DNA of 45,385 bases from Gracilibacter sp. (GTDB taxonomy: Bacteria > Bacillota > Desulfitobacteriia > Desulfitobacteriales > Syntrophobotulaceae), in contig JAGXFZ010000070.1 of assembly GCA_024637055.1 (NCBI GenBank), positions 1 through 45,385 on the forward strand. The letters run 5' to 3'. This document shows, one piece after another, positions 1-45,385 of this stretch. The notes below the pieces were generated by a model. The model saw nothing but the letters and a program-made list of their open reading frames with translations, was not told where the DNA came from and did not search any database. Made by a program: the position numbers and the translations under genes. Numbering within the stretch: position 1 is the stretch's first letter; each line of letters opens with the position of its first letter.

Positions 1-2961
1 ATCGTATTCGTAGGTGTAACCTAGCCCATCTCCTCCTGCTTTGGCATGTTCGGGGGTGATCAGAGTGCGCAGTCGGTCGGAGGTATCCCAGCTCATGATG
101 GTCTTGGCCTGCTTATCTTTGACATCGTTCATGATGAGAATGGGGTTACCCCATTTGTTATTCTGGTATTTGACCATTTCTCCTGAGGGGGAGGTCACCA
201 TGGTGGTCTGGGTAGTGCTTTCGATATAGTTCCTGAAGTCGGTGTGGCCAAAGAATCTTGATTTTTCAGTTCCTTCCTCGAGCTGGATGCCATCGAAGTA
301 GGCAACTCCACCAAAATTGTTTGCATCATTTTCGATTTCAGCATAAACAACTATATACTCTGTATCAGCTGAAGTCCCAAATTGAAGTGTACTGTCTGTC
401 CAATCATTTGTTCCTGTAATTCCGGGACGGTTACTGATCCATTCCGGAGAAACAGGGTTATAACTTTCGTCAAGCTGTCTTATCTGGAGGAATGCATTTC
501 CAGCAAGGTTATCGGTTTTAATAGATGACGAAAGGATATAGTCCGTGTTAGATTTTACTTTAACCAATTGATTTGCATACAAATAGCTCATTCCGCTTGT
601 ACCGCTCTGATAGACACTTTCTATCTTAAGGCTGTTTTTTCCGTACACGGAATCCGTATCATCGAGAGCTACAGAACCGTTGTCCTGGTCAACAACCGGG
701 GTCCATAGATACGGGTCAAGGCTGCCGGCTCCCTCTGCCTCGAAACTGGGGTTGCCCAGCATATTAATCGCACCGATGCTAACCATTTGGTTATTATTGT
801 TATATTTCAAGTGTATGGGAGTACCGTTTTTATCAGTGGCTTTGATAATGACTCCATCATGCCATTGATAACTGACAGACTTGTCCCCGGAGACAGCGTC
901 CTTATAGGTTACCTCTGTCAGGTTGCCGTTGGCATCAATGCTATATTCAACCTTCAGGATATCGTCCATATCCCGGATACTCGTGGCCCGACCGTTTTCG
1001 AGGTTGATGGTGACTTGTCTGCCGGAGGGATCGGTGATAATAACTTTTAAAGGATCACTCCAGGAAAGATTGGTCGTGTTGCCTTTACCGTCTGTCAACT
1101 CTATGAGTTTGCCATCAGAATTAAAAGTGGCACTTGGCAATTCGTCTTTAAGTTTATATTCTGCTTTTTCTACAATAACACCAGGATTAATATAAGCTTC
1201 CTGGACGGTATGGGTTCCGTCCCATTGTCCTTGAGCGTCTTTATTTTTATATAATTGCATGGGATAGTTGGTGGGGGCGATATAGGAGCTGCCGTCACTG
1301 GCCAGGAGGAACGGTCGTTCTGCCCCGGAGGAATCGACTAGTACATACCCTTTGGGATCATGTTTGATATGCATGTCGATATTGGAGACCCAATTGTTGC
1401 CAAAGATTCCACTTAAGTCTCCCCTGCTGTTATAGGTCCGGCTGACGGCGATGGGGATGCCTCTTCCCGGTAAAGAGTAGTCCATGGAGGAAGACAGGAA
1501 GTTTCCGCTCATGGTGTTGACCGAGCCCCAGGGGGTGTTGGCATAACCCCAGTAGGGATTAAGTCCTAGTGGATCGGTGATGTAAGTGAAACGCATATTG
1601 GGAGCATTGGCTCCGTACTCGCTGGCATAGAAGAAGCTTAAAGGATTCCCTTCGTTATTGTTCCTAACCATGAAACCATAGTTGGAGAATTCGTCGCCAT
1701 ACCAGCCCTTGACATAGGACCAGACGTTGAAGTCGACCCAGCCTATATGATCACCTTTGACATTGGTTATATACACCGGGGTTTCTTCATAGTTTTCGTC
1801 GATATCCGGCCTATTGTCCCATGTGAGGGTGCCTGCGTTCCAGTCTTCTGTGATACGGGCGACAACCATGTCGTTGTCATAACTTGTCTCCGTATATTTA
1901 TACATCCTGAAGTAGGCGTCGGTAACTATCGCTCCTTCAGGTAAAGATGGTTCATCCATTTTGACCAGGGCTCGTGTTCTGCCGCTGAGGACGCTGTCAT
2001 AGCCTACGGTCATGTAGGTGGAGTTATAGTACTGATAAGGTTGATTCTCTACGATGTAGGTATCTGTAATTACATCGGAAGAAGTAAAAGTTGTGACAAT
2101 AGGATCGATGGTGATCGGATAAGCTCTCTCAGGAGCACTCAGCCAGTTATAGTCTGCTATAACCAATAGATTGTATTCTTCTGCATTTTCTGTTTCCTTT
2201 AGTTGAAAAATTACGTCCTGGCTCAGCTGGTGATTGCTGTCGATCATATAAGGTCTGGGGATTAAAAATTTCATCTCCCCCGGTTCTTCTCCTTTGGGGT
2301 CGGTATAAAAGCCTATGCTATTATCTTCGTGAAGCAGAGGAGTTAGTCCGCCGGTCTTAATGTTAAAGGTGAAGTGGTTCGAAGTATCCGGTGTGTTTAG
2401 AATGATATCTTCTTTAATCCCGTCAGCTAATTGTTTGTATTCGATGTCCACACCGGGAAAGATATCGCGGTAAATAACGCTGTTCTCATTATTTTCCATG
2501 CTGACTGTATCGGTATTTTCTAGGTTCCAGGACAAGGTATAACCTTGGTTGTCCCTAATGGAAACAAGATTCGGACTATTAGTGATCGGAGCAAATTGCA
2601 CCTGGAAAGAATTCGCCTCATTACGTAAAGCAAAATCCGATTTTTCAGAGGGGACAAGCTTATTGGATATATCTTGCCATTTACCTTCTGAGTCTTTGTA
2701 GTGTCGGGATTCAAGGGAGACTTCAGCAGTTCTGCTGCCGTCATCATTCAGATAATGCTTGGTGTGCCGATCCCTTAGTTCTTCCAGTTCATACAACTGC
2801 TCAACTTCTTTGTTCCGGGAAAAGTCCGGCTGGGCACCATTGCCACGCTGGATTTGAGTGTCTGACTCAGTCCCGGCAAATGTTGCCTGGGGAAGTACAC
2901 CTGTGAAGAAAAGAGTTAATGTAAGAAAAATTGAAATAACCTTTATACCAAATTTGTTCAT
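1..2961 (-). CDS. WapA-like secreted DNRLRE/Rhs (YD-repeat) protein, N-terminal part
   Basis: This reading frame has no stop for 987 codons and leaves the window at base 1, so the C-terminus is missing; the supplied ORF track does not list it. The ATG follows a good GGAGG site. Residues 1-30 are a Sec signal peptide ending near ATFA. A region ending in APERAYPITIDP, the usual lead-in to DNRLRE domains, is followed by a DNRLRE-type domain (about residues 285-450, with TLTWDNRP). Then come a DUF6531-like start of the Rhs shell (SGNFLSSSMDYSLPGRG), YD/Rhs-type strands and an inserted carbohydrate-binding-like beta-sandwich (NPSFEAEG, about 745-900). By analogy with WapA and related Rhs proteins it is probably a cell-wall-exported polymorphic toxin or adhesin. 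The toxin tip and any immunity gene would lie to the left. Base composition looks more GC-rich than its neighbours, consistent with transfer. Confidence 0.9.
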   Translation of the reverse strand, partial: MNKFGIKVISIFLTLTLFFTGVLPQATFAGTESDTQIQRGNGAQPDFSRNKEVEQLYELEELRDRHTKHYLNDDGSRTAEVSLESRHYKDSEGKWQDISNKLVPSEKSDFALRNEANSFQVQFAPITNSPNLVSIRDNQGYTLSWNLENTDTVSMENNENSVIYRDIFPGVDIEYKQLADGIKEDIILNTPDTSNHFTFNIKTGGLTPLLHEDNSIGFYTDPKGEEPGEMKFLIPRPYMIDSNHQLSQDVIFQLKETENAEEYNLLVIADYNWLSAPERAYPITIDPIVTTFTSSDVITDTYIVENQPYQYYNSTYMTVGYDSVLSGRTRALVKMDEPSLPEGAIVTDAYFRMYKYTETSYDNDMVVARITEDWNAGTLTWDNRPDIDENYEETPVYITNVKGDHIGWVDFNVWSYVKGWYGDEFSNYGFMVRNNNEGNPLSFFYASEYGANAPNMRFTYITDPLGLNPYWGYANTPWGSVNTMSGNFLSSSMDYSLPGRGIPIAVSRTYNSRGDLSGIFGNNWVSNIDMHIKHDPKGYVLVDSSGAERPFLLASDGSSYIAPTNYPMQLYKNKDAQGQWDGTHTVQEAYINPGVIVEKAEYKLKDELPSATFNSDGKLIELTDGKGNTTNLSWSDPLKVIITDPSGRQVTINLENGRATSIRDMDDILKVEYSIDANGNLTEVTYKDAVSGDKSVSYQWHDGVIIKATDKNGTPIHLKYNNNNQMVSIGAINMLGNPSFEAEGAGSLDPYLWTPVVDQDNGSVALDDTDSVYGKNSLKIESVYQSGTSGMSYLYANQLVKVKSNTDYILSSSIKTDNLAGNAFLQIRQLDESYNPVSPEWISNRPGITGTNDWTDSTLQFGTSADTEYIVVYAEIENDANNFGGVAYFDGIQLEEGTEKSRFFGHTDFRNYIESTTQTTMVTSPSGEMVKYQNNKWGNPILIMNDVKDKQAKTIMSWDTSDRLRTLITPEHAKAGGDGLGYTYEYD

Positions 2962-3170
2962 TTTCGTACAGATTCCTCCTTTAAAATTAATAAATAATAA
3001 GATAATATAAAGAATAACTTAATATTGGAGATATTTCCTTAAAGAATATATGGTAACTTTGGTAATATATTAAATATTTAAATACATTTGTTTGTATTAA
3101 CTAATCAAAATGATATGTTAGTTATATATGTCATATTATTCTTAAGTAATCAATAATTAGATTAAAGTTT
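2962..3170. other. AT-rich leader with no gene
   Basis: About 210 bases between the Rhs gene start and the terminator of the M23 peptidase gene. It is very AT-rich and has no convincing ORF. It probably holds the promoter and a long 5' leader of the Rhs gene, but I could not pick a credible -35/-10 pair. Confidence 0.5.
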
Positions 3171-3203
3171 AGTAAATAAAAAGAGAGGTTTTATTACCTC
3201 TCT
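3171..3203 (-). terminator. Rho-independent terminator after the M23 peptidase gene
   Basis: Read on the minus strand, AGAGAGGT and ACCTCTCT form an 8-bp perfect stem with a 6-base loop, followed by a T-rich tract (TTTTATTT). It lies about 85 bases downstream of the peptidase stop. Confidence 0.85.
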
Positions 3204-3288
3204 CGCACATTGTACTTATTATTTCAAAACATTTTTTTAAGTTGATGTTTTAGTTTTAACCCATATTATCCAAGAGATAAACGGTAGT

Positions 3289-4486
3289 TTAGTTATCAGA
3301 GAAATAGTTAAGCGGATTTACTACTTTACCGTTTCTTATTATCTCAAAATGCAGATGAGGGCCTGTAGATCGTCCGGTGGAACCTACGTAAGCAATCACT
3401 TGTCCTTGTGTTATTGTTTGACCCGAAGAGACTAATAGTTTTAGAGAATGAGCATAACGGGTTAAGACACCGTCTCCATGGTCAACAAGAATCATATTGC
3501 CATAATTGCCCAGCCACCCAGCATAAATAACTGTCCCAGCGGCAGCAGTCATATAAGGCTGGCCGACTCCCCCTGCTATGTCGATGCCGGTATGGAATTC
3601 TCCCCGACGTGTTCCGTAGTAGGAAGTAATGGGACCTTCTAAGGACCAGCTAAAACTGGGAATCTTACCGGAGCCGTTGTAAGCTTTGTAATTAATGTCA
3701 AGGCTTTGTGTTTTGGCAGGTCCTTCGATGATGATCTGGTTTACGGGTTCGGTTATTACTTGTTCTTTAATTTTTTTCTTGCTGGTTACTTCCCCATTTT
3801 TTTTCTACATAGGAATAGGTTACTTCTGTTTGTCCGTCTTCACCTATATCTTTGATGATACTACTACCAGGTCTGAGTTTAGGGTCAGATGTTGTTTCCA
3901 CCTCAAAGGGAATTACTTCTTGGACTACTCTAGTCCCTTGACTGAGGATATTTAGATATGGAGTTCGTTTCAGGAGTTCAAGTGTTTTTCCGACCGGAGG
4001 TAGCGAATGTTCGGTCAGGTCAGGACTGGACTCCAAGACATCCTGGATGGAGATACCGTTCTTCCTGGCTATAAGCCAAACAGAATCATCCTTTTGGACA
4101 GTGTATTCAATGAAATTTGCTTTTCCTTGGATTAATCTGCTTAGTACTTCGTCACGTTCCCTGACTTCCATGGGATTGACTTTTACCTGTATTATACTGA
4201 CTTCCTCGCTAAATTCGGACGCATGGATGATGTTATTCTCTGAAGGTTTGGTGATATGGTTTTTATACTTGGTAAGAACCTCCTCTACATCTTCCGGGGC
4301 AGACAAGACAGTAAACAGCTCTCCATCGATATATAATCCGGAAACATCGACTAGAAAGGATGTCTTCTCCTCAGTTGGTATTGATTTCGTGTTGGCAGCA
4401 AGTATATCATTTTGGAAATAGGTTATTCCCAAGATAATAATCAAAGCGGAGAAGACTATTATCATGATGCTATGGCTTTTTTTCAT
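3289..4486 (-). pseudogene. LysM-G5-M23 cell-wall endopeptidase, frameshifted
   Basis: Two ORFs in different frames together encode one protein. The first part has a membrane anchor or signal (residues 7-30), a mixed N-terminal domain, a LysM motif (YTVQKDDSVWLIARKNG) and the start of a G5 domain. The second part finishes the G5 domain and carries the M23 catalytic domain with EFHTGIDIA and GPHLHFEI, the zinc-binding signatures. The break is in a run of eight A (gene sense, GTAG-A8-TGGGG near 3800); seven A would read through as YVEKNGEVT. The start chosen is the ATG at 4486 with GAGGAG about 10 bases upstream, not the GTG six codons earlier. The intact protein would hydrolyse peptidoglycan cross-links outside the membrane, as vegetative or spore-related M23 proteins of this layout do. 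Sequencing error, true inactivation and slippage cannot be told apart here. Confidence 0.88.
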
Positions 4487-4520
4487 TATGTTAGTTCTCC
4501 TCACTCTTAGTTATTATTAA

Positions 4521-4571
4521 TAGAAAAGGGACAGATCTGCCTCAGTTAACTGCTGTGACAGAAATGTCCCT
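4521..4571 (-). terminator. Terminator-like hairpin after the DeoR regulator
   Basis: On the minus strand AGGGACA-ttt-CTG pairs with CAG-atc-TGTCCCT, an interrupted stem followed by TTTTCTATT. Its AGGGAC...GTCAC layout resembles the REP repeats beside the transposase at 32.7 kb, so it may be a solitary REP-like unit serving as a terminator. Confidence 0.55.
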
Positions 4572-4643
4572 AGTATTGTTACATATTTATTTCATGTTAG
4601 CCTTAGTGAATATCAGGAAAAGAAACCTTATTATGGATACGTA

Positions 4644-5402
4644 TTAAGTAGCCACTATAACATTCACGCCATATTCCTCAATTTTTTTAAGTAAGCTACG
4701 ATCTGCACCTGAGTCTGTTATGAATGTACTTATCTTATCCCATTTTACAAAAGTGTGATAAAAAGTTTTGTCTAGCTTTTCACTGTGAGCCACAAGCACG
4801 ACCTCTTTAGAGGCATTAATCATAGCTTGTTTAACCTCAGATTCAATCATGCTTGTAGTGGACAGCCCTTTCTCTGCACTTACACCCGTAGCGGCTAAGA
4901 ATAGTTTGTCGGCATTAAAACCGGAGAAAGATTCTCTAGTCATCGGGCCCATCAGAGAAAGTGTCGTTCTTTGAACTTCTCCGCCTGTTAAGACTGTGGT
5001 GATCTCTTGACGCATACATAGGATATCTGCCACAGGTAAGGAGTTGGTAACTACGATACATTTTTGATTAAGAGCTAAAGCAATTGCCAAGGTTGTTGTT
5101 CCAGAGTCTAAAATGATAGACTCCCCTTCTTGGACAAGTCCTACTGCCGCTCTTCCTATCGCAAGTTTTTCCTTATGAGCTTCACCTAAGCGCGAAATAA
5201 AGATACCGTCCCGGGATTGAGGGGCTTGAGGGTATACCGCTTTGCCATGCTCTCTTTGGACTAATCCCATGGACGCCAGCTGTTTAAGATCTCGGCGGAT
5301 AGTCATTTCAGATACATCAAATCTTTGAGCCAAGTCAGCAACTGTTAAATTGCCATGTTTCTGGAGTAAAAAACGAATTTTTTCCTGCCTACCTGCAGTC
5401 AC
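4644..5402 (-). CDS. DeoR/GlpR-family sugar-metabolism transcriptional regulator
   Basis: A cytoplasmic repressor of about 252 residues. The N-terminal winged helix-turn-helix has the DeoR signature (TVADLAQRFDVSEMTIRRDL), and the remainder is the DeoR C-terminal sensor domain with IILDSGTTTLAIA and LTGGEV, the sugar-phosphate-binding face. The track starts at GTG 5411, but AAAGGGG lies 8 bases before an in-frame GTG at 5402, which I prefer. It is the last gene of a gap-pyk-deoR run, so it probably senses a glycolytic intermediate and controls that block, a role played by the SorC-family CggR in Bacillus. Candidate operators are the GTTTATATAAAC palindromes upstream of gap; a degenerate version (GTTTATATTAAA) lies just upstream of this gene. 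Confidence 0.93.
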   Translation of the reverse strand: MTAGRQEKIRFLLQKHGNLTVADLAQRFDVSEMTIRRDLKQLASMGLVQREHGKAVYPQAPQSRDGIFISRLGEAHKEKLAIGRAAVGLVQEGESIILDSGTTTLAIALALNQKCIVVTNSLPVADILCMRQEITTVLTGGEVQRTTLSLMGPMTRESFSGFNADKLFLAATGVSAEKGLSTTSMIESEVKQAMINASKEVVLVAHSEKLDKTFYHTFVKWDKISTFITDSGADRSLLKKIEEYGVNVIVAT

Positions 5403-5455
5403 CTTGCACACCCCTTTTTACCGAATACCATAGATTGTTACGGTACTTTTAATAT

Positions 5456-5559
5456 AAACTCCACCGCAGCATGCACGACAAGCGGAGCATGGAGGCGGAG
5501 CGCGGCAATTAACAACAGGATGTTGTTACTGCCGAATAGTGCTTGCTGCGGTGCAGTTT
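5456..5559. repeat. 104-bp MITE-like element with 21-bp terminal inverted repeats
   Basis: The left end AAACTCCACCGCAGCATGCAC and the right end, read inverted, match at 19 of 21 bases. The inside is GC-rich and includes a perfect hairpin TAACAACA-GGA-TGTTGTTA. About 50 bases of the right half, read on the minus strand, align with 18,027-18,073, including the hairpin. The element begins 15 bases after the pyk stop and fills most of the gap to deoR, so its hairpins could attenuate or terminate read-through. Confidence 0.8.
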
Positions 5560-5574
5560 CTCTCCCCAAAGTAC

Positions 5575-7302
5575 TTAAATCATGGTAACAGCGCCCTCAT
5601 AAACAACACCGGCCGAAGCATCAACTGTTATGACCGCACCTTCTTTGATCTGGTTGGTCGCCTCTTTGGCTCCAATTATAGTTGGAATACCGTATTCCAG
5701 AGCAATAATTGCAGCATGAGAAGTTAGTCCACCCCGTTCTACTACCAGAGCTCCAGCTTTGGCGATGACAGGTAACATATCAGCATCAGTTATGGAGGTA
5801 ACAAGAACACTGCCTTGCTTAAACTTGTTAATATCAGTTACTTTGGTAGCGGGTCCTGCATATGATTTTCTACCAATGCCGGTTCCTCTAGACAGTACAT
5901 TACCAACTACTTGGACTTTTATCATATTAGTAGTTCCCACTTGACCAACTGGTACTCCTGCGGTAAGGACTACGATATCACCAGTTTTGACAAAGTTATT
6001 ATCTAAGGCTTTGGTTACAGCGATAGAGAGTAGTTCGTCTGTTCCGGTACTCTCCTGGACTAGGATACAGTGTACTCCCCAATTAAGGGAGAGACTTCTA
6101 GCAATCTTTGCGTATGGGGTGGCAGCTACGATTAAAGCATTGGGTCTGTGACGAGATATCATCCTAGCAGTTACACCTGATTGGGTAGGAGTGATTATGG
6201 CTGCGGCACTCAAGTCGTCAGCTATGGTGTTGCAAGCGTAACCGATAGCTTCAGCTATGTTGGCGCCTTTTTTAGGTCCATGGTTAGTCTTGAAGAGGAT
6301 ACTTTCAGCTCTTCTGGCTATCTTATCCATGGTCTCGACCGCTTCTACAGGGAATTGTCCTGCTGCTGTTTCACCAGAAAGCATGATGGCATCAGTACCA
6401 TCAAGAATCGCATTAGCTACATCACTTGCCTCAGCTCTGGTTGGCCTTGGTTGACGAATCATAGAGTCTAGCATCTGAGTAGCTACGATTACAATTTTAC
6501 CCATGTTATTGCATTTTGTTACCATATCTTTTTGATGGATAGGAACTTCCTCAACAGGAATCTCAACACCAAGATCGCCACGGGCAACCATTATACCGTC
6601 TACGACTTCTAGAATACCATCTATATTGGTGAGTCCTTCTCGGTTCTCGATTTTGGCTATGATTTCTACTGAAGATCCTGCATCTTCTACAACCCTTCTT
6701 ACATCAAGAATATCTGATGCTTTACGGGTAAAGGAGGCTGCAATAAAATCAATATTATTTTTCAAACCGAATTTTATATCATCAATATCCTTTTGAGTAA
6801 GTGCAGGCAATTGGATGGAAACATTAGGTACGTTAACACCTTTTTTGGACTTTAAGATTCCCCCATTACGTATAATTGTGGAAATCTTACCCTCACTTAC
6901 AGATGTTACTTCCAGGTCCATCAGTCCATCATCTAAGAGGATATGCGTCCCGACCGAAACTTCACGCCAGAGATTGTTATAAGTGACATATACTCTTTGT
7001 GAAGAACCAGTTGTTTGATCGCTATCTAGGATGAATTCTTTACCATTTTCTAGCGTAACCCCTTCACCCGGAACCGTGCCTGTACGGATTTCCGGACCTT
7101 TAGTATCCAATAGAATTCCTAGATTATATCCATATTTTTCTGCAACTGCTTTGAGGTTCTTAATTCTGGCCCCATGTTCATCATAATCTCCATGAGAGAA
7201 ATTGAGCCTGGCTACGTTCATCCCGGCTTCCAGGAGCTGTTTGATTTTCTCCGGAGATTCTGAGGCAGGACCGATAGTACAAATAATTTTGGTTCTTCTC
7301 AT
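5575..7302 (-). CDS. pyk: Pyruvate kinase with C-terminal PEP-utilising (swivel) domain
   Basis: Converts PEP and ADP to pyruvate and ATP in the cytoplasm. The barrel starts with RTKIICTIGPAS and carries VARLNFSHG, DTKGPEIRTG, IAKIENREG, GIMVARGDLGVE and DAIMLSGETAAG, all landmark pyruvate kinase motifs. After the regulatory domain (about 355-470) comes an extra domain of roughly 100 residues with LTSHAAIIALEYGIP, the phosphohistidine-type swivel of PEP-utilising enzymes. This gives 575 residues, as in Bacillus and many Clostridia, against about 470 for the short form. The gene lies 24 bases downstream of gap and probably shares its transcript. Its stop lies 15 bases from the inverted-repeat element that separates it from deoR. 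Confidence 0.98.
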   Translation of the reverse strand: MRRTKIICTIGPASESPEKIKQLLEAGMNVARLNFSHGDYDEHGARIKNLKAVAEKYGYNLGILLDTKGPEIRTGTVPGEGVTLENGKEFILDSDQTTGSSQRVYVTYNNLWREVSVGTHILLDDGLMDLEVTSVSEGKISTIIRNGGILKSKKGVNVPNVSIQLPALTQKDIDDIKFGLKNNIDFIAASFTRKASDILDVRRVVEDAGSSVEIIAKIENREGLTNIDGILEVVDGIMVARGDLGVEIPVEEVPIHQKDMVTKCNNMGKIVIVATQMLDSMIRQPRPTRAEASDVANAILDGTDAIMLSGETAAGQFPVEAVETMDKIARRAESILFKTNHGPKKGANIAEAIGYACNTIADDLSAAAIITPTQSGVTARMISRHRPNALIVAATPYAKIARSLSLNWGVHCILVQESTGTDELLSIAVTKALDNNFVKTGDIVVLTAGVPVGQVGTTNMIKVQVVGNVLSRGTGIGRKSYAGPATKVTDINKFKQGSVLVTSITDADMLPVIAKAGALVVERGGLTSHAAIIALEYGIPTIIGAKEATNQIKEGAVITVDASAGVVYEGAVTMI

Positions 7303-7326
7303 ATTTTCCGACCTCTCGCGTAAAGT

Positions 7327-8340
7327 TTATAGTCCACGGGAAGATATATACTTAATCAGATCGATTACTCTATTGGAATAACCCCATTCATTGTCATACC
7401 AAGCAAGTATCTTAACCATGCGCTTATCAATTACCATGGTAGAAAGTGCATCTACGATAGAACTGTTCGGGTTACCGTTAAAGTCACGGGAAACCAAAGG
7501 TAGTTCTGTATATTCGAGAATACCTTTCATTTTACCTTCGGCAGCTGCTTTGAGCTTGGCATTTACTTCTTCTTCTGTTGTATCCCTGCTGACATTCACC
7601 ACGAAGTCAACCAAAGATACATTAGGAGTAGGAACTCTGAGAGCCATTCCATTTAGCTTACCTTTAAGTTCAGGAAGAACCAGAGCAACAGCTTTAGCTG
7701 CGCCCGTAGTGGTTGGGATTATAGACATAAAGGCAGCTCTAGCACGACGCCAGTCACTATGTTCAAAATCAAGGATTCTCTGATCATTGGTTACTGAATG
7801 AGCGGTTGTCATCAATCCTTGTTCGATACCGAACTCATCCATAATTACTTTAGCAACTGGAGCTAAACAGTTTGAGGTACAGGAAGCATTAGATATTATA
7901 TGATGTGTTTGAGGATCATACTTATCTTCGTTGACACCCAAGACTATGGTAATATCTTCATTCTTTCCTGGTGCTGAGATAATTACTTTTTTGGCTCCTG
8001 CTTGGAGATGCTTACTTGCGCCTTCTTTGGAAACAAATCTTCCTGTTGACTCGATTACAACATCAACATTCATCTCTTTCCAAGGCAAACTTTCAGGGTT
8101 TTTTTCAGATAAGAGTTTGATAGTACTCCCTTTAACTTTTAATACATCACCTGTTAGTTCTACATCATATGGCAAAACGCCATGAACAGAGTCATATTTA
8201 AACAAATGAGCTAATAAATCCGGACTCCCTAAATCATTCACCGCTACTATTTCCAATTGTCCTGGTGATGTTTCAAGAAATGCCCTTAAGCATAATCTAC
8301 CGATTCGTCCGAAACCATTGATTGCGACTTTTACAGTCAT
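7327..8340 (-). CDS. gap: Glyceraldehyde-3-phosphate dehydrogenase
   Basis: NAD-dependent oxidative phosphorylation of glyceraldehyde-3-phosphate in glycolysis. The Rossmann motif NGFGRIGR is at the N-terminus and the catalytic cysteine is in [15 protein letters not shown]; 337 residues is the normal length. The ORF track begins at 8361, but TGGAGG stands just before the ATG at 8340, giving [11 protein letters not shown], the expected start. First gene of the gap-pyk-deoR block. Its upstream region holds two identical 12-bp palindromes and a half-site, so expression is likely repressed or activated by a dimeric regulator. Confidence 0.98.
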
Positions 8341-8368
8341 AAGATTCAGCCTCCATTTCAAAATTAAT

Positions 8369-8380
8369 GTTTATATAAAC
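8369..8380. promoter_or_regulatory. Proximal candidate operator GTTTATATAAAC upstream of gap
   Basis: Perfect 12-bp palindrome 28 bases upstream of the gap start codon. An identical core recurs 53 bp further upstream, about five helical turns away, with a half-site (AATAAACAT, about 8397-8404) between them. The likely binder is the DeoR-family protein encoded two genes downstream; this is inference. Confidence 0.65.
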
Positions 8381-8419
8381 TATATATTCTGTGCTAATAA
8401 ACATTTTCCTGCTAAATTT

Positions 8420-8435
8420 ATGTTTATATAAACAT
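8420..8435. promoter_or_regulatory. Distal candidate operator ATGTTTATATAAACAT upstream of gap
   Basis: Perfect 16-bp palindrome with the same core as the site at 8369-8380. Centre-to-centre spacing is 53 bp, which places both sites on the same helix face and would allow cooperative binding or looping. Confidence 0.65.
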
Positions 8436-8503
8436 TTTTTTATTGAGTATATGCTATATAGTCCCCATAAGAAAGCAAAAACTTGCAAAGTTATAATAAA
8501 TTA

Positions 8504-8546
8504 ATAATCCATACCAAGGAAAAATGAAAATCCCTGTATGGATTAT
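8504..8546 (-). terminator. Terminator hairpin after larB
   Basis: AATAATCCATAC pairs with GTATGGATTATT (12 bp) around a loop of about 18 bases. The stem begins at the larB stop codon and is followed on the minus strand by AATTTATTAT, a weak T-tract. Confidence 0.6.
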
Positions 8547-9292
8547 TATCCAAGCTGATTAATAAGAGAAGCTAAATATCCTGCCCCAAAACCATTATCG
8601 ATATTAACCACCCCTATTCCGGCAGAGCAACTATTTAACATGCTTAATAGGGCTGAAAGACCCCCAAAGTTTGCTCCATATCCAATACTGGTAGGAACGG
8701 CTATCACAGGGTTTGATACAAGACCACCAATAACGCTTGGAAGTGCCCCGTCCATCCCTGCTACTACTATAATCACTTTGGCTGATAATAGTTTTTCTGA
8801 TTGCGCTAAGACTCGATGAAGCCCAGCAACTCCCATATCATAGAGTCGGTCCACTTTATTGCCCATAACTTCAGCTGTAACAGCCGCTTCTTCGCCTACT
8901 GGTATATCTGAGGTGCCTGCAGAGATTACTAAAATATTCCCAACAGCTTTTTGCTGTCCTTTTCTAATAATTATAGTTCGAGCAAGCTCGTTATATTCTG
9001 CCGCAGGTATCTCTAGGGAAAGTTTAGCAAAAGTCTCTTTATCTGCACGGGTCGCCAGAATATTGTTGTTAGACAGCTCAAAAAGTTTTTGGGCAATAGA
9101 GATTATTTGTTCAGTTGTTTTACCAGGACAGTAAATTACTTCAGGGAATTTATTGCGAGATTCTCTATGGGTATCAATAACTGCATATTCCAGGTTATGA
9201 TAGTACATTTGCTGTATTTCTTGAACAGCGTCGTCTATGGGAATCTCATCATTCCTAATCTTGTTAAGTATATTTATAAGTTTATGATCCAT
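8546..9292 (-). CDS. larB: LarB, nickel-pincer cofactor biosynthesis (biscarboxylate-forming) protein
   Basis: Related to the AIR carboxylase PurE and, as LarB, carboxylates nicotinic acid adenine dinucleotide to start the nickel-pincer nucleotide pathway used by lactate racemase family enzymes. The C-terminal half shows the PurE-like core: ILVISAGTSDIPVGEEAA, MDGALPSVIGGLV and IAVPTSIGYGANFGG. Length (248) fits LarB. No larC or larE is in the window, so its partners must be encoded elsewhere. It lies 34 bases downstream of the M42 genes on the same strand and may be cotranscribed with them. Confidence 0.93.
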   Translation of the reverse strand: MDHKLINILNKIRNDEIPIDDAVQEIQQMYYHNLEYAVIDTHRESRNKFPEVIYCPGKTTEQIISIAQKLFELSNNNILATRADKETFAKLSLEIPAAEYNELARTIIIRKGQQKAVGNILVISAGTSDIPVGEEAAVTAEVMGNKVDRLYDMGVAGLHRVLAQSEKLLSAKVIIVVAGMDGALPSVIGGLVSNPVIAVPTSIGYGANFGGLSALLSMLNSCSAGIGVVNIDNGFGAGYLASLINQLG

Positions 9293-9326
9293 GCTCTTTC
9301 TCCATCTTTCCCTTATCTCTAGTTAT

Positions 9327-10331
9327 TTATAATTCAAAATATAATGGGGTTGTTATTAGGGCTGTTAATAAATCGATGCCAGCTATTATATCTTTTTTGG
9401 CGACCATTTCATTACCACTATGCAAATACCTTACCGGAATAGCCAGTCCTCCTGTAGGTATTCCTCCTTTGGTGAGGTGAATAGGCCCTGAGTCGGTACC
9501 TCCGCCAGTTATTATCTCCCATTGGTAAAGAATGCTGTTTGCATCTGCAATTTTTGCCATCCAATTTTTGAGGGCTGGAGATACTACGATTGATCTATCC
9601 ATCACTTTGATAGCTACGCCGTTATGCAATGAGGTGCGATTTTGTACTTTTTTAGGTGTATCAAAACTAAAAGTAGTATCGATAACAATGGCTAGGTCAG
9701 CTTCAGTAGTATAAGCTGCTGTTCTGGCACCCCTGGCCCCTACTTCTTCCTGAGCAGAAAAGACAAAGTAGAGATCATAAGGGCTCGTGATATTTTTGAT
9801 GACTTCTAAGGCGATAAAACAGCCTACTCTATCGTCGACGGCTTTGGAAATAATTACATTTTCTGTTTCCAAAAATTCTCCTGTGAGAACTGCCATATCT
9901 CCGATACTGACTAATTCTTTTGCTTCCTGTTCGTTAGTCGCACCTATATCTATATATAATTTTTCCGACTTCTTTTCTACCGTATCATCTTTTTCTTTAT
10001 TGATTATTCCGACGGTTCCATTACTGAACCTAACTCTTTTAGAGACTTGATCACCACTTTTTAGTCCACCCACAGCAGCATAATATAAGAACCCATTTTC
10101 GTTTATATGAGTTACTATAATACCTACTTCATCCATATGACATACGATCATTATCTTATGTCCTTGACCTTTTTTTCTAACAATTAAATTACCCATGGTA
10201 TCCGTTACTATGGATTCAGCATGGTCCTTAATACTGTCCGTGATGACATCTGCTACTTCTCGTTCATTGCCAGAAGGACCGAAGGCTTGGGTAAGTTTGG
10301 CTAACAAACTATAGTCTAAACTTCTGTTCAT
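9327..10331 (-). CDS. M42 family metallo-aminopeptidase (third of three in tandem)
   Basis: Cytoplasmic di-zinc aminopeptidase of the FrvX/YsdC/TET group, which usually forms large dodecameric shells that trim peptides. Metal ligands and catalytic residues are visible in order: VCHMDEVG, KAVDDRVG, SAQEEVGARG, IVIDTT and RYLHSGNE. The length of 334 is typical. An AGGAGG site precedes the ATG. It lies 16 bases downstream of the second copy. The three copies differ clearly in sequence, so they look like old paralogues rather than a recent duplication, perhaps with different specificities or mixed shells. Confidence 0.95.
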   Translation of the reverse strand: MNRSLDYSLLAKLTQAFGPSGNEREVADVITDSIKDHAESIVTDTMGNLIVRKKGQGHKIMIVCHMDEVGIIVTHINENGFLYYAAVGGLKSGDQVSKRVRFSNGTVGIINKEKDDTVEKKSEKLYIDIGATNEQEAKELVSIGDMAVLTGEFLETENVIISKAVDDRVGCFIALEVIKNITSPYDLYFVFSAQEEVGARGARTAAYTTEADLAIVIDTTFSFDTPKKVQNRTSLHNGVAIKVMDRSIVVSPALKNWMAKIADANSILYQWEIITGGGTDSGPIHLTKGGIPTGGLAIPVRYLHSGNEMVAKKDIIAGIDLLTALITTPLYFEL

Positions 10332-10347
10332 ACTTATTCGTAACCTC

Positions 10348-11382
10348 CTAACCTTGCTCTAATACGCTTAGATATTCTTCAATATTGTTTAGAATACAAC
10401 TTATAAGTTCTAGACAATTATTATAATCTGTTCGGTTGATAACTGAACTCATGGAATGGATATAACGACAAGGTATACTAATCGTGATAGTAGGAATACC
10501 TGCTCCTGATAGATGAATATTTCCTGCATCATTGGCCGCTGCTGTTCCTTGCCTGAGTTGAACCGGTATTCTATTTTTTTCAGCGAGCTGGACAGTTTTC
10601 TTGATTAATTCAGGTTTGTAAATAGTTGCTTGATCCATAAGCGAACAGGCAGGTCCTTGCCCAAGTTCTACTATCCAATTCTCCCTATCATTTTCTTGGA
10701 TATCCATGGCAGAAGTAGCCTCGATAACAATTGCCAGGTCGGCTTCAAGATAATTACTGATAATCTTCGAACCGCGAAGTCCTAGTTCTTCTTGAACAGT
10801 AAAAACAGCTGCTAGCTCACAATCAAATTCTTTATCAAGTAGTTCCATTATTACTGCGCAACCTGCTCGATCATCCAAGGCTTTGCCTTTATAAAACCCA
10901 GAACTGAAAGTTTCAAAAGCCGTGATGAACGCAGCATAATCTCCAAGCTTTACGTGTTGTTCTGCTTCTTCTTTAGTACTGGCTCCAATGTCTATGTACA
11001 ATTGTTCTATTAGAAAATTTTGCTTGCGTTCTTCAGGTTTCTGGAGATGAATTGCCTTAGATCCGATAACGCCATAAATAATGTTATTAATGATTATTGG
11101 CTTGGAAACAAGGATGTTAACATCAATATATCCTACTGTTTGAAACTTAAGATACCCTTCAGAAGTAACCTCTGTAACGAATAATCCTACTTCATCCATA
11201 TGAGCAGAGAGAACGACCTTAGGTGCAGAATTATTTGTTCCCTTTTTATCAGCCAAAAGATTACCTATCTTATCTACTCGATAAGAATCGACCTTATTAT
11301 TAATATTTTCGATGATATAGTCTCGTACGGCTTTTTCATTACCGGAAATTCCATTTAATTCACTCAAATGTTTTAAGAACAT
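10348..11382 (-). CDS. M42 family metallo-aminopeptidase (second of three)
   Basis: Same family as its neighbours, 344 residues. Metal-site motifs are LSAHMDEVG, GKALDDRAG, TVQEELGLRG, IVIEAT and RYIHSMSS. The third ligand motif reads VIEAT where the flanking copies have VIDTT or AVDVT, a conservative Asp/Glu exchange also tolerated elsewhere in the family. The start ATG, preceded by GGAGG, lies inside the last codons of the upstream copy (10-bp overlap), so the two are translationally coupled. Confidence 0.95.
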   Translation of the reverse strand: MFLKHLSELNGISGNEKAVRDYIIENINNKVDSYRVDKIGNLLADKKGTNNSAPKVVLSAHMDEVGLFVTEVTSEGYLKFQTVGYIDVNILVSKPIIINNIIYGVIGSKAIHLQKPEERKQNFLIEQLYIDIGASTKEEAEQHVKLGDYAAFITAFETFSSGFYKGKALDDRAGCAVIMELLDKEFDCELAAVFTVQEELGLRGSKIISNYLEADLAIVIEATSAMDIQENDRENWIVELGQGPACSLMDQATIYKPELIKKTVQLAEKNRIPVQLRQGTAAANDAGNIHLSGAGIPTITISIPCRYIHSMSSVINRTDYNNCLELISCILNNIEEYLSVLEQG

Positions 11383-12431
11383 GATATGTCCTCCAAATCT
11401 TCCGGCAAAGCTGCTATAAATCTAGCCAAAAGTTTTCCACAGTTAACGACATCTTTCAAAGAAGCAGTTTCTACTGAGGTATGCATATACCTTAGAGGGA
11501 TGGATAGTAGGCCCGTAGGAATACCATATGAACTTAGTTGGATTATGCGGGCGTCTGTACCCGTTGCTCCTGCAATAGGTTGAATCTGATACGGTATGTT
11601 GTTGTCCTGGGCACTGGTAGTGAGAAGTGAATACATTGTTGGGTGGATATTGGGTCCAATGGTTACAACAGGTCCTTTCCCTAGTTGCACAGAAACTTGG
11701 TTCTTGGCATCAATTGTTTGAGCATGGGTTACATCAACAGCTACTGCAATAACTGGTTCCAGACTTTCTGTACTCGTCTGAGCTCCTCTGGTTCCAACTT
11801 CTTCTTGGACAGTAGTAACGGCAACTACATTATGTTTATGTTTCATGCTGTTAAGTTCACTCAGGCATACTGCCAATACTGCTATCCCCGCTCTATTATC
11901 TAGGGCTTTACCTGCTATAGTCTGATTAAGCATGTCTATCGTAGTCCGATTAATACTCACAATATCACCAGGATTTACAAGTTGCTGCGCTTCTTTAGTG
12001 GTATGGCCAATATCAATAGCCATCTTGTCCAGCTTGACGCTTTTCCGTTTATTATCATTAACTGGGTTCGGCAAGAAGGAAATTATTCCCTGTAAATCTT
12101 TCCTACCGTGGATGGTAACTTCTTGGTATAACAAAGTTCTTTCATCTATGCCACCAATTGGCGAAAAGTGAAGGAACCCTCTATCATCGATATGCGTAAC
12201 CATCAACCCTATCTCATCTGAATGGGCAGCTAACATTATAGTTTGGTCACTCGCATATCCATTTTTGACTGCATAACAATTATCCATAGAATCAGTATAA
12301 ATCTCATCGACAAAGGGTTTTAAGCTTTGTTCAAGAGCAGGAAATAACCTATATTCATAGCCTGAAATACCAGGTTTGTTAGCTAATAAATGAATTGTTT
12401 CTTGGGCTAGCTGCTGATGATGTTTTGTCAA
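11373..12431 (-). CDS. M42 family metallo-aminopeptidase (first of three)
   Basis: 352 residues with AAHSDEIGLMV, GKALDNRAG, TVQEEVGTRG, AVDVTHA and RYMHTSVE in the expected order, so the di-metal centre is complete. It begins with TTG after an AGGAAGAG site. It heads the aminopeptidase series, 24 bases downstream of the PBP gene, so the block may be read from the PBP promoter. It probably degrades short peptides released by cytosolic proteases; the true substrate is unknown. Confidence 0.94.
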   Translation of the reverse strand: MTKHHQQLAQETIHLLANKPGISGYEYRLFPALEQSLKPFVDEIYTDSMDNCYAVKNGYASDQTIMLAAHSDEIGLMVTHIDDRGFLHFSPIGGIDERTLLYQEVTIHGRKDLQGIISFLPNPVNDNKRKSVKLDKMAIDIGHTTKEAQQLVNPGDIVSINRTTIDMLNQTIAGKALDNRAGIAVLAVCLSELNSMKHKHNVVAVTTVQEEVGTRGAQTSTESLEPVIAVAVDVTHAQTIDAKNQVSVQLGKGPVVTIGPNIHPTMYSLLTTSAQDNNIPYQIQPIAGATGTDARIIQLSSYGIPTGLLSIPLRYMHTSVETASLKDVVNCGKLLARFIAALPEDLEDISCS

Positions 12432-12455
12432 ACCGCTCTTCCTTCCATTGTGGTA

Positions 12456-14444
12456 TTACTCTCCACTAAAAACTACTTCGATGTAATCTCCTTGATTAAC
12501 AATTTGTCCGGCTTCAGGAAACTGTTGGTTAGCAAGTCCACTTCCAGAAAATTTATATCGAAGTTCCAGTTCTCCTAATAATTCCCCTGCTTGTCTAATC
12601 GTTAATCCTTTTAATTCGGGGACGCTGACTTCTCCTTTTCCAGGTTGCTTATTCGGCACTGTTTGCTCAGGTTCTTCATCCTCAGGCTCTTCGTCAGCTG
12701 GAAGCTGGGGGCTTAGTCCATCGAGGTCGCTTGGAGTTCCTGTATTAACAGGTATACCATAGTACTGCAAGGTACCTTCTATAATTCGCTTAGTTGACGG
12801 AGCTGCTAAGGTCCCCCCCTGGATTACATCACCCTGTGGCGTATCAATTACTACTAATACTGCTATCTGCGGGTCATCTGCTGGTGCATACGCTATAAAC
12901 GTAGCAATGTAATCTGTTTCCGAATACATACCTGTTGTTGGATCGATTTTCTGGGCAGTCCCAGTTTTACCTGCTACTTGGACTCCTGGGATTTTGGCAA
13001 GACTTCCGGTTCCCTTGTCCACAACATCCACAAGAATTTTATTCATTGTGCTACTGGTGGATTTGGATAATACTTCCCTAACAGCTCGAGGTGTATTCTT
13101 ATAGAGAACTATCCCTTTTTTGCTAGAGATGCTATCAAGAATGTATGGTTGATATAAGGTTCCGCCATTAGCCACAACACTTACAGCAGTGAGTAATTGT
13201 ATTGGTGTTACCAGGTTTGCCTGTCCGAAGGACATGGTAGCTAGTTCAAGATCTTTGATTCTTGCGTTATCAATAAGTAGTCCTTGCTCTTCCCCTGCGA
13301 TATCTATCCTGGTTCGGGAGCCGAAACCAAATGATCTTAAGTATGTCTGAAAGGTGTCTTTGCCAAGTATGTGTCCTACCTGAGCTAAGACAACATTGGA
13401 AGAAATCCTCATCCCTTCAGCAAAGGAAATTTTGCCACGAACTGTACGATCTGAGTCCCAATTGGTAATTGTTCTGGAGTTTACAGTAAGGTATCCCGGA
13501 TCATTGAATAGTTTTTCAGGAGTGATAAGATCTTCTTCTAACGCGGCCGCTCCTGTAATAATCTTGAATGTCGAACCTGGCTCATAAATCATACTAATGT
13601 TAAGATTCTTGCGCTGTTCAGCGGTGGTATTGAGATAGTTATTGGAATCAAACGTAGGTCTTGATCCCATGGCTAAAATCCTACCAGTCATTGGATCCAT
13701 AGCTAGGATACTGGCTTTCTTAGGTTGGGTGCTTTCTACTATCTTATCGAGTTCCTGTTCCACAAGATGTTGAATGGTAGAATCTAGCGAGAGCTTCAGG
13801 TTATGACCAGTTCTGGAATCAAATTGCTGATTTTCATCTGTATTATCAAGTTGAAGTCGGTAACTGCTTTGTCCCATTAATTCATTATTATAGTAATACT
13901 CTATCCCTTCTACGCCATCACCAGCCATATTTACTATGCCTAAGATGGACGAAGTAAGTTCCCCTGTAGGATAAACCCTTTTAAACGTATCTGTAAAACC
14001 TATGCCTGTTATATCAAGGTTCGCAATCTCCTCAGCTTTACTAAGATCAACTTGACGTTCTATACTAACCCAAGATAATTCCGTGTCTATCAGATCCAAA
14101 ATATCTTGACTGTCTCTTTCCAAAATCTCAGCTATATCGTCAGCAATTTGGTCTATTGTTAGATCTGGATTATTGTTTAAGTATTTTTTAACTGTCTTTG
14201 GATCAGCAAAAATATCTTTGGCCGCAACGCTTTTAGCAAGGATATTACCTTGAGTGTCTAAAATCATACCTCTTTCATAAGGAAGATTATGACTTACACC
14301 TCTAAATGTTGTCGCTCTGGCCTTTAATTCGGAAGCATTTAGTATTTGTAAATAAAAAAGCTTACCGAAAATAAGAACAAATACGATTATTAAAGCTATA
14401 TACATATACCATTCTCTGACAAAATATTTTTCTTTATTCTTCAT
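12456..14444 (-). CDS. Class B penicillin-binding protein with one PASTA domain (SpoVD/FtsI type)
   Basis: Septal or spore-cortex peptidoglycan transpeptidase. One membrane segment (about residues 12-32) is followed by a dimerisation region. The transpeptidase domain has all three active-site motifs: EPGSTFKIITG (SxxK), RISSNVVLAQ (SxN) and VAGKTGTAQ (KTG). After an acidic, Pro-rich linker (DEEPEDEEPEQ), a single PASTA domain ends the protein (VPELKGLTIRQAGELL). One PASTA and 662 residues match SpoVD better than Pbp2B, which usually has two. It is not in the mra/mur cluster where spoVD and ftsI usually lie, so it could be an extra paralogue; I therefore give no symbol. Confidence 0.93.
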   Translation of the reverse strand: MKNKEKYFVREWYMYIALIIVFVLIFGKLFYLQILNASELKARATTFRGVSHNLPYERGMILDTQGNILAKSVAAKDIFADPKTVKKYLNNNPDLTIDQIADDIAEILERDSQDILDLIDTELSWVSIERQVDLSKAEEIANLDITGIGFTDTFKRVYPTGELTSSILGIVNMAGDGVEGIEYYYNNELMGQSSYRLQLDNTDENQQFDSRTGHNLKLSLDSTIQHLVEQELDKIVESTQPKKASILAMDPMTGRILAMGSRPTFDSNNYLNTTAEQRKNLNISMIYEPGSTFKIITGAAALEEDLITPEKLFNDPGYLTVNSRTITNWDSDRTVRGKISFAEGMRISSNVVLAQVGHILGKDTFQTYLRSFGFGSRTRIDIAGEEQGLLIDNARIKDLELATMSFGQANLVTPIQLLTAVSVVANGGTLYQPYILDSISSKKGIVLYKNTPRAVREVLSKSTSSTMNKILVDVVDKGTGSLAKIPGVQVAGKTGTAQKIDPTTGMYSETDYIATFIAYAPADDPQIAVLVVIDTPQGDVIQGGTLAAPSTKRIIEGTLQYYGIPVNTGTPSDLDGLSPQLPADEEPEDEEPEQTVPNKQPGKGEVSVPELKGLTIRQAGELLGELELRYKFSGSGLANQQFPEAGQIVNQGDYIEVVFSGE

Positions 14445-14626
14445 ACTACCTCACATGCTTATACTTATAATACATTTTAGCATATGTTGGCAGCATTTTA
14501 GAGTAGAAGCTCACAAAAACTTAACTATCGATGGCAGAAAATAATTAAAGCCACCTTGCTAAGAATCTGTGAGCTTAATACTAACATTCCCTAATATGCT
14601 CAAAGGATTACATGTAAATATTGTAA

Positions 14627-15229
14627 TTATAATTTGGCTATCCGCAAAATCGCACCTATAGTAGAACCACCGATCAGACCTCCTAAATGAGCATAATTAT
14701 CTAAGCCTGGTATAATCATCCCTAATACAAGGTTAAGGCCTAGAATAATCATTAGATTTGTGATTAGGCCACTACTGCGCAGAAATTGATTGTTCCATCC
14801 ATAGACTACGATTGCACCTAAAAGACCGAAAATCCCCCCTGAAGCTCCTGCTGACAGATGGGGGCTCATTAGATAGCTGAGAGTTGAGCCTGACAGGCCG
14901 CTAAATATGAATAGCATTATTAGTTTATCGTGGCCAAAAATTTTCTCCGAGTATTTGCCTAGGACAAATAAAGCATAGCTATTAAATAGCAAATGAGTAA
15001 ATCCGATATGTATAAATACACTGGTCAGCAAACGCCAATATTGTCCTGCTTCTATCAAAGCGTTTACCTTAGCGCCAAATAGGATAAGAATTCGGGTATT
15101 AGTCGTACCACCTGCTAAGGTCATAAGCAAAAATACTGCAATAATAATAAAGATGAAGGTATACGTAACATAGAAGTTTTTGAAATCGTTCTTGTAATAG
15201 TCTTTGTAGTAGTTGTCATTGTTGTCCAT
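14627..15229 (-). CDS. Rhomboid-family intramembrane serine protease
   Basis: About six hydrophobic segments in 200 residues. The catalytic serine is in GASGGIFGLLGA (GxSG motif) and the catalytic histidine in NYAHLGGLIGG near the C-terminus. The preceding HIGFTHLLFNSYALFVLG is the typical loop and TM2 region. The enzyme cleaves membrane helices within the bilayer; the substrate is unknown. It stands alone, flanked by a long palindrome upstream and a gene-free stretch of 180 bases downstream. Spacer codons such as AACGACAAC make the start Asn/Asp-rich. Confidence 0.95.
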   Translation of the reverse strand: MDNNDNYYKDYYKNDFKNFYVTYTFIFIIIAVFLLMTLAGGTTNTRILILFGAKVNALIEAGQYWRLLTSVFIHIGFTHLLFNSYALFVLGKYSEKIFGHDKLIMLFIFSGLSGSTLSYLMSPHLSAGASGGIFGLLGAIVVYGWNNQFLRSSGLITNLMIILGLNLVLGMIIPGLDNYAHLGGLIGGSTIGAILRIAKL

Positions 15230-15256
15230 TTTTTATCACCTATCAATAAAAGGATA

Positions 15257-15305
15257 AACTTGGAATGCAAAGTATTCTGTTCGAACAACATTTGCATTCC
15301 AAGTT
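15257..15305. terminator. Large perfect palindrome between the LysM and rhomboid genes
   Basis: A 15-bp perfect inverted repeat (AACTTGGAATGCAAA) around a 19-base loop that itself contains the palindrome TGTTCGAACA. It lies about 60 bases past the LysM gene stop and 28 bases before the rhomboid start. Only a modest T-tract follows, so terminator is the likeliest reading but a protein-binding site is possible. Confidence 0.6.
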
Positions 15306-15363
15306 GGATAGTTAAGCTAAGTTGCAATTATAATACTAACACAAGAGATAGACAGGAGCAATT

Positions 15364-15900
15364 TTAGTAGCGAGGTGGGATAAATAGTCTTTCGCCTGGG
15401 TAGATAAGTTCTGGTTTACCTAAGCGATTATAGCCAGCTAATTCCCGCCAATCAAGACCGTACTTCTTAGCTATTTTATAAACAGTATCACCTTTTTGGA
15501 CCACATAAACCTCAGGCATTTTTTCAACTAATGCAGTGTGTTCACAATATGGTGCACAATACCCACAGGCATCACATGTATAACCCATATGAGTTTGAGT
15601 ACTTGCCATACCATAAGGACCTGCAGAATAGTCATAGGCTTGATAACCCATTCCGGGTGGTTGCATTCCGGGCATTGCTCCGTATTGATTTGGGTCATAC
15701 CCCATTCCTGGATCTGTCATTCCAGCCATTTCACCGTGTTGATTTGGATCATAGCCCATTCCCGGCATTGTAGCATTTGGATCGTATCCCATTCCCTGCT
15801 CTGGCATTACACCATAAGGGGGTTGTTGGGGAGTTGGATAACCAGCCATTGGCGGCTGACTCATAAAGTCATTTTGCTTCTTTCCAAAGAATATTTCCAT
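15364..15900 (-). CDS. LysM protein with Gly-Tyr-Asp-Pro-Asn repeats and a Cys cluster, probably spore coat
   Basis: 178 residues. The N-terminal half is a low-complexity repeat of MGYDPNQ/PGMGYDPN units, rich in Met, Gly, Tyr and Pro. Then comes a small Cys/His cluster (CDACGYCAPYCEH), then a C-terminal LysM (YVVQKGDTVYKIAKKYGL, ending LFIPPRY). LysM binds peptidoglycan or spore cortex as in SafA; Tyr- and Cys-rich repeats suit cross-linked coat layers. There is no signal peptide, which fits assembly on the forespore from the mother cell. The start is odd: GGAGGT lies only one base from the ATG at 15900. The in-frame Met at MSQPPM is an alternative start, but its ribosome binding site is poorer. 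Confidence 0.8.
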   Translation of the reverse strand: MEIFFGKKQNDFMSQPPMAGYPTPQQPPYGVMPEQGMGYDPNATMPGMGYDPNQHGEMAGMTDPGMGYDPNQYGAMPGMQPPGMGYQAYDYSAGPYGMASTQTHMGYTCDACGYCAPYCEHTALVEKMPEVYVVQKGDTVYKIAKKYGLDWRELAGYNRLGKPELIYPGERLFIPPRY

Positions 15901-15970
15901 ACCTCCTTTTTGCTATTATGGTATGGAATAAATTCAAGAAAGTGTCTGTACATGGTAATAACTGTATTTA

Positions 15971-16895
15971 TTATTTTATTCTTTCGTACGCCGCAAGATA
16001 TTTCTCGATCTGAACCGCAGCTATTGCTCCATCCCCAACTGCTGTAGCTACTTGTCTTAATGGAGTAGTACGGATGTCTCCTACTGCATACACCCCTTCA
16101 ATGTTGGTTCTTAGCAGTTCATCGGTAATTATATATCCCTTTTCATCGGTATTAAAATAACCTTCCACAAATTTAGTGTTAGGCTCCGTTCCTATATAAA
16201 CGAAAACTCCATCAACTTTTAATTCTTCTATTTCTCCAGATTCTTTCTGTTTTAAGATAATCTTTTCTACTTTATCATTTCCTGCTATTTCTTCAGTAGT
16301 GTAGTTAAGCATAAATTTTATTTTTGGGTTACTCTCGGCATGCTCAATGGCAACCTGCGCTGCTCTAAAACCATTACGCCTGTGTATAACAAACACTTCT
16401 GAAGCAAATTTAGTCAGGTATACAGCTTCTTCAAGGGCAGCGTTACCTCCGCCAATGACAGCTAACCTTTTTTCTTTATAAAATGCTCCGTCACAAGTTG
16501 CACAATAAGAAACCCCTCGGCCATGAAAAGTTTTTTTCACCTTCTACACCTAGAAAACGCGGTTTAGAACCTGAAGCAATAATAACTGCGCGTGCTTCCA
16601 GAGACTGTTTTTCTGTAACAACAGTCTTAATTTTTTCTTTGAGTTTTAACTCAGTAACATTTTCAAAAATAAATTCCGCACCATGATTTAAAGCTTGCTT
16701 ATAAAAGTTATTCGCAAGTTCGAATCCTGAAATTCCATCAGGGAAACCTGGATAGTTCTCTATGCTCTCTGTTAGCGCTGCTTGGCCTCCCGGTACCATA
16801 GATTCGAGGACTGCTGTTTTGAGACCTCCTCTGGCTGCATAGATAGCAGCCGTCAATCCACCTGGTCCACCACCAACTATAATTAAATCATACAT
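15971..16895 (-). pseudogene. trxB: Thioredoxin reductase, frameshifted
   Basis: FAD/NADPH enzyme that reduces thioredoxin. The first part (from 16895) has the FAD Rossmann motif [15 protein letters not shown] and SIENYPGFP. The second part, in another frame, has the redox-active YCATCDGAF, the NADPH motif VIGGGNAALEEAVYL and the C-terminal FAD motif GVYAVGDI. They join at a run of seven A (GGTGA7CTTTTC near 16535) where six A would give [16 protein letters not shown], the expected sequence. Everything else is intact and about 308 residues would result. With the similar break in the M23 gene this suggests a homopolymer miscall or slippage rather than decay. Confidence 0.92.
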
Positions 16896-16961
16896 TCAAT
16901 ACACCAACCTTTTTCCAGATTATTCCCAAGTATATATCAAATAATCACATAATGAAAGTGA

Positions 16962-17978
16962 TTAGGGGTTATCATTATTAATCTTTCGCCAGTAATAGTT
17001 AAATCCTTCTTCAATAGGTATTATCTGTAAATAAATATTTCCTGTTGGCGACAAGATAATGTTACCTTCAGGCAATTGATTTTGATTTATGATTCCCTCT
17101 GTAAACAAAATAGTGAGTTGTTGTTCATTTTCCTTATAGGGAATCTTGCCTTGCCATACATTTGTGAGAGTCCCACCGTCTTTTAAAGGGTCATAGCTAT
17201 ATAATTCTTGGAGATAACCCTTATCTACTCTCCCTATATAAATAGTATTATCTCTAGAACCCAGTAATATATCATTTGGATGATTTGATACAATCATTCT
17301 TTCTTGTCCATTAAGCAAGAATATGCTTTTGGAAAGATTATAACTACTTTCGACAAATAGATTACCGAGTTTATTAGAAACTGCGATGTTATGAATATTT
17401 TCCTGAGGGAGATTCAGCCAGTTAATCCCTTTCATAATATCCATTCTGATGAGATTTTCCTTCTGATTAGCATCTTCAAATAATACATAAAGATTATTCG
17501 TATACGTGGACATTTCAATATTGATTATATTCGCTATGGAGAAACTGAATTCTCGGTCTAGTTTTGGCTGGTACCCAGAAGAAGTCTGATCGTTAAAGTC
17601 TAAACTATAAAGGTAGGCCTTAGAAGGGTCAGCTTCGTTGCTAAAAAAAAGTAGGCTATTTCTATCAGGTAACCATTTATAATTGAGCAATTTAAATGAA
17701 GAATCGAGAACTATGCTACTGTCAAATACAGATTTATTTTGGTAAAGATCTATTACTTCAAGTTTATTATTGTTAATAAAACTAAGATACTTATTATTGT
17801 ATGATAACTGTAAGTTTTCAGCCTCAGCTATATCTATTTTCACTAGGTATTTGTGATCTATGGTTATGGATGAGTTCAAGAGCTTGCTTGATTTCCAATC
17901 TAAGAAAGCAAAGACCAAATACTGCGTGATAAAAGATAAGACTATTATTGATAAAATTATGATGGTTTTATTCTTCAA
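16962..17978 (-). CDS. Membrane-anchored, propeller-like extracytoplasmic protein of unknown function
   Basis: A hydrophobic N-terminus (residues 4-26) without a lipobox Cys suggests an uncleaved signal anchor. The remaining 310 residues are beta-rich with recurring hydrophobic-aromatic strands (YNNKYLSFINNNKLEVIDLY, KWLPDRNSLLFFS, NNLYVLFED), which resembles TolB/WD40-like propeller blades. I do not recognise the family. It is the gene downstream of the structured repeat at 18.0-18.3 kb and on the same strand as the glycosidase and ANTAR genes, but the repeat makes cotranscription uncertain. Confidence 0.75.
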   Translation of the reverse strand: MKNKTIIILSIIVLSFITQYLVFAFLDWKSSKLLNSSITIDHKYLVKIDIAEAENLQLSYNNKYLSFINNNKLEVIDLYQNKSVFDSSIVLDSSFKLLNYKWLPDRNSLLFFSNEADPSKAYLYSLDFNDQTSSGYQPKLDREFSFSIANIINIEMSTYTNNLYVLFEDANQKENLIRMDIMKGINWLNLPQENIHNIAVSNKLGNLFVESSYNLSKSIFLLNGQERMIVSNHPNDILLGSRDNTIYIGRVDKGYLQELYSYDPLKDGGTLTNVWQGKIPYKENEQQLTILFTEGIINQNQLPEGNIILSPTGNIYLQIIPIEEGFNYYWRKINNDNP

Positions 17979-18007
17979 TTGCTTTCCTTTCTGCGTATAA
18001 ATTATGG

Positions 18008-18290
18008 ATGTTAATGCAAGTGAGAGCTACACTGCAGCATGCACTTTTCGGCAATAGCGACCTCCTGTCGCAAAGTCCACGGATGGACAAATACCGCGGT
18101 GCCATGGATGGCAAGGAGCGGCCATCAGGTATTACCCTGAGGTTTGGCGCATTAGCGGAATCAGCAAGTGAACAGCTTCGGCGCGCGGTACGTTTATCTC
18201 CTGCGGAGATAAACGCCGAAGCCGCAAGCCACAAAGGATCACATAACGGCGCACGGTCGGGTAATGCACAGATATCTTAATATCTCTTCA
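18008..18290. repeat. 280-bp structured GC-rich repeat element
   Basis: This fills the 328-base gap between two minus-strand genes and is much more GC-rich than its surroundings. It is a chain of short hairpins: GCGAC-ctcct-GTCGC, GTCCA-cgga-TGGAC, TGCCA-tgga-TGGCA, and a strong compound stem CGTTTATCTCC-tgc-GGAGATAAACG (18191-18215) enclosed by CTTCGGCG/CGCCGAAG. Its left part matches the element at 5.5 kb; its right end (TGTGCATTACCCGACCG on the minus strand) is identical to part of the element at 35.8 kb. ORFs called here are on both strands and look accidental. It could be a composite non-autonomous mobile element or a structured RNA. Confidence 0.75.
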
Positions 18291-18306
18291 ATATGGCAAA
18301 AATTAG

Positions 18307-19263
18307 CTAGTTGCTCGGCATAACTACGAAGGAAGTTGGAATATACCGTTCACCATATATGTTCCACAAACTATTGATGACCTGCCCGTCATAGATCATC
18401 TCAGTCGAAGAGCCTCCATCGAGGTTGGCTGCATTGACAGCACCATATTCGATAAAGACGTTCATTAAGTCCCTTAGAGTTGCTCCCATACTCCAACTAG
18501 GCTGTCTGCCATCTATCACAACCAAGATAACTGTTCCATCAGCCTTTTGACCTATTCCTGTTCGAGGGGCAATTCCCCACCCCCCATTTCCATGGATTAG
18601 GGGTGTATTATCTATGATTAAATTAGGATTGAAAGTAACCGCATTTTGAATATGATTGGCATAAACTTGACTCGTGTCCATGGTTCCTAAAATCAATCTA
18701 TCTTCATTGTCAAAGCCAATGATATTGACCTTGGCGTCCTTAGAATTGTTATGAACAACTTTCCCATCTAGGACAGTAATTCCATCGGGGAACCCTCCAT
18801 TACCCTGGGCATTTGGATCATAAAATCCTCCTCCGTTTATGCCGGCGATTGCTTGATTGTCCAAAACCATCTCTGAAAGCCTTTGACCAGCTGTCCCTAT
18901 TTCTCTCGTGGCAGCAACTTTAATCTGACTGGGATCACTCACTAACATTACTTTACCTTTGAAGTACTTGCCCTGAATATTTTCTACCCTTAAGCCATTT
19001 TTATCATCAACAATAATACTTTCTTTCGTATGTATTACAGGTTCAACTATGATTGTATTATTATAAAGTTTTGTTATTTCATTAATCTTTTCTTGGGACA
19101 AGAAGAATTCTAACACCTGTGGATGTCGAGATGTCAGGATAGTACCAACAGTGACAAATTTCAATGATTGAAAAGGCCCATAGAAAATAATTAGCGGGGA
19201 AGAAATAAGAAAGAAAAGAAGATTGAATACTACGAAATAAAAGGCGACTCTCTTTTTACTCAT
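18307..19263 (-). CDS. Phosphodiester glycosidase (NAGPA/DUF2233) family exported protein
   Basis: One N-terminal membrane segment (about residues 7-28) anchors a NAGPA-type domain. Signatures are AGINGGGFYDPNAQGNGG with PDGITVLDG, GRQPSWSMGATLRDL and AANLDGGSSTEMIYDG, the conserved Gly/Asp core of this family, which removes sugar-phosphodiester caps and in bacteria acts on cell-envelope glycans. The start preferred is the ATG at 19263, which overlaps the stop of the ANTAR gene as TAATG, a translational coupling signal; the track start is 12 bases further up. Coupling to a putative RNA-binding regulator is unusual. Confidence 0.9.
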   Translation of the reverse strand: MSKKRVAFYFVVFNLLFFLISSPLIIFYGPFQSLKFVTVGTILTSRHPQVLEFFLSQEKINEITKLYNNTIIVEPVIHTKESIIVDDKNGLRVENIQGKYFKGKVMLVSDPSQIKVAATREIGTAGQRLSEMVLDNQAIAGINGGGFYDPNAQGNGGFPDGITVLDGKVVHNNSKDAKVNIIGFDNEDRLILGTMDTSQVYANHIQNAVTFNPNLIIDNTPLIHGNGGWGIAPRTGIGQKADGTVILVVIDGRQPSWSMGATLRDLMNVFIEYGAVNAANLDGGSSTEMIYDGQVINSLWNIYGERYIPTSFVVMPSN

Positions 19264-19829
19264 TAGGGTTTCCACAATCCTTTGATAACTTCAATTGCTA
19301 CCGCCTTGATCGTTTTTCTAGAGGTCATGGCTTGGGATCTTATGGCGGAATAAGCAGATTCTTCATCCATGCCGCTAGATACCAAGCTCAGGACTGCTTG
19401 AAAGACAATCTTTCTAGTTTTTACCTCATCGTTAAGCCTTCTTATTTCATCCATATGGTTTCGCTCTATGCTAAATTTATGCTCCGCTTGCACAATGGCA
19501 GTCACAACATCTGCGGCCCTTATAGGGGCCATAACGATATGATGCACATTGTTCTTGACTGCTAGGTGCAGATTAGGATATTCCTTCTCTTCTAAAATAA
19601 GTATTACTGGACAGATATGGGCATGAATAAGGTTTTGTAAGAGATCGAGTGGATTTAAGCCGTCTATATCCCAACCGCATATAATAAGATCAGGATCAAC
19701 TCGTTGAGCCATTCTTAAAGCTTCTATTCCATTATCAGTGTTAGCAATTGCTTGGTAGTTAGCAACAGGCAAGACTGGGTTAAGGTCATTTAATAGTTTT
19801 TCTTTTGCTATTAATATTGCTCTTTTCAT
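19263..19829 (-). CDS. ANTAR-domain regulator with a degenerate receiver domain
   Basis: The N-terminal 120 residues follow the response-regulator fold, and the C-terminal 60 (EIRRLNDEVKTRKIVFQAVLSL to TIKAVAIEVI) are an ANTAR domain, which in characterised proteins binds paired RNA hairpins and prevents termination. The receiver is unusual: the phospho-acceptor position in LIICGWDIDG is Gly rather than Asp, and the usual KP pair is AP in VMAPIRAADVV, so classical phosphorylation is unlikely. No partner kinase is adjacent. Gene ends overlap with the glycosidase (TAATG). A role in antitermination of its own operon is inference. Confidence 0.9.
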   Translation of the reverse strand: MKRAILIAKEKLLNDLNPVLPVANYQAIANTDNGIEALRMAQRVDPDLIICGWDIDGLNPLDLLQNLIHAHICPVILILEEKEYPNLHLAVKNNVHHIVMAPIRAADVVTAIVQAEHKFSIERNHMDEIRRLNDEVKTRKIVFQAVLSLVSSGMDEESAYSAIRSQAMTSRKTIKAVAIEVIKGLWKP

Positions 19830-19883
19830 AATTACTCCATAATTTTTTCATTAACTCTCATCCAATTATACTATTAGTTAGGC

Positions 19884-19919
19884 AAAAACAAAATAAGTGC
19901 AATTAAAAGCACTTATTTT
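19884..19919 (-). terminator. Rho-independent terminator after the anchored hypothetical gene
   Basis: AAATAAGTGC pairs with GCACTTATTT around an 8-base loop; on the minus strand a T-rich tract (TTTTGTTTTT) follows. It separates the 20-kb gene from the ANTAR gene. Confidence 0.85.
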
Positions 19920-19955
19920 ATAATTTGGTAATTAACTTAATATTTTATGGTTGAT

Positions 19956-20510
19956 CTATTTAACAGAGGTATCTACATTGAAAATAACTCTAGCTTCGGT
20001 GTTTTGTGTTATCCCTCCATCTGCATTGGCTTTAATAGCTAGAATCATTTCATGTTGTCCCGCAGTTGCACTTTCTCCTTGAGCATCACCAAGAGCTTTA
20101 ATGTTTTCAAAAACAATTCTGGCAGTTGCCCCTGGTTCTAATGTAGGTATCTTCCCTTCTTTACTTAGAGATTTTGATTTGTCCTCGATTGCTGAAATAT
20201 TAAGCACTACAGGTACATCAGTAATTACTTTCTCCGTCATGTTTTGGACAATTGCAGAAATTTGGAAACTATCTTTATTAAGATTCTGCATTCCTTTGAA
20301 GACTTCACCTTCATAAGTTATGTCACTGATTTTAATCTGTGGCTCAAACTCAATTGAAAGAATTTTAAGTTCGGGTTCTACCTCTGTAGGAGTAGAACTC
20401 GCTTGTGAACTTCGTAATACATTAGCTCCAAAGACAGATACCAAAGCAATTAATACAAACAATCCACCATAGAAAAAGTACTTTCTCTTAAGAGTAACGA
20501 ATCTTGCCAA
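19956..20510 (-). CDS. Single-pass membrane protein with a CARDB-like extracellular domain, function unknown
   Basis: A short basic start and one membrane helix (KYFFYGGLFVLIALVSVFGA) lead to a Ser/Thr-rich linker and a beta-sandwich-like outer domain with FQISAIVQNMTEKVITDVPVVLNIS and TLEPGATARIVFEN, the pattern of CARDB/DUF11-type adhesion modules. I take the start at TTG 20510, because AAGGAGGTG sits 7 bases before it. The track's start at 20573 lies within the terminator hairpin of the upstream gene. About 184 residues. A role on the cell surface is likely; nothing more can be said. Confidence 0.8.
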   Translation of the reverse strand: MARFVTLKRKYFFYGGLFVLIALVSVFGANVLRSSQASSTPTEVEPELKILSIEFEPQIKISDITYEGEVFKGMQNLNKDSFQISAIVQNMTEKVITDVPVVLNISAIEDKSKSLSKEGKIPTLEPGATARIVFENIKALGDAQGESATAGQHEMILAIKANADGGITQNTEARVIFNVDTSVK

Positions 20511-20540
20511 TTTATTACACCTCCTTAAATAACAATTCCT

Positions 20541-20582
20541 AATAAAAAACCTATGCATTATTTTCTTGGACATGCATAGGTT
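20541..20582 (-). terminator. Rho-independent terminator after the dnaI-like gene
   Basis: On the minus strand AACCTATGCAT and ATGCATAGGTT form an 11-bp stem, followed by TTTTTTATT. It ends the dnaD-dnaI transcript and decides against the longer start of the next gene. Confidence 0.9.
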
Positions 20583-20626
20583 CGTATGTTTTATTATTCT
20601 ATTATTATTAGTGTTTCGATTATTAT

Positions 20627-21454
20627 TTAACTTAACCTCTCTCTTTTCTCATATTTCTGCCTCCGTATGTCTTTTTCAGTAGAGAGACGAAAAATTCTAC
20701 ACATCTGTAACAAACGTGAACAAGTTCTTTCTCCTAAATGTGTTTCTATTTCGTCAAAACTAAGATTGGTAGTAATAATTGTTGGCAATTTTTCATTGGT
20801 GCGGTAATTTAAAATGGAATAAAGTCTATTCCGCGTCCAGTCAGTATAATTATGTGCTCCTAAGTCATCCAGAATGAGCACAGGAATCGTCCTTGCTATA
20901 TCTAGTAAATCAAACTCAGATGTTTCACTTTTAGAATCAAAAGTAGCTCTTAATTCATCAAGTAGATCTGGTACTACAAGGAAGAGAAGCTTCGTCTGTT
21001 TTTCAATCAAAACGTTAGCGATGGCAGCAGCAAGAAAAGTCTTACCACTACCGACTGATCCAGAAAACAGCAGGCCTACTTCATGCGGATTATCCGAGAT
21101 ATTTTGGCAAAATTCCTGTGCCGCTTGGACAGCTTTTTGGGCATTAATAGTGTGTTCTTTTGCCGAAGTCCCACTGTTATAGAAATCTAGATCGAAGTTA
21201 TCAAAACGGCAACTAATTAGTTCTCTTGACAAGCGAGCATATCTGAAAGAGTTTAATATTTTCTTTTGTTCCATACAAGAGCAAGGTACACCAGTATCTC
21301 CTTGCAAGATAATTCCACGGTCACCACATATAGAGCAAGTGACTTTTTTGTTAGATATTGTATTACTTGCTTCAATAATATTTGAGTCATCACTGTTTGG
21401 TTTCTTTATTATTCTTTTCAAGATATTATCAGAGCTCTCCAAGGGATAGTTCAC
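20627..21454 (-). CDS. DnaI/DnaC-like helicase loader ATPase
   Basis: AAA+ ATPase that loads the replicative helicase. The N-terminus holds a Zn-binding CSICGDRG...CSC cluster, as in Bacillus DnaI. Walker A is GSVGSGKT, Walker B is PVLILDDLGAHN, sensor 1 is TIITTNLS, and an arginine-rich C-terminus follows. 275 residues is a little shorter than B. subtilis DnaI. It lies 11 bases downstream of the DnaD-like gene, so the two would be made together as a chromosomal primosome unit; nothing else here suggests a prophage. Confidence 0.93.
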   Translation of the reverse strand: MNYPLESSDNILKRIIKKPNSDDSNIIEASNTISNKKVTCSICGDRGIILQGDTGVPCSCMEQKKILNSFRYARLSRELISCRFDNFDLDFYNSGTSAKEHTINAQKAVQAAQEFCQNISDNPHEVGLLFSGSVGSGKTFLAAAIANVLIEKQTKLLFLVVPDLLDELRATFDSKSETSEFDLLDIARTIPVLILDDLGAHNYTDWTRNRLYSILNYRTNEKLPTIITTNLSFDEIETHLGERTCSRLLQMCRIFRLSTEKDIRRQKYEKRERLS

Positions 21455-21465
21455 CTCCTAAGTTC

Positions 21466-22200
21466 TTAAAGGTATATATCATCATATTTATTTTTGGGAG
21501 TACTCGTTTTCTTTTGTTTTTCAGTTTTCTTCTGTTGTCTTGACTGAAAGTGTTGGTCTTCAGCTTCAACTTCCATACGTGTTTTAATGCCCTTTTTTTC
21601 CCATTCTCTCAAGATGGTGTCTAGATACCTAAAGCTTCTAATTCCTGCGCTGACTCCCCTTCTCAGTGCTTCAATTATAAGTTCTTCCGAATATGAAGCT
21701 CCAAGCCATTTTTCAATATGTTCACACTCTAGTCCAGTTAGAGGTCTACCCAATTCATTCTCAAACAAGGTAGTAATTTTCGGAAGAGAATTATCTGTGG
21801 AAATAGATGTTTTCTGGCTGTCTAGGTTGTTATCCGACGCTTCCATCTGCTTAAATTGATAAATGCCCCAGAGTTCGAATAACTGATCAATCATACCACT
21901 CAGATCAAAACGATTCGTTTCATTTTTCTTAGGATCGTTGATAGTTAGTAAGTTTTTCTTTTTTAAACTTTGAACAACTGATGTAAATTCCTGTTGGGAG
22001 ATACCCATTCTATCAATAATATTAGCGAAAATATCTTCACTTCGATTATTAGATTCTGCTAGAAAATGAATAATAAGTAACATTTCTCTTTCGCTAATAC
22101 CTATTTCCACATAATGATCTAATAAGAAACGGGGAATAGATACTGTCCCTGAAAAGAAAAGAGCTTGCGAAAAGCCCCCATAAACATTTTTTTTGTCCAA
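21466..22200 (-). CDS. DnaD-domain replication initiation protein
   Basis: The N-terminal winged-helix region (IPRFLLDHYVEIGISEREMLL) and the C-terminal DnaB/DnaD repeat (GRPLTGLECEHIEKWLG and RYLDTILREWEKKGI) match DnaD-like primosome proteins, which bind DNA and help load the helicase with DnaI. The basic tail (KTEKQKKTSTPKNK) is typical. The track starts at 22242, but GAGGTGG lies 6 bases before a TTG at 22200, giving a start much more like the family. Paired with the DnaI-like gene, which follows after 11 bases. Confidence 0.9.
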   Translation of the reverse strand: MDKKNVYGGFSQALFFSGTVSIPRFLLDHYVEIGISEREMLLIIHFLAESNNRSEDIFANIIDRMGISQQEFTSVVQSLKKKNLLTINDPKKNETNRFDLSGMIDQLFELWGIYQFKQMEASDNNLDSQKTSISTDNSLPKITTLFENELGRPLTGLECEHIEKWLGASYSEELIIEALRRGVSAGIRSFRYLDTILREWEKKGIKTRMEVEAEDQHFQSRQQKKTEKQKKTSTPKNKYDDIYL

Positions 22201-22394
22201 GTGAAACCACCTCGTGTCTTTCCTAAAAAAATACTTTCTCACATTTAATATTATAATACAGATTGCTGAATGAAAAGAGGAAAAGAATAAACTTTAATGA
22301 GTAAAAATCAAAGAATTTAGCAGAATGTTTTCCATCATATGGAAGGAGTTTCATCCTCTTTGATGTAATTAGTAATGGAAAAGGTGGTGTGCAT

Positions 22395-22985
22395 ATGGAT
22401 ATAACAAAAGAGCTTTATAATATCCTTAATAAAGCTGGTGCTCATCCAGCTCTTGGCTGGAAGCATTGTCAAAGAGTTTATCATTTAGGTAAAGAGCTCT
22501 CTCAACATCTAAGTTTAGATGATGAAATTCTCTATATTTCAGCGATGTTACATGATACCGGCAAATACCCTCTATATGCTTTACCCAATGTTGATCATGC
22601 TTTGCGATCCAAGGGTATTGCTATGAATCTTCTCAAAAATTATGAACTGGAAAAAGACAGACTATCTAAAATACTTGATGCCATCGAATCTCACATGTAT
22701 TATTCGGAACCCGGTTACAGTGATGAAGCAGTCTATATAAGAGATGCTAATATTTTAGATAGTCTAGGTAATGTTGGATTGATGAAGCTATTCAGTCTCG
22801 TAGGTCACGACGAACTTATTTCTTCTCCAGAGGATGCCTTAATGAGAGCACAGGTATTTGCGGAGGCTTTACCGAAAAAAATTCATTCTAAGACAGGTAG
22901 AAGGATAGCTGTCAAAAGACGTGAAGAAATTATGCGTTTCTTGTCAGGAATCAAACGTCAAACCTCGGAATACGCCTGGATTTAA
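22395..22985 (+). CDS. HD-domain metal-dependent phosphohydrolase
   Basis: A 196-residue HD protein: H in HCQRVYHLGKEL, the HD pair in MLHDTGKYP and later HSMYY/DANILDSLG residues supply the metal site. The family includes nucleotide and nucleotide-second-messenger hydrolases; no substrate can be assigned. AAGGTGG is 7 bases before the ATG at 22395, which is preferred to the GTG two codons earlier. It is the only plus-strand gene between 1 and 26 kb and converges on the nuclease gene with only two bases between the stops. Confidence 0.88.
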   Translation: MDITKELYNILNKAGAHPALGWKHCQRVYHLGKELSQHLSLDDEILYISAMLHDTGKYPLYALPNVDHALRSKGIAMNLLKNYELEKDRLSKILDAIESHMYYSEPGYSDEAVYIRDANILDSLGNVGLMKLFSLVGHDELISSPEDALMRAQVFAEALPKKIHSKTGRRIAVKRREEIMRFLSGIKRQTSEYAWI

Positions 22986-22987
22986 TA

Positions 22988-24682
22988 CTATCTAGTTTTT
23001 TTTCGTGTTTCTTGAATGAGAGCTGATATTTTTTCGAAAGTTTCTAATACTATGGTGTAATCGCTTTCTTTCCTAGCTTTCTCTACCAAAAGACTTAGGT
23101 CCTTTCGAACTTTTGTATAGGAATGGTTAACTTCAGATAGAAGGAATCTCTTTTTACGACCAGCCTTCTTAATAGGAAAACCTTTCTTAGGCTCCTTTTG
23201 TGGTTGCCCTTGCCCTGGAAGTGAACTTACCTTTTCTTCCAATATTTCGAGCCAAGGTTTCTCAGGGACAGTACGTATAACGTCGGTTTCTCTGAATTCC
23301 ATAGATTCTCCCAATACCGGAACCAGAGTTTCTCTCCCTAATTTTTCTTCTATCATACCAGAGAAAGTATCCAGTGAACCTTGTTCTCCATGTACAAGAA
23401 CAATTTTAGCAGACTCCTTGCTAGTCTGGTGAACCCAATCTAAAAGTTCCTTTTGATCACTATGCGAGGAAAACCCCGGGAACATTTCAATACTTGCCTG
23501 GACAGCAATTTTCTCACCATGGATGGTAACTTCCTTACTACCTTCTATAAGTCGTCGCCCAAGTGTTCCTTCTGCTTGATATCCCACGAAAATGACAGTT
23601 GCATTAGGTCTCCATAGATTATGTTTAAGATGATGCTTAATTCTCCCTGCATCAGCCATCCCACTAGCAGAAATAATGATTGCTCCTTGAGTAATCTTGT
23701 TAAGGTTCATTGAATCCTCAGTAGTTTGGCTGAATTCGAGGTTCTCCATGGTCAGAGGATTATTTCCCCCTTTAATAAGTTCTACCGTTTCATCATCAAA
23801 GTTTTCGGCACTTTCTCTAAAAATCTTAGTAGCGGCGATAGCCAAAGGGCTGTCGATATATATAGGAAGGATAGGAATTTTCTTATCCTTTTGTAGTTCT
23901 TGCAAATAGTATAAGAGATCTTGTGTTCTCTCAACCGCAAAAGCAGGTATAATTATATTTCCGCCTTTAGCCTTAGCAGAATTAATTACATCTGCTAAGA
24001 TTTCCAACCTATTTGATTTATCTGCATGAACTCTATTGCCATATGTGGCTTCCATGATAATCATATCAGCGTCTTTAATATCTTTGGGGTCTTTGACGTA
24101 TGGTTGATTCATGCTCCCTAAATCTCCAGAAAAGACAACTTTTTTGGTACTGTCCCCTTCTGTAATGCTTAGAATGATTTGAGCTGATCCCAAAATATGG
24201 CCAGCATTGACTAGTTGGAAAGAAAGAGTCTCCGAAAGGTCAATGCTGGTTCCATATTTAACAGGCTTAAAGTATTTAATCGCATCAATAGCGTCTTGGG
24301 AGGTATAAATGGGTTCTAAAAGTTCCATATCTGCTCTGCGGCGTTTGCGATTTTTTCTTTCTACTTCCATTTGTTGTATGTACCCACTATCAGGAAGCAT
24401 TATTGAACAAAGCTTAGCGGTTACAGGACTAGAATATATTGAACCACTATAGCCTTTCTTTATCAACTTAGGAATAAGTCCTGAATGGTCTATATGAGCA
24501 TGAGTCAAAATAACTGCATCAAGAGAACTTGGGTCATAGGGGAAATCGTTATAGTTTAGTTCTTTAACCGTTTTAGATCCTTGGAACATACCACAATCAA
24601 TTAACAAGCGATATTCATTCGTTTCGACGAGAAATGATGAACCTGTGACCATACCTGAGGCTCCATAAAATGTTATTTTCAT
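22988..24682 (-). CDS. Beta-CASP metallo-beta-lactamase ribonuclease
   Basis: The MBL motif THAHIDHSG, further His/Asp ligands (NAGHILGSAQ, FSGDLGS) and beta-CASP motifs (IIPAFAVERTQDLLYYL, ISASGMADAGRIKHHL, GFSSHSDQKELLDW) are all present. These proteins resemble archaeal/eukaryal CPSF and bacterial YSH1-type RNases and cut or trim RNA. The last 100 residues are a basic tail (KKGFPIKKAGRKKRFLL) with predicted helices, beyond the usual 460-residue core; it may bind RNA. Stands alone, followed upstream by degU. Confidence 0.94.
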   Translation of the reverse strand: MKITFYGASGMVTGSSFLVETNEYRLLIDCGMFQGSKTVKELNYNDFPYDPSSLDAVILTHAHIDHSGLIPKLIKKGYSGSIYSSPVTAKLCSIMLPDSGYIQQMEVERKNRKRRRADMELLEPIYTSQDAIDAIKYFKPVKYGTSIDLSETLSFQLVNAGHILGSAQIILSITEGDSTKKVVFSGDLGSMNQPYVKDPKDIKDADMIIMEATYGNRVHADKSNRLEILADVINSAKAKGGNIIIPAFAVERTQDLLYYLQELQKDKKIPILPIYIDSPLAIAATKIFRESAENFDDETVELIKGGNNPLTMENLEFSQTTEDSMNLNKITQGAIIISASGMADAGRIKHHLKHNLWRPNATVIFVGYQAEGTLGRRLIEGSKEVTIHGEKIAVQASIEMFPGFSSHSDQKELLDWVHQTSKESAKIVLVHGEQGSLDTFSGMIEEKLGRETLVPVLGESMEFRETDVIRTVPEKPWLEILEEKVSSLPGQGQPQKEPKKGFPIKKAGRKKRFLLSEVNHSYTKVRKDLSLLVEKARKESDYTIVLETFEKISALIQETRKKTR

Positions 24683-24712
24683 TATTATTCCCTCTCTTCA
24701 AATGGTAAATTA

Positions 24713-25351
24713 TTAAAGTTCTATTAATTTCATTTTAACAGATTTAAGTGCAGCTTGAGTTCGATCTTCAACTTCTAACTTTCTGAATATATTTGATAAA
24801 TGATTCTTAACCGTCTTCTCACTTATAAAAAGGGCTATTCCTATATCCCTATTTGATGCTCCTTTAACTACATAAGTGAGTATTTCCATTTCTCTATTAC
24901 TTAAACCAAAATTATTCTTAGAAGCTGATGACGTACTTGATAATTGACCGAGTAATTTACCAGTTACACTAGGCGATAAGATAGGTTCTCCAGTATAAAC
25001 CTTTCTAATAGAATCTACTAAAGCTTTCGGAATTACATCTTTTAAGAGATATCCCGCAACACCTAACTGAAGTATTTGGAAAACCTTTTCATCAGAATCA
25101 TCAACTGTTAATATCAGAATTCCTATTTCTGGTCTTTCTCTGCGAATAACGCGACTAGCTTCCAGTCCATTTACCCCTGGCATATTGATATCCATGAGTA
25201 GTATATCAAAGGGTGTACTCCTCGCTATATTAATGGCTCCTTGACCATCACCTACTTCAGCAATTACTTGAATACCATCTTCAAACTCCAGGATTCTTCG
25301 CAATCCTTCTCTTAATAATGGATGATCATCGGCGATTACCACCCTTATCAT
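24713..25351 (-). CDS. degU: NarL/FixJ-type response regulator, DegU-like
   Basis: The receiver begins IRVVIADDHPLLREGL with the phospho-acceptor Asp in LLMDINMPG and Lys in GYLLKDV. The C-terminal LuxR-type helix-turn-helix is LSNREMEILTYVVKGASNRDIGIALFISEKTVKNHLSNIFRKL. 212 residues. It follows the sensor gene by 15 bases, so the pair is one operon. In Bacillus DegSU controls exoenzymes, motility and competence; the regulon here is unknown, so the symbol is by similarity. Confidence 0.92.
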   Translation of the reverse strand: MIRVVIADDHPLLREGLRRILEFEDGIQVIAEVGDGQGAINIARSTPFDILLMDINMPGVNGLEASRVIRRERPEIGILILTVDDSDEKVFQILQLGVAGYLLKDVIPKALVDSIRKVYTGEPILSPSVTGKLLGQLSSTSSASKNNFGLSNREMEILTYVVKGASNRDIGIALFISEKTVKNHLSNIFRKLEVEDRTQAALKSVKMKLIEL

Positions 25352-25366
25352 TTATCTTCCCCTCCT

Positions 25367-26488
25367 TTATTCTGAGTATGGTATCTCAAATGCAAACACT
25401 GTTCCCTTTCCATATTGAGAAATTATGGAAAACTTACCTGAATACATTTCTACTCGTTCTTTTACCCCGATTAAACCGAAGTGTTCCCCAGGACTATCTA
25501 AAACTACTTGAGTATCGAAACCTTTACCATAGTCGATGATCTTACCCATTACCAAATGATCTAGAAATTCAAGAAATACTTCACATTTGGAAGATTCAGC
25601 ATGTTTGGCTACATTGGTCATGCCTTCTTGTACTAGCCTAAAGAGAGCTAATTCGATAGAGGGATTAAGATCAACCTCTTTACCCTCTATGGTCAATAAG
25701 CATTCCATATTATAATTTTTTTCGTAATTATGGATATAGTTCTTAATTGTTTCTATTATCCCTTTATTATCAATACGAATTGGCCTAAGATCAAAAATTA
25801 TGCGTCTTATATCTTGAAGGTTTTCTCTTACCAAACTCTTAAGATCGTTTAGTTCTCCCTTTACTTTCTTAAAATCTACTTCCAATAATTTTTCTGCAAT
25901 TTCTAGCCTCAAAACTATATTAGCTAGACTTTGGGCCGGTCCATCGTGTACCTCTCTAGCAATCCTGCGTCTCTCCTCTTCTTGAGCTTTGATAATTCGA
26001 AAGGCTGTATCTTTTTTATAATCATTACTATACATTATAGAGATTTCGGTAATACCCTCTTTTAGAAGGCGAATAGCAAGACCTACCTGAGTCATAAGAT
26101 TATCTGCCCTTTGAACTGTGCCTTCAAGATTCTTTAAAGATCTTTCTATTTCGTCTCTTCTACTTCGAAGTTGAAACTCTTTAGCTTGCATTAGTTGAAG
26201 TTCTACTTGAGCATCCTTTGCTTCAGTATAAATGTCCAACATTTCCCGTTCAGTAAATCTTTCGAAATTTTTGTTTACTTCCATGAGCTTTTGGCGCATT
26301 CTTTTTTCTTGTTTGTACTGATTATCAACCTTATTGATGATATCTTTTATTTCAGAGGAAAGGTATGCCAATTCTTGTTTTAATCTTTGTACTTCAGTAC
26401 GAGTGGTTTCATGTATATTGAATATTTCTTCTCTACCGTCTTCCACGGCTTTTAACGTAGATTCGAAAACATCGCTTAGCCGATCCAT
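25367..26488 (-). CDS. degS: DegS-like cytoplasmic sensor histidine kinase
   Basis: No membrane segments. Residues 1-170 are a long coiled coil, the DegS sensor region; the phospho-acceptor His is in RRIAREVHDGPAQSLANIVLRLE (HisKA_3), and the ATPase domain ends with VGKIIDYGKGFD-like and FGLIGVKERVEMY motifs. 373 residues compares with about 385 in B. subtilis. Upstream of degU in one operon. The intracellular input is unknown. Confidence 0.93.
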   Translation of the reverse strand: MDRLSDVFESTLKAVEDGREEIFNIHETTRTEVQRLKQELAYLSSEIKDIINKVDNQYKQEKRMRQKLMEVNKNFERFTEREMLDIYTEAKDAQVELQLMQAKEFQLRSRRDEIERSLKNLEGTVQRADNLMTQVGLAIRLLKEGITEISIMYSNDYKKDTAFRIIKAQEEERRRIAREVHDGPAQSLANIVLRLEIAEKLLEVDFKKVKGELNDLKSLVRENLQDIRRIIFDLRPIRIDNKGIIETIKNYIHNYEKNYNMECLLTIEGKEVDLNPSIELALFRLVQEGMTNVAKHAESSKCEVFLEFLDHLVMGKIIDYGKGFDTQVVLDSPGEHFGLIGVKERVEMYSGKFSIISQYGKGTVFAFEIPYSE

Positions 26489-26642
26489 AATACTACTCCC
26501 CTATTATTATAGTCAAATCCCAATTATGTATTGCATATCTTCAATTCGACATTTTATCAACATTTCCTACTTGAAATTATTTTTATTATATTTATTTAGC
26601 CAATTATGCTCTTTTTCATTACTCCGCTATCTATAACATCAC

Positions 26643-26671
26643 TTGACATGGACCCAGGGATTAATTATGAT
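26643..26671 (+). promoter_or_regulatory. Sigma-A promoter of tRNA-Pro
   Basis: TTGACA, 17 bases, TATGAT: a consensus -35 and one mismatch at -10, ending 14 bases before the tRNA. Confidence 0.92.
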
Positions 26672-26685
26672 TTTAATTGTATTAG

Positions 26686-26762
26686 CGGGGCGTAGCGCAG
26701 CTTGGTAGCGTGCTTGGTTCGGGACCAAGAGGTCGCAGGTTCAAATCCTGTCGCCCCGACCA
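26686..26762 (+). tRNA. tRNA-Pro (anticodon CGG)
   Basis: 77 bases with encoded CCA. Acceptor CGGGGCG pairs with CGCCCCG; the anticodon stem CTTGG/CCAAG encloses TTCGGGA, giving anticodon CGG; the T-arm contains GGTTCAAATCC. Read from its own promoter and followed by a terminator. Confidence 0.97.
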
Positions 26763-26775
26763 TAAGAATTATATT

Positions 26776-26798
26776 AAGCTCATTTAAGAGCTTTTTTT
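26776..26798 (+). terminator. Terminator after tRNA-Pro
   Basis: AAGCTC-atttaa-GAGCTT followed by five further T bases. Confidence 0.9.
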
Positions 26799-26861
26799 GT
26801 ATAAACTTAGAATTATTTGTTAAACTATAAGTATTGAAAAAAATAACTTGAGGTAACTATT

Positions 26862-27377
26862 ATGGTTCAAATTGGCAATATACACATTGGTTCAGCTGAT
26901 ACAGCTACACCAACCAAAGTAGATATTGGTGAAGCTTTTATCCTGTCACAGCATTTGTATTATCGATACTTTTGCATCGAGCAGACAATTCAATATTACA
27001 ATTATGCACATGATGTTGACTTTAAACAAGTAATTAAAATGGGTTTATCTTATTTGGAGAAAGAAGCCGCCGCCACGGAAAAACAAATGGAAAAATATAA
27101 TGTGCCTCAGCCTTCAAGATCACCCAAAAGTGTAAAATCAGCTACACCTAACACTACACTAATTAATGATCATTTTATTTTTAACCAGATTCGAAATGGC
27201 TGTGCTGCAGCTGCTGAAAAAAACCTGCGTAATGCAATCACGATACTGAGTAATGACTCCCTGAGGGAGATGTTTACAGCCTTTCTTAACAATGAGATGG
27301 ACTTAATGTATAATCTCTATAAATATGGTAAGCTAAAGGGTTGGATGCTGGTTTATCCAGAATTTAAACCTGAGTGA
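26862..27377 (+). CDS. DUF3231-like / ferritin-like helical protein, possibly sporulation-linked
   Basis: 171 mostly helical residues, with no signal peptide or membrane span. An inner region (NDHFIFNQIRNGCAAAAEKNLRNAI) and the end (YGKLKGWMLVYPEFKPE) resemble the second half of DUF3231 proteins, which occur mainly in spore formers and adopt a four-helix ferritin-like fold. The N-terminus is less similar. Function unknown. It has its own terminator and stands alone after the tRNA. Confidence 0.6.
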   Translation: MVQIGNIHIGSADTATPTKVDIGEAFILSQHLYYRYFCIEQTIQYYNYAHDVDFKQVIKMGLSYLEKEAAATEKQMEKYNVPQPSRSPKSVKSATPNTTLINDHFIFNQIRNGCAAAAEKNLRNAITILSNDSLREMFTAFLNNEMDLMYNLYKYGKLKGWMLVYPEFKPE

Positions 27378-27388
27378 ATGTTCTGTTA

Positions 27389-27444
27389 CTAGTTATATAA
27401 GAAGAAGCTGTATCAATATTGCTTCTTCTTTTTTATATAGCTAG
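27389..27444. terminator. Bidirectional palindromic terminator
   Basis: CTAGTTATATAAGAAGAAGC pairs with GCTTCTTCTTTTTTATATAGCTAG; the arms run nearly 20 bp with T- and A-rich edges on both strands. Confidence 0.85.
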
Positions 27445-27543
27445 TAATCTTATCTATAAAATAATCATTACCTATAACGGAAAAGATGTGTAACTTTCCT
27501 GTATTGGATTACAATAATTTAATAAATAACCTGCTGTGTCTAA

Positions 27544-27572
27544 TTGACTTAAACCAAGTATAGTTTTAGAAT
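27544..27572 (+). promoter_or_regulatory. Candidate sigma-A promoter of the acetyltransferase gene
   Basis: TTGACT, 17 bases, TAGAAT, about 55 bases before the gene start. Confidence 0.6.
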
Positions 27573-27626
27573 GCAAGTAGAGTCAGAAGGAGCAAAACTT
27601 AAAAAAGGAAGGAATAAAAGAAAGCT

Positions 27627-28145
27627 TTGCAAGGAAAAATAACCCGTATACGTTCCCTCGAGTTAAATGATTTAGATACTCTCTTTGAGTGGTACAACGA
27701 TCATGATTTTTCATATTGGATTAGTGGTAACTGGCCGCTGATAACCTTACTTCGTCGTGAAGAATTTGAACAGAAGTTCTATGACGAAGATAATAACCGT
27801 TATGCTATTACAGATATAAAAGGAGATCTAATCGGGACAATCGGTTTTGATCAGGTGAATAACTCCGCTAGATCTGCCCGGTTATTCATTGGTATCGGAC
27901 AAAAAGATTTATGGGGACAAGGTTATGGAACAGATTCACTCCGGACTTTTATAAACTATTTATTCAACCAATGGAATTTCCACAGGTTGGCTGTAGAAAT
28001 GTGGGAAGGCAATCATAGGGCACTTTCCTGTTATACCGGTCTCGGATTTATTGAAGAAGGCCGACTACGGCAAGCTTATTATATAGACGGTAAATATTAT
28101 GATGGTGTCATCTTAGGTCTATTGAAGCAAGACTACCAAAAATAA
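27627..28145 (+). CDS. GNAT-family N-acetyltransferase (RimJ/RimL-like)
   Basis: 172 residues of a GNAT fold: RIRSLELNDLDTLFEWYND at the start, acetyl-CoA loop motif DLWGQGYGTDSLRTFINYLF and the later HRLAVEMWEGNHRALSCYTGLGF, which together are typical of the RimJ/RimL or aminoglycoside/diamine-type subgroup. It starts with TTG after a GGAAGG that is rather far (14 bases). Substrate unknown. It lies just upstream of the riboflavin operon but has its own promoter and is separated from it by the operon promoter. Confidence 0.9.
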   Translation: MQGKITRIRSLELNDLDTLFEWYNDHDFSYWISGNWPLITLLRREEFEQKFYDEDNNRYAITDIKGDLIGTIGFDQVNNSARSARLFIGIGQKDLWGQGYGTDSLRTFINYLFNQWNFHRLAVEMWEGNHRALSCYTGLGFIEEGRLRQAYYIDGKYYDGVILGLLKQDYQK

Positions 28146-28171
28146 TATTTATCAATAATAATAATTCCTAA

Positions 28172-28200
28172 TTGCATTCTTTAATTATTTGGAGTAATAT
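28172..28200 (+). promoter_or_regulatory. Sigma-A promoter of the riboflavin operon
   Basis: TTGCAT, 17 bases, TAATAT, some 30 bases before the FMN aptamer. Confidence 0.8.
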
Positions 28201-28228
28201 ATTGTAAGGAATCACAATTTAATATTCG

Positions 28229-28340
28229 TACTCTGGGGATGGGTGTAATTCCTTACCGGCGGTAAAGCCCGCGAGCCTTTTAGGCAGATTCGTTGAAACT
28301 ACGAAGCCGACAGTTAAAGTCTGGATGGGAAGAGTTATGA
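28229..28340 (+). ncRNA. FMN riboswitch (RFN element)
   Basis: Contains the invariant FMN aptamer blocks GGTGTAATTCC, TACCGGCGGTAAAG, AGCCCGCGAGC, GAAACTACGAAGCCGACAGT and GTCTGGATGGGAAGAG. P1 is formed by ACTCT (28230-28234) with AGAGT (28331-28335). The same 5' strand, TACTCTGGG (28229-28237), is also fully complementary to CCCAGAGTA (28413-28421), which is half of the terminator below. Ligand binding holds P1 and lets the terminator form; without FMN the antiterminator would form. Controls ribD-ribE-ribBA-ribH. Confidence 0.97.
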
Positions 28341-28408
28341 TAAGCTACTAGTGAAGCTTGATTTAACCATGTAATTGGTTTTTTAAGTGTGTTAGAGCTG
28401 TTAGAATT

Positions 28409-28441
28409 AATACCCAGAGTAAATACTGGGTATTTGTTTTT
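28409..28441 (+). terminator. Riboswitch-controlled terminator before ribD
   Basis: AATACCCAG pairs with CTGGGTATT, then TTGTTTTTG. Its 5' arm overlaps the CCCAGAGTA that can pair with the first bases of the FMN riboswitch, making the two folds mutually exclusive. Confidence 0.9.
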
Positions 28442-28481
28442 GTCTTGATTTATAGAGTTCGTTCTAAATAAGGAGTCAGTT

Positions 28482-29588
28482 ATGGTTAATAATTTTACTT
28501 TACAAGACACATATTACATGGAAAGAGCTTTGACTATATCTAATTTTGCTCGAGGGCGAACCAGCCCTAACCCCCTTGTAGGTTGTGTTATCGTTCAAGA
28601 TGGGCTTATCGTGGGCGAAGGCTATCATACTAAAGCAGGCACTCCTCATGCTGAGGTTCATGCTCTAAGATCAGCTGGACTTAAGGCTGAGGGAGCTGAT
28701 GTCTATGTCACCCTCGAACCGTGTTCTCATCATGGCAGAACACCACCCTGTACAGAGGCGTTAATTCAAGCAAAAGTCAAACGAGTTATTGTAGCACTTG
28801 AAGATCCTAATCCCCTAGTTAGTGGTCAAGGAATTAAAAAACTTAAGGACGCTGGAATCGAAGTAGAGATCGGTCTACTGGTAGAAAAAGCTAAGCTAAT
28901 AAACAAATTCTTTCTAAAGTCGATCACTACGAACTTGCCATACATTCTTTATAAAAGCGCTTTAACTCTGGATGGGAAAACTGCAGTTGAGTCAGGTGAT
29001 TCCAAATGGGTCACTTCGGAAGAATCAAGAGCCTATGTCCATGAACTAAGAGATATTTATGATGTGATCATGGTAGGAAGCAATACAGTCTTAGAAGATG
29101 ATCCCCTCTTAACTTGCCGTATAATAAATGGCAGGAATCCTATAAAGCTAATTGTCGATGGAAACCTTACACTCCCCTTAAATGCTAAAGTGTTAAGTAA
29201 TTCTCTTTGTATTATTGCTACTAGTATGGCGGCAGACCCTCAGAAATTAAGATCTTTGAAAGAAATGCAAGAGGTTGAGGTTTGGCAATATAACGAGCCT
29301 AGGTACGTTCCCCTATCCATTTTGATGCAGGATGTCTGCAAGAGAGGTTTCAATAGTATTCTGTTGGAAGGTGGCGGTAACCTCGCTGGAAAGATGCTTC
29401 ATAAGCATCTTATAGATAAGGTTGAGTTTATTTATGCTCCCAAACTTGTAGGTTCAGGCCCCTCTCCCCTTTCTGGTTTTCATTTAGATAAGATGAGTCA
29501 AGCAATTAGAATTACTAATGTTGAAATAACTAAAATTGCAGAAGATTTCAAGGTTTCTGGAGAGGTAAGTTATGAATCAGGAGATTAA
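28482..29588 (+). CDS. ribD: Bifunctional diaminohydroxyphosphoribosylaminopyrimidine deaminase / uracil reductase
   Basis: Second and third steps of riboflavin synthesis. N-terminal zinc deaminase: HAEVHAL and EPCSHHGRTPPCTEAL. C-terminal reductase: KSALTLDGKTAVESGDSKWVTS, MVGSNTVLEDDP and LLEGGGNLAGKM. 368 residues is normal. The ATG at 28482 has an AAGGAG site. First gene of the operon, under FMN riboswitch control; ribE begins 23 bases after its stop. Confidence 0.97.
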   Translation: MVNNFTLQDTYYMERALTISNFARGRTSPNPLVGCVIVQDGLIVGEGYHTKAGTPHAEVHALRSAGLKAEGADVYVTLEPCSHHGRTPPCTEALIQAKVKRVIVALEDPNPLVSGQGIKKLKDAGIEVEIGLLVEKAKLINKFFLKSITTNLPYILYKSALTLDGKTAVESGDSKWVTSEESRAYVHELRDIYDVIMVGSNTVLEDDPLLTCRIINGRNPIKLIVDGNLTLPLNAKVLSNSLCIIATSMAADPQKLRSLKEMQEVEVWQYNEPRYVPLSILMQDVCKRGFNSILLEGGGNLAGKMLHKHLIDKVEFIYAPKLVGSGPSPLSGFHLDKMSQAIRITNVEITKIAEDFKVSGEVSYESGD

Positions 29589-29611
29589 TTCTAAGATGGA
29601 GGTGATATTCT

Positions 29612-30259
29612 TTGTTTACTGGATTAGTAGAAGAACTAGGAAAGGTCAAGACGCTGGAATCACTCAAGGACTCAGCTAGACTTACCATAGAAGCTGATAA
29701 AGTCTTGATTGATGCCCAGGTAGGAGACAGCATTGCTGTCAACGGGGTCTGTCTTACCGTCACAGAAATGCATCAGAAATATTTTTCTGTAGATATTATG
29801 CATGAGACACTAGCCAAGACCAATCTACATGAGTTAAAGAATCTTTCTAAGGTTAACCTAGAACGTGCTCTACAGCTAAGTACACGTCTAGGTGGGCATA
29901 TGGTTAGTGGTCATGTTGATGGAATAGGTACTATTTCTAGTAGTGATAATATAGGTATTGCCAAGGTCTATAAGATCTCAGCTTTGCCCAGCGTTACCTC
30001 TTTTCTGATTCCCAAAGGATCAATTTCTGTAGACGGTATTTCTCTTACTATTGTAGATGTAGAAAAAGATTACTTTACTATATCTCTTATCCCCCATACT
30101 TTCGCACATACTACCCTCGGCTTTAAAACAATAGGTTCAACAGTTAACTTAGAAACCGATATCATTGGAAAGTATGTTGCAAAATTTATGAACATGGGGA
30201 AAGAAACTCAGAGCGATAACATTTCTATGGATTTCCTAGCTAAACATGGCTTTATATAA
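29612..30259 (+). CDS. ribE: Riboflavin synthase alpha subunit
   Basis: Dismutates two lumazines into riboflavin. [10 protein letters not shown] at the N-terminus and two internally homologous barrels, each with a [13 protein letters not shown] or [13 protein letters not shown] motif, and [13 protein letters not shown]. 215 residues. It starts with TTG; the universal MFTG start confirms this, with GGAGGTGA 6-7 bases before. Confidence 0.97.
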
Positions 30260-30279
30260 AAAAAGGAGTGAATTGACTA

Positions 30280-31494
30280 ATGAACACAGAAAGAACTTTT
30301 AACACAATTGAGGAAGCTTTAGAAGATATTAAAGCTGGTAAGATGGTAATCGTGGTTGATGATGAGGATCGTGAAAATGAAGGTGACCTCATTATGGCCG
30401 CAGAAAAAGCTACGCCTGAAGCTATAAACTTCATGGCTTCCTATGGGAAAGGGCTTATATGTGTATCCCTGACATCAGAACGCATCCAAGAACTTGACTT
30501 GGATATCATGGTTCAAAATAATACTGACCCTAACTGTACAGCTTTTACAGTAAGCGTAGATGCGACTTCTTGCACTACCGGTATTTCAGCATTTGAACGA
30601 GCTCATACTATTCAAGTGTTGGTTGACGACAATAGCAAACCAGGAGATTTACGCAAGCCAGGACACATCTTTCCTCTTCGATCTCGAGATGGAGGCGTCC
30701 TTGTTAGAACTGGGCATACGGAAGGTTCCCTAGATTTAGCCCGACTGGCTGGCCTTAAACCTGCTGGGGTATTATGTGAGATTATGAATGATGATGGTAA
30801 TATGGCTCGCGTTCCTGATTTGATTGCTTTCAAAGAAAAACACAACTTGAAGCTTGTTACCATAAAAGACCTTATCAGTTATAGAAGACGCAATGAGAGA
30901 TTAATCGAGATGACTGAAAGTATCGATATCTCAACAGACTATGGAATCTTTCAGGCTATAGGTTATAAGAGTCAGATAGATAACAAAGAACATCTCGCCT
31001 TAATTAAAGGAAATATCGATGATGGTGATCCGGTTCTAGTGAGAGTTCATTCCGAATGTCTTACCGGAGATGTCTTCTACTCTAAGAGGTGTGATTGTCG
31101 AGATCAGCTCTCTGCAGCCTTACTACAGATACAAGAAGAAGGACGCGGTGTCTTCCTCTATATGAGACAAGAAGGACGTGGAATCGGTCTGATGAACAAA
31201 CTTAAAGCTTATAAGCTTCAAGAGCAAGGTAGAGACACTGTAGAAGCCAATTTAGAACTTGGTTTTGCCCCAGACTTAAGAGATTATGGAGTAGGGGCCC
31301 AGATTCTCGCAGACCTAGGAATAAAACAGGTTCGTCTAATGACCAATAACCCTAAGAAAATTGTTGGTCTGGAAGGATACGGTATCCAAGTAGTAGAAAG
31401 AATTCCTATAGAAATTTGTCCTAGACCGGAAAACGAACAATATTTATTCACTAAAAAAGCAAAAATGGGTCACTATCTTACAAATGTTAAGTAA
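30280..31494 (+). CDS. ribBA: Bifunctional 3,4-dihydroxy-2-butanone-4-phosphate synthase / GTP cyclohydrolase II
   Basis: Makes both riboflavin precursors. RibB part: [34 protein letters not shown] and [14 protein letters not shown]. RibA part: [17 protein letters not shown] with three zinc cysteines, [15 protein letters not shown] and [18 protein letters not shown]. 404 residues. ATG after AAAAGGAG, 20 bases past ribE. Confidence 0.98.
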
Positions 31495-31549
31495 TTCTTA
31501 AGTTGGAATAAATATATCAAAAAATTCTTAATTGAAAGGTGGAGTTAGA

Positions 31550-32014
31550 TTGAAAACTGTTGAAGGAAAACTAATAGCTGAAGGTCTTAAATTTGCTATA
31601 GTTGCTGGCCGTTTTAATGAGTTCATCACAAGCAAGCTAATTGGAGGTGCCTTGGATGCCCTCAAGCGTCACGGAGCAAATGAAGATACTATTGAGTTGG
31701 TATGGGTACCGGGAGCATTCGAAATACCTCTAATAGCCAAAAAGGTTGCCGAGCAAAAACGATTTGATGCAGTTATCTGTTTAGGTGCAGTTATCAGAGG
31801 TTCCACTCCTCATTTCGATTATGTCAGCAGTGAAGTTACTAAAGGGGTCGCTCATGTTGGCTTAGAGACAGGAGTACCGATAGTTTTCGGTGTTCTTACT
31901 ACTGACACTATCGAACAGGCTATCGAAAGAGCTGGCACAAAAGCTGGTAATAAAGGTTTTGATGCCGCTATGACGGCTATCGAGACAGCCAATCTTCTCA
32001 AGCAACTTTCCTAG
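31550..32014 (+). CDS. ribH: 6,7-dimethyl-8-ribityllumazine synthase
   Basis: Condenses the RibA/RibD product with the RibB product. Motifs [23 protein letters not shown] and [17 protein letters not shown]. The track starts at 31532, but AAGGTGGAG stands 5 bases before the TTG at 31550, and [10 protein letters not shown] is the expected N-terminus, giving 154 residues, the usual length. Last gene of the operon, closed by a strong hairpin. Confidence 0.97.
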
Positions 32015-32036
32015 TACAATCAATTTAATCCTATAC

Positions 32037-32090
32037 GCAAAAGGGGATAATCGCTTACTTCATTATAAGTAACGATTATCCCCTTTTTGC
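32037..32090. terminator. Strong terminator after ribH
   Basis: AAAAGGGGATAATCG(C)TTACTT pairs with AAGTAACGATTATCCCCTTTT; the stem is over 20 bp and T-rich on both sides, so it can work in both directions. Confidence 0.95.
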
Positions 32091-32112
32091 TTTGTAGCTT
32101 AATATTATTGCG

Positions 32113-32157
32113 TAATATTTGTGCATTGCTTAGCAACGGCTAATGCAAAAATATATA
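32113..32157. repeat. 45-bp short version of the TAATATTTGTGCATT repeat
   Basis: TAATATTTGTGCATTGCTTAGC then aacg then GCTAATGCAAAAATATATA. The left 22 bases equal, read inverted, the right end of the 35.8-kb element (GCTAAGCAATGCACAAATATTTA, with one mismatch at the tip). It looks like an internal-deletion copy made of the two ends only. Confidence 0.7.
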
Positions 32158-32168
32158 CAATTACATAT

Positions 32169-32366
32169 TTAAGCTATCCCACCAGTTTTTTCAATCAAGC
32201 TACTAACCTTTTCGTGAACTTTACCAGCTTCAGTAGCAAGTTGCATATATCTGGTCCTTAAATCACTATCAGCTGCTCTAGTAGCAAAAGTCATATAACC
32301 TGCTGCGGCTGCAGTTACATCTTTTTCATAGTCGTATAACATGTCTAGATCAGTAAAATTATTCAA
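32169..32366 (-). CDS. Small helical protein, CotF-like (spore coat-type), second of a pair
   Basis: 65 residues, TTG start behind AAAGGAGAGG. Two amphipathic helices: MLYDYEKDVTAAAAGYMTF and DLRTRYMQLATEAGKVHEKVSSLI. It resembles half of a CotF/ferritin-like bundle. 17 bases downstream of its partner, so one operon. Function unknown; not a recognised toxin-antitoxin pair. Confidence 0.7.
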   Translation of the reverse strand: MNNFTDLDMLYDYEKDVTAAAAGYMTFATRAADSDLRTRYMQLATEAGKVHEKVSSLIEKTGGIA

Positions 32367-32382
32367 TTACAGCCTCTCCTTT

Positions 32383-32592
32383 CTACATTACTTCCCCATG
32401 TTTCTTTTTAAAGTATTCTATTACGCCTTCTAAGGCATCTCCTTGATGTTTAAAAAATGCTTTTGTTTCCTTATCTTGAGCCATTTCACTGTAGAGGAAA
32501 CACTTTTTCATAGCGACTTCATTCTCGATTACGGATCTTGTTACCAATCCTTGATCCAACACTTTTTTTAGTTCTTCTTGGTTAAATTGCAT
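32383..32592 (-). CDS. Small helical protein, first of the CotF-like pair
   Basis: 69 residues from the ATG at 32592, chosen because GGAGGTG lies 6 bases upstream; the track adds six codons. Helices LKKVLDQGLVTRSVIENEV and TKAFFKHQGDALEGVIEYFKKKHGEV suggest a two-helix hairpin that may pair with the downstream protein into a four-helix bundle. No metal-binding signature clear enough to name. Confidence 0.7.
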   Translation of the reverse strand: MQFNQEELKKVLDQGLVTRSVIENEVAMKKCFLYSEMAQDKETKAFFKHQGDALEGVIEYFKKKHGEVM

Positions 32593-32691
32593 GTTAGCAC
32601 CTCCATCCATACTAGATAATTTCAGGATTTACAGAATCTCAACAATTTATTCATTCGTGTGAATTTCCGTAGTTTATTATTTGGGTGCCGG

Positions 32692-32869
32692 GTGTCACAG
32701 GGACGGGGTTATCGTCACGCTAGGTGTCACAGGGACGGGGTTATCGTCACGCTACACTCTTTGGATTATTCCCCTACTAATCCCTGTTAATCTCTGAGTG
32801 TCACAGGGACGGGGTTATCGTCACGCTACACTCTTTGGATTATTCCCCTACTAATCCCTGTTAATCTCT
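32692..32869. repeat. REP-like direct repeat cluster at the 3' end of the transposase gene
   Basis: GTGTCACAGGGACGGGGTTA plus TCGTCACGCTA occurs three times (32692-32722, 32724-32754, 32798-32828), identical in all copies. The 41 bases after copies 2 and 3 (CACTCTTTGGATTATTCCCC...) are also duplicated. The right-hand duplicate (32829-32869) is the coding end of the transposase, so a 74-bp unit has been tandemly repeated including the last 13 codons. Confidence 0.92.
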
Positions 32870-33587
32870 CAATCTGTCTAATTGATAATCCATAACTTTC
32901 CTTTAAGTCTTTTATGTATAAATTTCTTATACTTATATCAAATTTTTGTACATCTATCGCATTAGTAACTTTACAATGAGCCTTAATAACCTTTCTAGCA
33001 TCATCATCTGTTACTCGCCGTTTTTCAGATATATCCATACATTCATCAGCATTCTCTATGTTTATATACTCAATAAAACTTGTTATGGCTCTTTCTCTAT
33101 CTGTACTAAAAAAATTAAGAACGAAGTCGGTATCAGTGCGATTATTTCCTTCAATATAGTCAATGTAATTAGTCCAGGTATAGTTTTGAATTTTAGTTAC
33201 TATTCTAGCCTTTAAAGGATTTTGAAAAATATATCGTAGTACTGTGAGAAAATATGTATCATCCTCTACAGGTTCACTTTTAAACCTATCCTGAAATAAG
33301 TACCCTACCCTATCATACTTATTGTTATACCATAAGACATAGCTACCACATATCCTTCGCATTACGGTTTCTAATGGTTCCTTGCCTTCCATCAACAGTA
33401 AATGCAGATGATTGCCCATTAAACAGTAAGCATATAACTTGTATTCACAAATTTCTTTGTATCTTTGCATGGTTTGGATAAACTTAGTGCAATCCCCCTC
33501 ATCTTCAAATAGATTTTGTCGATTAATTCCCCTCATAATGATGTGATATATTCCATTTTTACTTTTTAATCTTGCAGTTCTTGGCAT
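32826..33587 (-). CDS. REP-associated tyrosine transposase (Y1_Tnp family)
   Basis: 253 residues. The HUH nuclease signature is MGNHLHLLLM; the catalytic-Tyr region is LRYIFQNPLKARIV, and MPRTARLKSKNGIYHIIMRG is the classic N-terminus. A C-terminal helix-turn-helix (LKESYGLSIRQIERLTGISRG) follows. In this family the enzyme cuts single-stranded hairpin REP DNA. The stop codon is inside the third copy of the GTGTCAC repeat. Start at ATG 33587; a GGGGGTG site stands before it but is buried in a hairpin (next entry). Confidence 0.94.
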   Translation of the reverse strand: MPRTARLKSKNGIYHIIMRGINRQNLFEDEGDCTKFIQTMQRYKEICEYKLYAYCLMGNHLHLLLMEGKEPLETVMRRICGSYVLWYNNKYDRVGYLFQDRFKSEPVEDDTYFLTVLRYIFQNPLKARIVTKIQNYTWTNYIDYIEGNNRTDTDFVLNFFSTDRERAITSFIEYINIENADECMDISEKRRVTDDDARKVIKAHCKVTNAIDVQKFDISIRNLYIKDLKESYGLSIRQIERLTGISRGIIQRV

Positions 33588-33589
33588 AA

Positions 33590-33628
33590 AAAACACCCCC
33601 ATAATAACTTATACCACAGGGGTGTTTT
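33590..33628 (-). promoter_or_regulatory. Hairpin that hides the transposase ribosome binding site
   Basis: On the minus strand AAAACACCCC pairs perfectly with GGGGTGTTTT across a 19-base loop. The 3' arm contains the transposase Shine-Dalgarno (GGGGGTG) and is followed by T bases running to the ATG. The hairpin could block translation of read-through mRNA and also act as a dnaJ terminator. Confidence 0.75.
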
Positions 33629-33655
33629 GTGTCAATATCCCCGTCCCCTCGACAC
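33629..33655. repeat. Inverted REP copy at the dnaJ 3' end
   Basis: Minus-strand GTGTCGAGGGGACGGGGATATTGACAC is a relative of the GTGTCACAGGGACGGGG... repeats on the other side of the transposase, in opposite orientation relative to the gene, with GTGTC/GACAC as a perfect 5-bp stem. It supplies the last codons and the stop (TGA) of the DnaJ-like gene. Confidence 0.8.
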
Positions 33656-34630
33656 CGCCAGTTCTTGTAAGGTACTGATTTCTTTTTCCGTCATTTCTTT
33701 TGGTAAGACTATTGTTGTTTTTGCATAGAAATCACCGAATTTACCAGACTGGTTCAACACCGGCATACCTTTACTTTTTAGCCTGAAACTTCTACCCGGT
33801 TGAGTCTGAGGCGGTATTTTTAGCATCATCTCTCCTGCAAAAGTCTTCACTCTTACTTCTCCCCCAAGTACTGCGGTATAGAAATCAATTTCTAGATTGG
33901 CTATTAAATCATCACCCTCCCTAACATATAAGGGATGAGGTTTAATCTTAATTGTTAAAAATAGATCTCCACGCTTTCCTCCCGGAGATCCTACTTCACC
34001 TTGGCCACTAAGCCTGATCTTGCCATTGTCACGTATTCCTTTGGGTATGGTAGCCTCTATTCTTTTATTACCTATTTCAAATAATTTTTTGGAGCCTTGA
34101 TAAACTTCTTCCAAAGTAACCGTAATTTCTCCTTCAATATCTCTACCTTTTCTTGGCTGTCTAGATACGCCCCTATAGATATCATCATCAAAGCCATTTT
34201 GGCCCATACGAAATATTGTTGAGAAGAAATCCGAAAAATCTTCTCCACCGTATCCGCCGGTAGAACCAGAACCATTGCCAAGATCTCCAAACATCTCTGC
34301 GAATTCTTCAGGAGTCATCGTCCTTGTATGACTACCGTTTCCTCTACCAGGTGATTGTTGCCATTGAGACCAATCATAAGAGCCTTTACCTCCACGCTTC
34401 TGCCATTGTAGATAATTGGTCCTTAATTCATCATACTTTTGACGCTTGGCAGGATCAGCTATGGCATGATAAGCTTCATTAACTTCAATAAACCTTTCCT
34501 CAGCTTTCTTATCTCCTGGATTAACATCTGGATGGTTTTTTTTAGCTAAAGATTGATAAATCTTTTTAATCTTCTTTATATCGGCGTCTGGCTCAACACC
34601 TAGTATTTTATAATAATCTTTAAAATCCAT
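33632..34630 (-). CDS. CbpA-like DnaJ co-chaperone (J domain, no zinc finger)
   Basis: J domain at residues 1-65 (DYYKILGVEPDA and HPDVNPG carry the HPD triad that stimulates DnaK), a Gly-rich linker, then the two C-terminal substrate-binding domains (GEITVTLEEVYQG, ATIPKGIRDNGKIRLSGQG). Lacks the four CxxCxGxG motifs of true DnaJ, so it is the CbpA type. The start at ATG 34630 has AGAGGTG; the track adds ten codons. The last seven residues (VSRGRGY) are encoded in a REP copy, so the natural C-terminus has been replaced or extended by the insertion. 332 residues. Confidence 0.94.
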   Translation of the reverse strand: MDFKDYYKILGVEPDADIKKIKKIYQSLAKKNHPDVNPGDKKAEERFIEVNEAYHAIADPAKRQKYDELRTNYLQWQKRGGKGSYDWSQWQQSPGRGNGSHTRTMTPEEFAEMFGDLGNGSGSTGGYGGEDFSDFFSTIFRMGQNGFDDDIYRGVSRQPRKGRDIEGEITVTLEEVYQGSKKLFEIGNKRIEATIPKGIRDNGKIRLSGQGEVGSPGGKRGDLFLTIKIKPHPLYVREGDDLIANLEIDFYTAVLGGEVRVKTFAGEMMLKIPPQTQPGRSFRLKSKGMPVLNQSGKFGDFYAKTTIVLPKEMTEKEISTLQELAVSRGRGY

Positions 34631-34753
34631 AACTTTCACCTCTTGGCTTTCACTCGTCATTAATTTAAAATATTAACCTTTTGCTTGTATTATATTCCAA
34701 ATTACCCCGAAGGTCAATGTTGGTCAGACATATTATTGTGTTTTTTTAACTTC

Positions 34754-34782
34754 AAAAAACCCTGTTGTCTCAATCAACAAGG
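34754..34782 (-). terminator. Terminator after the lipid kinase gene
   Basis: On the minus strand CCTTGTTG pairs with CAACAGGG (one G-T pair) and is followed by TTTTTT. Confidence 0.85.
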
Positions 34783-34820
34783 CATCTCCTTCGAAATCGC
34801 CTAATAATAGTTGGGAATGT

Positions 34821-35750
34821 TCATATTCTTAATGATAGCGCCTTGGGAATAACTTGACAAACTATAGGCGCCATTCCAGGAATCTCACCATCAGCTTCAA
34901 AAATTGTTTGTTCTTTGGTGGTAACAGTAAGTTTTTTACTTCTATAGATTGCTATTTCTGGTAAATTAATATGCTTCCCTAGGTAAATAGTGGGGAAATG
35001 TCTTAAAAATCTTGCTTTAGTGAGGTCTTTAATAAATACTATCTCAAACAATCCATCATCTGTTTGCGCCTGAGGGGCTATATGCATTCCGCCTCCCATA
35101 TATTGACCATTACAAACTATAACACCCAAATATTTACCTTCGATTATCTCTTCATTATCAAGAGTGCAACTTACTTCAACATTCTTAAAACTTAGAAGTG
35201 TTGCTATAGTACCTGTAAAATATGTAAGCTTACTTCCTAGCGCTTTACTGTTTTTATTCGCTCTATTGACCACATCAGCCCCAATACCCAGATTGGCAGC
35301 ATTGAGAAAATAACGACTAGCTCGATCACCATTCATACTTTGAAAGTCTATTTTTCCAATATCAACTTTAACTGTCTTATTCCTTTTGAGGAGTTTAATA
35401 AAATTATGAATTCCTTTCTTTTGTTTAAAAGAACGTACAAAATCGCTTCCTGTTCCGTGTTCTAATATTGCCAATTCCATATCTTTATCAATATCTTTAT
35501 CGTCAGCCAAAAGTCCGTTTAATACTTCATTGACGGTTCCATCTCCACCAACCGCTATTATATTTTTATAACCAATATCTCGTGCTTGTTTAGCAAGCAA
35601 TATCCCGTCCCCTTGGGAAGATGTATATTCATACTCAATCTCGATATCATTTTGAATTAGCAATTTGTTTAAATTGGGCCAATTCTTAGCTGTTTTGCCA
35701 TTACCAGAGTGTGGATTAACTACAGCGAACCATTTACCATCGTATGTCAT
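34821..35750 (-). CDS. Diacylglycerol/sphingosine kinase-family lipid kinase (YegS/BmrU/DgkB-like)
   Basis: Starts AVVNPHSGNGKTAKNW, then IIAVGGDGTVNEVLNGL, the nucleotide-binding GGDGT motif, and GTGSDFVRSF. Later GKYLGVIVCNGQYMGGGM and FEADGEIPG complete the catalytic domain. 309 residues, cytoplasmic and peripheral to the membrane. Probably phosphorylates diacylglycerol or a related lipid; the precise substrate is not set by sequence. Stands alone. Confidence 0.93.
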   Translation of the reverse strand: MTYDGKWFAVVNPHSGNGKTAKNWPNLNKLLIQNDIEIEYEYTSSQGDGILLAKQARDIGYKNIIAVGGDGTVNEVLNGLLADDKDIDKDMELAILEHGTGSDFVRSFKQKKGIHNFIKLLKRNKTVKVDIGKIDFQSMNGDRASRYFLNAANLGIGADVVNRANKNSKALGSKLTYFTGTIATLLSFKNVEVSCTLDNEEIIEGKYLGVIVCNGQYMGGGMHIAPQAQTDDGLFEIVFIKDLTKARFLRHFPTIYLGKHINLPEIAIYRSKKLTVTTKEQTIFEADGEIPGMAPIVCQVIPKALSLRI

Positions 35751-35794
35751 AACTTATATTTCCTTACTTTCTTTATTATAATTATTGTAAGTGT

Positions 35795-35885
35795 TAATAT
35801 TTGTGCATTACCCGACCGAGCGCCGAGATGTAATTCTTTGTGGTTTCTCTGCTCTAAGGTTCGCTAAGCAATGCACAAATATTTA
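35795..35885. repeat. 91-bp element with TAATATTTGTGCATT terminal inverted repeats
   Basis: Left end TAATATTTGTGCATT and right end AATGCACAAATATTTA are inverted repeats (one mismatch). The next bases (ACCCGACCG) and more of the interior (GCGCCG..ATGT) match the right end of the 18-kb element over some 50 bases, with 17 identical bases in a row (TGTGCATTACCCGACCG). It occupies the gap between the lipid kinase and HAD genes. Confidence 0.8.
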
Positions 35886-35901
35886 CATAAATTATCGTGA
35901 T

Positions 35902-36546
35902 TTAATTTGTCCTACTAAGTATCCAGCTTTCGAAATCTGATATAGACGTAAACGCTATATGAGCACCTGCCTCAACTAAGTCATTATATCGAGCAGTTGA
36001 AGCCCAAGCAGCACCAATGGGTATAGTCCCAGCTTGTAGCGAAGCCTTCATATCATATACTATATCACCTATATAACCGACTTCAAACGGTTGCAACTTC
36101 CACTTCTTAACAACTTCGCTAATCGCTTCGGCTTTCCAGGGTCCGCTAATCTTACCTGTCAGTATTATCTCAAAATATTTAGTGAGTCCAGCTTTCTGTA
36201 GGGTGATTTTCGTACTTTGATCACCTTTACCGCTAACAACCGCGAGCCTATATCCATTCTCTTGTAATTTTAGAAGTAAGGATGGTATTTCAGAAATTTT
36301 CCAACGCAAATTATCATGGTTTGTATTATAATAGTTAAGATAAAAGTCTAGTACCTCTTCCCACTGTTCTGGGAAGTGTCTTCTAAAAATCCCCTCTTCA
36401 CTAGGACCGAAGAACTTACGGATTCCCTCGTCGGAGTATCTGGTACCTGTAAAGTTAAATAGTGTCTCTCTCAGGGTTTCGTAACATAAGGGCAAGGTAT
36501 CTGTAAGTGTCCCATCAATGTCAAATATATAAGCTTTGAGATTCAA
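35902..36546 (-). CDS. HAD-superfamily phosphatase (phosphoglycolate/pyrophosphatase type)
   Basis: HAD motifs in order: FDIDGTLTDTL (I), LAVVSGKGD (II), the lysine in SGPWKAEAI (III), YIGDIVYDMKAS (IV). The helical cap between I and II is the PGP/PpaX type. 214 residues, TTG start after AAAGGAG. Likely a small-metabolite phosphatase; the substrate is not clear from sequence. Confidence 0.93.
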   Translation of the reverse strand: MNLKAYIFDIDGTLTDTLPLCYETLRETLFNFTGTRYSDEGIRKFFGPSEEGIFRRHFPEQWEEVLDFYLNYYNTNHDNLRWKISEIPSLLLKLQENGYRLAVVSGKGDQSTKITLQKAGLTKYFEIILTGKISGPWKAEAISEVVKKWKLQPFEVGYIGDIVYDMKASLQAGTIPIGAAWASTARYNDLVEAGAHIAFTSISDFESWILSRTN

Positions 36547-36637
36547 CTTCTTAACTCCTTTAAGCTATTTACTACTATGATAAGTATCATTTTGTTTTAG
36601 AGTATCATATGTTCTAAATATTTAATAGTTATTATTC

Positions 36638-36672
36638 GCAGGGAAGTTGCCTGTAACAAGCAACTTCCCTGA
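36638..36672. terminator. Hairpin after the 41-residue small protein gene
   Basis: CAGGGAAGTTGC pairs with GCAACTTCCCTG around CTGTAACAA. T-tracts are weak on both sides, so it is a probable, not certain, terminator. Confidence 0.55.
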
Positions 36673-36687
36673 CTCAAGAAATCTTAA

Positions 36688-36813
36688 TTAAAAGATTACG
36701 CCTAACGCTATAAGAATGAGAATAGCGATTGCGATGATTCCTGCACCAACACCGTTACCAGCAATACCAGTACCAGCAGCACCATATCCATAACCTGCAC
36801 CATGTGCGTACAT
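36688..36813 (-). CDS. Tiny Gly-rich hydrophobic protein, YjcZ/sporulation type (41 residues)
   Basis: Not in the ORF track. It reads MYAHGAGYGYGAAGTG at the N-terminus and ends in one hydrophobic stretch (IIAIAILILIALGVIF). The Gly/Tyr start and lone membrane helix match the YjcZ family of small spore-associated proteins. Its sequence ends like the neighbouring 39-residue protein, so the two are probably paralogues. The ATG is preceded by GGGG at a short distance. Confidence 0.8.
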   Translation of the reverse strand: MYAHGAGYGYGAAGTGIAGNGVGAGIIAIAILILIALGVIF

Positions 36814-36867
36814 TTGAAAACCCCATTTCTTTATTTTAATTCCGGTATACTTTTTAATTCATTTTTT

Positions 36868-36987
36868 TTAAAAGACAATACCAAGAGCGATGAGTAATAA
36901 GATAATTACTGCAATAACCGCTATCCCAGCAAGAGAACCAGTACCACAAGCTGCTCCTGCACCCGCATAAGCTGTTTCTACTGACAT
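36868..36987 (-). CDS. Tiny hydrophobic protein, YjcZ/sporulation type (39 residues)
   Basis: The ORF track gives 62 codons, but CTGGAGG lies 8 bases before the ATG at 36987, giving MSVETAYAGAGAACG followed by a helix (LAGIAVIAVIILLLIALGIVF). Its last 12 residues nearly repeat those of the 41-residue protein just downstream. Expected in sporulation; location forespore or coat membrane by family analogy. Confidence 0.8.
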   Translation of the reverse strand: MSVETAYAGAGAACGTGSLAGIAVIAVIILLLIALGIVF

Positions 36988-37138
36988 AATAATACCTCCA
37001 GAAATTTTTATTACCATATATTGGTTAATATGTTGTAACCTATGCTTCAATCTCATAATTTGTTACTAAAACTAAAATAATAATATTTTATAATATTTTT
37101 AAAAGCTCCATAATAGCTAGCTACTAAATAGATTTTCA

Positions 37139-37167
37139 TTGACAATAAACACCTTTATATGTAACAT
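37139..37167 (+). promoter_or_regulatory. Sigma-A promoter of the ABC transporter operon
   Basis: TTGACA, 17 bases, TAACAT, about 65 bases upstream of the binding protein gene. Confidence 0.75.
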
Positions 37168-37183
37168 AAAAATGTTAACTTAA

Positions 37184-37207
37184 GTGATATTAAATAATTA
37201 ATATCAC
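37184..37207. promoter_or_regulatory. Inverted repeat in the transporter leader
   Basis: GTGATATTA-aataat-TAATATCAC, a perfect 9-bp inverted repeat between the promoter and the AGAGGAGG site; candidate repressor operator or RNA hairpin. No T-box or known riboswitch is visible. Confidence 0.55.
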
Positions 37208-37230
37208 AATAAATTAGAGGAGGAAACAAG

Positions 37231-38184
37231 ATGAGAAAACTTAGAAACTTATTAATAATTTGTGTTGTACTAATTTTAGCTTTTTCCACTTTTGGATGTA
37301 GTTCATCGTCTGACAAAATTAGTATAGGTATTGTTCAAATCGTTGAACATCCTGCCTTAGATGCCGCCAGAGAAGGTTTCTTGGAAGTCCTTAATGAAAA
37401 TGGCTATGTCGAAGGGGACAACCTAGTCATTGATTATCAAAATGCTCAAGGGGATCAATCTACATTACAATCTATTGCCAACAAGTTTGCTTCAGCTAAT
37501 CATGATATGATACTGGCAATAGCTACTCCTTCAGCTCAGGCTGTAGCTGGCAGTACCCAAACCATACCTATCTTAATCACAGCAGTAACTGACCCCGTAT
37601 CAGCTAAACTGGTTGACAGTTTAGAAAAACCAGGAACAAACGTGACAGGAACTACAGACCTGAATCCTATCGATAAACAATTTGATCTTCTCCTGCAACT
37701 GGTTCCTACTGCCAAAAAAATCGGAATTATCTACAATGCTGGAGAAGTTAACTCCCAGGTTCAGGTTACAATAGCTAAAGACGTAGCTAAAACTATGAAT
37801 CTTGAGATTCTGGAAGCTACAGTCGCTACCAGTGCTGATGTTTTACAAGCAGCCCAATCATTTATTGGCAGAGTCGATGCTATCTATGTTCCTACAGATA
37901 ATACAGTAGTTTCCGCAGCTCAGTCAGTTGTACAGGTAGCTAATGAGAATAAGATTCCTCTTATCTCTGGAGAAAGTAGTGTTGTTGATGCTGGTGGTCT
38001 TGCTACTATTGGAATTAACTACAAAAATTTAGGAATGCAGACAGGCGAAATGGCGCTGAAAGTCTTGAAAGGTGCCAAGCCCCAAGAAATGCCTATTGAA
38101 TATCAGAAAGATTTTGATATAGTAGTAAATGAAGAAACAGCCAAACTTCTTGGTATTGAAATACCACAAGGTCTTATCAACTAG
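37231..38184 (+). CDS. ABC transporter substrate-binding lipoprotein (TrpX/COG2984-like)
   Basis: The signal peptide ends in a lipobox, FSTFGC, with Cys at residue 23, so it is a lipoprotein on the outer face of the membrane. The body has the two-lobe type I periplasmic-binding fold: GIVQIVEHPALDAAREGF, VTDPVSAKLVDSL and NVTGTTDLNPIDKQFDLL are marks of the TrpX group. The group includes tryptophan binders in streptococci, but substrate cannot be read here. First gene of a three-gene operon. Confidence 0.93.
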   Translation: MRKLRNLLIICVVLILAFSTFGCSSSSDKISIGIVQIVEHPALDAAREGFLEVLNENGYVEGDNLVIDYQNAQGDQSTLQSIANKFASANHDMILAIATPSAQAVAGSTQTIPILITAVTDPVSAKLVDSLEKPGTNVTGTTDLNPIDKQFDLLLQLVPTAKKIGIIYNAGEVNSQVQVTIAKDVAKTMNLEILEATVATSADVLQAAQSFIGRVDAIYVPTDNTVVSAAQSVVQVANENKIPLISGESSVVDAGGLATIGINYKNLGMQTGEMALKVLKGAKPQEMPIEYQKDFDIVVNEETAKLLGIEIPQGLIN

Positions 38185-38223
38185 TAGTAACAAAAGTTTG
38201 TTTGTAATTTGAGGTGTTAAAGG

Positions 38224-39108
38224 ATGTCGTCCTTAGTCGTTCTAGGTACAACAGAACAAGGTCTTATGTATGCCATAATGGTTTTAGGGGTATATCTTAC
38301 TTTTAGAATCCTTAACTATGCTGATTTAACAGTTGATGGCAGCTTCACTCTTGGAGCTGCCACAGCTGCTACTTTGATTACCTCCGGTTACAACCCCTGG
38401 TTTGCGACCGGAGTTGCTTTCATTTTGGGCTGTTTAGCGGGAAGCTTTACTGGAATTTTGCATACCAAATTTAAAATTACTCCTCTTTTATCTGGTATTT
38501 TGACTATGACTGCCTTATACTCAATTAACCTGAGGGTTATGGGTAAGGCTAATATATCATTATTAAGAGAGAGAACAATTTTCTCTGATTTCGAAAGCTT
38601 ACCATATATGCAAGAGTACGGTGTTTTAATTCTAGCTTTCCTTACTGTTGTTATTATTGGTTTCTTTATTTATCTTTTTTTGGAAACAGAATTTGGACTA
38701 GCTCTTAGAGCGACAGGCGACAATGAGCTGATGATTCGTAGTCTTGGAGTTAATACCGACTTGATGAAGATTACTGGTTTAGCCCTTTCCAATGGATTAG
38801 TAGCTTTTGCTGGTAGTTATGTTGCTCAGAATCAATTATTTGCCGATATCAGTATGGGAATAGGTATGATTATCATAGGACTTGCTTCGGTCATTATCGG
38901 AGAAGTATTGATAGGAACACGTACTATTGCCAAGGCTGTTCTTGCAGTTCTTTGTGGTGGTGTTATTTATAGAGGGATAATCGCTATCGTTCTTCAATTG
39001 GGTTTGGTTGCAACCGATTTAAAATTAATTACTGCACTAATCGTTATTCTAGCACTTATAACTCCTCAATTAAGAAGTAAATTCTCTCGTCCCCTAAAAA
39101 ACGTATAG
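38224..39108 (+). CDS. ABC transporter permease (TrpY/COG4120-like)
   Basis: About eight hydrophobic segments in 294 residues. Marks are YADLTVDGSFTLGAATAA at the start, LLSGILTMTALYSINLRVMG and the EFGLALRATGDNELMIRSLG loop that touches the ATPase, all of the TrpY/BPD-2 type. Ends 10 bases before the ATPase gene. Confidence 0.95.
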   Translation: MSSLVVLGTTEQGLMYAIMVLGVYLTFRILNYADLTVDGSFTLGAATAATLITSGYNPWFATGVAFILGCLAGSFTGILHTKFKITPLLSGILTMTALYSINLRVMGKANISLLRERTIFSDFESLPYMQEYGVLILAFLTVVIIGFFIYLFLETEFGLALRATGDNELMIRSLGVNTDLMKITGLALSNGLVAFAGSYVAQNQLFADISMGIGMIIIGLASVIIGEVLIGTRTIAKAVLAVLCGGVIYRGIIAIVLQLGLVATDLKLITALIVILALITPQLRSKFSRPLKNV

Positions 39109-39118
39109 GTGGTTCTCT

Positions 39119-39913
39119 ATGTTAAACGTGCAAAATCTCGTCAAAATCTTTAATAAAGGTTCCGTCAACGAAAAGACTGCCTTAGATAATATTTCCTTTA
39201 ATTTGAATAAAGGAGAATTTGTTACGATTATAGGCAGTAACGGAGCTGGAAAATCTTCTTTCCTCAATGCAATTGCTGGGAACTTCCCTACTGATTCTGG
39301 AACTGTTATTATAAGTGATAAAAATGTTACCACTCTACCTCAATATGAAAGAGCTAAGTATATAAGTAGAGTCTACCAAGATCCTATGTCCGGGACTGCT
39401 GCCTCGATGACCATCGAAGAGAACTTAGTAATGGCTCTAAGACGTGGTGAGAAAAGAAGATTAAAGTTAGCAATCAGAAATAAGGATAAAGATTTCTTCC
39501 GTCAAGAGTTAAGAAAACTCGGCCTAGGTCTTGAAGATAGACTTACTACGAAAGTAAGTTTACTTTCTGGTGGACAAAGACAGGCCCTAACTCTTTTGAT
39601 GGCTACTTTTAAGGAGCCAGAATTGTTATTACTGGATGAACATACGGCTGCTTTGGATCCAAAAACTGCCGAGAAAGTTCTGCAGCTGACATGTGATGTC
39701 ACGAGGGATTCTAACTTAACCACCCTCATGATAACTCATAATCTTGATCAGGCCTTAAACGTTGGAGACCGCACGATTATGATGCATGAAGGCCGTATTA
39801 TCTTGGACATCCATGGCGAACAGAGAAAAACTGTTACCATCAATGATTTGCTAAAAATGTTTGAAAATGCCAGTGGAACCCAGTTCCATACGGATAGGGC
39901 TTTGTTTGCATAG
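39119..39913 (+). CDS. ABC transporter ATP-binding protein (TrpZ/COG1101-like)
   Basis: Walker A GSNGAGKSS, signature LLSGGQRQALTLLMA, Walker B LLLLDEHTAALDPK and the switch His in LMITHNLDQAL. 264 residues. Powers the uptake system with the two preceding genes; the operon ends at the terminator near 40.0 kb. Confidence 0.96.
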   Translation: MLNVQNLVKIFNKGSVNEKTALDNISFNLNKGEFVTIIGSNGAGKSSFLNAIAGNFPTDSGTVIISDKNVTTLPQYERAKYISRVYQDPMSGTAASMTIEENLVMALRRGEKRRLKLAIRNKDKDFFRQELRKLGLGLEDRLTTKVSLLSGGQRQALTLLMATFKEPELLLLDEHTAALDPKTAEKVLQLTCDVTRDSNLTTLMITHNLDQALNVGDRTIMMHEGRIILDIHGEQRKTVTINDLLKMFENASGTQFHTDRALFA

Positions 39914-39961
39914 CGATATACTTCGGCGTCGGACGGGACCGTAGCAAGCCCTTGGGTCCCG
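39914..39961. repeat. GC-rich hairpin after the transporter operon
   Basis: CTTCGGCGTCGGACGGGACC and GGGTCCCGACC form a GC-rich imperfect stem in an AT-rich gap, flanked by GATAT and ATATC. CTTCGGCG also occurs in the 18-kb repeat, so it may be a reduced family member; the link is weak. Confidence 0.45.
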
Positions 39962-39992
39962 ACCAGCAAAAAATATCTTATTGGCATCATAT

Positions 39993-40036
39993 AAAAACGG
40001 GGAGCTTTCCAGTTGTATCGAAAGTTCCCCGTTTTT
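39993..40036. terminator. Bidirectional terminator between convergent genes
   Basis: AAAAACGGGGA-CTTTC pairs with GAAAG-TCCCCGTTTTT; A- and T-runs at both sides suit both the transporter operon (plus) and the DUF4349 gene (minus). Confidence 0.95.
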
Positions 40037-40056
40037 GTTATTATGTTTTTCTTGAA

Positions 40057-41337
40057 TTACCCTTCGCTCTTACTCTTTCTAAGTCTTCTAAACCCCAACC
40101 AACCTAGGGCCAGTAGGACTAACACAGGAATAGCATAACCTACGAATACTATTATATAGTTTGCACCATTCCAAATAAAGCTAATTGATTTGATTACCGC
40201 ATTCTTAGCCGCTAAAAAGGTAGACTCTATGGAAACTGGCTGCCAAGGATCAGAAACGGAGAGATTACTTTGTTGAGGGTAAATATTCATTCTAACTTCC
40301 GAATAATCAACACGATTATCAAAGTATTTAAGTTGTCCTTTTAAGCTTTCCATCTCTCTTCTGACATTGGCTAAAGAATTCTCGATTTGAAGAATATCTT
40401 CTACTGTATCTGCCTGTTGCAGTATCTCTAAATATCTTTTCTCTTGTGCTTCCCAAGATCGGAGCCTTGTTTCTACATCAAAATATTGTCTGGAAACATC
40501 ATCACTGAATAAATGCTGATTAGAGACAGTTCCATATTTAGATAGGTCTCCTTTAAAGCTTTCAAAGTGCTTAACAGGAATCCTGATAGTCATATAAGCG
40601 TTAATCTCTTCATCTCGGTCTGTCTTCCTAGACTCCGATATATATCCACCTAGAGAAGTAACTTGCTCTTCGATTAGATCTACAGCCTGGTCAACGCTTT
40701 CTACCCTTAAAGTAGCTTCCAAGGTATAAATTATCTTTCGCTCAGTAATATCTTTTTCCTGAGCTTCAGTAATTTCACCTCGATCAAGTATTGGAGGCTC
40801 TGTCGGTGCAGGAGCATCTTCCAGCGAGAAACCCTTCTCCTCCATATTTGCAGAACTCTCATTACTTACCGATGACATAAAACCTTCGGCCGGACCTGCA
40901 GTATCGTAGGAAGCATCATTTTGAGCTTGTTCAGATGCTACTTTTGGAGAATTACCCATACCTACAGTGAATGGAACAGTTCCATTAGATAGAATTGAGC
41001 CAAGATATACTGCAAAAACAACTACAGCCGCCGCGGAGAATACTTTGAGAAGAGGTCTACCTTTTTTACTATTTATAGACTTTAGTAAAGATAGCGGAGT
41101 TCGCTTATTTGATTTTTTTGTCTTTGGCAATCCTTCAATAGGGTTCCGTTCTCCCTCAATTTTTAGGCCTGGCTCACCTGATTCACTAATCTCATCAGGT
41201 TCTGAAATCTTAGCTAAAGCTTTTTGTTTGATACGTTGTTTAAGATCCTCATCCTGGTAAACGTAACCGAAAAATTTCCTAATGCGCATCAAATCACCAT
41301 CTTCTTCCCACATGGCTGTTATTTTATCCTTATTCAT
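40057..41337 (-). CDS. DUF4349 membrane protein, likely anti-sigma partner
   Basis: N-terminal cytoplasmic region of about 90 residues, a membrane helix (LLKVFSAAAVVVFAVYLGSIL), an outer DUF4349 domain with coiled coil (ITERKIIYTLEATLRVESVDQAV; LQIENSLANVRREMESLKGQL) and a second helix near the C-terminus (GYAIPVLVLLALGWLGF). It starts at ATG 41337, overlapping the sigma stop as TAATG, with GGAGGTG before it; the track's GTG lies two codons earlier. The order sigma then membrane protein, and the cytoplasmic N-terminus, suggest a role as anti-sigma factor sensing envelope stress. Confidence 0.85.
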   Translation of the reverse strand: MNKDKITAMWEEDGDLMRIRKFFGYVYQDEDLKQRIKQKALAKISEPDEISESGEPGLKIEGERNPIEGLPKTKKSNKRTPLSLLKSINSKKGRPLLKVFSAAAVVVFAVYLGSILSNGTVPFTVGMGNSPKVASEQAQNDASYDTAGPAEGFMSSVSNESSANMEEKGFSLEDAPAPTEPPILDRGEITEAQEKDITERKIIYTLEATLRVESVDQAVDLIEEQVTSLGGYISESRKTDRDEEINAYMTIRIPVKHFESFKGDLSKYGTVSNQHLFSDDVSRQYFDVETRLRSWEAQEKRYLEILQQADTVEDILQIENSLANVRREMESLKGQLKYFDNRVDYSEVRMNIYPQQSNLSVSDPWQPVSIESTFLAAKNAVIKSISFIWNGANYIIVFVGYAIPVLVLLALGWLGFRRLRKSKSEG

Positions 41338-41840
41338 TAACACTCACCTCCAGCCATTTCTGTTTGGTATACAGTACGAAAACTCTTTTTAGCTCTATAT
41401 AAGAGACTATCTACTGCCTGTTGGGTTGTGCCTAGAATTGATGCTGTTTCCGAAGAACTAAATCCTTCAACTAGTCTAAGCTGAATGACAGCAACCTGAG
41501 GTTCTGTTAACTGAGCTAAGGTATTACTGACTGAAAGAACAGTTGCTAGTTCATCGCCATAGTCTCTATCACTATGTATACCCTGAAGTTCTTCAGTTAA
41601 CGGAATAATATTAATTTCTTTCCTGCTACGGTAAAAATCAGCAACATAATTAGCCGCTATGCGTAAAGCCCAGTATTTGAGACTACTTCTGCCCTCAAAA
41701 CCAGGTATTGAACGCCATATCTTGGCCATGATTTCTGCTGCTACATCTTCAATCTCTGATGAAGGTATTCGTAAGCAGACAAACCTGTAAACTGCAGGAA
41801 AGAGCTCCTCGTAAATTTCGTCGAATGAAATTTCCTTCAC
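41337..41840 (-). CDS. ECF-type RNA polymerase sigma factor
   Basis: Region 2 (EIYEELFPAVYRFVCLRI, DVAAEIMAKIWRSIPGFEGRSSLKYWALRIAANYVADFYR) and region 4 (LAQLTEPQVAVIQLRLVEGFSSSETASILGTTQQAVDSLLYRAKKS) are present, with no region 3. Start at GTG 41840, because GGGAGG stands 9 bases before it; the track starts 11 codons earlier. 167 residues. Coupled to the DUF4349 gene. Confidence 0.93.
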   Translation of the reverse strand: MKEISFDEIYEELFPAVYRFVCLRIPSSEIEDVAAEIMAKIWRSIPGFEGRSSLKYWALRIAANYVADFYRSRKEINIIPLTEELQGIHSDRDYGDELATVLSVSNTLAQLTEPQVAVIQLRLVEGFSSSETASILGTTQQAVDSLLYRAKKSFRTVYQTEMAGGEC

Positions 41841-41890
41841 GCCCTTGAGCCTCCCTTTGAACGATATCCACAATATTTTATTTGTCTATA

Positions 41891-41928
41891 TAGTCGGGTA
41901 TTAATGCACATTTCTGATTGTGTATTAA
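41891..41928. repeat. Remnant of the dispersed repeat upstream of the sigma gene
   Basis: GTCGGGTATTAATGCACA matches GGTCGGGTAATGCACA of the 18-kb element except for two extra bases. TTAATGCAC and GTGTATTAA form an inverted pair. Confidence 0.55.
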
Positions 41929-41943
41929 GAAAAATATAAATAA

Positions 41944-42477
41944 TTATTTCTTTTTAAATAAAAGGTAGCCTAATAACATAGAAGCAGTTACGAGAAATGC
42001 TGGATGTATGCCTGGAAGTAGCAGCAAAATCGCTAGGGAAACTGCTCCAAAAATCCAGGTAATATTATCGCTGAAAGCTTTCTTTCCCATCTGAAGAGCT
42101 GTTTGAGCCAGCAATACTGCGACAACAGGCCTTACACCTTTGAGCATAGATTGAAGTGCAGGTGATTCAGCGTAATTCATAATAAGACTTCCTAGAAATA
42201 TTACAATCAATGATGTAGGTAGAAAAACTCCCACTATTGCTACCAAAGATCCAAGCCAACCTTTTACTCTATACCCTACCATCCCTGCCATTTTTGTGCC
42301 TATCGGAGCTGGCAAAGAATTCGTAATCGCTAAGAGATCTGCAAACTGTTCGTTATCAACCCATTTATATTTATTTACCACTTCTTCTTGTATAAGCGGT
42401 ATCATAGCCGGCCCGCCACCAAAACTAAAATTACTGGCTCTAAAAAAGGCTATGAATAAATCCCAATATGTTTTCAT
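41944..42477 (-). CDS. Chromate transporter half-protein ChrA (second of pair)
   Basis: One ChrA domain, 177 residues, with FGGGPAMIPLIQEEVV, LPAPIGTKMAGMVGY and about six membrane helices. Start at ATG 42477. In single-domain (short) ChrA systems two adjacent genes make one antiporter. The substrate may be chromate or another anion. Its twin lies 25 bases upstream. Confidence 0.92.
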   Translation of the reverse strand: MKTYWDLFIAFFRASNFSFGGGPAMIPLIQEEVVNKYKWVDNEQFADLLAITNSLPAPIGTKMAGMVGYRVKGWLGSLVAIVGVFLPTSLIVIFLGSLIMNYAESPALQSMLKGVRPVVAVLLAQTALQMGKKAFSDNITWIFGAVSLAILLLLPGIHPAFLVTASMLLGYLLFKKK

Positions 42478-42502
42478 TAATTTCAACCCCATACTTTATA
42501 AA

Positions 42503-43036
42503 TTAAAAGACAACGTAGCCGATAAACATGGATGATACAATCAGTAAAGCTGGATGAATTTTAAAGAAATATATCGCTCCCGCTGCTCCGACTGCTATAA
42601 CAACAGTAAATAAATCTAATGGTGTATTAATACCAAATGCTGCAACCCCCATATGAAAAGCGACTACTGCTAGAAGAGCAGTAACAATCGGTCTGACGCC
42701 TTTTAACATTGATTTCAACGCCTGAGAGTTGGCATATTTCATTAGAATATTGCCTAAGAAGACCATAATAATTACTGTTGGGACAACTGTGGCTATCAAC
42801 GCAACCAAAACACCGGGCCAAGAAGCTACTTGATATCCAATGTAAGTAGCAATTTTAGTGGCTATCGGACCTGGAAGTGCATTCGCTACAGCCAGAGCAT
42901 CCGTAAACTCAGCATTAGTCATCCACTTATAATTATCAACTGCTTCTGCTTGAATTAGAGGGATAATCGCCGGGCCTCCCCCGAAACCCAGATTACTTGC
43001 TCGTAAAAATGCTATAAACAGATTCCACAAATCCAT
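42503..43036 (-). CDS. Chromate transporter half-protein ChrA (first of pair)
   Basis: 177 residues, with FGGGPAIIPLIQAEAVDNYKW and LPGPIATKIATYIGY, the ChrA signature; about six membrane helices. Clearly paralogous to the gene downstream but well diverged, so it is a true short-ChrA pair and not a split gene. Confidence 0.93.
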   Translation of the reverse strand: MDLWNLFIAFLRASNLGFGGGPAIIPLIQAEAVDNYKWMTNAEFTDALAVANALPGPIATKIATYIGYQVASWPGVLVALIATVVPTVIIMVFLGNILMKYANSQALKSMLKGVRPIVTALLAVVAFHMGVAAFGINTPLDLFTVVIAVGAAGAIYFFKIHPALLIVSSMFIGYVVF

Positions 43037-43141
43037 AATCTTTTATTTCACCTTCCTTTATGTTTCTTTTATATCATAAACAAAACTAATTATAACAAAA
43101 GCTAAAAAACTTTAATATGTCCTGAAAATATCCAAAATAAA

Positions 43142-43720
43142 TTATGTAGTAGAGTTAGTTTCAGCAATTATGTTGATATAGCCCTTTTTAATCAATATGG
43201 CCGTTAAATAATTAACTAGAAAATGACATACGATTGGTACCCAAAGTAAAGAGGTTATCGCATAAGTGAAACCGAGTATGATACCCATCAAAAACACCTC
43301 TAATAAGATGAAGAACTTCTTGTAATAGCGAAAGTGAATTACCACAAAGAGGACACTTGTAATCAAAATCCCCAGTTCTGATTGTAGAATCCCTCTAAAA
43401 AGAAACTCTTCAGCTATTGAACCACCTAAAAAAATTAAAAACAGCTCTTTTAAATTGAATTTTTCCATAATCACAACATTTAGTTCATCAAATAATTTTT
43501 CATTTGTAAGAAACGTATGAAAAGTTATTTGAAGCAATAATAATAGACCGCTTCCTATGACGACAGTCACTAGAGCCATTGTGTTAAAGTCAACCTTCCA
43601 GAAATTATATAACTTAATATCTGGAAAAATCGTGTATATGATTAGTAAACCTGTACCGTAGATAATTACCTGGGATAAGATAATATTTAGTACGAATACC
43701 CTTTTAGATATTTCATTCAT
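43142..43720 (-). CDS. CPBP-family (CAAX/bacteriocin-processing) intramembrane metalloprotease
   Basis: Four to five membrane helices in 192 residues; the catalytic EExxxR motif is in SIAEEFLFRGILQ, with His in VVIHFRYYKK and in VCHFLVNYL. The family cuts lipoproteins or peptides or serves in self-immunity. Overlaps the M20 gene by 4 bp (43717-43720), so it is translationally coupled to that hydrolase. Confidence 0.9.
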   Translation of the reverse strand: MNEISKRVFVLNIILSQVIIYGTGLLIIYTIFPDIKLYNFWKVDFNTMALVTVVIGSGLLLLLQITFHTFLTNEKLFDELNVVIMEKFNLKELFLIFLGGSIAEEFLFRGILQSELGILITSVLFVVIHFRYYKKFFILLEVFLMGIILGFTYAITSLLWVPIVCHFLVNYLTAILIKKGYINIIAETNSTT

Positions 43721-44946
43721 TGAGAAGTATCTACCTTATTAAATAATTCCAAGCTATTAAGAGAATCCAACAAACCCAAGGATGATAATACGAGTGCTTC
43801 TGTGCCATTAGCTAAGGCGGTTTCATCTATATTGAAACAGGGATGATGATGCGGATTGGTGATTTCCTTTTCTTTGTTTCCAGCTCCTATAAAGAATAAG
43901 GCACCTGGAACAATTTTTAAGTATTCGGAGAAATCTTCTCCTCCCATAACTGGATCTAATCTTTCAATTGCGTTCTCACCTAAGGCTTCCCCAAGTACTT
44001 TTCTAAGCTTCTCAATTATATCTTGATCATTTATCACAGGGTCATATCCATTTTCATAATCGAATGCGTAGTTAGCACCATGAGCAATACAAATACCCTT
44101 AATTATGTTTTCCATCATATTCGGGATAAGCTGTCTCATTTCAGGATCGAATGTTCTTACTGTTCCTTTTAATTCTACACGCTCAGGAATAATATTATTG
44201 GCTGAGCCACCCTGAATACAGGTTACAGATAATACTATCGGTTTAAGTGGATTGGTATTTCTAGATACAACACTTTGTAGACTTGTTATAACATAAGCAC
44301 TAATTAATATTGGATCAACAACTTCTTGAGGCATAGCTGCATGTCCACCCTTACCAATAATAGATATACTAAAATTATCCGGTGCTGCCATCAAAGGCCC
44401 AGATGTTAATCCAAACTTTCCTGTTTCTAAGGCAACCCACAGGTGGCCAGCTAATATTAGATCCACGTCTTCCAATATACCTTGCTTTACTAAATCCCTA
44501 GCGCCACCAGGGTGTTGCTCTTCAGCATGCTGAAAAACAAAACGAATCTCTCCTTTGATGATATCTTGAAATTGAGCTAGAATCTTGGCTGCACTCACCA
44601 TCATCGCAATATGTCCATCATGTCCACAAGCGTGCATGATTCCTTCATTTTTTGATTTATAAGAGATATCATTTTTCTCTGAAAGATTTAGGGCGTCCAT
44701 GTCACTTCTTAGAGCCAGAGTCTTACCAGGAAAACTTCCTTTTAATACTCCAAGGACACTGGTTGGTGTTGGGCGGGAAACTGTGATGCCTAGTATCTCA
44801 TTCAGGTTAGAATATATAAGATCTGCTGTATTATGCTCCCTAAAAGATGGTTCAGGGTTCTGATGAATCGTTCTTCTTAAAGAAATCGTTTCGTCTTTTA
44901 ATTCGGCAAGATAGTTTTGGATTAAACAACTAAGTTCCTTCCCCAT
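43717..44946 (-). CDS. M20-family amidohydrolase (N-acyl amino acid/peptide deacylase)
   Basis: Metal and dimer residues: LRSDMDAL, GIMHACGHDGHIAMMVSAA, FQHAEEQHPGGARDL and HHHPCFNIDE. 409 residues of the IAA-amino acid hydrolase / hippurate hydrolase / AmaB-type subgroup, soluble. Probably frees amino acids from N-acyl or related compounds. Upstream of, and coupled to, the CPBP protease gene, an uncommon pairing. Confidence 0.93.
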   Translation of the reverse strand: MGKELSCLIQNYLAELKDETISLRRTIHQNPEPSFREHNTADLIYSNLNEILGITVSRPTPTSVLGVLKGSFPGKTLALRSDMDALNLSEKNDISYKSKNEGIMHACGHDGHIAMMVSAAKILAQFQDIIKGEIRFVFQHAEEQHPGGARDLVKQGILEDVDLILAGHLWVALETGKFGLTSGPLMAAPDNFSISIIGKGGHAAMPQEVVDPILISAYVITSLQSVVSRNTNPLKPIVLSVTCIQGGSANNIIPERVELKGTVRTFDPEMRQLIPNMMENIIKGICIAHGANYAFDYENGYDPVINDQDIIEKLRKVLGEALGENAIERLDPVMGGEDFSEYLKIVPGALFFIGAGNKEKEITNPHHHPCFNIDETALANGTEALVLSSLGLLDSLNSLELFNKVDTSQ

Positions 44947-45161
44947 TTTATCAACTCCTAAGAATATATATTGTTATTATTCTCTTTATCTAGGAAAAAT
45001 CCTTGACCACAAAGCACAATTGATAAAAAATATTATATTATTTTCCTTAATTGGTTAAAGTTTTATTATTTCCAAACAATTACCTGATTAAGATTAAGGA
45101 AATAACAGATAATAAAAATGTTCCAGTAACAAAAATTCTTTTGCTAAAGGAGGGAAATGAA

Positions 45162-45368
45162 ATGGCTGGTGAAAATAACTCAAACACTCCTGCTGTCCAA
45201 GGATCAAAAAAAGGATTAGATCAACTGAAGAATGAAGTTGCTAATGAATTAGGTGCAACTCTTGGTGGAGACCGCACTTCCCGTGAAAACGGTTCTGTTG
45301 GCGGATATATGACCAAGAAAATGGTTCAGTTTGCTGAGCAGCAACTGAAAAGCGGTCAGAAAATCTAG
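45162..45368 (+). CDS. Alpha/beta-type small acid-soluble spore protein
   Basis: 68 residues from the ATG at 45162, just after AAAGGAGGG; the track adds 37 codons upstream that are not conserved. KNEVANELGATLGG contains the germination protease site (NE/VA), and GGYMTKKMVQFAEQQL is the SASP signature that binds DNA. Made in the forespore under sigma-G by family analogy; no clear sigma-G promoter picked. It marks the organism as a spore former. Confidence 0.96.
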   Translation: MAGENNSNTPAVQGSKKGLDQLKNEVANELGATLGGDRTSRENGSVGGYMTKKMVQFAEQQLKSGQKI

Positions 45369-45385
45369 TTAAGACGCTTATAAAG

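Follow-up and report, generated by a model that had tools for sequence, protein, structure and literature searches.

Small interspersed repeats with a stable predicted fold are known from Streptococcus as BOX elements, which have the architecture boxA-boxBn-boxC, are enriched between convergent genes, contain an internal module of ~45–50 nt that is variable among strains and sometimes missing, can be inserted into one another and have an uncertain mobiliser (PMC3049150). The repeat family described here shares these traits and, compared by architecture alone with the account in PMC3049150, appears closest to the BOX elements. It belongs to another lineage, and differs in that its outer stem (P1) varies freely with compensation, its core carries GGA loops and an asymmetry among wobble pairs marks one strand. 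Being intergenic imperfect palindromes of ~105–170 nt in many copies, the repeats also resemble ERIC/IRU and MITE-like elements in architecture, although no target duplication was seen and their arms do not form a conserved terminal inverted repeat. With REPINs (PMC3116915) they share inverted doublets, compensatory changes along the hairpin and an intergenic position; they differ in the longer unit, the internal position of the conserved part and the lack of co-occurrence with Y1/RAYT genes.

The family is a new one of a known kind of repeat, namely mobile, modular and palindromic, with a single-strand fold under selection. Like other small interspersed palindromic repeats, it has dispersed intergenic copies of less than 200 nt, a stable fold, and presence or absence at orthologous sites. 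The reading that we favour, with a probability of roughly 75%, is that of one family of small, non-autonomous, mobile palindromic repeats whose conserved fold acts as a folded single strand and which are moved in trans. It is a well-supported bacterial interspersed repeat in which the fold, on one identifiable strand, is the conserved thing. Whether repeats of this sort have any effect is an old question, which this family makes directly testable.

The element and its two copies in the window

The window analysed is a stretch of 45,385 nt, contig C124 of a 2.58-Mb metagenome-assembled genome (MAG; G000) in 129 contigs that is 85% complete. An initial annotation had noticed a hairpin at 18,027–18,073 (+ strand) about three quarters of which matched 5,506–5,556 (minus strand), and a global alignment gives 37 identical columns out of 51 (73%). 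Two stem pairs do differ on both sides between the sites, GCGAC-CTCCT-GTCGC (18,057–18,071, +) against ACAAC-ATCCT-GTTGT (5.5 kb, minus). Both hairpins are pieces of one lineage-specific interspersed repeat family, previously unlisted, and the hairpin first noticed is the tip of an element of 105–170 nt.

The full unit is an imperfect palindrome in which the outer stem P1, of ~20 bp and with a sequence that differs from copy to copy, surrounds a conserved apical core. On the strand favoured by wobble pairs (see below), P1 encloses a core hairpin GC-GGA-GC-ANGGAX-GC-GGA-GC, a stem P2 (CGGCN/NGCCG) and a hairpin P3 with its loop. A long form contains an extra module of 47–51 nt with two further hairpins, which in the window genus is mostly in the opposite orientation. 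Nested half-units of the repeat are also seen in the window MAG, and the ends of the unit are not the same from lineage to lineage.

The 5.5-kb copy is a complete short-form element (5,447–5,566, + strand) that matches the covariance model with 124.5 bits and E = 8.2e-31, the copy itself being part of the model's alignment; by BLAST, dozens of other loci in the window MAG give 41–102% query matches to it. RNA folding of this interval places the P1 arms at 5,456–5,476 and 5,539–5,559 (both +), and P1 pairs of this kind all covary among copies. Between them lie the core hairpin GC-GGA-GC-ATGGAG-GC-GGA-GC with its ANGGAX loop (5,482–5,501, +), which is near-invariant in the copy alignment, and P2 (CGGCA/TGCCG) around P3 (5,503–5,534, +), identified from sequence and fold, in which P3 covaries. 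P3 is the hairpin of the initial annotation, reading AACAAC-AGGAT-GTTGTT on this strand. The locus as a whole folds as a far larger, near-perfect palindrome than the hairpin first noticed (141 nt, –56.1 kcal/mol, z = –5.2). It is located directly after a pyruvate kinase gene (5,575–7,302, minus strand), and on its other side precedes a gene for a DeoR-family regulator.

The copy at 18 kb, on the minus strand, is chimeric and truncated: it consists of a single P1 arm, P3 and the module, and is followed by a second repeat family. Its partial element (18,025–18,074), of which query positions 1–60 match many copies, comprises a lone P1 arm (18,025–18,044) and the P3 hairpin (18,057–18,071); no partner arm with fewer than 7 mismatches in 20 was found within 17,501–19,000. 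The module of the long form adjoins it, here 47 nt in length with two hairpins (18,075–18,121, minus), and is 94% identical over query positions 4–107 to contig C57 and others. The second family then occupies ~18,122–18,275 (+), with 88–89% identity over query positions 111–261 to contigs C110, C62 and C12. This second family is itself palindromic, with ends like ATATTTGTGCATTRC...GTAATGCACAAATAT, and recurs at 35,797–35,890, which shares 50 nt at 86% with 18,226–18,275; in the window MAG, similar ends border several of the main element's copies.

Distribution, mobility and placement

BLAST detected 59 matches to the 5.5-kb copy and 54 to the 18-kb copy in the window MAG, and a covariance model built from 30 copies of this MAG, the 5.5-kb copy included, detected at least 64. 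Several contigs of the MAG end at repeat copies, so that the true copy number is probably higher. The same search, which collected dozens of further sites in related genomes with E down to 3e-29, gave 12 matches in a congener and 39–69 in each of five genomes of another genus (g3). Carriers number 11 among the 25 genomes of the taxonomic family and 12 among the 74 of the order. Genus g3 appears to be, and the carrier group hence to include, the organohalide-respiring Dehalobacter; nothing on the main repeat family was found in the literature on Dehalobacter repeats or on CsrA with repeats. The exact core pattern is also found in Candidatus Dichloromethanomonas elyunquensis, in a Peptococcaceae MAG and in a MAG filed as Oscillospiraceae, while viral contigs contain no match to it. 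A search of Rfam with the main family returned only sub-threshold matches (best E 0.024).

One carrier, G068, is assigned to a different family within the order; it has 35 matches, whereas its congener G067 has none. Twenty of the G068 copies were read and are mostly near-identical with fairly sharp ends, suggesting recent multiplication. In the 3′ flank of the element at one G068 locus (L232), a 41-nt 3′ half-unit is repeated in tandem about three times.

Comparison of orthologous sites in g3 genomes revealed a copy (L195:12300) that is present in G013 and G003 and missing in G023, and another (L195:16483) that is present in G013 and G017 and missing in G003. At three orthologous g3 loci, strains that share a copy differ in whether that copy contains the module. 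The presence and absence, at the same locus, of both whole copies and the ~50-nt module indicate that the family is mobile and modular, and some of these differences could be deletions; one G017 locus retains the P1 arms only. No clear target-site duplication was seen at the orthologous loci or G068 copies compared, and none of the orthologous loci compared provided a clean, exactly bounded empty site. An origin of P1 as a captured gene terminator was rejected, since P1 falls into sequence subfamilies, empty sites lack P1 and no T-run follows it. At one shared intergenic place in related genomes (L195:5590 and its orthologues), unrelated P1 sequences are present, suggesting repeated insertion or replacement there.

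The copies are mostly intergenic. In G013, G003 and G000 pooled, with heuristically called ORFs, 19 lie between convergent genes and 4 between divergent genes, and the 3′-side neighbour is encoded on the opposite strand 77 times and on the same strand 34 times. Copies less than 600 nt apart are in divergent orientation in 25 of 27 cases, as in REP doublets, which could suggest a REP/REPIN-type element moved by an IS200-like Y1 (RAYT) transposase, all the more because a Y1 gene is present within the window. Against such an origin, which we consider very unlikely, the conserved part of the element is internal rather than a short terminal REP, no Y1 match was obtained in the element-rich genomes G013, G017 and G023, and Y1 is present in some genomes that carry no copy of the element. 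Carriers G002 and G004 likewise gave no match to Y1 (PF01797), and the link to Y1/RAYT was rejected on this pattern of presence and absence across carriers. No mobilising enzyme was found, nor any transposase that could be linked to the family; the favoured reading of non-autonomous repeats would have them moved in trans by a separate enzyme.

The IS200-like Y1 transposase gene of the window (PF01797; 32,826–33,602, minus strand) has direct repeats of 32 nt and 72 nt (GGTGTCACAGGGACGGGGTTATCGTCAC...) at its 3′ end (32,691–32,869), and looks like a RAYT gene with REP-like repeats of its own.

The conserved fold and its strand

The initial annotation had concluded from two copies that the fold is kept by compensatory change, and this holds over all copies for P1, P2 and P3. 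RNAalifold found changes on both sides in 20 of 34 pairs. In G013 alone, 95% of cells pair and 29 of 36 pairs show double changes; the covariation score is 0.653, compared with 0.155 for shuffled and at most 0.114 for slid controls, on an alignment fitted to the model, which favours this score, and several of the covariation counts likewise come from model-fitted alignments. A custom test similar to R-scape, in which substitutions were redistributed along a FastTree tree, was applied to 88 copies and 6786 column pairs with 100 nulls. With this tree-aware null, 22 pairs were significant (E < 0.05), and all 22 lie inside the proposed structure, where they make up 22 of its 36 pairs. Since the fold is conserved by compensation over all copies, the hairpin finding withstands the test by which the initial annotation said that it could fail.

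Chance likeness, or decaying relics under no selection, would fit the truncation of the 18-kb copy and the G017 locus reduced to P1 arms. Against this, the model matches dozens of copies with E-values to 1e-36, and covariation is found at those 22 pairs and nowhere else, which leaves this explanation with next to no weight.

Compensation could in principle arise from mutation only: at quasi-palindromes, template switching would rewrite one arm from the other, and a single-stranded fold would be under no selection. Among the double changes at orthologous loci (L111/L117 and L112/L115) are flips from A-T to T-A, which are awkward for stepwise RNA evolution. Such copying is strand-symmetric and predicts equal numbers of A·C and G·U cells, whereas in P1 the ratio of G·U to A·C is 30:1 for the window MAG, 68:15 for G013 and 77:14 for the others, or 175:30 overall; furthermore, the unpaired core bases and the loop GGA stay constant while the stems change. 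Template switching may contribute beside selection, and as the sole cause it is disfavoured and improbable.

The excess of G·U over A·C favours selection on just one of the strands over strand-symmetric arm copying. The G·U excess is present in both orientations relative to genes, and in 140 of 162 copies the wobble-favoured strand has the lower minimum free energy. A strand-biased mutation process could conceivably also lie behind the asymmetry. Replication strand as the source of the orientation was rejected, since single copies in G013 and G003 show no clear bias by half-chromosome.

At 5.5 kb the + strand is favoured by wobble pairs and at 18 kb the – strand, so that the selected fold is on the strand opposite to that folded in the initial annotation. 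The suggestion of a structured RNA or single-stranded DNA hairpin retains its substance, as the asymmetry points to a single-stranded molecule of either type, with the folded strand reversed. We infer that the element works in folded, single-stranded form and with one defined polarity; the active molecule would most likely be RNA, and a single-stranded DNA transposition intermediate is also possible. A pseudoknot between the AGGAG loop and the CTCCT of the module, in the long form of the window, was rejected because it is not conserved, the module being inverted in Dehalobacter-type genomes.

Loops resembling CsrA-binding sites

The conserved loops suggest that the folded strand may be read by a protein. 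The hexaloop ANGGAX is a high-affinity CsrA/RsmE motif, and RsmZ also has loops without N (PMC4005645). In 66 P3 hexaloops of Dehalobacter-type genomes, A is found in 62, followed by a free N, G in 64, G in 62, A in 63 and a free X; the loop stem is closed by C-G and its remaining pairs covary. In the window genus the P3 loop lacks N, being AGGAG, or AGGAT in the 5.5-kb copy, and the MAG filed as Oscillospiraceae has a loop of the same type, carried by stems that differ. The repeats have the look of small mobile elements and could be mimics of decoys of the regulator protein CsrA. If the strand is transcribed, its GGA hairpins could bind CsrA as CsrB and RsmZ do, either titrating CsrA in the manner of a decoy or putting neighbouring transcripts under CsrA control, which would be compatible with mobility. 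With up to four A(N)GGAX loops per copy, the mobile family would then spread predicted CsrA/RsmA-binding hairpins as a dispersed, self-amplifying sponge or docking site, and could seed sites for a global RNA regulator; both the binding and this consequence are tentative and rather unlikely.

The motif CANGGANG occurs 0.8–1.3 times per copy on the wobble-favoured strand, compared with 0–0.12 on the other strand and ~0.05 in shuffled sequences, and these counts are not independent since the copies share ancestry. Promoter-like sites are slightly commoner on the 5′ side (22 vs 8 copies, p = 0.003), and csrA is present in 23 of the 25 genomes of the family. On the other side, csrA is also present in genomes without the element, the extra module is inverted in the window genus, which places its GGA loops on the other strand, and the wobble-favoured strand is antisense to the 3′-side gene in 77 of 111 cases. 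Ten of the 12 carriers have csrA; the window MAG (85% complete) and G068 (91% complete, with many near-identical copies) gave no csrA match, which makes binding by CsrA a lead and not a result. The likeness to CsrB/RsmZ (PMC4005645) lies in hairpins whose stem is closed by C-G and whose loop is A(N)GGAX; the repeats differ in being dispersed mobile copies, putatively transcribed, instead of one or a few sRNA genes, and in the two carriers lacking a csrA match.

The two carriers rich in near-identical copies, G000 and G068, are the same two in which no csrA match was obtained, and as both genomes are incomplete the coincidence may be due to chance. Elsewhere in the window, an FMN riboswitch (28,225–28,340, +) is located upstream of a run of genes on the + strand.
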